Part shown: piece after piece, positions 1-51,384 of the stretch | How the letters are laid out: the number at the start of each line of letters is the position of its first letter | Position numbering within the stretch: position 1 is the first letter of the stretch | Source of the DNA: Sulfurimonas sp. | Lineage (GTDB): Bacteria > Campylobacterota > Campylobacteria > Campylobacterales > Sulfurimonadaceae | Direction of reading: 5' to 3' | Assembly (NCBI RefSeq): GCF_026988655.1 | Contig: NZ_JALSKT010000041.1 | Coordinates: forward strand, 1 to 51,384 | Length of the DNA stretch: 51,384 nucleotides | Notes under the pieces: generated by a model | Seen by the model: only the letters and a program-made list of their open reading frames with translations | Database searches by the model: none | Told to the model about the DNA's origin: nothing | Made by a program: the position numbers and the translations under genes

Positions 1-184
1 GGAAATGTTTTGAATTTGTTTATTTCAGAAATAGTACACATTTGTTTTTAAAACTTTTCATTTATATGTAAGCACTGTTTTTCTCACTTGTTACTGTCCA
101 TTAACTCTTTATATATAGAATAACTCTTACAAAAATATACCCTAATTACAAAAAATCTATAAGGGTATAAAAAAGGAAATAAAT
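1..184. other. Upstream region of the BI-1 gene
   Basis: AT-rich leader without a credible gene. The last 20 bases hold a purine-rich ribosome binding site (AAGGAAAT) seven bases before the ATG at 185. A TATAAAAAAGG stretch just upstream could be part of a promoter, but no clear -10/-35 pair is visible. Nothing else can be called here. Confidence 0.4.
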
Positions 185-883
185 ATGGGACTTTATGATC
201 GTGATTACGCAAGAGCTAATACTTTTGCTAGCCAAACAAACAGTCGTAGTGAAGCACAAATAGTCTCTTTTGTTAAAGAGACATATAAGCTTTTTGCTGC
301 ATCAATGATGGCGGGTGCTGTAGGTGCTTATGTAGGTGTACCCTTAGCAGGAACAATACAAGCAATGTTTTGGCCTTTATTCTTTGTAGAGATCGGTCTT
401 TTAATCGGTCTTCAATTTGTTAAAAATAAACCAGGCATTAATTTACTTGTAATGTTTGCTTTTGTATTTATGACTGGTCTAATGCTAGCACCTCTTTTAT
501 CTGTAACATTAGGTATGAGTGGTGGAGCTAGTATTATCGGGAATGCTTTTGCTATGACTTCAGTTGTTTTTGGAGCCATGAGTTTTTATGCTATCAAAAC
601 TACGAAAGATTTTACTGGATATGGAAAACCTTTAATGATTGCGCTTTTTGTAATCATTGGTTTTTCTATTCTTAATATTTTTCTTGGGAATCCAATGATT
701 AATATTATTATTTCTGGAGTTGTTGTTATTTTGTTTAGTATATTAGTTATATTTGATACTCAAAACATCATGAATGGTGCTTATGAAACTCCAATTGATG
801 GCGCGATTGCACTCTATTTAGACTTTTTAAATATTTTTACAGCATTACTTCAACTATTTGGAATATTTGGTAGTGAAGACTAA
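185..883 (+). CDS. Bax inhibitor-1 (BI-1/YccA) family integral membrane protein
   Basis: A 232-residue multi-spanning membrane protein with about seven hydrophobic segments after a hydrophilic N-terminus of about 30 residues. The pattern FVKETYKLFAASMMAGAVGAYVG at the first helix and the closing segment GAIALYLDFLNIFTALLQLFG with an acidic partner (FDTQNIMNG) fit the BI-1/YccA family, whose eukaryotic members are Ca2+ leak channels. The bacterial role is poorly defined; YccA in E. coli interacts with FtsH. The length is normal for the family. The start has a good ribosome binding site. The next gene overlaps its 3' end in another frame, suggesting co-transcription. Confidence 0.85.
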   Translation: MGLYDRDYARANTFASQTNSRSEAQIVSFVKETYKLFAASMMAGAVGAYVGVPLAGTIQAMFWPLFFVEIGLLIGLQFVKNKPGINLLVMFAFVFMTGLMLAPLLSVTLGMSGGASIIGNAFAMTSVVFGAMSFYAIKTTKDFTGYGKPLMIALFVIIGFSILNIFLGNPMINIIISGVVVILFSILVIFDTQNIMNGAYETPIDGAIALYLDFLNIFTALLQLFGIFGSED

Positions 884-1310
884 TTCTTTATCACCCGAGC
901 TCTATCGGGTGATAGATGCCAATCTTAACCGCCTCAAAGAGGGCATACGTGTTGTAGAAGATATCCTTCGTTATCGTGATAACAACAAAGCACTTGCAAA
1001 ACAACTTAAATCACTTCGCCACAAAGCAAAAATCTCGGAAACTAAAGAACTTTTGACCTATCGTGATAGCATTAATGATGTACTCCGTAGTTCTACTAAA
1101 AGTGAACAAACGAGAACAGATATCGTAAGTATCTTATCTGCGAATTTTAAACGTTCACAGGAGTCCTCTCGAGTGCTTGAAGAGCTGTTTAAACTTGATA
1201 ACATACAATACAGTGAAAACTTCAAAACGATACGCTATGAGCTTTATAACCTCGAAAAAGAAGTTATACTTAATTATGAAGAAATAAATGCAACTTCAAA
1301 CTCTAAATAG
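873..1310 (+). CDS. ThiD2-type thiamin biosynthesis domain protein (stand-alone)
   Basis: About 145 residues. The core LYRVIDANLNRLKEGIRVVEDILRY and the later LKSLRHK are hallmarks of the ThiD2 domain, found fused N-terminally to thiamin phosphate synthase in some bacteria and stand-alone in others. ThiD2 proteins have been reported as monofunctional HMP-phosphate kinases. No ThiE half follows, so older labels of thiamine-phosphate pyrophosphorylase would mislead. The start is uncertain: TTG at 858 or 867 or GTG at 873 all overlap the upstream gene; GTG 873 has the best-spaced GGA. Its 3' end overlaps the convergent bioC-like gene by 37 bases. Confidence 0.65.
   Translation: MKTNSLSPELYRVIDANLNRLKEGIRVVEDILRYRDNNKALAKQLKSLRHKAKISETKELLTYRDSINDVLRSSTKSEQTRTDIVSILSANFKRSQESSRVLEELFKLDNIQYSENFKTIRYELYNLEKEVILNYEEINATSNSK
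890..913 (+). other. Perfect 9-bp hairpin at the start of the ThiD2 gene
   Basis: ATCACCCGA, a six-base loop, then TCGGGTGAT, beginning seven bases after the stop codon of the BI-1 gene and lying within codons 6-14 of the next gene. There is no T-tract, so it is not a standard terminator. It could stabilise the upstream mRNA end or modulate translation of the overlapping gene. Confidence 0.45.
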
Positions 1311-1957
1311 TTGTGTGGATACTCTTTCATAACTCTTTTCATCTCTTTATAACTTAAAACATTTCGAGAACCGCTTACTCCACTGCGTTTAATGTAACGG
1401 AACATATCTCGTACACTGTCAAACTCCATCTTATAAGTCACTACCTCAAAATTTGCTTTAAAATACCTTCTTTGTAAAGCATCTAGCTGCTCTTTTGATA
1501 TCAATAAAGCCTCCAAACCTGCAGTTTTATACAATGAAGAAAAAGTTTTTGAAGTGAAAATTGCCAAAGAGATGGGTGCATGAAGTTTTTTAATCTCACT
1601 AAAGACTCTCTCTATATCCTCTGCCCATTGCAAAGCTGATGATGAGAGTATATAATCATAGCTATACATCGAAAGATTTTCAAATAGAGTCATGTCATTA
1701 AAATTACCATAAATACACTCAATATTTTTAGACTTTGGATGAATCTCAAGCATACCAGGTGCGAAATCAACACCTATAAGTTTTTTATATTTCCAAGCAA
1801 TCTTGTTTGCCAAAGCTCCATTGCCACAGCCTAAATCTAAAATATACTGAGGTTTTCCCTTCACCAATGAAAGGAGTTTGTTCGCTACTTTGTTTTGAAT
1901 AAAATTATAAGAATCATAATGATTGGCATATTTAGAAAACTCAGAACTTACTTTCAT
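1274..1957 (-). CDS. bioC: BioC-type SAM-dependent methyltransferase (malonyl-ACP O-methyltransferase)
   Basis: A 227-residue class I methyltransferase. The SAM-binding motif I ILDLGCGNGALA is near residue 40, followed by the acidic ligand strand LIGVDFAPGML. The segment SSSALQWAEDIERVFSEI is the characteristic BioC signature (NxALQWxxD), which separates it from generic methyltransferases. BioC methylates malonyl-ACP to disguise it as a fatty-acid primer in pimelate and biotin synthesis. No other bio gene is next to it. It is the last gene of the znuACB run, its ATG overlapping the znuB stop by four bases, so it is probably translationally coupled. It converges on and overlaps the ThiD2 gene. 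Confidence 0.75.
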   Translation of the reverse strand: MKVSSEFSKYANHYDSYNFIQNKVANKLLSLVKGKPQYILDLGCGNGALANKIAWKYKKLIGVDFAPGMLEIHPKSKNIECIYGNFNDMTLFENLSMYSYDYILSSSALQWAEDIERVFSEIKKLHAPISLAIFTSKTFSSLYKTAGLEALLISKEQLDALQRRYFKANFEVVTYKMEFDSVRDMFRYIKRSGVSGSRNVLSYKEMKRVMKEYPHNYLEFEVAFISS

Positions 1958-2751
1958 TTTTTATTTGTCACTAAAGATAAAATAAAAATAGCAATGACAC
2001 TCAGTACAATCGTAGCACCTGATGGCAAAGAGAAATAGTATGAAAGACTCATTCCAAAAATAACGCTAAAGAGTGCAAAAAAGAGAGAAATAAGCATTGT
2101 CCGTAAAAAACCTACCCGAAACTGCAATGCAGCTACTGTAGGGATTACCATAAGTGCTCCAATAAGAAGACTTCCAACTACTCGGATAGAAAGTGCAATA
2201 ATAATAGCAACAACAGTGACAAGTAAAAAATTCAGAAACTTCACTTTAATACCGCTAGTTTTTGCTACTTCCTCATCGTATGCTATAAAATAAAGCTCTT
2301 TTGAAAAGATAAGTAAGAAGAATAAGGCAATACTTCCAAAACCGATAATCGTATAAACATCTTCATTACTTACAGAAAGAATAGAGCCAAACAAATAAGA
2401 AAAAAGTGAATTATTAAATGCACCGCCAAGAGAAACAATGATAACCGCTAAAGCGAGTGAACCTGATAACATGATAGAGAGTACAGCATCACTATAGATA
2501 GAAAAACTACTACGGAGATATTCGATAAGCCAAGCAGCACCAATAGCAATAATCACTGCTACCCATAAAGGATTGTATCCTGCAACTAAACCGACTGCTA
2601 CTCCAACAAGAGCAGAGTGGGCTAAGGTTTCAGTCATTAAAGAATATCTTTTCAAAACTATAAATGTACCACTAATTGATGCGAGTATAGCTATGAAAAG
2701 CCCCGCTATAAAAGCTCTTTGCATAAAGTCATACTGTAACATTTCAATCAT
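1954..2751 (-). CDS. znuB: Metal (zinc) ABC transporter permease ZnuB
   Basis: A 265-residue permease of the ABC-3 family with about eight hydrophobic helices. Typical features are FIAGLFIAILASISGTFIVLKRYSLMTETLAHSALVGVAVG near the N-terminus and SIRVVGSLLIGALMVIPTVAALQ in the middle, both conserved in zinc and manganese importers. It forms the membrane pore of an uptake system with the ATPase encoded just upstream (eight-base gap) and the binding protein before that. The His-rich binding protein points to zinc. It overlaps bioC by four bases at the 3' end. Confidence 0.88.
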   Translation of the reverse strand: MIEMLQYDFMQRAFIAGLFIAILASISGTFIVLKRYSLMTETLAHSALVGVAVGLVAGYNPLWVAVIIAIGAAWLIEYLRSSFSIYSDAVLSIMLSGSLALAVIIVSLGGAFNNSLFSYLFGSILSVSNEDVYTIIGFGSIALFFLLIFSKELYFIAYDEEVAKTSGIKVKFLNFLLVTVVAIIIALSIRVVGSLLIGALMVIPTVAALQFRVGFLRTMLISLFFALFSVIFGMSLSYYFSLPSGATIVLSVIAIFILSLVTNKK

Positions 2752-2759
2752 ACTAATCC

Positions 2760-3530
2760 TTAATGCTCATGTTTATGATTATAAAGTGAATGTGCGTTAA
2801 TGCCATATAGCTCACTCACTTCCTCACAGCTTAGTATCTGCTTTGGATCATTACAGATCGTTGCTTTTTGGTTAATAGTAAAAACTCTTCCTATATCATC
2901 TACTATGACACCAATATCATGTGTAATAAAAAGAATAGTGATATTTTCTTCTTTATTGAGTTTTGCCAAGAGTGTATAAAATCTTTGTTGTGAAAGCATA
3001 TCTACGCCTGTATTTGGCTCATCTAAGATAAGTATCTTTGGAGAAGATGCCAAAGCTCTTGCAATCATAACACGTTGTCTTTGACCACCAGAGAGTGTAC
3101 CTACCATTCGATTTTTCAAATCAAGAATATCCATCTTTACCATAGCGTCATGCACTTTTGCTCTATCTTCACTACTCGCACCAGCAAACAAACCTCTTTT
3201 TGCTATACGTCCCATTTTAACAATATCTTCCACTGTTGCAGGAAAATTTTCATCTACAAGGGTAGCACGCTGAGGAACATAGCCTATCTTGTGCCATTCT
3301 TTAAAATTTTTTAGTTTTTGTCCAAATATTTTAATTTCACCCGAGCTTGGTGTTTCAAGACCTAAAAGTAAACGAATAAGCGTTGTTTTTCCTCCACCAT
3401 TTGGTCCAATAATAGCAATATACTCACCTTCATAAATCTCAAATGTTATATTTTCTAAGATTATTTGATCACGGATTTTAAAACTTAAATTTTTAACATC
3501 AAAGATTGGTAGTTTGAAACTCATTGACAC
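2760..3530 (-). CDS. znuC: Metal (zinc) ABC transporter ATP-binding protein ZnuC
   Basis: A 256-residue ABC ATPase. Visible motifs in order are Walker A GPNGGGKTT, a Q-loop (GYVPQR), the signature LSGGQRQR, Walker B ILILDEPNTG and the switch histidine in LFITHD. The C-terminal tail is His-containing (HSLYNHKHEH). It powers the ZnuB permease. The start is GTG at 3530, spaced seven bases after AAGG, with an alternative ATG at 3524. The GTG start overlaps the znuA stop by ten bases, which suggests coupling. Confidence 0.88.
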   Translation of the reverse strand: MSMSFKLPIFDVKNLSFKIRDQIILENITFEIYEGEYIAIIGPNGGGKTTLIRLLLGLETPSSGEIKIFGQKLKNFKEWHKIGYVPQRATLVDENFPATVEDIVKMGRIAKRGLFAGASSEDRAKVHDAMVKMDILDLKNRMVGTLSGGQRQRVMIARALASSPKILILDEPNTGVDMLSQQRFYTLLAKLNKEENITILFITHDIGVIVDDIGRVFTINQKATICNDPKQILSCEEVSELYGINAHSLYNHKHEH

Positions 3531-4480
3531 TGCAATGCCTTACGTAGTTTTTTTAAATTTTCATACATAATGTCTTCATAACTCTTGCCTGCTTTTGCTT
3601 CATCTGCAGTAATGTTGCCTAATGGTTCAAACACATCAAAACTAATTCCAGCATCATGCGCAATACTTTTAATAAGTTTATCATTTACAAAATTTTCAAA
3701 AAAGATCGTATCTATACCGTGTTCTTTGATACCATTAAAAACACGATTGATGTCTTGTGCACTCGGCTGGGCTTCTGGAGAGAGTCCAGTAAGTGACTCT
3801 ACATGAAATCCATACTTATCCGCAATGTAACCTAAGGCATTATGACTTACAACAACAGTATCATTTTTACACCCACTTAGCTGCGTTTGATAGGCTAAGT
3901 TTAGCTTATCAAGCTTTTTGATATAGGCATCCCTATTATTCATATAGAGTGCTCTGTTTTGCGGTAATAGCGCTATAAGCTTCTCTGTAATAACTGTAGA
4001 GATTATTTTCATATTATTAAAATCAAGCCAATAGTGTGGGTCTATCCCATTATGATGGTGCTGGTGATGTTCATGCTTATCTGCGTGCTCTGAGTGATGC
4101 TCTTCTTCATCCTCAGAGTGTTGTTCAAGCTTCCTTAGGTGTACATATTTGCTTAAATCAACAGCCTTCCCTTTAAAATCAAAATTTTGAACCCAAGGCT
4201 CAAGCCCTGCTCCGCTGTAAAAGACTAAGGCACTTTTTTCAATATTAACCATAAGTTTTGGAGTTGGCTCAAAACTATGTGGGTCAACACCAAAAGGTAA
4301 GATATTGACAACTTTACAAGTCTCACCAGCGATGTATTTTGTTGCATCATAAAGTGCAAAAGTAGTCGCACCAATTATGGGTTTTGTACTAGTTTGTGAC
4401 TGCTGTTTAGTCGAAATAAATGCAAACAAAATAAGCAACGTGATGAATAAAACAGTTAATATAATCTTTAAATTTTTCAT
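3521..4480 (-). CDS. znuA: Zinc ABC transporter substrate-binding protein ZnuA
   Basis: A 319-residue cluster A-I periplasmic metal-binding protein. A hydrophobic export segment occupies residues 4-22. Probable metal ligands are His68 in GVDPHSF and His149 in DPHYW. Between them residues 121-143 form a His/Glu-rich loop (HSEDEEEHHSEHADKHEHHQ and on), typical of zinc binders. Upstream in-frame codons are rejected, because the ATG at 4480 directly precedes the signal sequence. A TATAAT lies six bases before this ATG and there is no Shine-Dalgarno sequence, so the mRNA may be leaderless. First gene of znuA-znuC-znuB-bioC, divergent from secG. Confidence 0.88.
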   Translation of the reverse strand: MKNLKIILTVLFITLLILFAFISTKQQSQTSTKPIIGATTFALYDATKYIAGETCKVVNILPFGVDPHSFEPTPKLMVNIEKSALVFYSGAGLEPWVQNFDFKGKAVDLSKYVHLRKLEQHSEDEEEHHSEHADKHEHHQHHHNGIDPHYWLDFNNMKIISTVITEKLIALLPQNRALYMNNRDAYIKKLDKLNLAYQTQLSGCKNDTVVVSHNALGYIADKYGFHVESLTGLSPEAQPSAQDINRVFNGIKEHGIDTIFFENFVNDKLIKSIAHDAGISFDVFEPLGNITADEAKAGKSYEDIMYENLKKLRKALQCQ

Positions 4481-4486
4481 AGTGTA

Positions 4487-4492
4487 ATTATA
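4487..4492 (-). promoter_or_regulatory. -10 box of znuA (leaderless promoter)
   Basis: TATAAT on the minus strand, separated from the znuA ATG by six bases. Transcription starting about seven bases after the -10 box would begin at or next to the A of the ATG. No purine-rich ribosome binding site is present. A zinc-responsive repressor could act here, but no convincing Zur or Fur palindrome was found. Confidence 0.55.
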
Positions 4493-4531
4493 CCCTCTTT
4501 TTATTAGTTTGATAATATAAGATTTTTTAGA

Positions 4532-4537
4532 TATAAT
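4532..4537 (+). promoter_or_regulatory. -10 box of secG
   Basis: TATAAT followed by TCGCC, 28 bases before the secG ATG. The ribosome binding site AGGAACT lies between. The promoter is back-to-back with that of znuA, with about 40 bases between the two -10 boxes. Confidence 0.6.
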
Positions 4538-4565
4538 TCGCCACATTTATTTTAGGAACTTATAT

Positions 4566-4892
4566 ATGACTACAAGTCTTTTACTCATTATCCAAATTGT
4601 ATTAGTTATTATTTTAGTAATAGCAGTACTTTTACAAAAAAGCTCAAGTATCGGTCTTGGTGCTTACAGTGGTTCCAACGAGTCTGTTTTTGGCGCCAAG
4701 GGACCAAATAGTTTTCTCGCTAAAGCTACATTTACTATTGGCTTTTTATTTGTTATTAACACAATAACATTAGGCTATATGTATTCACAATCAGCGCAAG
4801 CTTCTGTAGTAGACAACATAACTGAAGATACAAACATTGTAGCTCCAGCTGCTACAATACCTCCTATTAGCGAAACAAATACTACAAAATAG
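4566..4892 (+). CDS. secG: Preprotein translocase subunit SecG
   Basis: A 108-residue protein with two hydrophobic helices (about residues 4-22 and 54-72). The conserved loop LLQKSSSIGLGAYSGSNESVFGAKGPNSFLAKAT is diagnostic for SecG. SecG is the small accessory subunit of the SecYEG channel and flips topology during preprotein transport. The C-terminal tail is a low-complexity Thr/Ala/Asn/Pro extension. It has its own promoter and an AGGAACT ribosome binding site. It is followed by a hairpin and then frr, which has a separate promoter. Confidence 0.9.
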   Translation: MTTSLLLIIQIVLVIILVIAVLLQKSSSIGLGAYSGSNESVFGAKGPNSFLAKATFTIGFLFVINTITLGYMYSQSAQASVVDNITEDTNIVAPAATIPPISETNTTK

Positions 4893-4908
4893 TTGCATTA
4901 TTGCAACT
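4887..4908 (+). terminator. Hairpin at the secG stop codon
   Basis: ATAGTTGCA, loop TTAT, TGCAACTAT: a perfect 9-bp stem that includes the secG stop codon. Only a loose pyrimidine-rich stretch follows, so it may be a weak terminator or an mRNA 3' protecting structure. Confidence 0.5.
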
Positions 4909-4955
4909 ATCCTCTCGCTAAACTTTCTCTTTTTACTCACTCTTAAAATATTTCT

Positions 4956-4964
4956 TGCTACAAT
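4956..4964 (+). promoter_or_regulatory. Extended -10 promoter of frr
   Basis: TGCTACAAT matches the extended -10 form TGnTAnAAT, followed by AGCG. It lies 37 bases before the frr ATG, and the ribosome binding site AAGGAAAT follows. Confidence 0.55.
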
Positions 4965-5000
4965 AGCGAAACTTATTTTCATACTATTCAAGGAAATTCA

Positions 5001-5558
5001 ATGCTTAACGAAATATTTAACGAATGTGAAACAAAGATGCAAGGTAGCATCGAACACATGCAAAGAGACTTTAAAACACTTAGAACAGGTAAGGTTGGTA
5101 CTTCGGTATTAGATAATATAAAGATTGATTATTATGGAACACCTACATCCTTAGACCAAGTTGGCTCTGTAATAGCAACAGATGCTACAACTATAGTCAT
5201 CAACCCTTGGGAAAAAAATCTCTTAAACGACATTGAAAGTGCTATAAGTGCGGCTAATATTGGTGTAAATCCTAACAATGACGGCGAACAAATCAAACTT
5301 TTCTTTCCTCCTATGACAGTTGAACAACGTCAAGAATCTGCTAAAAAAATGAAAGGAATGGGTGAAAATGCAAAAGTTTCTATTAGAAATGATAGACGTG
5401 ATGCAAATGACAAAATCAAAAAACTTGAAAAAGATAAAGAAATCACACAAGATGAATCTAAATCTGCACAAGACAATATACAAAAAATCACAGACAAATA
5501 CATAACAAAAGTTGACAGCATCTTAAAAGATAAAGAAGCTGAAATCTTAAAAGTTTAA
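5001..5558 (+). CDS. frr: Ribosome recycling factor
   Basis: A 185-residue protein, the standard RRF length. Landmarks are the N-terminal helix [36 protein letters not shown], the central [16 protein letters not shown] and [21 protein letters not shown], and the long C-terminal helix with [22 protein letters not shown] works with EF-G to split the post-termination ribosome. AAGGAAAT precedes the ATG. pyrE follows four bases after the stop, so the two are likely one transcript. Confidence 0.95.
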
Positions 5559-5562
5559 TCAT

Positions 5563-6171
5563 ATGGATGTTAAAAAAATATATATGGATGCAGATGCTCT
5601 TTTAGAGGGTCATTTTAAACTTAGTTCTGGAAATCATTCCCAGTTTTATCTTCAATCTGCAAAAGTTTTAGAAGACCCTAAAACTGCAAAACTTTTAGCT
5701 GATGCACTTGCATCTGAGATTAAAAAAAGTGGACTAAAAATAGACACTGTTTGTGCTCCAGCTCTTGGTGGTCTAATCGCTGGATTTGCTCTTGCTACTG
5801 CACTTGATGTAAGAAGTATCTTTGCTGAAAGAGTTGATGGTAAGATGACTATTCGTCGTGGTTTTGAGATAAAACCAGGGGAAAGAGTTTTGATGTGTGA
5901 AGATATCATTACAACGGGTGGAAGCGCTATGGAAGCTGCAGCTGTAGTCAAAGAACTCGGTGGTGAAATTGTTGGTGTTGCAGCCCTTGCAAATCGTGGT
6001 TTTTGTCATAGAGAAGGAAGTGATATAACTACAAAAGCTAACTGTAAACTTCCTCAAGATATTCCATTTTTTGCTCTTGCAGATTTTACATTTGAGATGT
6101 ATGCACCTGATGCCTGCCCTCTTTGTAAAGATGGAAGCCAAGCTATCAAACCAGGTTCACGCGGAAATTAA
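5563..6171 (+). CDS. pyrE: Orotate phosphoribosyltransferase
   Basis: A 202-residue enzyme converting orotate and PRPP to orotidine monophosphate in pyrimidine synthesis. The PRPP-binding signature VLMCEDIITTGGSAMEA is clear, preceded by APALGGLIAGFALA and the flexible-loop region SIFAERVDGKMTIRRGFE. The C-terminal CxxC-like segment APDACPLCKDGSQAIKPGSRG is typical of the PyrE branch found in Campylobacterota. The gene directly follows frr (four-base gap). Confidence 0.92.
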   Translation: MDVKKIYMDADALLEGHFKLSSGNHSQFYLQSAKVLEDPKTAKLLADALASEIKKSGLKIDTVCAPALGGLIAGFALATALDVRSIFAERVDGKMTIRRGFEIKPGERVLMCEDIITTGGSAMEAAAVVKELGGEIVGVAALANRGFCHREGSDITTKANCKLPQDIPFFALADFTFEMYAPDACPLCKDGSQAIKPGSRGN

Positions 6172-6190
6172 TTTTCTGCGTTTATCTTCT
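6160..6190 (+). terminator. pyrE terminator that uses a copy of the CTGCGTTT motif
   Basis: CGCGGAAA, loop TTAAT, TTTCTGCG (stem with one G-U pair), followed by TTTATCTTCTTC. The stem overlaps the pyrE stop codon. Its right arm plus the first T residues create one copy of the over-represented CTGCGTTT word at 6176-6183. Confidence 0.5.
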
Positions 6191-6194
6191 TCTT

Positions 6195-7820
6195 TTATTT
6201 ATACTGTAACTGACAAGTCATCATTCTCTCAACCAAGACACGAGCAACTTCAACTTTTCCATCAACAATTGTTGTAATGTTTAAATCCTGAAGCATCTCT
6301 TTTTCTGCAAGAGAGGTAACTTTTACAATAAGATTTACATCCTTTGAATATTCTAAAACTGCTTCACAAAGAAGACGTTTCTTCTCAGGATTATCAAGAG
6401 TAACGATGATAGCAGCAGCTTTTTCTATATGCAATGCTTCAAGGATAGAAGCCTTGGTTGCATCCCCAAGATAGGCTTCAATACCATCATCTAAAGCCTC
6501 TTGAACATGCTTATTTGAGTTATCAATCACAACATAAGGTGCATCAATCTCTTCAAGGTGTTTGGTGACGAATTTTCCAACATAACTGTAACCACAAACA
6601 ATCACATGATCTTCCCTTCTTTGAAGCGAAGACATATCTGTTACAACATCCTTCTCTTTTATTTTTGCATCTACAAAAGAGCTGATTTTAGAGATAAAAA
6701 ATGGAGTGACAATCATCGAAAAAATAACAACAAGTACTAAAATAGAAGCTGTTCTTTCTTCAATTAACCCACCTGATGATGCCAGTGCAAAAATAACAAA
6801 AGAGAATTCTCCGACTTGAGAGAGGGAGAGTGCCGTCTTGAGTGCTGTAGCTGCGTTTGCCTTCGTTAAACGCAGCATAGCAAACATAACAAGAGTTTTA
6901 AGAAGAAGAATTGATATAAAAAGCCCTATAATCAAAACAATATTATTCATAAATAAAAGAAGATCTATTTTCATACCAACAACAACAAAAAAAGTTCCCA
7001 GTAAAATATCTTTAAAAGGTGAAATTTCAGACTCAACTTTATGATGGTATTTTGTTTCAGCTATAATCATACCAGCTACAAAAGCACCAAGAGAGTAGGT
7101 GAAACCCATATAATGAGCAAACAAAGAGGCGCTAATAACTATAAATAAAACAGAACCCATAAAGAGTTCATCCAGTTGACTTGAAGCAGAAAAATGTAAC
7201 AACCATGAGACAACTTTTTTACCAACAGTAAAAAGGACTGCAATGACAACGACAACACTGAAAAGTGTATGCCCTAAAATCACATAAATACTCTCATGCC
7301 CTTCGCTTGTCAAAAAACCTATCAAAATTAAGATAGGAATAACAGCAATATCTTGAAAGATTAATATACCCGTTGCATTTTGTCCATATGGAGTATAGAT
7401 CTCTTTAGAGCTTTTGAGGTAAGTCAGAACGACCGCTGTTGAAGAGAGGGAAAATGCAAGCGCTACGATGATAGAAGTCTTCTCATCTAAATGAAAAAGA
7501 AGATTAGCAAATAAATAAACAAGTAAAGTTGTAAAAGCTATTTGCATAAAACCATTGCCAAATATCTCTTTTTTCATTGAACCCATTTTAGCCAATGATA
7601 TTTCAAGTCCTATAGTAAACATCAACAGAACAATACCAAATTCGCCAACTGTTTCAAGTTCATGAGAGTGTCCTGCTTCTTGTAATCCAAAGGCATACGA
7701 TATGACTGTACCCGTTAAGATATAACCAATTATCTGTGAAATACCCAACTTTTTCAGTATGATATTGATAACAAGTGAAAAGCCTAATGCTGTGATGATG
7801 TAAAGTAAAATATAATCCAT
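6195..7820 (-). CDS. KefB/CPA2-type monovalent cation:proton antiporter with RCK (TrkA-N) domain
   Basis: A 541-residue protein. About residues 1-380 form a 12-13 helix Na+/H+ exchanger (CPA2) domain with LILTGTVISYAFGL-type helices, LLMFTIGLEISL and FQDIAVIPILILIGF. The C-terminal part from about 400 is a TrkA-N/RCK nucleotide-binding domain starting HVIVCGYSYVGKFV and ending in LIVKVTSLAEKEML. Such proteins exchange K+ or Na+ for H+. The glycine motif is GxxxxG-like. Whether it is glutathione-gated like true KefB is unknown, and no KefG/KefF partner is present. The gene follows the M6 protease pair on the same strand with a nine-base gap. Confidence 0.85.
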   Translation of the reverse strand: MDYILLYIITALGFSLVINIILKKLGISQIIGYILTGTVISYAFGLQEAGHSHELETVGEFGIVLLMFTIGLEISLAKMGSMKKEIFGNGFMQIAFTTLLVYLFANLLFHLDEKTSIIVALAFSLSSTAVVLTYLKSSKEIYTPYGQNATGILIFQDIAVIPILILIGFLTSEGHESIYVILGHTLFSVVVVIAVLFTVGKKVVSWLLHFSASSQLDELFMGSVLFIVISASLFAHYMGFTYSLGAFVAGMIIAETKYHHKVESEISPFKDILLGTFFVVVGMKIDLLLFMNNIVLIIGLFISILLLKTLVMFAMLRLTKANAATALKTALSLSQVGEFSFVIFALASSGGLIEERTASILVLVVIFSMIVTPFFISKISSFVDAKIKEKDVVTDMSSLQRREDHVIVCGYSYVGKFVTKHLEEIDAPYVVIDNSNKHVQEALDDGIEAYLGDATKASILEALHIEKAAAIIVTLDNPEKKRLLCEAVLEYSKDVNLIVKVTSLAEKEMLQDLNITTIVDGKVEVARVLVERMMTCQLQYK

Positions 7821-7829
7821 TATCCTACT

Positions 7830-8210
7830 TTATCTTGGGTAATTACCAGTTTTTGCTTTTTTATACAGTATATAAATATTTCTCTTATCTATTTCAGAAA
7901 GTGCCTTTTTAGCACTTTTTACTGCGTTTAAGCCCCTGAGCTCAGTTGTGAGTGCTGAGGGTTTTTCATCTGTCATTATCAAGCCTTTTGTTTTATCAAC
8001 GATAGCTTTATAGTAATATTTGTCTTTAGGATTGTAGACGATAACATTCCCATCACTCTCTATCCAATGAAAAGAAGCATCTCCTTTGTATTGTCCCTGA
8101 AATGTTTCTCCATTAGGCTGTGTAAATGTCACTGTTCTTTTTAGTGCCGGCGAACTAAACGCAGCTACACTTAGTAAAAACATCATCAAAAATATTCTCA
8201 TCAATTTCAT
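7830..8210 (-). CDS. Small exported protein resembling the N-terminal region of M6-type secreted proteases
   Basis: A 126-residue protein with a signal peptide (residues 1 to about 20, LMMFLLSVAAFSSP). The mature part contains KRTVTFTQPNGETFQGQYKGDASFHWIESDGNVIVYNPKDKYYYKAIV. This resembles the propeptide or N-terminal repeat of immune-inhibitor-A-like M6 proteases (QPDG, F.WLED.DGY...YYYA). It lies eight bases downstream of an M6 protease gene on the same strand. A propeptide made as a separate polypeptide, perhaps a chaperone or inhibitor, is an inference from context. No catalytic motif is seen. Confidence 0.55.
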   Translation of the reverse strand: MKLMRIFLMMFLLSVAAFSSPALKRTVTFTQPNGETFQGQYKGDASFHWIESDGNVIVYNPKDKYYYKAIVDKTKGLIMTDEKPSALTTELRGLNAVKSAKKALSEIDKRNIYILYKKAKTGNYPR

Positions 8211-8218
8211 TATCTTTC

Positions 8219-9577
8219 CTATTTTGTTATCTTAAAAGTCATCGTTCTATTTGTATAATCTTCATCTACAACTTCGACGGCATAGTTTGTAGATGAGCCA
8301 CCATAAAGGTTTGTTTGAGATGATGAAATCACATCACCTAGAGTATAAACATCATCAAAATCAGCTTCTATACCTTCTGTAGAGGTCATATTTGGTGCTG
8401 TATCTTTTTCTACTAAAGCAACTTTATAGTGATTGTATCTTGATTGATATCCATCTTCATTATTTGTGCTTTTGTCTTCATCAACATGATAAAGCATTCC
8501 AAAAAGTCTGTTGTCTGTAAACCTATTATCAGCCTGCGCAAAAGAGATGTCAGAATTTTCTTTTTTCGTATCTCTACATTCAAGTAAAAAATATTCATTT
8601 GTTTTGGAAGTTTGCAATTTTACTAACTGTTCAGCATCACAAGAAATTGTAAGGACTGTACTCTTACTTACCTCAGTAAGATTTACATCCAGACCTGCGT
8701 CAATTTTATTAAATGCTGAGTATTGTGTCGGTGTATCGCCCGCATAGGTGTCACGTAAAGAATACGCCCAAGAACCACCACTCATAATATCGTACCAACC
8801 AAGACCCGAACCACCACCGTCATCATAATAGTCATCTAAACTAAAAAGCGCATGTCCAAGTTCATGACAAATAATTCCTATCGTAGCTTTATGCTCATCG
8901 TGCTTGGCTCCAAAACGGGTATAAGAGCCTGAAGTAGCATTATCTCCTGTATATTTCATCACTGTCACACCATCTACGCTAGGTGCATTATTACTTGAAA
9001 ATGACCATTGGTGTGCCCAAATGGAGTGATCTGTAGGATCTCCATAAGACATTTCACCACCAGCAACGATGAAAATTATCTGCAACTCTTTAGCATCTAC
9101 ATTTCCATCATGATTTAAATCTAAGGCTGCAAAATCCATACTATTGACAAGGGCACTACTTGTGATAGCATTTCGTATTTCCGTGTCTCTAAACGCAGTA
9201 TCATCACTCCCTCCGGGATGATTTTTCCCCATTGACACACTGATAATCCCATCATTAGCTGTCCCTGAAGACTCTTGTACGGGTACAAATTCAATCTCGC
9301 CTAAGGTATTCTCATCATACCACCTATTCACAGAGTTAAAAGATGTATTGAAAATCTTATCTTGCCAAACTTTCGGGTCGTTTTCACTATAATCATTCCA
9401 ATTCATCAGCACAACGAGGGTTGGAACTCTTTGTATATTCGATCTAGACGCAGAAATAGGGTTCTCATTTTGAACTTGCGTATCGTTTGTTGTTTTCTCT
9501 TCTGACACTTCACAAGCACTAAAAACTAAACAAACACAGACCAATAACAGTGATTTAACTCTTTTTGTTATAAACAT
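8219..9577 (-). CDS. M6-family zinc metalloprotease, predicted lipoprotein
   Basis: A 452-residue secreted protein. The N-terminus MFITKRVKSLLLVCVCLVFSAC is a lipoprotein signal with lipobox FSAC. The catalytic zinc motif HELGH starts at His238, followed by the M6-like FSLDDYYDDGGG and WYDIMSGGSWAY. Before it, DLNHDGNVDAKELQIIFIVAGGE resembles an EF-hand-like calcium loop common in this family. Family members cut extracellular proteins. An upstream in-frame ATG at 9622 is rejected because the signal peptide starts at 9577, with TGGAAG ahead. It is first in a run with the small exported protein and the antiporter. Confidence 0.8.
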   Translation of the reverse strand: MFITKRVKSLLLVCVCLVFSACEVSEEKTTNDTQVQNENPISASRSNIQRVPTLVVLMNWNDYSENDPKVWQDKIFNTSFNSVNRWYDENTLGEIEFVPVQESSGTANDGIISVSMGKNHPGGSDDTAFRDTEIRNAITSSALVNSMDFAALDLNHDGNVDAKELQIIFIVAGGEMSYGDPTDHSIWAHQWSFSSNNAPSVDGVTVMKYTGDNATSGSYTRFGAKHDEHKATIGIICHELGHALFSLDDYYDDGGGSGLGWYDIMSGGSWAYSLRDTYAGDTPTQYSAFNKIDAGLDVNLTEVSKSTVLTISCDAEQLVKLQTSKTNEYFLLECRDTKKENSDISFAQADNRFTDNRLFGMLYHVDEDKSTNNEDGYQSRYNHYKVALVEKDTAPNMTSTEGIEADFDDVYTLGDVISSSQTNLYGGSSTNYAVEVVDEDYTNRTMTFKITK

Positions 9578-9674
9578 ACACTTCCATTTTTCATCTTTAA
9601 TAATTATATATAATAGTAGCAAAATCTGCTGAAATAAATCTGTAACTTAAATAAGAACTTAAAGGATTTTATAT

Positions 9675-9697
9675 TATAATCGCGGTTAATTATTAAC
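9675..9697 (+). promoter_or_regulatory. pyrG promoter with a palindrome at the start site
   Basis: TATAAT (9675-9680) is followed by CGCG and then GTTAATTATTAAC, a perfect inverted repeat (GTTAAT-T-ATTAAC, 9685-9697) at or just after the predicted transcription start. A ribosome binding site TGGAGA and the pyrG ATG at 9713 follow. The palindrome could be an operator or an initially transcribed attenuation element. Confidence 0.5.
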
Positions 9698-9712
9698 TAT
9701 GGAGATTTTTAT

Positions 9713-11332
9713 ATGACGAAATACATTTTTGTAACTGGTGGGGTTTTAAGCTCCCTTGGAAAAGGGATAACAGCAGCTAGTATTGGTACTTTGCTTAAAC
9801 ACGCAGGCAAAAATGTAGGTATGCTAAAAATCGATCCATACATCAACGTTGACCCTGGAACGATGTCTCCTTTGGAACATGGGGAGGTTTTTGTAACAAA
9901 AGATGGGGCAGAAACTGACCTTGATATTGGGAACTATGAAAGATTTTTAGACAAAGCTTTTTTAAAATCAGCCAACTTCACAACAGGGCAGGTTTATTCA
10001 AGCGTTATCGAACGTGAACGTGCTGGTGGTTACCTGGGACAAACGATTCAAGTCGTACCACACATCGTAGGTGAAATCGTCAAACGTATCAAAGAAGCAG
10101 GTGAGGGGCATGACATCCTCGTTGTTGAGCTTGGTGGAACAGTTGGTGACATTGAAGGACTCCCATTTATGGAAGCTATTCGTCAAATGAAATTTGATGA
10201 TGACGTATCTCAAACTCTTTTCGTTCATGTAACTTTGATTCCATACATCAAAGCGGCTGGAGAGATGAAGTCAAAACCAACACAACATTCAGTTCAAGAA
10301 CTTCGTCGTATCGGTATAACACCACAAATGATTATTGCAAGAAGTGAAAATGCACTGCCAAAAACATTTAAGAAAAAGCTTGCAATGAGCTGTGATGTTG
10401 CCCCAGAATGTGTCATCGAAGCACTTGACGCTGCATCTATCTATGATGTGCCAATGTCATTTTTAAGACAAAATATTTTAAAACCTATCGCAAAAGAGTT
10501 AGATCTTGGTGAAATCGTACCAGATATGGAAGAGTGGGATGCACTTGTAAAGAAAATCGTACAACCTAAAGGTAAAGTAGTCATTGGTTTTGTAGGAAAA
10601 TATTTAGCACTCAAAGAGTCTTATAAATCTTTAACAGAGGCACTTATCCATGCTGGAGCACACCTTGACACTCGTGTTGAGATATGTTGGGTTGACTCAG
10701 AAGAGGTAGAAGAAAGAGGAGCTGAGTCGCTCCTAGGAGACTGTGATGGTATCTTGGTTGCAGGTGGCTTTGGAAACCGTGGTGTTGAGGGTAAAATTCA
10801 AGCTATTGAGTATGCTCGTGTGAATAAAGTTCCTTATCTTGGCATCTGTCTTGGTATGCAATTAACACTTGTAGAGTACGCAAGAAATGTCCTTGGACTT
10901 GAAAATGCAAACTCAGTAGAGTTTGATGAAAACACAGCACATCCAATGATTTATCTTATCGATAACTTTCTTGACCAAAGCGGAGGAATGCAACTTCGAA
11001 CACATAAATCACCAATGGGTGGAACACTGCGTTTAGGTGAATACCCATGTGACACAAAAGAGGGATCAATTTTACGAGAAGCATACAATGGTAAAAAAAC
11101 AATTTTTGAGAGACACCGTCATCGTTATGAAGCAAATCCTGCCTACAGAGAACAACTTGAGAGTGCTGGTATGATTGTTACAGGTGAGTCCAATGGTCTT
11201 ATTGAAACAGTTGAGATAGAAGGGCATCCATGGTTTTTAGGTGTTCAATTTCATCCAGAATTCACATCTCGCCTACAAACACCAAATCCTTCAATACTTG
11301 CCTTTGTAAATGCTAGTGTGAATGCTGAATAA
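9713..11332 (+). CDS. pyrG: CTP synthase (glutamine hydrolysing)
   Basis: A 539-residue two-domain enzyme converting UTP to CTP with glutamine as nitrogen donor. The N-terminal synthetase domain opens with [20 protein letters not shown] and contains [26 protein letters not shown]. The C-terminal class I amidotransferase domain has LGICLGMQL with the nucleophile cysteine and FHPEF for the catalytic His-Glu. Length is standard. The stop overlaps the recJ start by 11 bases, so the pair is probably coupled. Confidence 0.96.
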
Positions 11333-12911
11333 CACACAAGAACTTAGCAAATCAAATCTTTTTGAACTCCTTTCACAAAGGTTTGATTCTGAAGACAAAA
11401 AACTCTCACAGATTCCAAATCCTGCACTCTTACTAAATGCAACAAAAGCAGCACAAAAAATTGCTGAAGCAATTCAATCGAAAAAACGTATAACACTTGT
11501 TGGTGACTATGATGTTGATGGGGTGAGTTCAACCGCTATCATGGTTGATTTTTTTCGACAAATTCCTTATCCTCTTGAAGCTATCATTCCTAACAGGTTT
11601 CGTGATGGTTATGGTGTGAGTCCTAATGTCTTAGAGCGTATAGATGTAGACTTAGTCATCACAGTTGATAATGGTATATCAGCCATTGAAGCTGCTAAAA
11701 TTTGCAAAGAGAGAGGCATTGAGCTTATCATCACAGATCATCACACACCCTCAGATGTTTTACCAGAAGCTTTTGCCATAGTTGATCCAAAACTACCAGA
11801 TGACACGTATCCTTTCACTGAGATATGTGGAGCCGAGGTCGCATGGCTACTTTTAGCGCTTGTCAAAAAAGAGCTGCGTTTAAACATTGATATGAAACAG
11901 TTTTTAGATATTTTAGCCATTGCAATTATCGCTGATATTATGCCACTCGTCAACATCAACCGTACACTTGTCAAAGAGGGTTTAAAACTGATGATGACAT
12001 CTAAGAGACCCTCTTCAGTTATTATCCGAGATTTTTTAAATAAATCAAAAATCACAAGTGAAGATATTGCTTTTCAAATTGCACCTAGAATAAACTCAGC
12101 TGGACGACTTGAAGATGCTTCTATCGCCTTGGAGTTTTTTACAGCCAAAGACAATCATGCTGCATATAAACAGTTTGAACTCTTAGGCAAGCTCAATGAA
12201 CTTCGTAAAGAAACAGAGATACAAACAACACAAGAAGCTATCAAATCAGTAGATGCAGATGACCTTGTCATAGTTGTAGCAGGAGAGGGCTGGCATGAGG
12301 GTGTAGTAGGTATTGTAGCTGCACGTTTAGTTGATAAATTTGGGCGTCCGGCTATTGTTCTGAGTGTAGAAAACGGTAATGCAAAAGGGAGTGCAAGAAG
12401 TATTGGCGATGTCAATATTTATGAGCTTATCAAAGCAAATGAACACTTGTTAACTAAGTTTGGTGGACATAAAATGGCCGCTGGATTAGGGCTTTTAGAA
12501 GAAAACATTGCTGCCTTTAAAAAAGCTATCAACGAGACTGCAAAAAATATTCCTGATGAAGATTTTATCCCAAAAGAGCAGGTGAGTGGCATACTTTGCA
12601 CTGATGATATCGACACAGAACTTTTAGGACTTTTAGAACAGTTTGAACCTTTTGGTGAGGCAAATCCCCGACCTACATTTTTAATAAAAGATGCTGAAGT
12701 AGTGAGCATAAAACTTATGGGCGCAGATAAATCTCACTCCAGGATTGAGATACGACAATACCCACATCAAAGAAAAACTATAGAAGTTATTGCCTTTAGA
12801 AAAGTTTTTGAAATGCCAGAAGATAAAAAGATAACTTGTAGCTATAGTGTTGCAAAAAATGAATTTAATGGTAAAATATCTGCACAACTTCTTGTAAACA
12901 AGATTTTTTAA
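11322..12911 (+). CDS. recJ: Single-stranded-DNA-specific exonuclease RecJ
   Basis: A 529-residue DHH-superfamily 5'-3' exonuclease. Motif I is [12 protein letters not shown], motif II VDNGI, motif III the DHH signature ITDHHTPSD, and a later GRLEDAS region. The DHHA1 domain contains [13 protein letters not shown] and GSARS. RecJ acts in RecF-type recombination, mismatch repair and replication fork repair. It starts inside the last codons of pyrG and is followed 20 bases later by the WD40-like gene. Confidence 0.93.
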
Positions 12912-12931
12912 AAATTAACGGAGATAACCCA

Positions 12932-14911
12932 ATGTATAGCCTAGAACAGCTTACAAGCAATCTTACTGCGTTTAATACCACACAAAAACTACTCGCTATA
13001 GCTAATGATGAGCAAATAGATATCTATTCACAAGATAATCAACTCCTTAAAAGCATCCAAACGGATGAGGGTAGCATAGAAAAGATATACTTCATACCAG
13101 ATACAGCCTATCTTTTATGCAGCACAAAAACCGGTAGAGTGATGATTTATAATTACAAAAACAAACCTTTTGGTTCTCGTCTGTACTCTTTTGTCAAACA
13201 GTATAAAACACAAAAACAAAAAAAGATGACTTGTGCTGCGTTTAAAGATAGACGTATTGCCATAGCTAGTTCTGAGGGCATTATTATGCTCATAGGTCTC
13301 TATTCTCAGGAAGTACAGCAAAAATTCAAACCAACACATTCCACAATTTCTGCTATGACATTTACTAACGCTAACAAACTTATCAGTGCAGAAGTACAGG
13401 GTGATATTTTTATTCATAAGCTTGACAACTCTCAGGCAATGCAGACAATACACACTGCCTTGTATGCCATCAAACAACTACTTTCAATCCCAAATACAGA
13501 CTTTATAATCGTCTATACAGGGACAAATAAACTTGCACTTTTGGATATTAAAAGTGCAAAGGTCGTTGATTTTAACTATTTTAATTTTGCTCAGGATATC
13601 GCTTATATTGAACTAACACCAGAAGATAACCTGTTAGTTATTTTAGCCAATAAAGAGACAAAAGAGATTCAACTCCAACAAGCAAAAGAGATTCATTCTC
13701 TTATCTTGCATAATATGATTATAGAAGCCTATCAATTAGTTGAAAAAGAACCATGGCTCAAAAATACTCAAGAGTATAATGCTTTAGAGAAAATTTATTT
13801 TACACAATATCTTAGCGCAACAAAAGCACTCATCAATGCAGATGTGCAACAAGCACACAATATCATGGACGCATATCTACTCACACAAAGTAAAAAAGAT
13901 GATGTGACCCTTCTTTTTAATGCTTACAAAGAGTATGAACGCTTTAAAGTACTCAGCAATGAACGTAAATATGCACCTGCTTATGCTTTAAGTGATCGCT
14001 ATGCTCCTTTAAAATATTCTCCCCAATATAAAAGTATGGAAGCCGATTTCAAACATGCATATATGCTTGCACAAAGGGCAATTGTTAAAGGAAAATATAC
14101 TTTAGCCAAAGAGCATCTCTCTCCCTATCTTACAGTCCTTTCTAAAAAAGAGATACTCAATCTTATTTTAAAATATAACAAAGATTTTTTAGACTTCTTA
14201 GCCTATATTAAAGAAGAAGATTATGAAAATATCAGTAAACTTTTAAACAAGTATCCTGTTTTTTACGAAATTCCTCCCTACATAACGCTTCAAGAACAAG
14301 CAAAATCTTCGCTTTTAGAGATTAAAGAGCTAATAAACGCAGCTGACACGACAAAAGCCCTGCAAAAAATAAACAGACTCCAGTATATTCCAACACTGCG
14401 TTTAGAACTTGAGCAACTCCGTACAGATGCCATAGCAGTAGAGCAATTACTTAAAAACTATGAAGAAAATAATTTTCGCCGTTGTTATGAAATTTTGGAT
14501 GAACAAAACCATATCTTTACAAATCTTGAGTTAAATAAGCTCTTAGAAAATCATTGGAAGAATCTCATGCAACAATGCGAACAACATGCACTGCAAGGAA
14601 ACGTTAAAGCCATAAAAAGTACCTTACGTGGACTTATTACTGTTAAAACGCGTTCTAAGCAGATAGGGGATTTACTCAGACTAGGCTTTCGTGTCGAAAT
14701 AGCTAAAAAAATACAAAATCTAGAATATTCAAGTGCCGAGGCCCTTATATACTCTTATATAGATATTTTTGGAATTGATAAAGAACTACAAAACTTAATG
14801 AAAAAATATGAAAAAGATTCCTATAAAACTCTCGCACTTACAACACATAAAATGCACAGATTACCAAGAGATGCTTGGCTTCATAATGAACTTATAGTTG
14901 CTAATCACTGA
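12932..14911 (+). CDS. WD40-like beta-propeller protein with helical-repeat C-terminus, function unknown
   Basis: A 659-residue protein without signal peptide. Residues 1 to about 250 show short beta-strand repeats such as KLLAIANDEQIDIYSQDNQLLKSI, AYLLCSTKTGRVMIYNY, RIAIASSEGIIMLIGLYS and KLISAEVQGDIFIHKLDN, typical of WD40 or similar propeller blades. From about 270 it is almost all helical, with TPR-like Tyr/Ala/Leu patterns. This is a scaffold architecture; no catalytic motif is seen. It follows recJ closely, but that says little about role. It ends convergent with fliI, overlapping it by seven bases. Confidence 0.6.
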   Translation: MYSLEQLTSNLTAFNTTQKLLAIANDEQIDIYSQDNQLLKSIQTDEGSIEKIYFIPDTAYLLCSTKTGRVMIYNYKNKPFGSRLYSFVKQYKTQKQKKMTCAAFKDRRIAIASSEGIIMLIGLYSQEVQQKFKPTHSTISAMTFTNANKLISAEVQGDIFIHKLDNSQAMQTIHTALYAIKQLLSIPNTDFIIVYTGTNKLALLDIKSAKVVDFNYFNFAQDIAYIELTPEDNLLVILANKETKEIQLQQAKEIHSLILHNMIIEAYQLVEKEPWLKNTQEYNALEKIYFTQYLSATKALINADVQQAHNIMDAYLLTQSKKDDVTLLFNAYKEYERFKVLSNERKYAPAYALSDRYAPLKYSPQYKSMEADFKHAYMLAQRAIVKGKYTLAKEHLSPYLTVLSKKEILNLILKYNKDFLDFLAYIKEEDYENISKLLNKYPVFYEIPPYITLQEQAKSSLLEIKELINAADTTKALQKINRLQYIPTLRLELEQLRTDAIAVEQLLKNYEENNFRRCYEILDEQNHIFTNLELNKLLENHWKNLMQQCEQHALQGNVKAIKSTLRGLITVKTRSKQIGDLLRLGFRVEIAKKIQNLEYSSAEALIYSYIDIFGIDKELQNLMKKYEKDSYKTLALTTHKMHRLPRDAWLHNELIVANH

Positions 14912-16215
14912 GATAGCATAAGCGATGTCAACTCTTCTCTTGTCTCTTCAAAAGCAACATAGAAACTTGCACCTTGAGAGATAAAACGCTCCATTTTTTC
15001 CTTTTTATCTATCGCCTCATCAAGCTCAGCATCACTCCCTTTGACATATGCTCCGATACGTATAAGCATTTCATTCTCTTTTAACAATGTATAGAGTCTT
15101 CTAAACTTTATAGCAGCTTTAAAATGTTCTTGACTTATAATATCATTCATAACCCTTGATGCAGAATTTAGAATGTGAATAGGGGGATAGATACCAAAAT
15201 CTGTCATCTCCCGAGAGAGTACAATGTGACCATCTAAAATAGATCGTGACTGATCTGCAATTGGGTCACTCATATCATCACCCTCAATTAAAACCGTAAA
15301 AAAAGCAGTAATAGAGCCTTTTCCCTCTTCCTTTCCTGCACGTTCCATAAGTTGTGGTAAAAGAGTTAAAGAAGATGGAGGATACCCCTTAGAAGTTGGT
15401 GGTTCACCAAGAGCAAGCCCAATTTCACGCTGTGCCATAGCAAAACGTGTAACAGAATCCATAATAAAAAGAACATCTTCATTTTTATCTTTAAAATATT
15501 CAGCAACACTCATCGCAGCAAAAGCACCATACTTACGCATCAAAGGAGAATCATCTGATGTTGCTACGATAATAACAGTATTTGTCAAATCACCACCAAG
15601 GTTTTTTTCTATAAACTCAGGCACTTCACGACCACGCTCACCAATCAGTGCAACTATTTTTATAGGCGCATCTGCACCACGGACTATCATTCCCATCAGT
15701 GTAGATTTTCCAACACCACTTCCTGCAAAGATACCGAGCTTTTGACCTTTTCCACAAGTTAAAAGTCCATCAATAGACTTTACTCCAACGCTAAAAACTT
15801 CATCTATCATACCACGATTCATTGCAGCAATAGGGGCTTTTATAATGGGGGAGAGTTCTGAGTCGTTTATAGTGCCCCTCCCGTCAATTGGGCGCATAAA
15901 TGGATCAACAACACGACCAAGCAGGGAAGGACCAACTGGGATATTTAATCCAGTAGAGTCTAAAAAAACCTTATCATTTGAACGAAAACCCTCAACAAAA
16001 CTAAATGGGGTGATATAAAAGCTATTACCATCAATCTCTGTCACCATGCCAACAGTCTCTTTCTCTGTTTCATTGGAGACAATTTTTACCATATCACTTA
16101 TGCTTACATTTAATCCTTTTGCTGTAATAACAGTTGCATTAATCTTAACAACCGTTCCAAAAGATACAGAATAGTTTTTATTTGCAAGTCTCTCTTTAAG
16201 TGATGAAAGTGGCAT
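14905..16215 (-). CDS. fliI: Flagellar export ATPase FliI
   Basis: A 436-residue RecA-fold ATPase of the flagellar/type III secretion family. Walker A is FAGSGVGKSTLMGM near residue 165, the ERGREVPEF arm follows, Walker B is VLFIMDSVTRFAMAQREIGLALGEPP, and ILDGHIVLSREMTDFGIYPPI is the conserved C-terminal part. FliI helps deliver flagellar substrates to the export gate. It is last in the minus-strand run ksgA-rnj-folE-fliI, three bases after folE. Other flagellar genes are absent except fliW, 13 kb away, so flagellar genes are dispersed as in other Campylobacterota. Confidence 0.92.
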   Translation of the reverse strand: MPLSSLKERLANKNYSVSFGTVVKINATVITAKGLNVSISDMVKIVSNETEKETVGMVTEIDGNSFYITPFSFVEGFRSNDKVFLDSTGLNIPVGPSLLGRVVDPFMRPIDGRGTINDSELSPIIKAPIAAMNRGMIDEVFSVGVKSIDGLLTCGKGQKLGIFAGSGVGKSTLMGMIVRGADAPIKIVALIGERGREVPEFIEKNLGGDLTNTVIIVATSDDSPLMRKYGAFAAMSVAEYFKDKNEDVLFIMDSVTRFAMAQREIGLALGEPPTSKGYPPSSLTLLPQLMERAGKEEGKGSITAFFTVLIEGDDMSDPIADQSRSILDGHIVLSREMTDFGIYPPIHILNSASRVMNDIISQEHFKAAIKFRRLYTLLKENEMLIRIGAYVKGSDAELDEAIDKKEKMERFISQGASFYVAFEETREELTSLMLSQ

Positions 16216-16218
16216 TTA

Positions 16219-16803
16219 TTAGTATCTGCTACCAGTAGGAGAATTTATAAGTGAGAAAAACTCACTTCTTGTTTTTTCATCTTTTTTAAACAAACCTCGA
16301 AGCGCTGAAGATGTTGTCGTAGAGTTAATCTTCTCAACACCACGCATCTCCATACACATATGACGTGCCTGAATTACAACTGCTACCCCTTTAGGTGTAA
16401 TTGCATTCATAATAGCATCGGCAATCTGCTCTGTGAGTTGTTCTTGTATCTGCATACGTCGAGCGAATACATTGACAACGCGTGGAATTTTTGAGAGTCC
16501 AACTACCTTACCATCAGGAATATAAGCAACATGCACGCGTCCAATAATTGGAAGTAAGTGATGCTCACAAGTAGAATAAAATTCTATATCTTTTACTAAA
16601 ACCATCTCATCATTTGAACTCGTAAAAAGCGCTTTTTTTAAAATATCGTCTGGGTTCTCTTTATAGCCACCATAGATAAATTCAAAAGATTTTCTCACGC
16701 GAGCAGGAGTATCTAGGAGTCCTTCTCGTTTGGGATCTTCTCCTACATGAGTCATCATTACTTTTACTGCATTTTCAAATGCTTCATTTTTATTGTCTGA
16801 CAA
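16219..16803 (-). CDS. folE: GTP cyclohydrolase I
   Basis: A 194-residue type I enzyme making dihydroneopterin triphosphate from GTP, the first step of folate synthesis. Landmarks are [19 protein letters not shown], the zinc site [31 protein letters not shown], and [15 protein letters not shown]. An extended in-frame upstream stretch to 16887 exists, but homology starts near [12 protein letters not shown] at 16803 has AAAGG seven to eight bases upstream, so a TTG start is preferred. Confidence 0.9.
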
Positions 16804-16905
16804 GATTATGCCTTTAAGAGTTTTTATTTTGATAGGGTAGCAAGAGTTTGCTGAAAAGATGATGTAATGAGTTCTTCCCTCGGACAAAGTCCTTAGGAAA
16901 TAACT

Positions 16906-18876
16906 TTAGTGAATAAGAATATGTGGAACAATAAGAGGATATTTTTTCATTTTACGGTAAATATGCTTTCTTACAACCTGACGTAGATCACCCTCAAGTG
17001 TTCTATGACTTGCTATAAGTCCCGGTTTCATATTTATCAGAAAGTTTTCTATGATATCTTCCATCTCTTTAGCAAATTGTTTGTCTTTTTTATCTGCAAC
17101 TATACCAAAAGTAGTTACTTTAGGCTTGTCTATCATTTTTGCAGTTTGTTCACTTATTTGAGCAACTATCATAACAACACCATCTGTTGCAAGTTTTTGA
17201 CGATCAAGAACGATGTCATCTTCAATTTCATGATTGTTTTGGTTGTCAATATATGTTTTTCCTGTTTTAACAGTTTTTACTTTTCTCATATATTTTGGCG
17301 CGATTTCAATCTGCTCACCATCTGTCATAAGAAGAATATTTCTCTCAGGAACACCACACATGATACCTGTCTCTTTATGCTTCATAACATGGTTATACTC
17401 TCCATGAATAGGCAAGAAAAATTTAGGATTCACTAAACGAAGCATAAGTTTTTGTTCTTCCATCGAAGCATGACCTGAAACATGCAAGTCTCTTTCATTG
17501 GCGACTTTAGCACCACATTTTTGTAAATGATTGAGCATTTGAGAAATTGAGCCCTCATTTCCTGGAATAGCACGAGAAGAAAGAACAATCAAATCAGATG
17601 GTTTAATTTTGATATGTCTGTGCTCCCCAATCGACATTCTAAAGAGTGCCGAGTTCCCTTCCCCTTGTGAACCTGTTGTCACAATAAGAATATCTTTATC
17701 ATTCATATGTGCCACTTCGTCTGGTTCTACAAAAATATTTTTTGGAAGTTTAATATAGTCATATTGCATAGTAACTTCAAGGTTTCTCTCCATAGATCTA
17801 CCGATAACACACACTTTACGTCCATATTTCATCGCATATTGTATTGCTTGATAGACACGATGAATATTTGAGCTAAATGTAGAAAGTATTACACGTCCTT
17901 CTGCTTTGCTAAATACACGATCAAGTGCAGGTGCAACAGTTAGTTCTGATGGTGTTGGAGTAGGATTATGTGAATTTGTTGAATCACTCATCAAACATAA
18001 AACACCTTTATCACCATAATATGCTAATCTATGTAAATCCGCAGGATAACCATCAACTGGTGTATGATCTATTTTAAAGTCACCAGTATGGATAACTGTT
18101 CCCGCCTCTGTCGTAATAGCGATTGATGAAGCATCAATAATAGAGTGTGTCATATGCATCCACTCTATTTCAAAATCATTTCCAATTTTATACACTTTAC
18201 GCTTTTCAATAGGATTAAAATATTTTCTATGTTCTTTTAAATGATGTTCATCAAATTTATTTCCAATCATAGCTAAAGGAAGCGGTGTTCCATAAAGTGG
18301 AAATTGCATCTCTTTAAAAAGATAAGGAACTGCACCAATATGATCTTCATGAGCATGAGTAATAATTATCCCAACAATTTTATCTTTGATTTCTCTAATA
18401 TATGAAAAGTCAGGGATTAAAATATCAACACCATGCATCTCTTCATCTGGAAAGCTCATACCAACATCCACAAGGATTGCTTCATTCTCAGTTTCAAAAA
18501 CTGCTATATTTCCACCAATTTCCCCTAAACCACCAAGTGGAGTCACACGGACTTTTGCTTTAGAGTTAAGATCAAGTTTATAATGAGGATTTAATCTTTG
18601 TTTATGTGAGTCTTGATTTTTTGAAACAAAAGCTTTTAGTTTTTCATCTATTGGGGAAGCTCCTCTTTTATGACGACCTCTACTTTTGTTTTTGTTGTTG
18701 TTATTTCTTGCATTCGGCTTTGCATTGTTATTTGACTTAGCATTTGCATTATTCTCACCAGCTGGCTTGTTTTGATTGCCATTTGGTCTACGATTATTAT
18801 TTTGTCTTCTGTTGTTATTTGGTTTGTTTTGCGTTTGAGGTTTGCTTGTCGCTACCTCTTGTGTCTCTTCTGCCAT
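16906..18876 (-). CDS. rnj: Ribonuclease J with Asn/Arg-rich N-terminal extension
   Basis: A 656-residue metallo-beta-lactamase/beta-CASP RNase with 5'-exo and endo activity in mRNA decay. The zinc motif HAHEDHIGAVPYL is present, followed by VIHTGDFKIDHTPVDG, LMSDSTN and FLPIHGEYNHVMKHKE. The first ~85 residues are a low-complexity basic tail rich in Asn, Lys and Arg (NKPNNNRRQNNNRRPNGNQN), as known for Helicobacter RNase J, where the tail supports RNA or partner contacts. The start has GGAG ahead of ATG and lies 62 bases inside the upstream ksgA gene. Confidence 0.93.
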   Translation of the reverse strand: MAEETQEVATSKPQTQNKPNNNRRQNNNRRPNGNQNKPAGENNANAKSNNNAKPNARNNNNKNKSRGRHKRGASPIDEKLKAFVSKNQDSHKQRLNPHYKLDLNSKAKVRVTPLGGLGEIGGNIAVFETENEAILVDVGMSFPDEEMHGVDILIPDFSYIREIKDKIVGIIITHAHEDHIGAVPYLFKEMQFPLYGTPLPLAMIGNKFDEHHLKEHRKYFNPIEKRKVYKIGNDFEIEWMHMTHSIIDASSIAITTEAGTVIHTGDFKIDHTPVDGYPADLHRLAYYGDKGVLCLMSDSTNSHNPTPTPSELTVAPALDRVFSKAEGRVILSTFSSNIHRVYQAIQYAMKYGRKVCVIGRSMERNLEVTMQYDYIKLPKNIFVEPDEVAHMNDKDILIVTTGSQGEGNSALFRMSIGEHRHIKIKPSDLIVLSSRAIPGNEGSISQMLNHLQKCGAKVANERDLHVSGHASMEEQKLMLRLVNPKFFLPIHGEYNHVMKHKETGIMCGVPERNILLMTDGEQIEIAPKYMRKVKTVKTGKTYIDNQNNHEIEDDIVLDRQKLATDGVVMIVAQISEQTAKMIDKPKVTTFGIVADKKDKQFAKEMEDIIENFLINMKPGLIASHRTLEGDLRQVVRKHIYRKMKKYPLIVPHILIH

Positions 18877-19657
18877 CCAAACTCCTTGTTAATTTATAGA
18901 GTTGGTGATAGTCGTTAGTGTCAACCTGATGAGGACGAATCGTTAATGTAAGTTCTAATGTTTCAAAAACTTCTTGAAGAATTTTCTTATCGTATTTTGC
19001 AGAGAGATTTTTTATCAAAGTTTTTCGAGGTTGCGAAAATGCAACTCTTAGCATCTCCTCGAACTCTTTATCTGATCTATCAGCACTTTTTTGTATAAGA
19101 AAAACAGCAGAATCTACTTTGGGCTGAGGGTCAAACGCAGTCGGTGGAACTTTAGTGACGATACTCGCCTTTCCTACACTTTGAGCTATTATGCCCAAAG
19201 AACCAAATACTTTTTCACCTGAGGATGCACAAAACTTTTCTGCTACTTCAAGTTGAACCATTACAAGTATATTTTTACACATTGGATCTGCGAGCGCTTT
19301 GAGTATAATGTTCGTAGCTATATAGTATGGCAAATTAGCCACCAAGTCATACGGCTCATCTACTAAAGTACTCTTCCAAGCTTGTAAAACATCTCCACAA
19401 TTAAGGTGGAGTCGCTTGGTAGTAATCTCTTCTTTAAATATATTTTGCAACAGTTTACATAAATCGGTATCTACCTCAAAAGCTTCTACACTTTTGACAT
19501 CAACTAAAAATTTAGTTAAATCACCTAAGCCAGGTCCAATCTCAACAACTTTATGGTCATTTTTGGGCATCGCTTCGACGATTTTTCTTAAAACTGATTG
19601 GTCTTTTAGAAAGTTTTGTCCAAACTTCTTCTTTGCTACAACGCTTTCTTTATTCAT
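18815..19657 (-). CDS. ksgA: 16S rRNA dimethyladenosine transferase KsgA
   Basis: A 280-residue Erm/KsgA methyltransferase that dimethylates two adenines near the 3' end of 16S rRNA during small-subunit assembly. Signatures are KKFGQNFLKDQSVLRKIVEA, the SAM motif VVEIGPGLGDLT and the catalytic NLPYYIATNI. The last ~20 residues (GRRDTRGSDKQTSNAKQTK) are unlike the family and correspond to the 62-base overlap with the RNase J start region. Confidence 0.93.
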   Translation of the reverse strand: MNKESVVAKKKFGQNFLKDQSVLRKIVEAMPKNDHKVVEIGPGLGDLTKFLVDVKSVEAFEVDTDLCKLLQNIFKEEITTKRLHLNCGDVLQAWKSTLVDEPYDLVANLPYYIATNIILKALADPMCKNILVMVQLEVAEKFCASSGEKVFGSLGIIAQSVGKASIVTKVPPTAFDPQPKVDSAVFLIQKSADRSDKEFEEMLRVAFSQPRKTLIKNLSAKYDKKILQEVFETLELTLTIRPHQVDTNDYHQLYKLTRSLDGRRDTRGSDKQTSNAKQTK

Positions 19658-19727
19658 TCTCTTAGTCTATCTCATTTTTTCTTACAAAAAGGTAATACTA
19701 TTAAAAATAATACCTTTAAATCAATTT

Positions 19728-20201
19728 TTATACTAAAGCTTTTATTTTTTCTTCAGAAACAGCAATAAGTCTTCTTTCTAGTCTACTTATTTCTTCAAGC
19801 AATTTTTTTGATATCTTTTCCATTTCATTATAATACTGTTTCGCATTAAAAATCTCATCTTCATTTAACTCTTTCTTTTTAGTAAAACCAAAAAGTTTAG
19901 CAAAAAAACCTTGTTTCTTATTTTCTGAAAAATATATATTAAAAATACTAAGATATTTGTCATGCAGATCAAAATGTAATGATTCTATAGTATTCATACA
20001 CTCCATGGGATTATTTGACAAACTATTCAAGATTTGTCCATCACTATAAAACCATTTTCCAAATTTACATTCGGTTGAATCGATTGGGATTGCGTCTTCT
20101 TGAACTTCTATTCCGTTTATTAACAGTTTTGCTTTTTGTACCCATTTAATATGGGCTGCTTTTGCAGCTCTTAAATGTTCTAAAACATCTTCTTTTCCCA
20201 T
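19728..20201 (-). CDS. Soluble CZB (chemoreceptor zinc-binding) domain protein
   Basis: A 157-residue cytoplasmic protein. The CZB pattern is complete: His17 in AAHIKWV, Cys45 in TECKFGKWFYS, and His76 and His80 in ESLHFDLHDKY, which would give the His-Cys-His-His zinc site. In other bacteria CZB domains sit at the C-terminus of chemoreceptors or regulate diguanylate cyclases in response to zinc or hypochlorous acid. Here the domain stands alone, followed by a basic FGFTKKKEL linker and a C-terminal coiled-coil-like helix (EMEKISKKLLEEISRLERRL). No chemotaxis gene is adjacent. Partner unknown. Confidence 0.75.
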   Translation of the reverse strand: MGKEDVLEHLRAAKAAHIKWVQKAKLLINGIEVQEDAIPIDSTECKFGKWFYSDGQILNSLSNNPMECMNTIESLHFDLHDKYLSIFNIYFSENKKQGFFAKLFGFTKKKELNEDEIFNAKQYYNEMEKISKKLLEEISRLERRLIAVSEEKIKALV

Positions 20202-20273
20202 AACATATCCATATATTATTTTTATTTATGATTGTAGCGTAATATATTAAACCGATTAAAAGAATACAATATT

Positions 20274-20289
20274 TGTTTCACGTGGAACA
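20274..20289. other. parS: parS site 1 (ParB binding)
   Basis: TGTTTCACGTGGAACA is identical to the canonical bacterial chromosomal parS (its complement is TGTTCCACGTGAAACA). It lies in the hisF promoter region, 25 bases upstream of a TATAAT at 20314-20319. ParB spreading from here could affect hisF expression. Confidence 0.9.
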
Positions 20290-20313
20290 AATCAATCATT
20301 AAGCCAAAGATTG

Positions 20314-20319
20314 TATAAT
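20314..20319 (+). promoter_or_regulatory. -10 box of hisF
   Basis: TATAAT 33 bases before the hisF ATG. A second AT-rich TATATAATAAAAGG follows. The parS site is immediately upstream, at about the -50 position. Confidence 0.45.
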
Positions 20320-20351
20320 TTCAATATATAATAAAAGGTACAAACTCTCCC

Positions 20352-21110
20352 ATGAACTATTTTGCAAAAAGAATTATTCCCTGTTTAGATGTAAAAGATG
20401 GACGCGTTGTTAAAGGCGTAAATTTTGTTGGGCTAAAAGATGCAGGAGACCCTGTTGAAGTAGCTAAACGCTACAATGAAGAGGGTGCTGATGAGCTCAC
20501 TTTTTTAGATATTACAGCTTCATCTGACAACAGAGACACCATTGTAGATATAGTAGCCCAAGTTGCACGCGAGATATTTATCCCTCTCACTGTCGGTGGA
20601 GGTATACGAAAACTTGAAGACATTTACAAACTACTAAATGTAGGTTGTGATAAAGTAAGTGTAAACTCTGCTGCTATTAAACGTCCAGAACTGATAGATG
20701 AGGGTGCCAAACGTTTTGGTTCTCAATGCATAGTCACTGCCATAGATGTCAAACGCAGTGGTGATAAATATAATGTATTTTTAAATGGTGGACGAGTAGA
20801 TACAGGAATAGATGCTGTTGCATGGGCAAAAGAAGTTGTTGAGAGAGGAAGTGGAGAAATTTTACTTACTTCTATGGACGCAGATGGAACCAAAACAGGA
20901 TTTGAGCTCAACATTACTGAACAAATCAGTCGTGCAGTTAATGTCCCTGTCATTGCTAGTGGAGGAGCTGGAACTATGCAGCACATAAAAGAGGCCTTTG
21001 AACATGGTGCTGATGCAGCCCTTGCAGCTTCAATTTTTCACTATAAAGAGATAGATATAATGGACTTAAAACATTATCTTCACGAAAACAACATCCCAGT
21101 AAGGTTATGA
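20352..21110 (+). CDS. hisF: Imidazole glycerol phosphate synthase cyclase subunit HisF
   Basis: A 252-residue TIM barrel. The N-terminus [33 protein letters not shown], the phosphate-binding [12 protein letters not shown] and [13 protein letters not shown], and the catalytic aspartates in CLDVKDG and TAIDVKR fit HisF. It makes imidazole glycerol phosphate and AICAR with HisH in histidine synthesis. HisH is not in this window. It heads a probable transcript with a nucleosidase-like gene and rlmN. Confidence 0.95.
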
Positions 21111-21177
21111 AGCAACTAGTTGCGAGAGCTCTCTGCCCAAGAGAACGCAGCGTTATAAAATAAATTGAAGGAATGAA

Positions 21178-21720
21178 ATGATAATCTGTGCCGGAAATAA
21201 TGAAAATTTTTCATTTGCTACACCAATGGGTGTAGGTCTAGTAGAAACTGCCATGAATATAACACGTTTGTGTTTGTTTGACAAACCTGAGTTTTTACTT
21301 TTTGTAGGGACTGCTGGTAGTTATGGAGATAAAAAAATCTTTGATATTGTTGAGAGTAAAACAGCTTCAAATATCGAACTTGCTTTTTTAAGTAACGATG
21401 CTTATACGCCACTTGATAATGTTGTTACTACAAACACAACAAATGTAAAAGACATAGTAGTCAACTCTTCTAACTATATTTCTACAAACGAAGAACTAAC
21501 AAAAAACTTTTTAAAGTTTGGTGTAGGTATAGAAAATATGGAATTTTTTTCCGTATTAAGAATAGCTCAAGAGTTTAATATTCCAGCAGGTGGAGTTTTT
21601 TGTGTTACTAACTATACTAACAAAAATGCGCATGAAGATTTCTTGAAGAACCAAGACAGAGCAAAAACAATGCTAGAAGAACATGTAAGAAATAGAATTA
21701 AGGAACTAACAGCAAAATGA
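21178..21720 (+). CDS. PNP/MTAN-superfamily nucleoside phosphorylase-like protein
   Basis: A 180-residue protein, shorter than canonical members (about 230 residues). ATPMGVGLVETAMNITRL and LLFVGTAGSYGDKKIFDIVES match the core of the purine nucleoside phosphorylase/MTA nucleosidase fold, and VGIENMEFFSVLRIAQEFNIPAGGVFCVTNYTN matches the substrate-binding MEM and late segment with the acid residue replaced by Asn. It could be a purine nucleosidase or a diverged paralogue. GAAGGA precedes the ATG. Its stop overlaps the rlmN start by four bases. Confidence 0.65.
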   Translation: MIICAGNNENFSFATPMGVGLVETAMNITRLCLFDKPEFLLFVGTAGSYGDKKIFDIVESKTASNIELAFLSNDAYTPLDNVVTTNTTNVKDIVVNSSNYISTNEELTKNFLKFGVGIENMEFFSVLRIAQEFNIPAGGVFCVTNYTNKNAHEDFLKNQDRAKTMLEEHVRNRIKELTAK

Positions 21721-22799
21721 GTGAACCAAAACCGTCCTTATTAGACTTCACACAAAAAGAACTAACTGAGTTAGTGAAACCTAGCTTCCGTGCTAAACAA
21801 ATATTTGGTTGGATGTATCACCAATATGCCCAAGACTTTGATGAAATGAAAAATATTCCAAAGAGTATGAAAGAAGATTTGGCTCAAAAATATATAGTCA
21901 ATCCAATGAAAATAGTACGCAAAGAAGAGTCAACAGATGGAACAATAAAATATCTTTTTGAGCTACAAGATGGAAAAACAGTTGAAGCTGTGTGGCTAAA
22001 AATGAAGGATACGCAATATGATGATAATGGCGAAATCATACAAGAAGCAAAATTTACTATCTGTGTTTCAACGCAAGTTGGATGTAAAGTCGGTTGCTCA
22101 TTTTGTTTAACAGCAAAAGGTGGCTTTACTAGGGATTTGACAGCAGGTGAGATAGTAGCACAGGTCGTTAACCTCAAACGTGATAATAACCACAAACATA
22201 ACAGAAAGATAAATATAGTCTATATGGGTATGGGTGAACCACTTGATAATCTTGATAATCTAGCCAAAGCTATAGAGATTTTCAAAGAAGAAGAGGGCTT
22301 AGCTATATCTGCAAAAAGACAAACAGTTAGTACAAGTGGACTAAGCAATAAGATAGATAAGCTTGGCCAAATGGATTTAGGCGTTCACATTGCTATATCC
22401 CTTCATGCTGTAGATGATGAACTCAGAACTGAGCTTATACCAATGAATAAAGCACACAATATTAATTCTATCATAGAAGCCGTCAAACGCTTTCCTATAG
22501 ACACACGCAAACGTGTTATGTTTGAGTATCTTGTGATTAAAAATAAAAATGATGATTTGGGCTCCGCAAAAAAACTTGTCAAGCTTCTAACGGGTATAAA
22601 AGCAAAAGTCAATCTCATCTATTTCAATCCATATCCAGGAACTCCGTATGAGCGTCCTACACGTCAAGATATGGTGAACTTCCAAGAGTACCTAATCAAG
22701 CATGGCTTACTCTCTACTATCCGTGACTCAAAAGGTATTGACATCAGTGCTGCCTGTGGTCAACTAAAAGAGAAAGATAAATCAGAGATTAACGATTAA
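21717..22799 (+). CDS. rlmN: 23S rRNA (adenine2503-C2)-methyltransferase RlmN
   Basis: A 360-residue radical SAM enzyme methylating A2503 of 23S rRNA and A37 of some tRNAs. The CxxxCxxC cluster motif is CKVGCSFC near residue 122. Catalytic cysteines should be one after the barrel (AACGQL near residue 350) and one in the cluster region. MGMGEPLDNLDN and HIAISLHAVDDELR are family motifs. It starts within the last codons of the preceding gene. Confidence 0.95.
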   Translation: MSEPKPSLLDFTQKELTELVKPSFRAKQIFGWMYHQYAQDFDEMKNIPKSMKEDLAQKYIVNPMKIVRKEESTDGTIKYLFELQDGKTVEAVWLKMKDTQYDDNGEIIQEAKFTICVSTQVGCKVGCSFCLTAKGGFTRDLTAGEIVAQVVNLKRDNNHKHNRKINIVYMGMGEPLDNLDNLAKAIEIFKEEEGLAISAKRQTVSTSGLSNKIDKLGQMDLGVHIAISLHAVDDELRTELIPMNKAHNINSIIEAVKRFPIDTRKRVMFEYLVIKNKNDDLGSAKKLVKLLTGIKAKVNLIYFNPYPGTPYERPTRQDMVNFQEYLIKHGLLSTIRDSKGIDISAACGQLKEKDKSEIND

Positions 22800-22815
22800 A
22801 TAACAAAGCTAGGAG

Positions 22816-22821
22816 TATAAT
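22816..22821 (+). promoter_or_regulatory. -10 box of the 32-aa microprotein gene
   Basis: TATAAT followed by ACGC, 28 bases before the ATG at 22850, with AGGAAAA as ribosome binding site. This gives the small gene its own predicted promoter. Confidence 0.5.
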
Positions 22822-22849
22822 ACGCTTCTATCAAAAATCAAGGAAAATT

Positions 22850-22948
22850 ATGAGCGGTGTAGACATATCGGAAATTATTTTGTTAGTTATTGTATTTGTA
22901 GTTGGTGTTGGTGGTTTTATCTGGGCTGCCACTAAAGAAGAAAACTAG
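22850..22948 (+). CDS. 32-residue single-helix membrane microprotein
   Basis: The peptide starts MSGVDISEIILLVIVFVVGV, continues GGFIWAATKEEN and stops. It has a ribosome binding site AGGAAAA at ideal spacing and a TATAAT promoter. One hydrophobic helix (about residues 8-27) is flanked by an acidic N-terminus and a charged tail, so it should be a bitopic inner membrane peptide. Size and layout recall small subunits of respiratory complexes such as CcoQ-like peptides, but there is no sequence evidence for that. It is too short for routine gene callers. Confidence 0.6.
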   Translation: MSGVDISEIILLVIVFVVGVGGFIWAATKEEN

Positions 22949-23316
22949 AGTCAAGACGATCAACACACCAGGGAGATCGTCTATGAATGAAATAATACCC
23001 TACTAATCTTAAAAAAATATATTTATCCTCAAATAATTCCAATCACAAATAAACTACAAGTAATCTAAATATCTCTCCATAAATACTTACTATTCACACA
23101 TTGTTCTAAAGTGTGAATATACTTTCAATACTAAGACAATAAATTATTAAATTTATTTAAATTTTAAGAAATTTTTAATATAAATATAGACTTAAAAATA
23201 AATTATATTTTACTTAAAGCCCTATATTCAGGGCTTTCATCGACTATTCACTTTTTATTCACAATTCTTAAAATAAAAAATTATCAAATTTAAAAGTTAT
23301 TCACATATGTGTCTAA
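22949..23316. other. AT-rich intergenic region with a remote DnaA-box cluster
   Basis: A 368-base gene-free stretch. It contains DnaA-box-like nonamers at 23090-23098 (CTATTCACA), 23112-23120 (ATATTCACA, minus strand), 23244-23252 (CTATTCACT), 23255-23263 (TTATTCACA) and 23297-23305 (TTATTCACA). The first two form a perfect inverted repeat TATTCACAC/GTGTGAATA. Between the clusters, 23130-23215 is almost pure A/T. A 20-base segment (23292-23311) with the last box is identical to one upstream of dnaA (34040-34059). A perfect hairpin lies at 23216-23237. It may be a DnaA reservoir, a regulatory locus or an origin accessory element. Confidence 0.6.
23216..23237. terminator. Perfect 8-bp hairpin in the DnaA-box region
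   Basis: AAAGCCCT, loop ATATTC, AGGGCTTT. It may terminate the microprotein transcript or the convergent rluA-type gene. The following bases are only moderately T-rich on either strand. Confidence 0.45.
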
Positions 23317-24228
23317 CTATATAGCTAAAGATGAAAAACAAACTTTTTCAAAATCAACTTTACTTTTAATATTGTAAGTATGCCCATAAAGTTCAAACTC
23401 TAGTTCACTAGCATGTAACAATAATCTTTTAGCACCGGAGAATTCTATCCTCTCCTGTGGCGTTAAAGACTTATCTAAAAAACGAATCATCTTCTCTTCG
23501 CTTTGTCCATAAATAGGGTCACCAACTATAGGATGTTTCACGTGGAACAAATGTACCCTTATCTGATGTTGTCTTCCAGTGTGAGGAGAACACTCTATAA
23601 GACTCATATCTAACTCAGGAAAATATTTTAGCGGTTTGAAGTCTGTTTTAGAGGATTTCCCTCTTTGATCCACTTTCACAACCATACGAACAACTGCACT
23701 ATCATCTTGTGCTCTCAAAATAGGCTCATCCACACACAAGTCATTTTCAAATTTTCCGTGAACGAATGCAAGATATTTTTTTTTCATTTCACGTTCTTGA
23801 AACATCATTTTGATATCTCTTTCACTTTTTTTATTTTTAGCACATAAGACTAAGCCACTTGTTTCTTGATCAATTCTATGTGCAATGTTTGCATCACGTC
23901 CAAATTGAAACTTCAGCTCATCAATCAAAGAGTAGGGTGTACGTTTTGTTTGAGGATGAATCAACACACCACTAGGTTTATCAAATACAACAAATTCTTC
24001 TTCTATAAATGTAGGCTCTAAACCTTTCGTAATTGGCTCAAAAAATATAAACTCAAACTCACCCTCAACTTCACCAGCGGTCTTGAGCATCTTCTCGCCA
24101 TTTACAAGGACTCTTCCTTTTGATATGAAACGTTGGGCTTCTTTTTGCGTATACCCTAACTCGTTTATAAAATATATAAAAGCTTTCTGTCTCTTTTGTA
24201 CAAACATTTTTTTTATTACAAATGGCAA
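23317..24228 (-). CDS. RluA-family 23S/tRNA pseudouridine synthase with S4 domain
   Basis: A 303-residue protein. An N-terminal S4 RNA-binding domain (about 15-65: FINELGYTQKEAQRFISKGRVLVNGEKM) precedes a pseudouridine synthase domain with the catalytic aspartate in NIAHRIDQETSGLVLCAK and the later SLIECSPHTGRQHQIRVHLFHVKHPIVGDPIYG. It isomerises uridine in rRNA or tRNA; the exact site cannot be told. The start is TTG at 24228 because GAGGA lies eight bases ahead; an ATG at 24207 lacks one. A canonical parS site lies within the coding sequence. Confidence 0.88.
   Translation of the reverse strand: MPFVIKKMFVQKRQKAFIYFINELGYTQKEAQRFISKGRVLVNGEKMLKTAGEVEGEFEFIFFEPITKGLEPTFIEEEFVVFDKPSGVLIHPQTKRTPYSLIDELKFQFGRDANIAHRIDQETSGLVLCAKNKKSERDIKMMFQEREMKKKYLAFVHGKFENDLCVDEPILRAQDDSAVVRMVVKVDQRGKSSKTDFKPLKYFPELDMSLIECSPHTGRQHQIRVHLFHVKHPIVGDPIYGQSEEKMIRFLDKSLTPQERIEFSGAKRLLLHASELEFELYGHTYNIKSKVDFEKVCFSSLAI
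23534..23549. other. parS: parS site 2 (inside the rluA-type gene)
   Basis: A second exact TGTTTCACGTGGAACA, 3.26 kb from site 1. It encodes part of FHVKHP in the pseudouridine synthase, so the parS sequence is tolerated within a conserved coding region. Two exact 16-mers in a few kilobases cannot be chance. Confidence 0.92.
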
Positions 24229-24290
24229 ATTAGAATCCTCTTTTAATCAGTTATTTATCATAAATTCTGTAAAATAACTAACTTTAATAT

Positions 24291-24560
24291 TAGACTTCTT
24301 GCATACCCTAGATATATCTCAGAGAAGTAAAAAGTAGTGAGATAGTGCAAAATAAATTTTTATGCCTAGCCATAGCTAAGGATAAAATATTTTTTTGTGC
24401 TAGATTGCTACTTTTTACTTCTCCCTTTAGGCATTATAGAGAGAGCTTTACTCTGCGTTAGATAACCTTCACTGTAGCTACGGCTACACTGAAGAACATC
24501 TGCCTTGATTAAAACTCTCTCTAAATTGCTGAGCTATATCTAAGGTATGCAAGAAGTCTA
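24291..24560. mobile_element. MITE-like 270-bp element with 32-bp terminal inverted repeats
   Basis: The ends TAGACTTCTTGCATACC (24291-24307) and GGTATGCAAGAAGTCTA (24544-24560) are perfect inverted repeats; with two mismatches the symmetry extends to 32 bases (24291-24322 and 24529-24560). Inside are two further arms. Arm A is a perfect 16-base pair 24322-24337/24408-24423 (GAGAAGTAAAAAGTAG) enclosing an imperfect hairpin. Arm B is TAGAGAGAG.TTTA near 24437 pairing with 24512-24522, enclosing CTTCACTGTAGC/GCTACACTGAAG. The whole element folds as a three-way junction. It has no open reading frame. No clear target duplication is seen. Confidence 0.7.
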
Positions 24561-24611
24561 TTTCAAATTCTAGCATAAAATATAAGATATTACTCACAAG
24601 GAACCCACACA

Positions 24612-25940
24612 ATGGTAGATAGATATTCACGAGAAGAGATGGCATCAAAATGGACTTACCAAGCAAAATATCAAGCTTGGTTAGATGTAGAAAAAGCAGT
24701 TGTAAAAGCTTGGGCTAAACTTGGAAAGATTCCACAAGAAGATGCTGATAAGATTGTTACAAACGGAGCTTTTGATATAAAAAGAATTGATGAAATTGAA
24801 GCGGTAACACGCCATGACCTTATTGCGTTTACAACATCTGTTTCTGAATCACTCGGCGAAGAGAGTAGATGGTTTCACTATGGGATGACATCTTCTGATA
24901 CAATCGATACTGCAGTTGCCTTACAAATGAAAGATTCTCTTTCTTTAATCATTGAAGATGTGAAAATGATTATGGAATCTATCAAAAAACGTGCGATGGA
25001 ACATAAAATGACTTTAATGGTTGGACGTTCACATGGTATACACGGTGAACCTATTACATTTGGTCTTGTACTCGCTGTTTGGTATGATGAAATGGCACGT
25101 CATTTAAAAAACCTTGAGGAGACTATGGAAGTTATCTCTGTTGGTCAAGTAAGTGGAGCAATGGGTAACTTTGCTCATGCACCGCTAGAACTTGAAGAGT
25201 ACACCTGTGAAGAGCTAGGTCTTAAGCCTGCACCTGTTTCAAATCAAGTCATACAAAGAGATAGATACGCAAGACTAGCTACATCTTTAGCACTAATGGC
25301 TAGCTCTATAGAAAAATTTGCAGTACAAGTTCGTCACTGGCAACGTACAGAAGTGTATGAATGTGAAGAGTATTTTGCAAAAGGGCAAAAAGGTTCTTCT
25401 GCAATGCCACACAAACGTAACCCAATCCTTACAGAAAACATCACAGGTCTTGCAAGAATGATACGTGCTTACGCAGCTCCTGCTATGGAAAATGTTGCAC
25501 TATGGCATGAGCGTGACATCTCTCACTCTTCTACTGAGCGTTTTTGGCTTCCTGATACTTTTGTAACATCAGACTTTATGTTACACCGTATGAATAACGT
25601 TATAGCAAACTTAACAGTTTATCCTGAAAATATGATGCGTAACCTCAATCTAACAGGTGGACTTGTTTTCTCTCAACGTGTTTTACTTGAACTTCCCCTT
25701 CAAGGTGTAAGCCGAGAAGATGCGTACAGAATTGTACAAAGAAATGCTATGAAAGTTTGGGAAGAGATTCAAAAAGGTAAACCAACTGTCAATGACAAAG
25801 GTGAGAGTCTTTATCTCAACCACCTCTTAGCTGATGAGGAACTTAGAAGTAAACTGAGTGAAGAACAAATTCGTGAATGTTTTAACTATGATTACTATAC
25901 TAAAAATGTAGATAATATTTTTAAAAGAGTTTTTAAATAG
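24612..25940 (+). CDS. purB: Adenylosuccinate lyase
   Basis: A 442-residue fumarase/aspartase-superfamily enzyme acting twice in purine synthesis (SAICAR to AICAR, adenylosuccinate to AMP). Landmarks are YSREEMASKWTYQAKYQAWL at the N-terminus, TRHDLIAFT, the catalytic-His region GRSHGIHGEPITFG, and the superfamily signature KGSSAMPHKRNPILTENI. AAGGAACC precedes the ATG. The MITE-like element ends 51 bases upstream, so it could influence purB expression. Confidence 0.95.
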   Translation: MVDRYSREEMASKWTYQAKYQAWLDVEKAVVKAWAKLGKIPQEDADKIVTNGAFDIKRIDEIEAVTRHDLIAFTTSVSESLGEESRWFHYGMTSSDTIDTAVALQMKDSLSLIIEDVKMIMESIKKRAMEHKMTLMVGRSHGIHGEPITFGLVLAVWYDEMARHLKNLEETMEVISVGQVSGAMGNFAHAPLELEEYTCEELGLKPAPVSNQVIQRDRYARLATSLALMASSIEKFAVQVRHWQRTEVYECEEYFAKGQKGSSAMPHKRNPILTENITGLARMIRAYAAPAMENVALWHERDISHSSTERFWLPDTFVTSDFMLHRMNNVIANLTVYPENMMRNLNLTGGLVFSQRVLLELPLQGVSREDAYRIVQRNAMKVWEEIQKGKPTVNDKGESLYLNHLLADEELRSKLSEEQIRECFNYDYYTKNVDNIFKRVFK

Positions 25941-25945
25941 TGAGA

Positions 25946-25984
25946 AAGAAGTGACTTTTTTTATACCAATAAAAGTCACTTCTT
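25946..25984 (+). terminator. purB terminator
   Basis: AAGAAGTGACTTTT (25946-25959), an 11-base loop, and AAAAGTCACTTCTT (25971-25984): a perfect 14-bp stem five bases after the purB stop. The arm itself supplies T-runs, so it could act in both directions. Confidence 0.75.
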
Positions 25985-26076
25985 CCAATGAACAAAACAA
26001 TAAACAAATATCAAAATTTAGACAATTTTTCAATTAACACTTAATAAACTTTGGATAAAATCAAAAACTTTATATC

Positions 26077-26121
26077 TAAATTTTCATATATATATTGGCA
26101 TAATATTTATATGAAAATTTA
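26077..26121. promoter_or_regulatory. 14-bp inverted repeat upstream of nrdA (putative operator)
   Basis: TAAATTTTCATATA (26077-26090) and TATATGAAAATTTA (26108-26121) are perfect inverted repeats around GGCATAATATT, which includes a -10-like CATAAT. The arrangement suggests a dimeric repressor or activator site over the nrdA promoter. It does not match the NrdR box consensus that I know. Confidence 0.45.
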
Positions 26122-26147
26122 ATACTTTCAAAGCAGGAACAGATTAT

Positions 26148-28514
26148 ATGATAACAGTTATAAAAAGAAATGGACGAACAGAACCTTTAGATATATCAAA
26201 AATTCAAAAATATACTTCGGCTGCAGTAAAAGGCTTAGCAAATGTAAGTCAAAGTGAGTTAGAAGTTGATGCACAAATTCACTTTCGTGATGGCATCACA
26301 TCAAAAGAGATTCAAGAAACACTTATCAAAACTGCAGTTGATAAAATAGACATAGATGCACCTAACTGGACTTTTGTAGCATCACGTCTGTTTCTTTTTA
26401 ACCTTTATCATCAAGTAAATGGTTTTACAGGTTACTGCTCACTTGAAAAATATTTTGAAAAGGGTGAGAAAGAGGGACGTATACTTTTAGGTTTAAAAGA
26501 GATGTACGACCTTGAAGAACTAGAAAAGCACATAGAACCAGAACGTGACTTGCAGTTTAATTATCTTGGGATAAAAACACTTTACGATCGATATCTCATA
26601 AAAGATAGAAATTCTAATCCTATAGAATTACCACAACATATGTTTATGGCAATTGCGATGTTTTTAGCACAACGTGAAGAGAAACGTCAAGAGTGGGCAA
26701 TAAAATTTTATAACATGATTAGTAAATTTGAAGTGATGTTAGCAACACCAACTCTCTCAAATGCAAGAACACCAAGACACCAGCTTAGCTCGTGTTATAT
26801 TGGTTCAACACCAGATAACATTGAAGGTATATTTGATGCCTACAAAGAGATGGCAATGCTTTCAAAATTTGGTGGAGGAATTGGTTGGGATTGGACACAA
26901 GTTCGTTCAATGGGTTCTTTTATCGATGGACATAAAAATGCTGCAGGTGGAACAGTTCCCTTTTTAAAAATAACAAACGACATTGCCATAGCAGTTGATC
27001 AATTAGGTACTAGAAAAGGAGCCATAGCTGTTTATCTTGAGCCTTGGCATATTGATGTTAATGACTTCTTGGACTTGAAGAAAAACTCAGGTGAAGAGCG
27101 TCGTCGTGCTCATGATTTATTTCCTGCTATGTGGCTCAATGACCTTTTTATGCAAAGAGTTCAAGAAGATGGAATATGGACACTTTTTGATCCTTATGAT
27201 GTTAGAGAACTCTCAAATACCTATGGAGAAGAGTTTAACAAACTTTATTTAGAACTAGAACAAGATGAAGGTCTTATCAAAGAAAAAATAAAAGCTAAAG
27301 ATTTATGGAAAAAAATTCTGACTTCTTACTTTGAAACAGGTTCTCCTTTCCTTTGTTTTAAAGATAATGCAAACCGTGCAAACCCGAATGACCACTACGG
27401 AATTATTAGAAGTTCAAACCTTTGTACAGAGATTTTTCAAAATACACAGCCAAACCATTATAAGATCAAATTTATTTTTGAAAGTGGTGATAGTGTTAGT
27501 TATGAAGAAGAAGAGATGGTAACAGTTGATAGTGGCATAACAAAACCAGCTAAAAAAGTTACAGCACTTGATTCTCTTGGAGGTTTACCTATCTTCGTAG
27601 TGGAAAAAGAAAAAATTGATGGAGCAACTGCAGTTTGTAACCTTGCTTCTATCAACCTCTCACGTATCAACACAAAAGAGGACATAGACCGTATCGTTCC
27701 AACGGCTGTGAGATGTTTAGATAATGTTATTGACCTAAACTTTTATCCTGTTGAAAAAGTAAAACGTACTAACATGAAAAGTCGTTCTATCGGTCTTGGT
27801 GTTATGGGTGAAGCACAGATGCTCGCAGAGGCTGGAATCATGTGGGGAAGTCAAGAACACTTCGATAAGATAGATGAAGTTATGGAGTCTGTTTGTTATA
27901 ACGCTATTGCGGCATCATCAGATTTAGCTCTTGAAAAAGGGGCTTATCCTGAATTTGAGGGTAGTAAATGGAGTCGTGGAATTTTCCCTCAAGACCATGC
28001 AAATGCGGAAGTTGTCAATTTAGTTGACCGTGGTGGTCTTTTCGCTTCAAAATATGAGTGGGATGAACTTCGTACACGTGTAAAAAAACAGGGAATGAGA
28101 AATGGTTACCTTATGGCAGTTGCACCAACTTCTTCTATTTCTATTCTTACTGGAACGACGCAGGCTATTGAGCCGGTATTTAAACGTAAATGGTCTGAAG
28201 AGAACTTAAGTGGGCTTATTCCGGTAGTTGTACCAAACTTATCACCTGATAATTGGAGTTATTATATTCCTGCTTATGATCTCAACCAGACTCTGCTTAT
28301 AAAAGCTGCAGCTATTCGTCAAAAATGGATAGATCAAGGACAATCACTAAATATTTTTATAACACTTGATAAAGCAAGTGGTAGATATCTTAATGAAATA
28401 TATATGCTTGCATGGAGACTCGGACTCAAATCAACGTATTACCTACGTTCACAATCACCTGAAGTACATAATGATGTAGAAGACAGATCTATGGAGTGTG
28501 TAGGTTGTCAATAG
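26148..28514 (+). CDS. nrdA: Class I ribonucleotide reductase, large (alpha) subunit
   Basis: A 788-residue enzyme making dNDPs. Residues 1 to about 90 are an ATP-cone allosteric domain (ITVIKRNGRTEPLDISKI). The ten-stranded barrel includes LSSCYIG (reduced active-site Cys), SNLCTEIF and AVCNLASINLS. The C-terminus ends SMECVGCQ with the redox CxxC pair that reloads the active site. The partner nrdB lies 16 kb away on the same strand, so the subunits are not one operon. The stop overlaps the next gene. Confidence 0.95.
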   Translation: MITVIKRNGRTEPLDISKIQKYTSAAVKGLANVSQSELEVDAQIHFRDGITSKEIQETLIKTAVDKIDIDAPNWTFVASRLFLFNLYHQVNGFTGYCSLEKYFEKGEKEGRILLGLKEMYDLEELEKHIEPERDLQFNYLGIKTLYDRYLIKDRNSNPIELPQHMFMAIAMFLAQREEKRQEWAIKFYNMISKFEVMLATPTLSNARTPRHQLSSCYIGSTPDNIEGIFDAYKEMAMLSKFGGGIGWDWTQVRSMGSFIDGHKNAAGGTVPFLKITNDIAIAVDQLGTRKGAIAVYLEPWHIDVNDFLDLKKNSGEERRRAHDLFPAMWLNDLFMQRVQEDGIWTLFDPYDVRELSNTYGEEFNKLYLELEQDEGLIKEKIKAKDLWKKILTSYFETGSPFLCFKDNANRANPNDHYGIIRSSNLCTEIFQNTQPNHYKIKFIFESGDSVSYEEEEMVTVDSGITKPAKKVTALDSLGGLPIFVVEKEKIDGATAVCNLASINLSRINTKEDIDRIVPTAVRCLDNVIDLNFYPVEKVKRTNMKSRSIGLGVMGEAQMLAEAGIMWGSQEHFDKIDEVMESVCYNAIAASSDLALEKGAYPEFEGSKWSRGIFPQDHANAEVVNLVDRGGLFASKYEWDELRTRVKKQGMRNGYLMAVAPTSSISILTGTTQAIEPVFKRKWSEENLSGLIPVVVPNLSPDNWSYYIPAYDLNQTLLIKAAAIRQKWIDQGQSLNIFITLDKASGRYLNEIYMLAWRLGLKSTYYLRSQSPEVHNDVEDRSMECVGCQ

Positions 28515-28846
28515 ACCTCGATAGATTTGACAACTTCAAAGATGCCCAACTGCGTTTAGTCGAAGTTGTCTCTCCCAGTCACATCAAAGTCACTCTTGGA
28601 GTTCAAGATAAAGCAAGGGATTTTGACTGGATAAGCCTCACATTAGAGTTTACTGGCATAGTAGATGCTAGACTTCCCAAAGAAAATCAATTAGAGTTTA
28701 TAGATATGAGTGATGGCGTAAGTATACTCAAAGATGATAATAAATTTGTATTTGCTATTGGGGCGTGCTATAATATATCAACCATAAAAAATTCTATATT
28801 TTATATAATATCTACAGACCTCAAATCATATGAGAGTCCATTTTAA
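28505..28846 (+). CDS. Conserved-looking hypothetical protein after nrdA
   Basis: About 113 residues. I do not recognise a family. The sequence is mixed alpha/beta, acidic (LDRFDNFKDAQLRLVEVVSPSHIKVTLGVQDKARDFDWISLTLEF), without membrane segments, signal peptide or cysteine motif beyond one Cys. Possible starts are GTG 28496 and TTG 28505; GGAG at 28493 favours the TTG. Either start overlaps the nrdA stop, so coupling with nrdA is likely. fliW follows nine bases after its stop. Confidence 0.5.
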   Translation: MSIDLDRFDNFKDAQLRLVEVVSPSHIKVTLGVQDKARDFDWISLTLEFTGIVDARLPKENQLEFIDMSDGVSILKDDNKFVFAIGACYNISTIKNSIFYIISTDLKSYESPF

Positions 28847-28855
28847 AGGATAAAC

Positions 28856-29239
28856 ATGCGTTATAAAGTAAGTGCCCAAATACTTGGATTTGCAGATACC
28901 AAAGAAGTTGAAATACAAGAGATAGATGATTTTTTCTCACGAATGATAGATACACAAAACAATAATATTTCTTTTATCTTGGTAAATCCTTATCTTTTAA
29001 GAGAATACTCTTTTGATGTTCCAGTAGATATTAAAAATATTTTAGAGATAAAAGATGATAGTAAACTAAGTGTTCACAATGTCCTAGTTATCCAAAAGCC
29101 CTTAGAAAAATCTACTGTTAACTTTTTAGCTCCCATAATTATCAATCATGATAACAACAGACTTGCCCAAATTGTACTTGACCCAAAACAAAATCCTGAT
29201 TTTGGAATGGCAGAACGTATAGAGTCCTTTAAAAAATAA
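28856..29239 (+). CDS. fliW: Flagellar assembly factor FliW
   Basis: A 127-residue protein. The family core VNFLAPIIINHDNNRLAQIVLDPKQNP is conserved. FliW binds flagellin and counteracts CsrA, so flagellin translation follows export. AAAGGA precedes the ATG. It follows the nrdA-linked hypothetical gene. An AAACGCAG motif lies just after its stop. Confidence 0.9.
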   Translation: MRYKVSAQILGFADTKEVEIQEIDDFFSRMIDTQNNNISFILVNPYLLREYSFDVPVDIKNILEIKDDSKLSVHNVLVIQKPLEKSTVNFLAPIIINHDNNRLAQIVLDPKQNPDFGMAERIESFKK

Positions 29240-29296
29240 ACATCTAAACGCAGTGAAATGAAACTAAAGTAGCATTTCATCCTTCGTGTGTTAGTG

Positions 29297-29302
29297 TATA
29301 AT
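29297..29302 (+). promoter_or_regulatory. -10 box of the thioredoxin gene
   Basis: TATAAT, 22 bases before the ATG at 29324, with AAAGGAGAGAG as a strong ribosome binding site between them. Confidence 0.5.
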
Positions 29303-29323
29303 CAAAATAAAAAAGGAGAGAGT

Positions 29324-29746
29324 ATGCGAGTAGTATGTCCTCACTGTTTAGCAGTTAATAATGTTCCCAAAAAAGAGAGTTATAAAAAAGCAAATTGTGG
29401 TAAGTGTAAACAATCACTCTTAGATACAAAACCAATAGAATTAACACAGGCAGCTTTTGATGAAGTTATTGTCAATAGTGATATTCCTGTTATTGTAGAT
29501 TTTTGGGCACCTTGGTGTGGACCATGTAAAATGATGGCACCAAACTTTGAAAAAGCAGCGAAAAAATTTCCACTCAAAGTTCTATTTGCTAAAGTAAATA
29601 CTGAAAATGAACAAAATCTTGGTGCAAGATTTGGTATTAGAAGTATTCCTACTTTGATGATATTTAAAAATGGACAAGAAGTTCACCGTGTTAGTGGTGC
29701 GTTAGATGAAAATAGCTTATCACAACTTGTTTCACAATTTATCTAA
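29324..29746 (+). CDS. Thioredoxin with N-terminal zinc-binding motif (Trx2-type)
   Basis: A 140-residue thioredoxin. The N-terminal pairs CPHC (Cys5, Cys8) and CGKC (Cys25, Cys28) form a zinc ribbon as in E. coli TrxC. The redox motif WCGPC has Cys65 and Cys68, followed by the cis-Pro in IRSIPTLMIFKNG. It reduces protein disulfides in the cytoplasm and zinc-type members respond to oxidative stress. An upstream in-frame start at 29288 overlaps the -10 box and is rejected; AAAGGAGAG precedes 29324. Confidence 0.9.
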   Translation: MRVVCPHCLAVNNVPKKESYKKANCGKCKQSLLDTKPIELTQAAFDEVIVNSDIPVIVDFWAPWCGPCKMMAPNFEKAAKKFPLKVLFAKVNTENEQNLGARFGIRSIPTLMIFKNGQEVHRVSGALDENSLSQLVSQFI

Positions 29747-29767
29747 TATACACTTTTAAGCAGATAT

Positions 29768-29796
29768 ACCCTAGAATACACAATCTACTCTAGGGT
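29768..29796. terminator. Hairpin between thioredoxin and FIST kinase genes
   Basis: ACCCTAGA and TCTAGGGT form an 8-bp stem around a 13-base loop. No strong T-tract follows on the plus strand. It might end the thioredoxin mRNA or lie in the leader of the kinase gene, whose ATG is ten bases further on. Confidence 0.4.
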
Positions 29797-29806
29797 TGTC
29801 AAATAT

Positions 29807-32800
29807 ATGAAGCATTATACTTTTACTTTAAAAAATACACACTCTTATTTGAAAGCTTCTAAAGAGGCAAAAAAACAAAAATATACTGCCCAACTTATTC
29901 AAATATTTTCATCCCTAACAAACAAAACAACTATACAAAACCTTTTAGATAAAATCGCTCATGATTTTCCTCAGGCTCAAGTTATAGGAACAACAACTGC
30001 AGGAGAGATTTCTCATGCAAAAATATACGAAAATGAAACCATAATTAGTTGTTCACTTTTTAAAACAAGCAAACTAAAAACTGCCTACATCAAAGAGATT
30101 ACAAAAAAATCTGGAAAAAAACTCTCAAAAAAAATAGATACAAAAAATACAAAAGCAGCCATTGTTCTTAGTGAAGGTTTAAAAGGAAAAGATTATGAAG
30201 GTTTTATCCATGCTATACATAAACAAAACCCCGAGCTTGTTGTAGCTGGAGGACTAGCCGGAGATAATTTCAGACTCAAAAATACTTTTATATTTTTAAA
30301 TCAAAAAATTTATACACAAGGGAGTGTCGCTGTATCTTTTAGTGGCAAAAAACTCTTTGCTTCAAATGAGTACAATCTAAACTGGGCACCCATAGGGAAA
30401 GAGTTTACAATAAGCTCTGTCAAAAATAATAAAATATATGAAATAGATAATAAAAATGCCCTAAAAGTCTTTAAACACTATCTTGGCAGTGAACTGTTTA
30501 AAAACAATGAAGTATCTCTTCCAGATATACAACTTCTCTATCAAGAGGGTGAAACTGTTGTTTCTAGGACACCAATGACTGTTGATAAAGATGCCATCGT
30601 TTTAGCAGCACCAATCAAAGAGGGACAAAAAGTAAAGTTTGGTTTTTCAAACGCAGCATCTGTCATCTTAGGAGCAAATGAGATAAAAAACAAACTTGCT
30701 AACAAACCTGCAGAAGCTATTTATATCTACTCTTGTATAGCGAGAAAAACACTCTTAGGAAAAAGACTTGAGCGAGAGTTTAAATATTTTGAAGATATTG
30801 CCCCAACAAGTGGTTTTTTCACCTATGGTGAGTATTACAGCACAAACAAAACAAATGCTCTTCTTAACTGTACAACAACCATTTTAGTTCTCTCTGAATC
30901 TAAACAAACAAATAAAACACACAAACAAACAATGCCAAAAAACCTTGAAAATACGACCTTTCAAGCTTTGACCCATTTTATAAAACAAACCGCAAACGAG
31001 TTAGACAAAAATACCAAACTCCTACAAGAATATAAAAATGTTGTAGATGAAAGCTCTCTTATTTCTAAAAGTGATATAAATGGAACTATCACCTATGTAA
31101 ATAAAAACTTCTGTGATGTTAGTAAGTATAGTAAAGATGAGCTCATTGGTGCAAACCATAATATTATTCGTAATCCAAAGATGCCAAAGAGTACCTTTAA
31201 AAATATGTGGAAAATACTCCGTGAAAAAAAAGTTTATAAAGGAATACTCTCAAATAAAGCCAAAGATGGTTCACTCTATTATGTTGATGCAACCATCATG
31301 CCTATTCTTGATAAAGAAGGAAAAATTGAAGAGTTTATCTCTATCAGAAAAAATATCACTAAAGAGATAGAATCAAAACTACGAATAAAAGAGAAAGAAA
31401 AACTCATCAAAGCTATCTTTGATAATCAAGATAGTATCGTCATACTCGCATCTAAAGATAAAGGTATCCAAAAAGTGAATAAAAAACTTTTTGAATATCT
31501 TGAGTATAAAGACTTTGAAGACTTTAAAAAGCAACATAACTCTGTCTGCGAGCTTTTTATTCGAGAAAAGGGTTATATAAATATTATCGATAATCCCAAT
31601 ATTTTTGAATATGTTGCTCTAAACGCAGTAAATACTAATAAAGTCAAAATGAAAATCAAAGATGGCACTATACACACTTTTAAAATTGCTGTTAAACCCA
31701 TAAATTATCAATATATTATCAATCTTTATGACATCACTGATTTTGAAGATGCACTACTAAAAGCAAATCTTTCTGAAAAAGCAAAAGCAACATTTTTAGC
31801 AAATATGTCGCATGAAATACGTACACCATTGAATGGTATCATAGGTTTTACAGATATTTTAAGAAAAAAGAAACTTGATCAAGAGTCGCAAAAATATGTT
31901 CAAATTGTTCATAACAACAGTGAAACACTCTTAAATATTGTCAATAATATTCTAGATTTTTCAAAAATTGAAGATGGAAAATTTACGCTAAATAATACAG
32001 TATGTAACTTTAAACAAAATATTCAAAATGCACTTGAAACATTTGAATCTTTAGCATATAAAAAAAATATATTTTATAATGTAAAAATTGACAAAAATAT
32101 ACCGACACAATTACAATGTGATATACAAAGACTCAAACAAGTAATAAACAACCTTATAAGTAATGCCATAAAGTTTACTCCAGAGAATGGAAAAATAGAT
32201 GTACAAATCAAACTTCAAAATATAACAAACAATAGCGCAAAAATATATTTTTCTGTAAGTGATAATGGCATTGGTATAGCAAAAGATAAAATAAGTTCTA
32301 TATTTGAATCATTTTCACAAGCTGATAATTCTATCAGTAAAAAGTATGGGGGAACAGGTTTAGGTTTAGCTATAAGTAATCAGTATATCAAACTTATGAA
32401 CTCTAACATAGAAGTTCAAACACAAGAGAACAAAGGGAGTACATTTTACTTTTCACTGCAACTCCCAATAGTAAAACTTCCAAACGCAGTAGATATACAA
32501 AAAACAGTATCCAATAAATATGAAGGAAAAGTTTTAATTGTAGAAGATAATACTACAAATCAATTACTTCTAAGTCTGTTGTTAGAACAAAAAAATATAT
32601 CTTGTGATATAGCTAACAATGGAAAAGAAGCGCTTGAACTTATAGAAAAAAACAAAAAGTATGCTCTTCTTTTTATGGATATCAATATGCCAATATTAGA
32701 TGGAATTACAACGACAAAAATTCTACGTGAAAAAAATTATACACAGCCTATTGTTTCACTCTCTGCCAATGTTATAAAAAAAGATAAAGAAAAATTTAGA

Positions 32801-33217
32801 AAAGCCGGTATGGATGCAAACTTAAATAAACCCATTATTCTTAGTGAACTCGAAACTATCTTAGATACATATATGCAAGTAGATAAGCCTAATACTGCGT
32901 TTGATATTATACATCCAAAAACTATTTTTGAAAAAATGTTTATTACAGATGAAAAAATGATACACAGCCTCTTAAATACCTTCGCAACAAGTGCGACAAA
33001 AATGCTTCATGAATTACAAACGAAAGGTTTGGATGAAAAACTTATTCACACTATTAAGGGAGTTTCTGGGAATCTTCGTTTTGAACATCTATATCAATTG
33101 TCAGTGCAGGTTGAAAAAGAGTTGTCAAATATGAGTGAAAAAGAAAAACAAGAGAATGAAACCCTACTCATCTCTCATTTAACGAAGTTAATAGCTCAAG
33201 TAAAAGAGTTAAATTAA
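29807..33217 (+). CDS. FIST-PAS hybrid sensor histidine kinase with receiver and HPt domains
   Basis: A 1136-residue cytoplasmic protein without obvious membrane helices. Domains in order: FIST_N (about 15-215), FIST_C (about 220-370), PAS (about 405-515, DINGTITYVNKNFCDVSKYSKDELIG), a second PAS-like segment (about 520-640), HisKA with phospho-His669 in NMSHEIRTPLNG, HATPase (about 765-885, DNGIGIAKDK and GGTGLGLAISN), receiver with Asp958 in LLFMDINMPILDG, and HPt with His1081 in HTIKGVSGN. FIST domains are thought to bind small ligands such as amino acids. A full phosphorelay is in one chain. No separate response regulator is adjacent. Confidence 0.88.
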   Translation: MKHYTFTLKNTHSYLKASKEAKKQKYTAQLIQIFSSLTNKTTIQNLLDKIAHDFPQAQVIGTTTAGEISHAKIYENETIISCSLFKTSKLKTAYIKEITKKSGKKLSKKIDTKNTKAAIVLSEGLKGKDYEGFIHAIHKQNPELVVAGGLAGDNFRLKNTFIFLNQKIYTQGSVAVSFSGKKLFASNEYNLNWAPIGKEFTISSVKNNKIYEIDNKNALKVFKHYLGSELFKNNEVSLPDIQLLYQEGETVVSRTPMTVDKDAIVLAAPIKEGQKVKFGFSNAASVILGANEIKNKLANKPAEAIYIYSCIARKTLLGKRLEREFKYFEDIAPTSGFFTYGEYYSTNKTNALLNCTTTILVLSESKQTNKTHKQTMPKNLENTTFQALTHFIKQTANELDKNTKLLQEYKNVVDESSLISKSDINGTITYVNKNFCDVSKYSKDELIGANHNIIRNPKMPKSTFKNMWKILREKKVYKGILSNKAKDGSLYYVDATIMPILDKEGKIEEFISIRKNITKEIESKLRIKEKEKLIKAIFDNQDSIVILASKDKGIQKVNKKLFEYLEYKDFEDFKKQHNSVCELFIREKGYINIIDNPNIFEYVALNAVNTNKVKMKIKDGTIHTFKIAVKPINYQYIINLYDITDFEDALLKANLSEKAKATFLANMSHEIRTPLNGIIGFTDILRKKKLDQESQKYVQIVHNNSETLLNIVNNILDFSKIEDGKFTLNNTVCNFKQNIQNALETFESLAYKKNIFYNVKIDKNIPTQLQCDIQRLKQVINNLISNAIKFTPENGKIDVQIKLQNITNNSAKIYFSVSDNGIGIAKDKISSIFESFSQADNSISKKYGGTGLGLAISNQYIKLMNSNIEVQTQENKGSTFYFSLQLPIVKLPNAVDIQKTVSNKYEGKVLIVEDNTTNQLLLSLLLEQKNISCDIANNGKEALELIEKNKKYALLFMDINMPILDGITTTKILREKNYTQPIVSLSANVIKKDKEKFRKAGMDANLNKPIILSELETILDTYMQVDKPNTAFDIIHPKTIFEKMFITDEKMIHSLLNTFATSATKMLHELQTKGLDEKLIHTIKGVSGNLRFEHLYQLSVQVEKELSNMSEKEKQENETLLISHLTKLIAQVKELN

Positions 33218-33531
33218 CTCTCTTTGATGTATGAGCAACAGTAATCTGTTACCGAATTTATTTTGATATCAAATGAAGCATTTGCTTCAACTTCAAATGA
33301 TTCTGGAACATTTAGTGTTTTCCACTCTTCACCTGGTAGCTTTATACTAACATCACCACTGAGTATCTCCATGATCTCTTTATCAGCAGTATTAAAAGTA
33401 TATTCACCCTCAAGCATAATTCCTAATGATTTCACACTACCGTCTTGAAATTCCACTGTACGACTTGTTACTTTTCCATCATAGTAGATATTTGCTTCTT
33501 TTATTACTGTTACATTTTCAAATTTTGCCAT
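33214..33531 (-). CDS. ppnP: Pyrimidine/purine nucleoside phosphorylase PpnP (DUF1255)
   Basis: A 105-residue cupin-fold protein. KFENVTVIKEANIYYDGKVTSRTVEFQDGSVKSLGIMLEGEYTF and the C-terminal FDIKINSVTDYCCSYI match the YaiE/PpnP family, which phosphorolyses several nucleosides. The length is right. It lies four bases after ruvC on the same strand and converges with the FIST kinase gene, overlapping it by four bases. Confidence 0.88.
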   Translation of the reverse strand: MAKFENVTVIKEANIYYDGKVTSRTVEFQDGSVKSLGIMLEGEYTFNTADKEIMEILSGDVSIKLPGEEWKTLNVPESFEVEANASFDIKINSVTDYCCSYIKES

Positions 33532-33534
33532 ATT

Positions 33535-34017
33535 TTAATCCTTCTTTTTTAATTTTACTCGTTGTGAATGCGTAATAGCCACTGCCATAGCATCAGAGAT
33601 ATCCAAAGGTTTTATCTCTTTTTTTATATTTAAAAGCCTTTTTACCATAAAAGCAACTTGTTCTTTTTGCGCTTTTGCTTTTCCAGTAAGAGCCTTTTTC
33701 ACCTGCAAGGCAGTGTATTCGTGAAATTGACCAAACTCTTGAAGTAATTTTAACATAATTGCCCCACGAAATTGGGCAAGTTTTATTGTCGTTGCTGGAT
33801 TATGTGCATAAAAAATATCTTCCATTGCCACCTCATCAATTGTATGTTTTTCAAAAATTCTACCTAGTCCTTCAACCATTTGTGGTATCTGAAACTGTAA
33901 ATTTTCGGCTTTCATTTTGATAAGTCCAGCCTCTATTAATGCTATTTTTCCGTTTTCTAATGAAATAAGTGCATAACCCATATTTCTTGTACCCGGATCT
34001 ATTCCTAGTATTGTCAT
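33535..34017 (-). CDS. ruvC: Holliday junction resolvase RuvC
   Basis: About 160 residues. The catalytic Asp7 is in [18 protein letters not shown], with acidic residues in [27 protein letters not shown] and the late [12 protein letters not shown]. RuvC cuts Holliday junctions with RuvAB. A longer frame to 34035 exists but the family starts at [15 protein letters not shown] lies six bases before the ATG and there is no ribosome binding site, so the mRNA is probably leaderless. It is divergent from dnaA, sharing the origin region. Confidence 0.92.
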
Positions 34018-34023
34018 TTGCGA

Positions 34024-34029
34024 ATTATA
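34024..34029 (-). promoter_or_regulatory. -10 box of ruvC (leaderless promoter)
   Basis: TATAAT on the minus strand, six bases before the ruvC ATG, exactly the spacing seen for znuA. It is about 16 bases from the nearest DnaA box, so DnaA binding could affect ruvC. Confidence 0.5.
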
Positions 34030-34035
34030 ACACAA

Positions 34036-34153
34036 TAAAAAAAGTTATTCACATATGTGACAAGGGAGTTATTCACATATTTTTAACCCTATCTTATGGT
34101 TATTCAGTGTATTATTCACATATAATTTAAAAAATAAGGTTTTATGTGAATAT
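34036..34153. other. oriC: oriC part 1: DnaA boxes upstream of dnaA
   Basis: DnaA-box nonamers TTATTCACA at 34045-34053, 34069-34077 and 34112-34120, the variant TTATTCAGT at 34100-34108, and an inverted ATATTCACA (34145-34153, minus strand) overlapping the dnaA GTG start. A TATAAT directly follows the 34112 box at 34121-34126 and is the probable dnaA -10 box, so DnaA can autoregulate. The palindrome TCACATATGTGA occurs at the first box. Boxes upstream and downstream of dnaA match the bipartite origins described in Helicobacter and relatives. Confidence 0.8.
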
Positions 34154-35453
34154 AGGTCAAGAAGTTTTACAAGCGCTCAAAGATGAAATAACTGAACTCG
34201 AATATAACAGATATATCAAGTATCTCACTTACGACGCGAAAAAATCAACAAGTGACAGAGCAATATTTTATGCACCCAATGCTTTAGTGGTAAATTGGAT
34301 TAAAAATAAGTACAATGATAAACTAGCACACCTTTTTGAAATTAAAAGCGGTTCAAAAGTTTCCATACTTATAACACTCAAAAACAAAGTGGAAACAAAA
34401 AAAGCGAAAAAAGTCACAGAGATCAAACAAACAAGCTCACTCTTAAATCCATCACACTCATTTGACAACTTTATGGTAGGTGGATCAAATCAATTTGCTT
34501 ATGCAGCAGTGAAAAGTGTCAGTGAAAATGCAGGAAAAGTTTATAATCCTCTTTTTATTTATGGAGGTGTTGGACTTGGTAAAACACACCTTATGCAAGC
34601 TGCTGGAAATGTTTTTCAAAATGAAGGTAAAGTAGTTATCTACACCTCTGTTGAACAATTTTTAAATGATTTCATTCGTCATGTTCGTAACAAAACAATG
34701 GAACGCTTTCAAGAAAAATATCGTAAGTGTGATGTTTTACTTATTGATGATATTCAATTTTTAAGTAATAAAGAGGGGATTCAAGAAGAATTTTTCCATA
34801 CTTTTGAAGCACTCAAAGGTGCTGGAAAACAGATTATACTTACAGCAGATAAACATCCTAAAAAAATAGGTGGTCTTGAAGCACGCCTGCAAAGTCGCTT
34901 TGAGTGGGGTCTTGTTGCCGATATTCAACCACCCGAACTTGAAACAAAAATAGCCATCATCAAGAAAAAATGTGAAATAAATAAAGTAAGATTAAATGAA
35001 GACATTGTAAATTACATCGCAACCGTTATAGACTCTAATGTTCGTGAAATAGAAGGAATTCTCTCAAAACTTCATGCTTATTCCCAACTTATGCATGTTG
35101 ACATTGACCTTGAGTTTACAAAAAATGTTCTTAAAGATCAAATGAATGAAAATAGAGCCAATCTCACAATGGAAATCATCACAGAAGTGGTCGCAAAAGA
35201 TTTAAATATCAAACCAAGTGAGATCCGTTCAAAAGGACGTAGTAAAAATATCGTTTATGCTAGACGTATATGCATCTATATTTGTCGTGAATTAACGCAA
35301 AATACAATGCCACAACTTGCACAATACTTCGGTATGAAAGACCATACAGCAATTTCACATACTATTAAAAAAATAAATAATCTTATAAAAGATGATGAAG
35401 ACTTTAGAGTAAAAATCGAAGAATTGACAAACAAAATAAGTTCGAGTTCTTAG
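34146..35453 (+). CDS. dnaA: Chromosomal replication initiator DnaA
   Basis: A 435-residue AAA+ initiator. Domain I is the first ~85 residues, then a short linker, NFMVGGSNQFAYAAVKSV, Walker A YGGVGLGKTHLMQAAGN, Walker B DVLLIDDIQFL, the sensor and box VII region GGLEARLQSRFEWGL, and the domain IV DNA-binding helix-turn-helix with MKDHTAISHTIKKI. The start is GTG at 34146 after ATAAGG. It is flanked by DnaA boxes on both sides and followed by dnaN and gyrB, a classic origin arrangement. Confidence 0.97.
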   Translation: MNIGQEVLQALKDEITELEYNRYIKYLTYDAKKSTSDRAIFYAPNALVVNWIKNKYNDKLAHLFEIKSGSKVSILITLKNKVETKKAKKVTEIKQTSSLLNPSHSFDNFMVGGSNQFAYAAVKSVSENAGKVYNPLFIYGGVGLGKTHLMQAAGNVFQNEGKVVIYTSVEQFLNDFIRHVRNKTMERFQEKYRKCDVLLIDDIQFLSNKEGIQEEFFHTFEALKGAGKQIILTADKHPKKIGGLEARLQSRFEWGLVADIQPPELETKIAIIKKKCEINKVRLNEDIVNYIATVIDSNVREIEGILSKLHAYSQLMHVDIDLEFTKNVLKDQMNENRANLTMEIITEVVAKDLNIKPSEIRSKGRSKNIVYARRICIYICRELTQNTMPQLAQYFGMKDHTAISHTIKKINNLIKDDEDFRVKIEELTNKISSSS

Positions 35454-35635
35454 TTTCTTCTAAAAAAATTAAAAAAAAAGATATAATTGTGAAAGTGAAT
35501 AGATGTGAATGAAAGCAAAAGAGTTCATCACATCAATACAAGAGCTAGTCTAGGGCATTTAAAGAATATTTTCACTTATTCACATGCACCTACTACTACT
35601 TACTAAAATTATATAAATATATAGGGATTTAAAAG
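35454..35635. other. oriC: oriC part 2: AT-rich stretch and DnaA boxes downstream of dnaA
   Basis: Immediately after dnaA, an A-rich run (35460-35488) resembles a DNA unwinding element. It is followed by box-like sequences: AGTGAATAG (35494-35502, minus-strand CTATTCACT), TGTGAATGA (35504-35512, minus-strand TCATTCACA), TTCATCACA (35524-35532) and TTATTCACA (35576-35584). In Helicobacter pylori the unwinding site is in this downstream part. The dnaN leader follows. Confidence 0.72.
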
Positions 35636-36703
35636 ATGAAAATTACGATATCAAAATCGATATTAGAAAACATACTTATTCATTCAGGACCTTTTCTAGA
35701 AAAAAAAGATACTTCACAAATTACATCGCATGTATATTTAAACGCAGCTAATGGAAACTTAACAGTTAAAGCTACTGATTATGAGATAGGTTTTTTAGTT
35801 ACTACTGATACACTAACTATTCATGAAGAAGGAAGTATCACTGCTAATGGTAAAAAATTTCTTGACATAGTAAGAATACTAAAAGATGGAGAAATTAATT
35901 TAGAAGTTAAAAATGATAATCTTTTAATTTCTCAATCACATTCAAACTTTAAACTACCAACATTTTCATATAATGAGTTTCCAGAATTTCCATCATATGA
36001 AGGTAAAGCTAGAATTTCCATTGAATCACATACACTTATAGAATCATTAAAAAAAATCACACCAGCTATAGATACAAATAATCCAAAATTTGAACTCAAT
36101 GGTGCCTTAATCGACATTAAAAAAGATGCTATTAATTTTGCTTCCACTGATACAAGAAGATTAGCAGTTGTTACTTTACATAATCAAAGCGAAAATGAAC
36201 TATCAATTATTATCCCTAAAAAAGCAATTGTAGAAATTCAAAAACTTTTCTTTGACAATATAGAACTTTATTATGATGAAACAAATCTTATTATTCATTC
36301 ACAACAATACACTTTCTTTACAAAACTTATTAATGGAAAATTTCCTGAATATTCAAGAATAATTCCAAAAGAAACAACACATAATTTAGTACTTCCTAAA
36401 GCGATGATGATTGATTCCATCAAACAAATCACTACAATCTCAACAGATGTAAAAATTACTTTTTTAAATGAGACTATATCTTTTGAATCACTTAGTGATG
36501 ATAATATTGAAGCAAAAACTGAAATAACATTTCAAACAGGTTTTAGTGAACCCTTTGCTATTGCTATTAACTCCAAATATCTATTAGATTTTTTAAATTC
36601 TATTAACTCACCAGAGTTTCATATAGGTTTAAATGAAGGAAATCTTCCTTTCATTTTAAAAGATGAAAACTTCATTACAGTTGTTATGCCTATAGTCATT
36701 TAA
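35636..36703 (+). CDS. dnaN: DNA polymerase III beta sliding clamp
   Basis: A 355-residue clamp subunit, the normal length in this phylum. It begins MKITISKSILENILIHSGPFLEKKD and shows the three repeated domains, with LNGALIDIKKDAINFASTDTRRLAVV in the middle and the C-terminal FILKDENFITVVMPIVI that forms the protein-binding cleft. As a ring it tethers polymerases and other factors to DNA. Placed directly after oriC part 2 and before gyrB. Confidence 0.95.
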   Translation: MKITISKSILENILIHSGPFLEKKDTSQITSHVYLNAANGNLTVKATDYEIGFLVTTDTLTIHEEGSITANGKKFLDIVRILKDGEINLEVKNDNLLISQSHSNFKLPTFSYNEFPEFPSYEGKARISIESHTLIESLKKITPAIDTNNPKFELNGALIDIKKDAINFASTDTRRLAVVTLHNQSENELSIIIPKKAIVEIQKLFFDNIELYYDETNLIIHSQQYTFFTKLINGKFPEYSRIIPKETTHNLVLPKAMMIDSIKQITTISTDVKITFLNETISFESLSDDNIEAKTEITFQTGFSEPFAIAINSKYLLDFLNSINSPEFHIGLNEGNLPFILKDENFITVVMPIVI

Positions 36704-36732
36704 GCAATAAATACCCATAAAAACTTCTTTTT

Positions 36733-39103
<2,371 letters not shown>

Positions 39104-39111
39104 CACTTAGT

Positions 39112-40491
39112 ATGCTACTTCCCCAAACAAAAGAGAGAGAGTACCGTTTTAGGTTGGCACTTAGAATGGGACTTCCTATTTTTGCACTCATTATTGCATT
39201 TACTTCTCATACATTAGTTAGTAATTACAACACACTTAACACCTCTTTTTATATTGAAGCAATTGCATTGCTTTTTGTCAGTGTATATTTTATTTTATAT
39301 CTTATTTATGCAGGTTTTAATGTCAAGATTACTGATGATGTGACAAAAACATTTAGTCGAGAATATCTTTATAATTATCTCAATAAAGAAATAAAAAATA
39401 AAAAAGAGTACACTTTAATACTTTTGAATATAGATAATCTTCATGACATTAACAAAATGTACGGTATTAAAAATGGAGATAAAGTCCTTAAAAAAGTAGT
39501 GGAATGGATTAACTCTTATATGAAAAATGAAGGCATAGAAAACTTTCCGCTTGGGCATATTAAAGGAGGAGATTTTATATTAGGACTTGAAGGTTCAAAA
39601 GATAAATATAGTACTATATTGGACTTGATGTGTTTAAAATCAAATGAATTAAAAGTTGATGATATAGAGATTAAGTTTTCTGGTGCGATTACTGATACGA
39701 ACTACTCACAGGATCTTGATTATCTTATTGAACATCTTTTTGAATTACAAAGCAAGAAAAAAAATCTGAAAAATGAAGATATTATTAACCCAAATGAACT
39801 TGAAAAAATTGTGATAGACTCTTTGTCTAAACGCAGTTTTACTTTGATGGAGCAGGATGTTTATGAAGGAAATAAGAGTGTATTTAAAGAAGCTTTTATA
39901 AGGCTAAACGCAGCTAATGGCAAAATAATTCATCCAAAATCATATAGAAAAGTCTTAAATAAACTCTCTTTAGGAGTGGATTTTGATTTAATGGTTATTG
40001 AAGAAATTATTACAAAGTATGCGGACAAACAGCGCTATGCAATTAATATATTTCCTACATCTTTGAGAAACGATAAATTTTTAACGAAATTAAAAGAGTT
40101 ACTAAAAGAATATAACAATTCTAAAATAATACTTATCTTATCAGAAATGGAATATTACAGTTTTATAAAAAGATATAACAGTATTATAGATTCATTACGA
40201 AAGATGGATGTTTGGATTGCTATAGATAGATTAGGTTCTATTCATACAAGCTTTTTATATCTTCGTGAACTTGAGATTGATATAGTTCGTTTTGATACCT
40301 ATTATTCAAATGATAAAAAATTACAAAAAAACTTGAGTATTATTGAGGGATTTCAAACTATGGCACAAGAAAAAGGTGTAAAGACCTGGATGAAAAATAT
40401 TGAAAACAAAGAAAGCCTTGCTATGGCTCAAAAGATAGGTATTAATTATATTCAGGGTAAAGTTTTATCAAATTTAGAACTTGAGAGATAA
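39112..40491 (+). CDS. Membrane protein with degenerate GGDEF and EAL domains
   Basis: A 459-residue protein with two N-terminal membrane helices (about 18-36 and 47-68). The GGDEF domain (about 78-215) carries GGDF at 152-155 where GGDEF or GGEEF is expected, so the catalytic Glu is missing. The EAL-like domain (about 225-459) has EAFIRL in place of EAL and lacks other metal ligands, with IAIDRLGS and FQTMAQEKG still recognisable. It is therefore probably an inactive c-di-GMP-related binding or scaffold protein. It follows gyrB by eight bases and converges with cca, overlapping by 40 bases. Confidence 0.75.
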   Translation: MLLPQTKEREYRFRLALRMGLPIFALIIAFTSHTLVSNYNTLNTSFYIEAIALLFVSVYFILYLIYAGFNVKITDDVTKTFSREYLYNYLNKEIKNKKEYTLILLNIDNLHDINKMYGIKNGDKVLKKVVEWINSYMKNEGIENFPLGHIKGGDFILGLEGSKDKYSTILDLMCLKSNELKVDDIEIKFSGAITDTNYSQDLDYLIEHLFELQSKKKNLKNEDIINPNELEKIVIDSLSKRSFTLMEQDVYEGNKSVFKEAFIRLNAANGKIIHPKSYRKVLNKLSLGVDFDLMVIEEIITKYADKQRYAINIFPTSLRNDKFLTKLKELLKEYNNSKIILILSEMEYYSFIKRYNSIIDSLRKMDVWIAIDRLGSIHTSFLYLRELEIDIVRFDTYYSNDKKLQKNLSIIEGFQTMAQEKGVKTWMKNIENKESLAMAQKIGINYIQGKVLSNLELER

Positions 40492-41720
40492 TTTTTTAGC
40501 CATATAATTGCCTCTTGTTTATCTTTAAACTCCTCTCTCATTTGTGCTTCATATGCTGCGTTTAAAATAATTCCAAACTCTTTGGAAGCCTTTAAACCCT
40601 CTGCTTGTAAGTCTCTGCCAAGTATTAGTGGTTTCGCTTTTTGATTATAAATGTGTAAAGCTTTTGCTGTTTTGGATATTTTATGAATCAAATCATTTTT
40701 TTTATTGTGATGCAATGCTTTTAGATATCTAAGATAGAGAGAAATATTTACTTTACAAGCAAGTTTATACAAGGTGTAATTATTATAATTTTCTAAGGAT
40801 AACTGCGTTTGAGTGAGTAGTAAAACACTTTTAATCAACTCTTTGTCATTTGTTATTTTACTAAGAAAGCTTTGTGTCTGTGAATAAGTAAATTTTGAAC
40901 TTAGAAGAGAAAAGAAGATGATAAGATTTGTTTTTTCATCTTTGCTTGATTGTTTACTATATACATCTAAGCTTTGTAGTATTAAATTGTACTTTTCATC
41001 ACTCAAATTCTTAAACTCTTGAAAAAATATAAAACCATCAATCTCTTTTAAAAGTCTGAAACCTAAAGAAGGTTTAGGAGATTTTAAAAGTATTTTTTTT
41101 ATTTCATCAAAAATTCGTTCACGTGGGAGTTGAAGAAGTACATTGTCATGCATCATCATTTTGCACTTTTGAAAAAGTAGTGCATCAAGATGTAGATTAA
41201 AACGAGAAGCAAACATGATAGCCCGTAAAACACGAAGAGGATCCTCATCAAATTTTTTCAGGTCTACAGCTCTTAAGAGATGGTTTTTCAAATCTTCTAA
41301 ACCAGAAAAAGGATCTAGAAGTTCTTTTTTTTGTACATCATAACCCATAGCATTTATGGTAAAATCTCGCCTAGAAGAAGCATCTCTAAAGTTAAGTGAA
41401 GTATCTATACTCACCTCAAAGCCTTGATGTCCTTGTGCAATTTTATTGTCTTTTCTTGGGAGTGAAAAATCAAGATCAAGAGTATGAAATATAAGCTTAC
41501 AAATACCAAAATTTTTCCCCACACTGTTAACTTTTGCAAATTTTGCTAAAATCTTTTCAACTTCTTGTAGTGAATTAATACCATACAGTTCTATATCAAT
41601 GTCAGCAGAAGGGATATTGAGCAAAGCATCACGAACAAATCCCCCAACTATGATAGGTTTTATCCCTTTTTTATGTAGCTCATCAAAGATAATATCAAGT
41701 ACTTTGGGATATTGAAGCAT
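40452..41720 (-). CDS. cca: CCA tRNA nucleotidyltransferase / poly(A) polymerase family
   Basis: A 422-residue class II nucleotidyltransferase. IIVGGFVRDALLNIPSADIDIELYG contains the catalytic DxD pair, followed by RRDFTINAMGYDVQKKELLDPFSGLEDL and the flexible-loop/neck region FDEDPLRVLRAIMFASRF. It adds or repairs the CCA end of tRNAs; poly(A) polymerase activity cannot be excluded from sequence. It contains two copies of the CTGCGTTT motif. Confidence 0.87.
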   Translation of the reverse strand: MLQYPKVLDIIFDELHKKGIKPIIVGGFVRDALLNIPSADIDIELYGINSLQEVEKILAKFAKVNSVGKNFGICKLIFHTLDLDFSLPRKDNKIAQGHQGFEVSIDTSLNFRDASSRRDFTINAMGYDVQKKELLDPFSGLEDLKNHLLRAVDLKKFDEDPLRVLRAIMFASRFNLHLDALLFQKCKMMMHDNVLLQLPRERIFDEIKKILLKSPKPSLGFRLLKEIDGFIFFQEFKNLSDEKYNLILQSLDVYSKQSSKDEKTNLIIFFSLLSSKFTYSQTQSFLSKITNDKELIKSVLLLTQTQLSLENYNNYTLYKLACKVNISLYLRYLKALHHNKKNDLIHKISKTAKALHIYNQKAKPLILGRDLQAEGLKASKEFGIILNAAYEAQMREEFKDKQEAIIWLKNYLSSSKFDKTLP

Positions 41721-41795
41721 TTAGGTTTCCTACACAAAAAAATATTTATTGACAAGTATAACACTAATTTTACGAGGATGTAATATTTATTTAGG

Positions 41796-41801
41796 TATAA
41801 T
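41796..41801 (+). promoter_or_regulatory. -10 box of typA
   Basis: TATAAT followed by CGCG, 32 bases before the ATG at 41833. AAGGAAA is the ribosome binding site. The TATAATCGCG string is shared with the pyrG promoter. Confidence 0.55.
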
Positions 41802-41832
41802 CGCGAAAATTTTCCAAATAAAGGAAACCCTT

Positions 41833-43635
41833 ATGCAAAAAATAAGAAATATTGCCGTTATCGCTCACGTTGACCACGGTAAAACTACACTAGTTGATGG
41901 ACTACTAGAACAATCTGGTACATTCACTGCACATGAACAACACGATGAAAGAGCTATGGATAGTAATGACATAGAAAAAGAGCGTGGTATCACAATTCTT
42001 TCTAAAAATACAGCTATTCGTTATAAAGATTACAAGATTAACATTATTGATACTCCGGGCCATGCCGATTTTGGTGGTGAAGTTGAACGTGTTCTTAAAA
42101 TGGTTGATGGTGTTTTAGTTCTTGTTGATGCGTATGAGGGTGTAATGCCTCAAACAAAATTTGTTGTAAAGAAAATGTTAGCACTTGGTAAAATGCCAAT
42201 TGTTGTAATCAATAAAATTGACAAACCTTCTGCTGAGCCAGATCGTGTTGTTGATGAGATGTTTGACCTTTTTGCAGACATGGATGCAACAGATGAACAA
42301 CAAGATTTTCCAGTTATCTATGCAGCTGCACGTGATGGTATAGCTAAAACAGATATGGCTGACCCTGATGGTAACTTTGAGTGTATTTTTGAAGCAATTA
42401 TCAACGAAGTTCCACAGCCAGAAGGTTCTCCTGAAAACCCACTTCAAGCACAAGTATTTACACTTGATTATGACAACTATGTTGGTAAAATCGGTATTAG
42501 CCGTATCTTTAATGGTACTGTAAATAAGGGTGATAACATTATGCTTGCAAAAGCTGATGGTGAAATGGTTAAAGGGAAAATTTCTAAACTTATCGGTTTT
42601 CATGGTCTCAATCGTATGGAGATTGATCAAGCAGAAGCTGGTGATATTGTAGCATTTGCTGGAATGGAAACTGTTGATGTTGGAGATACTGTTTGTGATC
42701 CAACTAATCCTGTTGCACTTGATCCTATGCATGTTGAAGAGCCAACTTTGACAGTTGTATTTGCTGTAAATGATTCTCCTTTGGCTGGAAAAGAGGGGAA
42801 ACATGTTACTTCAAACAAACTACGCGAACGTTTAGAATTTGAGATGAATACAAATGTTGCAATGCGTCTTGAAGTTGTTGGTGAGGGTAAATTTAAAGTT
42901 TCAGGTCGTGGTGAACTTCAAATTACTGTTCTTGCAGAAAATATGCGTCGTGAAGATTTTGAGTTTAGTATTTCTCGTCCAGAAGTTATTACAAAAGAGA
43001 TTAATGGTGTGAAATGTGAACCATTTGAGCATTTAGTGATTGATGTTCCTGAAGATTTATCTGGTGGTGTTATTGAAAGACTTGGTAAACGTAAAGCTGA
43101 AATGAAGTCAATGTTACCAATGGGTCAAGGTTTCCAAAGAATCGAGTTTGAAATTCCTGCTCGTGCATTAATTGGTTTCCGTGGACAATTTTTAACAGAT
43201 ACAAAAGGAGAGGGTGTTATGAACCACTCTTTCTTAGAGTTCCGTCCATATAGTGGAAATGTTGAATCAAGAAGTTATGGTGCACTTATCTCTATGACAA
43301 ATGGTTCTACTTTAGCATTTTCACTTTTTGGTATTCAAGATCGTGGAACACTTTTCATCGGTGTTCAAACAGAAGTATATGAGGGTATGATTATTGGTGA
43401 GCATTCTCGTCAAAATGACCTTGTTGTTAATCCTATCAAAGGAAAAGCACAGTCAAATGTACGTTCAAGTGGAGCTGATGAAGCTATTAAACTTGTTCCA
43501 TACAGAGATATGTCACTAGAGCGTGCTTTAGAGTGGATTGAAGATGATGAACTTCTTGAAGTTACTCCTAAAAGTATTCGTATTCGTAAAAAATTTCTTA
43601 CAGAAAACGAAAGAAAACGTAACTCACGTAAGTAA
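41833..43635 (+). CDS. typA: Ribosome-associated translational GTPase TypA/BipA
   Basis: A 600-residue EF-G-like GTPase. G1 is [15 protein letters not shown], then [12 protein letters not shown], the [12 protein letters not shown] motif, and [15 protein letters not shown]. The TypA-specific C-terminal part contains [29 protein letters not shown] and [25 protein letters not shown]. TypA helps ribosome assembly and growth under stress or low temperature. An in-frame extension to 41749 overlaps the promoter and is rejected. Confidence 0.95.
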
Positions 43636-43642
43636 AACTTAC

Positions 43643-43668
43643 ATTTTGGGCTTTTGCCCAAAATTTTT
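43643..43668. terminator. Bidirectional rho-independent terminator typA / yheT-like
   Basis: ATTTTGGGC, loop TTTT, GCCCAAAAT, followed by TTTT. The stem has nine base pairs with A/T flanks, giving a U-tract in both directions between the convergent genes. Confidence 0.88.
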
Positions 43669-43673
43669 CTTCT

Positions 43674-44648
43674 TTAATTAAATTTCTTAAAAAATTCTAC
43701 TACTCTTTTTTCCATCCAATATTGCGGTTTTAAAAAACTTCCTGAAATAAATCCCACATGTCCACCGTGTTCACTGACTTCTAAAGAGATACTCTCTGAG
43801 AGTTCTACTGCGTTTGGCAATACTTCTGGTGTCATAAAAGGGTCATCTTTGGCATGGATGATAAGCGTAGGAATATGTATCTGTTTTAGATACTGTCTTG
43901 CGCTTGATTTTTCATAATACTCTTTTGCAGAGCCAAATCCATGAACAGGTGCAGTATAGGCATCATCAAACTTCCAAAAAGTATCAAGAGTGCTAACTTC
44001 TTGTTCTTTAAGATGCAGTAGTTTTTGCATATCAAATTTTTTATATTTTTTAAGGAGAGCTGCGTTTAGATCTTTGAGTAGATGGGCTTGATAAATTTTG
44101 GCAAAACCACTGTTCATATGTGTCGCACAGATATCTAAACGCAGTGGAGGTGAAACGCCAACTGCTGCGTTTAGGATGCACTGTTCTTTTTTCTCTCCAA
44201 GGAGTTTTAGGAGCATATTAGCCCCAAGTGAGTAACCAACGGCAAAGAGTTTAGCTTTTGGGTATCTTTTTTTGACACTTTGGATAAATTCAAAAGCATC
44301 TTGGGTATCTCCACTATGATAGGAGCGGGCTTTTGCATTTTCTTCATCCCCACAACCACGAAAATGCATCAAAACACTACTAAATCCAGCATTTTGTAGT
44401 TCTTGCATAGTCCCTTGAATATAAGGAGATTTGTAAGAACCGGCTAGTCCATGAAAAAGAGTAACGATAGGCGTGTTGTCTTGATGATTTTGAATTTTAT
44501 GCCAAAAACACTCTACAAAATCCCCATCACTGAGTATGAATTTTTCTCTTTCAAAATGTATAGCTGAGAGTTTTCTAAAAAAAGTGGCATAGATAGTCTG
44601 TAAATGCCCATTTTTTAATCCTAATGCTGGTTTAAACTGCTTATTCAT
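43674..44648 (-). CDS. YheT-type alpha/beta hydrolase
   Basis: A 324-residue protein of the AB-hydrolase 4 family. The opening GLKNGHLQTIYATFFRKL is the family hallmark (NPHLQT-like). TPIVTLFHGLAGSYKSPYIQG gives the oxyanion region, FRGCGDEEN follows, and the nucleophile elbow is AVGYSLGANMLLK with Ser. The late EHGGHVGFI holds the catalytic His. Substrate unknown. It carries four copies of the AAACGCAG word within about 370 bases, the densest cluster in the window. Confidence 0.83.
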   Translation of the reverse strand: MNKQFKPALGLKNGHLQTIYATFFRKLSAIHFEREKFILSDGDFVECFWHKIQNHQDNTPIVTLFHGLAGSYKSPYIQGTMQELQNAGFSSVLMHFRGCGDEENAKARSYHSGDTQDAFEFIQSVKKRYPKAKLFAVGYSLGANMLLKLLGEKKEQCILNAAVGVSPPLRLDICATHMNSGFAKIYQAHLLKDLNAALLKKYKKFDMQKLLHLKEQEVSTLDTFWKFDDAYTAPVHGFGSAKEYYEKSSARQYLKQIHIPTLIIHAKDDPFMTPEVLPNAVELSESISLEVSEHGGHVGFISGSFLKPQYWMEKRVVEFFKKFN

Positions 44649-44700
44649 TTCTAACCTTTATTGAGTAAGGCATCTTATCAAAATTTTATGTATAGATGGA

Positions 44701-44706
44701 TATAAT
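44701..44706 (+). promoter_or_regulatory. -10 box of nrdB
   Basis: TATAAT preceded by GG, 31 bases before the nrdB ATG, with CGGAGAAG as ribosome binding site. Confidence 0.5.
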
Positions 44707-44736
44707 CTCTTACTTAAATCAATCGGAGAAGCCACT

Positions 44737-45759
44737 ATGCAAAGAAAAGAAATATATAATCCTGACTCAACAGAAAGTGTAAATGATAGGAGAGTATTTG
44801 GTGGTAATCCGACAGGTATATTTGAACTCAACAAGATTAAATACCAATGGGCATATAACCTTTGGGAGATGATGTTAAACAACACATGGTTCCCTAAAGA
44901 AGTAGATATGACTAGAGATGTGAATGACTATAAACAACTCACAGATGCTGAAAAAACAGCCTATGATAAAGCGCTTTCACAACTTATCTTTATGGACTCA
45001 TTGCAAACAAATAACTTAATTGACAATGTAAATCCTTATGTAACAGCTCCAGAGATCAACCTAATCTTGGTTCGCCAATCTTTTGAAGAAGCCCTACATT
45101 CACAAAGTTATGCTGTTATGGTGGACTCTATCTCAACAAATTCTGATGAGATTTATGACCTGTGGCGTCGAGATATGATGCTAAAACATAAGAATGATGC
45201 CATCGCTGGCGTGTATCAAGAACTTGCAAAAAATCCAACAGATACGAACTTCGTAAAAGCTTGTTTTGCAAACCAAATTTTAGAAGGTATCTATTTTTAC
45301 AGTGGTTTTACATACATCTACACGCTTGCACGTTCTGGAAAGATGCTTGGTTCTGCACAGATGATTCGCTTTATTCAAAGAGATGAAGTGACACACTTGG
45401 TACTTTTTCAAAATCTTATCAATACACTAAGAAAAGAGCGTGCTGAGCTTTTTACGGATGAACTGAGAGCTGAAGTCATTGAGATGTTTAAAGAAGCGGT
45501 GAAACTCGAAACAGAATGGGGAAAATATATCACACAGGGTCAAATTCTTGGTCTTACAAATGACATCGTTGAACAATACATACAATATCTTGCAGATGAT
45601 AGATTAAACTCAGTAGGTTTTGATAAAATTTACAACGTAAAAAATCCTATCAAATGGGTAGATGACTTCGCAAAATTTAATGACCAAAAAACAAACTTCT
45701 TTGAAGGAAATGTAACGAACTACTCAAAAGGTAGTTTGACATTTGATGATGATTTTTAG
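44737..45759 (+). CDS. nrdB: Class I ribonucleotide reductase, small (beta) subunit
   Basis: A 340-residue diiron protein providing the radical for NrdA. The EALHSQSY string fits the ExxHxxxY motif carrying two iron ligands and the radical tyrosine, and [11 protein letters not shown] gives the second ExxH-like pair. It is a member of the NrdB branch common in Campylobacterota. The gene is alone on its transcript. The tracrRNA gene converges on its 3' end. Confidence 0.94.
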
Positions 45760-45777
45760 AAAGTGCGGCATTTTTGT

Positions 45778-45876
45778 AGGATGAGCAATGCTCAGTTAAG
45801 TCTTAAGACAGCCTTGCAGAGGGAACCGCAACCTCTTTATTATAGCCCACTCGTTTCTCACTCGGATAAACTATCG
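45778..45876 (-). ncRNA. tracrRNA of the type II-C CRISPR system
   Basis: On the minus strand, bases 45874-45840 form the anti-repeat, matching the complement of the crRNA repeat over ATCCGAGTGAGAAA and GGGCTATAA with a small bulge between. It is directly followed by ATAAAGAGGTTGCGG, closely resembling the C. jejuni tracrRNA post-repeat sequence AUAAAGAGUUUGCGG, then a hairpin AGAGG...CCTCT (45836-45818), a GTCTTAAGAC palindrome (45809-45800) and TGAGCAATGCTCA hairpin (45794-45782). A -10-like TATCAT at 45887-45882 would start it near 45875. The 3' end is uncertain because no strong U-tract follows. Confidence 0.88.
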
Positions 45877-45882
45877 TTGTTA

Positions 45883-45891
45883 TGATATAAT
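45883..45891 (+). promoter_or_regulatory. Extended -10 promoter of cas9
   Basis: TGATATAAT is a perfect extended -10 box (TGnTATAAT), 23 bases before the cas9 ATG. On the other strand the same bases include the -10-like TATCAT of tracrRNA, so the two divergent promoters overlap. Confidence 0.6.
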
Positions 45892-45914
45892 TGTTTCCAT
45901 TAAAGGAAATTGAA

Positions 45915-48872
45915 ATGTCAAAAATAGTTTTAGGATTAGACTTAGGAATAACTTCAATAGGTTGGGCTTTAGTTGATATTGATGAAAAAAATCTTCAAAA
46001 TAATAAGATTATAGATAGTGGTGTAAGAATTTTTACAATTGCTGAACACCCAAAAGATGGTAAATCTTTAGCCCTTCCAAGACGTGAAGCTAGAAGTGCA
46101 AGACGAACTACAAAACGAAAAGCTCAAAAACTTCGAGCTATCAAAAGACTCCTTATAAAAAATAAAATTATTTCCCAAGAGGAACTAGATAATCTTTTTC
46201 TAGGTAATAAAGGGCAAAAAGACGTTTGGGATTTGAGAAAAGAAGCACTTTATAGAGAGTTAAACAACAAAGAGCTCTCACGTATCATGATACACCTTGC
46301 AAAGCATAGAGGTTATTTCTCAAATCGTAAAAGTGAACAACCTGATAAATCAGATAAAGAAGCTAAGGCTGTTTTAGGTGGGATCGAAAAAAATAAAGAT
46401 ATTATAAATTCTCAAAATTACTTGACTATTGGTGAATACATATCTACAAAACCTAAAAAACGAAATGGTAAAGATAAAGAGGGAAAATTAAATTATGAAA
46501 ACTCTGTAGAGAGATATATGCTTATTGATGAAATAGATACTATATTTGATAAACAAAAGCACTTTGGCAGCTCTTTAGTTAATGATGACGTACTTCAAAC
46601 GTATAAAAAGATAGCCTTTGAACAGAGGCCTTTAAAGTCAGTTGCCCATATGGTTGGGAAATGCCCATTTGAAACAGATGAACTTAGAGCATCTAAAAGC
46701 TCCTATACTTTTGAATACTTTAGAGCTTTGCAAAAACTAAAAAATTTAAGAGTGATAAATGAAGATGGCTATGAAATGCCACTTATATTTGAGCAGATTG
46801 AACAAATAATAAGAGAGGCTAAAAAGACTAAAAACTTTACTTACAAGTCCTTTAAAAAACTTTTTCCACAGTATAGAGATATGAAAATTAAAGGGCTTAT
46901 ATATCATGATCATAAAACAGGAGAGATAAAAGATTCTGAAAAAGTTAAGTTTTTGGACTTTAGTGCATTTCAAGCAATGCAAAAAAATATACAAGGGGTA
47001 GATAACCTTTACTGGAATACTATAGAAAATGATAGTGATGTTTTAGATGTAATTGCAACAATTTTGACAACTGAGAAAAATGATGCAGAGGCGATGAAAC
47101 AGCTTCAAGGAATAATAGAACATCAAGAAGTTTGTGATGCTTTGCTCTCTTTATCGTTTTCTAAATTTGGGCATCTGAGCAACAAAGCTTTACGGAAAAT
47201 CATTCCAGAACTTGAAAAAGGGTTTGATTACGATGTAGCTTGCAAAAATGCAGGTTATGACTTTCAAGCTATATTTAAAGGGGATAAATCTCTTCTTTTG
47301 CCATCTCTTTCAAAACAAGAAAACTTGGAAATGACAAACCCTGTTGTTAAAAGAGCTATGGCACAGATGCGTTTAGTTTATAATGCAATTGCTAGAAAAT
47401 ATGGAGCAATAGATGCTGTTCATATAGAGTTGACCAGAGAAATAAAAAATTCACATGATGATAGAAAAAAAATAGAAAAAGCTCAAGGGGAGTTCAGAGA
47501 AACAAAAGAGAGAGCACGAGAACAGGCTAGTGATAAGTTAGGTAAAGAGCCAAATGCAAAAGAACTTTTGAAATTTCGTCTTTGGGAAGAACAAGGTGGA
47601 CACTGTATTTACAGCGGTAAATATATAAACCCAGATATTTTACTTGACCCTTACACTACAGAAATTGACCATATTCTTCCATATAGTCGTTCTCTTGATG
47701 ATAGTTTAAATAATAAAGTTCTTTGTTTAACAAAAGAGAATCAAGAAAAGGGAAATAAAACGCCCTTTGAGTATATTGACGAGGATAAATGGAATGAATT
47801 TGCAGGGAGAGTTGAGGGGCTTAAAAATCTTAAATATGCTAAAAAAAGTAGACTTTTAAAGAAAAATTTTGATGAGAACAGTGAACTTGCTTTTAAAGAG
47901 AGAAATAAAAATGATACTTCTTATATATCTATCTTTATTAAAAATTATATAGAAGCTCATATAGAGTTTAAAAAATCACATATGAAACGTCATGTATTTA
48001 CTATGAATGGAATGCTTACCTCACAACTTCGTTATAAATGGGGTGTAGGTGATAAAAATAGAGATACGCATCTTCATCATGCAGAAGATGCAATCATTTT
48101 GGCATTTGCAACACAAAGTATGGTCAAAAAGCTTTCTGATGTCTCCTCACGAAGAGAGAGTGAGGGCTTTAAATATAAAACAAAAGAAGAAAAAGCAAAA
48201 TATTTAAGATTTGTAGCTCCTATGGAAGATTTTCATAAAAAAGTACAAGAGAGTGTGGGGGATATATTTGTTTCTCATATGCCTAGAAGAAAAATTAGTG
48301 GGGCTGCTCATAAGGCTACAATCTATAGTAACAAAACACTAAGTATGAAAAAAGAAAATGGTAAAATTGATCTCCTTAAAGGTGGAAGCATACAAAACAA
48401 TGTAAAGTTAAAACATGGACTTGCTTTGAATGATTCAATGCCAAGAGTTGATTTATTTCAGAATAAAAAAACAAAAAAATATTATTTGGTTCCAATTTAC
48501 ATTAGTGATTTTGTAAAAGATAAATTACCAAACAAAGCAATTGTTGCAGCAAATAAACCTTGGATAGAGATGGATGATGAGTATGAATTTAAATTTTCTT
48601 TTTATAAGAGGGATTTGATAGAGCTTAAGAGCAAAAAAACTGCTAAAAAGGAAGAAATTCAAGTTCTTGGCTATTACGATTCGACACATAGTGGAACAGC
48701 TAATATTTCTATTTTATCTCATGATGGAAAGCAAGAATATAACTTTGGTTCACAAAATTTAGTTTTTATAAAAAAATATCAAGTAGACGCATTAGGCAAC
48801 TATATTGAAGTAAAGAGTGAAAAACGACAAGGAACTATTAAAGAGGGTAGAGCAAAACGTAAAGCAAGCTAG
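45915..48872 (+). CDS. cas9: Type II-C CRISPR endonuclease Cas9 (compact)
   Basis: A 985-residue Cas9, nearly the size of C. jejuni Cas9 (984). RuvC-I is GLDLGITSIGWALVD with Asp9; the Arg-rich bridge helix is about 55-80; RuvC-II has Glu505 in HIELTREI; the HNH domain has Asp585-His586 in IDHILPYSRS and Asn609 in KENQEKG, 23 residues apart as in SpyCas9; RuvC-III has His722 and Asp725 in HLHHAEDAIIL. All nuclease residues are present, so it should cut both DNA strands. The start is ATG 45915 after AAAGGAAA; a TTG at 45891 overlaps the promoter. cas1 follows by nine bases. Confidence 0.96.
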   Translation: MSKIVLGLDLGITSIGWALVDIDEKNLQNNKIIDSGVRIFTIAEHPKDGKSLALPRREARSARRTTKRKAQKLRAIKRLLIKNKIISQEELDNLFLGNKGQKDVWDLRKEALYRELNNKELSRIMIHLAKHRGYFSNRKSEQPDKSDKEAKAVLGGIEKNKDIINSQNYLTIGEYISTKPKKRNGKDKEGKLNYENSVERYMLIDEIDTIFDKQKHFGSSLVNDDVLQTYKKIAFEQRPLKSVAHMVGKCPFETDELRASKSSYTFEYFRALQKLKNLRVINEDGYEMPLIFEQIEQIIREAKKTKNFTYKSFKKLFPQYRDMKIKGLIYHDHKTGEIKDSEKVKFLDFSAFQAMQKNIQGVDNLYWNTIENDSDVLDVIATILTTEKNDAEAMKQLQGIIEHQEVCDALLSLSFSKFGHLSNKALRKIIPELEKGFDYDVACKNAGYDFQAIFKGDKSLLLPSLSKQENLEMTNPVVKRAMAQMRLVYNAIARKYGAIDAVHIELTREIKNSHDDRKKIEKAQGEFRETKERAREQASDKLGKEPNAKELLKFRLWEEQGGHCIYSGKYINPDILLDPYTTEIDHILPYSRSLDDSLNNKVLCLTKENQEKGNKTPFEYIDEDKWNEFAGRVEGLKNLKYAKKSRLLKKNFDENSELAFKERNKNDTSYISIFIKNYIEAHIEFKKSHMKRHVFTMNGMLTSQLRYKWGVGDKNRDTHLHHAEDAIILAFATQSMVKKLSDVSSRRESEGFKYKTKEEKAKYLRFVAPMEDFHKKVQESVGDIFVSHMPRRKISGAAHKATIYSNKTLSMKKENGKIDLLKGGSIQNNVKLKHGLALNDSMPRVDLFQNKKTKKYYLVPIYISDFVKDKLPNKAIVAANKPWIEMDDEYEFKFSFYKRDLIELKSKKTAKKEEIQVLGYYDSTHSGTANISILSHDGKQEYNFGSQNLVFIKKYQVDALGNYIEVKSEKRQGTIKEGRAKRKAS

Positions 48873-48881
48873 GAGAAGATT

Positions 48882-49775
48882 ATGAGTGCATGGCGAACGA
48901 TACTCGTTACTAAACCTTGTAGGCTTAGTATGAAAAATAAGCAACTTGTTTATGAACCTCAAAGTCAAGAGAAGATAACGGTAGCATTGGAAGATATAAC
49001 AGTTATAGTCATTGAAACTAATCAAGCCATCTTAACAACTGCACTACTTAGTGAATGTGCGGAAAAAAATATAGTGCTATTTAGCTGTGATAACTATCAT
49101 ATGCCAAATGGATGCTTTACTCCTTTTCATCAACACTCAAGACTCTCTCAAGTAGCCCATATTCAAAGAGATATAAAATTACCACTTAAAAAACAAATTT
49201 GGCAAAAAATCATAACACAAAAAATCATAAATCAATCACAGCTTTTAAGTTACTTTAAAAAAGACAACATACAACTTGAACTTCTTACAAACAAGGTAAA
49301 ATCAGGTGATAGTGAAAATTTGGAAGCTTTGGCGGCAAGAAGGTATTGGCAGTTACTTTTTCATGATTTTACACGAGATCAAAAAAAAGGAGATCCTAGA
49401 AATATAGCACTTAATTACGGCTATGCCATCATTCGTGGTGCAGTGGCTCGTTCTTTAGTATCTTATGGATTGTTACCGACATTTGGAGTTTTTCATAATT
49501 CGCAACTTAATGCGTATAATTTAGCAGATGATATGATAGAGCCACTTAGACCAATGGTAGATATGGTTGTTAAAAAGCTAGAGATTGAAGATGAACTTGA
49601 TGTTAATTTGGGTACAAGTGTAAAATCTGCTCTCTTAAATGTGTTAGTTATGCAGATGAAGCTAAATGGTGAAAATATCACTGTATTAAGTATTTGTGAC
49701 ATAATGGCACATACTTTTGTAAAAGCAATCAAATATAATGATGTTGGTATGTTAAAGCTACCATCAATAGTATGA
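48882..49775 (+). CDS. cas1: CRISPR integrase Cas1 (type II)
   Basis: A 297-residue Cas1. The metal-binding triad is visible as Glu148 in NLEALAARRYW, His205 in GVFHNSQLN and Glu220 in DDMIEPLRP. The beginning WRTILVTKPCRLSMKNKQLVYEP is typical of the type II Cas1 branch. It integrates new spacers together with Cas2 and, in type II systems, Cas9 and tracrRNA. AGGAGA precedes the ATG. The stop overlaps the cas2 start by four bases. Confidence 0.95.
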   Translation: MSAWRTILVTKPCRLSMKNKQLVYEPQSQEKITVALEDITVIVIETNQAILTTALLSECAEKNIVLFSCDNYHMPNGCFTPFHQHSRLSQVAHIQRDIKLPLKKQIWQKIITQKIINQSQLLSYFKKDNIQLELLTNKVKSGDSENLEALAARRYWQLLFHDFTRDQKKGDPRNIALNYGYAIIRGAVARSLVSYGLLPTFGVFHNSQLNAYNLADDMIEPLRPMVDMVVKKLEIEDELDVNLGTSVKSALLNVLVMQMKLNGENITVLSICDIMAHTFVKAIKYNDVGMLKLPSIV

Positions 49776-50095
49776 GTGAGTCTAAGTATATGTGGATTTT
49801 TGTATTTTTCGATTTACCTACAAAAACAAAAAAAGAGCGTAAAACGTATACAAGTTTTAGAAAATTTTTACTCAAAGATGGTTTTATAATGATGCAGTTT
49901 TCTGTTTACGCGAGAATCTGTAAAGGTGATGACAGCATAGAAACTCACAAAAAAAGAGTTAAAGAGCATATACCATCTAAGGGACATATACGAATGCTTT
50001 CTATTACAGATTTGCAATATTCAAAGATGGAAACGCTTATAGGTGTAAAAAAAGAGGAAGAAAAATTAGGGAAACAACAACTTTTACTTTTTTAG
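49772..50095 (+). CDS. cas2: CRISPR adaptation protein Cas2
   Basis: A 107-residue ferredoxin-fold protein. MWIFVFFDLPTKTKKERKTYTSFRKFLLKDGFIMMQFSVYARIC is the standard Cas2 beginning, with the conserved Asp in FFDLPT. It bridges two Cas1 dimers. It is the last cas gene; there is no csn2 or cas4, which defines subtype II-C. Confidence 0.95.
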   Translation: MSESKYMWIFVFFDLPTKTKKERKTYTSFRKFLLKDGFIMMQFSVYARICKGDDSIETHKKRVKEHIPSKGHIRMLSITDLQYSKMETLIGVKKEEEKLGKQQLLLF

Positions 50096-50187
50096 TAAAT
50101 AGTGTAGAAATGAAACAGATTTTAGTTAACTCTAAGGAAAATATAGTTTTTTTAAGGCGAATAACTTTGAAAAAATAACCTAAATAG

Positions 50188-50219
50188 AAAATAATTTAAA
50201 TTATTTTGGTGTTTTTTTT
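50188..50219 (+). terminator. cas operon terminator candidate
   Basis: AAAATAATTTAAATTATTTT is a perfect 20-base palindrome followed by GGTG and an eight-T run. It lies 92 bases after the cas2 stop. Confidence 0.5.
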
Positions 50220-50225
50220 AAGAAA

Positions 50226-50264
50226 AATAAGCCATAAACCCATCAGTATAAGGGGTTTGTAGGC
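50226..50264 (-). terminator. Terminator of the minus-strand CRISPR array transcript
   Basis: Read on the minus strand, AGCCTACAAACCC and GGGTTTATGGCT form a stem with one bulge around a loop, followed by TATTTTTCTT. It lies just past the last repeat in the crRNA reading direction. Confidence 0.6.
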
Positions 50265-50268
50265 TTCT

Positions 50269-51384
50269 AGTATAGCACATCCGAGTGAGAAAGGGGGCTA
50301 TAACAACTTTTTATAGATAGCCAAGGTCGCTGTCAGTATAGCACATCCGAGTGAGAAAGGGGGCTATAACATTCGTCAGGAATAGAAATATCAATAAGCT
50401 AGTATAGCACATCCGAGTGAGAAAGGGGGCTATAACAGTGGAGGGATTGCTTGAAGATGATGGCAAAGTATAGCACATCCGAGTGAGAAAGGGGGCTATA
50501 ACCTTGTTATCAATACCATCAAGTGAACCCTGAGTATAGCACATCCGAGTGAGAAAGGGGGCTATAACTGGACACTACTACAAAAAAAGTAATTCTAAAG
50601 TATAGCACATCCGAGTGAGAAAGGGGGCTATAACTGTATATTTAATCACGCAAAGCCTTTCTCTAGTATAGCACATCCGAGTGAGAAAGGGGGCTATAAC
50701 GTTTTATGCTCTGCAATATTATTAATTTCAAGTATAGCACATCCGAGTGAGAAAGGGGGCTATAACGCAATAGAACATTTTGATTTGGAAATTATTAGTA
50801 TAGCACATCCGAGTGAGAAAGGGGGCTATAACTGTTTTTTTAATGATAGTTTAGATTTTTTAAGTATAGCACATCCGAGTGAGAAAGGGGGCTATAACTT
50901 CCACTTCACATAATATAATTTCTTCAACAGTATAGCACATCCGAGTGAGAAAGGGGGCTATAACAGGAGCAGGATATAAACGCTCTAAAGCTATAGTATA
51001 GCACATCCGAGTGAGAAAGGGGGCTATAACTAATAATGTTGAAAAGATTGTTAAAGCTTTAAGTATAGCACATCCGAGTGAGAAAGGGGGCTATAACCAA
51101 TTGACAGGCTTAGGCGTATAAAGTGTAAGTATAGCACATCCGAGTGAGAAAGGGGGCTATAACTTTAAATGCTAGCGGTACTCCTAAACTTAGAGTATAG
51201 CACATCCGAGTGAGAAAGGTGGCTATAACCTCCAGCTGTTGGTGCTTGTGTAGACCCTCAGTATAGCACATCCGAGTGAGAAAGGGGGCTATAACTTAAA
51301 GTTAAACATAGAGGGGCAACACATTAGTATAGCACATCCGAGTGAGAAAGGGGGCTATAACACTGTTAATGTTTTTAAGTCAAA
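50269..51384 (-). CRISPR. Type II-C CRISPR array, 17 repeats, continuing past the window end
   Basis: Seventeen 36-base repeats start at 50269 and recur every 66 bases (67 once, at 51062), the last at 51326-51361. Plus-strand ends are AGTATAGCACATCC and GGGGGCTATAAC. Sixteen complete spacers are 30 bases (spacer 12 is 31), plus 23 bases of a 17th. All repeats are identical except number 15 (51194-51229), with one G-to-T change in the G-run. The tracrRNA fixes the crRNA sense to the minus strand, so the array 5' end is outside the window. In that sense each repeat ends in TGCTATACT, an extended -10 box. Confidence 0.97.

Follow-up and report, generated by a model that had tools for sequence, protein, structure and literature searches.

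A conserved DnaA-box element between the two parS sites of a Sulfurimonas chromosome and its possible role in coupling replication initiation to segregation

A conserved element of DnaA boxes lies between the only two exact parS sites of a Sulfurimonas genome. We tentatively read it, with a chance that we put close to even, as a DnaA-binding module of the Sulfurimonadaceae centromere that would couple replication initiation to chromosome segregation. The window, i.e., the whole stretch of 51,384 nucleotides that was analyzed, is contig 41 of a 1.97-Mb draft genome. It is still an open question how bacteria coordinate the timing of segregation with replication initiation, and very few of them are known to have direct contact between initiator and centromere. 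Our searches of open-access papers that paired Sulfurimonas or Campylobacter with parS brought up no description of such an element.

Five DnaA-box-like nonamers with an exact TTCAC core are found between positions 23090 and 23305, about 11 kb upstream of dnaA. Two of them form an inverted pair, with CTATTCACA (23090 to 23098, plus strand) as the left arm and ATATTCACA (23112 to 23120, minus strand) as the right arm, separated by an asymmetric, conserved spacer, CATTGTTCTAAAG (23099 to 23111, plus strand). The pair includes a perfect 8-bp inverted repeat (23091 to 23098 and 23112 to 23119). The other three nonamers are on the plus strand: CTATTCACT (23244 to 23252), which is mostly peculiar to the window genome; TTATTCACA (23255 to 23263), found near position +165 in a subset of relatives; and again TTATTCACA (23297 to 23305), the third conserved box. 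The last is contained in a 20-mer (23292 to 23311) identical to one at oriC1, upstream of dnaA (34040 to 34059). Five nonamers around an A/T stretch in a gene-free region, a perfect inverted repeat of two boxes, and a shared 20-base segment had all been described in the initial annotation, and all three observations were borne out. When the intergenic region was dinucleotide-shuffled 5,000 times, no shuffle reached five boxes (mean, 0.29; maximum, 3), and the densest 230-bp box stretches in the window are the element and oriC1. Judging from their sequence, the five nonamers are probably sites at which DnaA, the protein that starts replication, binds, and the cluster is real and distinct from oriC, as originally proposed.

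An A+T-rich stretch follows the inverted pair (23121 to 23218; 91% A+T, compared to 71 to 91% in the corresponding stretch of the orthologs). Positions 23133 to 23207 reach 93% A+T, the most AT-rich 75 bp of the window begin at 23138, and a conserved AT block with the consensus TTTAAGAAnnnnTTTATATAAA occupies 23164 to 23184. A partly conserved hairpin, AAAGCCC-TATATTCA-GGGCTTT (23216 to 23237), could be read from the sequence; its C/G positions are kept in the alignment, and it is probably the terminator of a converging gene. The region of the element is free of genes and convergent, with rlmN and a 32-aa open reading frame (ORF) coming from the left and the gene for an RluA-family pseudouridine synthase from the right, so that the box sites control no promoter of either neighbor.

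Exact matches to the parS sequence (TGTTNCACRTGNAACA) occur exactly twice in the whole genome and flank the element. Both read TGTTTCACGTGGAACA; one begins at 20274 (20274 to 20289), upstream of hisF, and the other at 23534 (23534 to 23549), inside the RluA-family gene. The parB gene is single-copy and far from the element. Since the only two exact parS sites lie on either side of the element, we regard the locus as the chromosomal centromere and the element as part of it; exact parS 16-mers near the origin, together with a parB gene, are what characterizes a parS centromere locus. As in a DnaA-bound centromere of the Caulobacter type, DnaA-box-like sites, here predicted ones, are present in the parS region. 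In 85 of 87 orthologs, parS follows the inverted repeat on its 3′ side at a distance of 192 to 745 bp. Most Sulfurimonas relatives examined carry one exact parS site about 3 to 4 kb away on the rlmN-hisF side and one 0.2 to 0.75 kb away on the other side, and in complete relatives such sites are essentially limited to the locus of the element. The initial annotation had missed the flanking parS sites, as well as a covarying hairpin just upstream of the element, and this overlooked context, with parS on both sides, favors a centromere role.

Within Sulfurimonas, the element is found 7 to 14 kb upstream of dnaA. In genus g13 (genome G091) it is inverted and 5.7 kb from dnaA, and the parS sites accompany it. 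Extra DNA separates it from parS, about 2 kb away, in genera g4 to g6 and g17, and tight adjacency of element and parS is therefore dispensable. The link between the two could also be inherited gene order, which we count against a coupling role. At the g17 loci L301, L099, and L100, the inverted repeat is separated from the parS-bearing rluA-family gene by an inserted gene of about 573 aa, and the AT block and the third box have seemingly been lost.

Across the genus, the inverted box pair TATTCACACATTGTTCTAANNTGTGAATA is a single-copy sequence, and it is also present in seven related genera. With up to two mismatches, 48 of 60 genus members had the motif TATTCACACANTGNTCTAANNTGTGAATA, each in one copy, and control matches numbered zero. 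With three mismatches, it was found in g7, g13, and g17 as well as in all 18 genus members included in an order-wide sample. Inspection of genomes without a match revealed a three-mismatch copy, an assembly gap inside the repeat, a contig end, and an apparently rearranged contig (one genome each). When 84,980 species genomes were scanned with a pattern that differed slightly, 68 loci were returned, and the titles of all of them were Sulfurimonas, Sulfuricurvum, or unresolved bins of related bacteria. Near parS, g4, g5, and g6 have diverged copies that keep the arm spacing, and the diverged copy in g15 has a spacer shorter by one base. The element is absent from the g16 genomes and the other families sampled. 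At the parS loci of the other Campylobacterota families sampled there are no such boxes and no general enrichment of DnaA boxes, so that such coupling is not general in the order. The element is thus kept throughout the genus and in most sampled genera of the family, and the conservation in relatives on which the initial reading was to be judged has been found.

We then compared the architecture over up to 96 unique orthologs. The TTCAC core (GTGAA in the right arm) is invariant in both arms in 85 of 85 orthologs. TTCAC is the published core of the Epsilonproteobacterial DnaA box, the first positions of which are degenerate in Sulfurimonas denitrificans (PMC5043019). Variation at arm positions 1, 2, and 8 amounts to 22 alignment cells, and not one compensated pair was found among the 85 orthologs. 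An invariant core with uncompensated variation of the outer bases fits two independent DnaA boxes rather than an RNA hairpin. The two paired boxes have mean pairwise identities of 0.98 and 0.96; the third box reaches 0.92 (0.924) and the AT block 0.85, compared to 0.49 (0.487) for the remaining region and 0.39 for fourfold sites of rlmN. In the spacer, TG, the second T, and TAA are nearly invariant, and its mean pairwise identity is 0.785 versus 0.487 for the rest of the region. Spacings are also fixed: in 73 of 78 orthologs, 93 to 94 bp separate the end of the AT block from the point where the inverted repeat starts, and the third box (GTTATTCACA) lies 204 to 213 bp from the repeat in 74 of 83. 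Helical phasing of the boxes is not claimed, since the main peak of the third-box distances spans a full turn.

The repeat might instead form the RNA hairpin of a small transcript, a very improbable reading that its inverted symmetry and the genuine covarying hairpin nearby would suggest. However, compensatory changes were absent from the 85 orthologs despite the varying outer arm positions, on which grounds we rejected it, and promoter-like matches were not above those in shuffles. The nearby hairpin, GACGATC-AACACACCAGGGA-GATCGTC (22955 to 22981), is a conserved companion of the element. Its 13-nt loop is nearly invariant in 89 orthologs, its stem carries double (compensatory) changes at five pairs, and it is followed by a conserved TAATAATACC. 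It is also present in g4, g5, g6, and g15, and a search of Rfam matched it to no known RNA family. Its distances to the repeat display a weak phasing near 10.6 bp (P of about 0.03 to 0.05). A conserved micro-ORF after this hairpin (MNVIIPY) was considered and dropped because many species lack its start codon and have stops interrupting it. On its other side, the 32-aa ORF (22850 to 22948) encodes a predicted membrane protein, MSGVDISEIILLVIVFVVGVGGFIWAATKEEN, that is retained after rlmN in relatives and weakly resembles CcoM (E value of 5e-4, below the cut-off). In many relatives, an ORF of about 77 aa (MAEKTDADRIKEIYKLCKNHFGDVRFVGVKYHNKIGWIAKAQL...) is present between the 32-aa ORF and the hairpin; the window is without it (22800 to 22955).

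The element could be an auxiliary or third origin part ("oriC3") that would help to load DnaA or would itself be unwound. This quite unlikely reading is supported by the DnaA boxes beside the stretch of the window richest in A+T and by the nearby GC-skew switch. The window also has a canonical origin, with oriC1 boxes upstream of dnaA (34045 to 34154), which fits the published ruvC-dnaA location (PMC5043019), and oriC2 between dnaA and dnaN (35495 to 35605), where a textbook DnaA-trio, CTACTACTACTTACTA (35590 to 35605), directly follows the boxes and is kept in most relatives. An oriC has a DnaA box followed by a DnaA-trio and an AT-rich unwinding element, and this order was not found at the element. 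The trio score in the window is 1 at the element versus 4 at oriC2; it is at least 3 at oriC2 in 15 of 17 genomes and ranges from 1 to 3, never reaching 4, in orthologs of the element. The published DUE of S. denitrificans is likewise located in dnaA-dnaN, where DnaA-dependent unwinding was shown in vitro (PMC5043019). With the DnaA-trio sitting between dnaA and dnaN, the element is unlikely to be the site of origin unwinding.

GC skew was calculated as plain and fourfold skew in three genomes and as third-position skew in ten. The switch falls between the element and dnaN, and skew does not separate the element from dnaA-dnaN. In genome G031 (L124-L143), from 13 kb upstream to 9 kb downstream of dnaA, the plus-strand fourfold skew turns from negative to positive at the element and not at dnaA, as an origin part there would predict; minus-strand genes have no such turn at the element. 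Pooled skews of the genes between the element and dnaA are intermediate or left-like, which argues against an origin part and leaves skew ambiguous on an origin at the element. The initial annotation had also offered a relic of a moved origin. While the cluster and its conservation stood, this part of the interpretation did not, given the strong purifying selection on the element and the canonical oriC1-dnaA-oriC2 with its DnaA-trio nearby.

Genome G146 (2,201,561 bp), which we take to be S. denitrificans DSM 1251, carries the element at 2188235 to 2188454. According to PMC5043019, an extra "oriC3" predicted in this species gave no DnaA binding by EMSA; this may be the same site, so that the negative EMSA may concern the element itself, which would speak against coupling. 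The repeat might instead be bound by another protein, e.g., a dedicated centromere or chromosome-organizing factor with a DnaA-box-like half-site. Besides this possible negative EMSA, the conserved asymmetric spacer CATTGTTCTAA, unexplained by DnaA boxes alone, and the single special site per genome are consistent with such a factor. It is nonetheless improbable, as the invariant core is the known DnaA core and a third, unpaired box in the region has a 20-mer in common with oriC1. We also rejected an operator of a regulon: there is essentially one such repeat per genome and no operator set, and TTCACA-N13-TGTGAA at one mismatch was around or below the control level outside the element.

A DnaA module that couples initiation to segregation is favored by the two only parS sites flanking it, the single-copy repeat, the invariant TTCAC core, the fixed spacings, and the high identity of the boxes, along with the convergent genes, one repeat per genome, the single-copy parB, and the precedent in Caulobacter. 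In this module, DnaA would occupy the two facing boxes of the inverted pair and, together with DnaA at the third box, could fold the AT-rich segment of about 210 bp into one nucleoprotein complex beside ParB-parS. Through this complex, the abundance or nucleotide state of DnaA would act on the centromere, and movement or release of parS might thereby begin together with initiation at oriC; the ParB complex may also act back on DnaA. A bolder version, which we consider possible but doubtful, is that Sulfurimonadaceae have a dedicated composite centromere in which the fixed DnaA-box module, the conserved hairpin, and the paired parS sites would work as one nucleoprotein machine timing segregation by DnaA activity. 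This would be a second, independently evolved initiator-centromere coupling, with a cis-element defined to the base pair. The element is compact, well delimited, and deeply conserved, and with cultured members in the genus the question can be tested by small deletions.

Among known systems, E. coli datA and DARS1/DARS2 are also noncoding DnaA-box clusters outside oriC. datA consists of DnaA boxes and an IHF site and promotes DnaA-ATP hydrolysis. By analogy, the element may control DnaA activity in the manner of datA, DARS, or a titration cluster, with bound DnaA being hydrolyzed, recharged, or sequestered to set the frequency of initiation, and its proximity to parS being incidental or serving early duplication. 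We hold this to be somewhat unlikely. It would account for several strong boxes and extra conserved sequence outside oriC, and for a position very close to oriC, which implies duplication at once after initiation. In our scan of the bioD-uvrB gap, however, E. coli DARS1 has three closely spaced boxes in the order + − −, with starts 14 and 12 bp apart, whereas the two boxes of the + − pair in the element start 22 bp from each other, and no third box adjoins them. By its geometry it is not a DARS core, and a functional analogy is possible. It also has few boxes for titration relative to oriC, and its location between the sole two parS sites is left unexplained by this alternative. The E. coli clusters differ from the element in adjoining no parS; to our knowledge, the E. 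coli chromosome is without a ParABS-parS centromere.

The element shares TTCAC-core boxes and an AT-rich stretch with the Epsilonproteobacterial bipartite oriC (oriC1/oriC2; PMC5043019), but it is about 11 kb away, lacks a DnaA-trio, and has no known unwinding. The rctA/parS2 region of Vibrio cholerae chromosome II is a centromere that also binds a replication initiator, as the element may do; there, the initiator is RctB, which is unrelated to DnaA, and the effect on replication is by titration (PMC6399470). The closest likeness to the proposed coupling module is the parS centromere of Caulobacter crescentus, which has DnaA boxes at parS, distinct from yet near the origin, in the account of Mera et al. 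2014 given by PMC6399470 and PMC6667618. As summarized in the former, DnaA bound to the parS region of Caulobacter promotes partitioning when its levels are too low for replication initiation. Binding and function were demonstrated in Caulobacter, whereas for Sulfurimonas both are predicted. The Sulfurimonas module also differs in its fixed inverted pair, spacer, AT block, and third box, kept family-wide between two parS sites in an unrelated class, and it offers a second lineage for comparison with Caulobacter.
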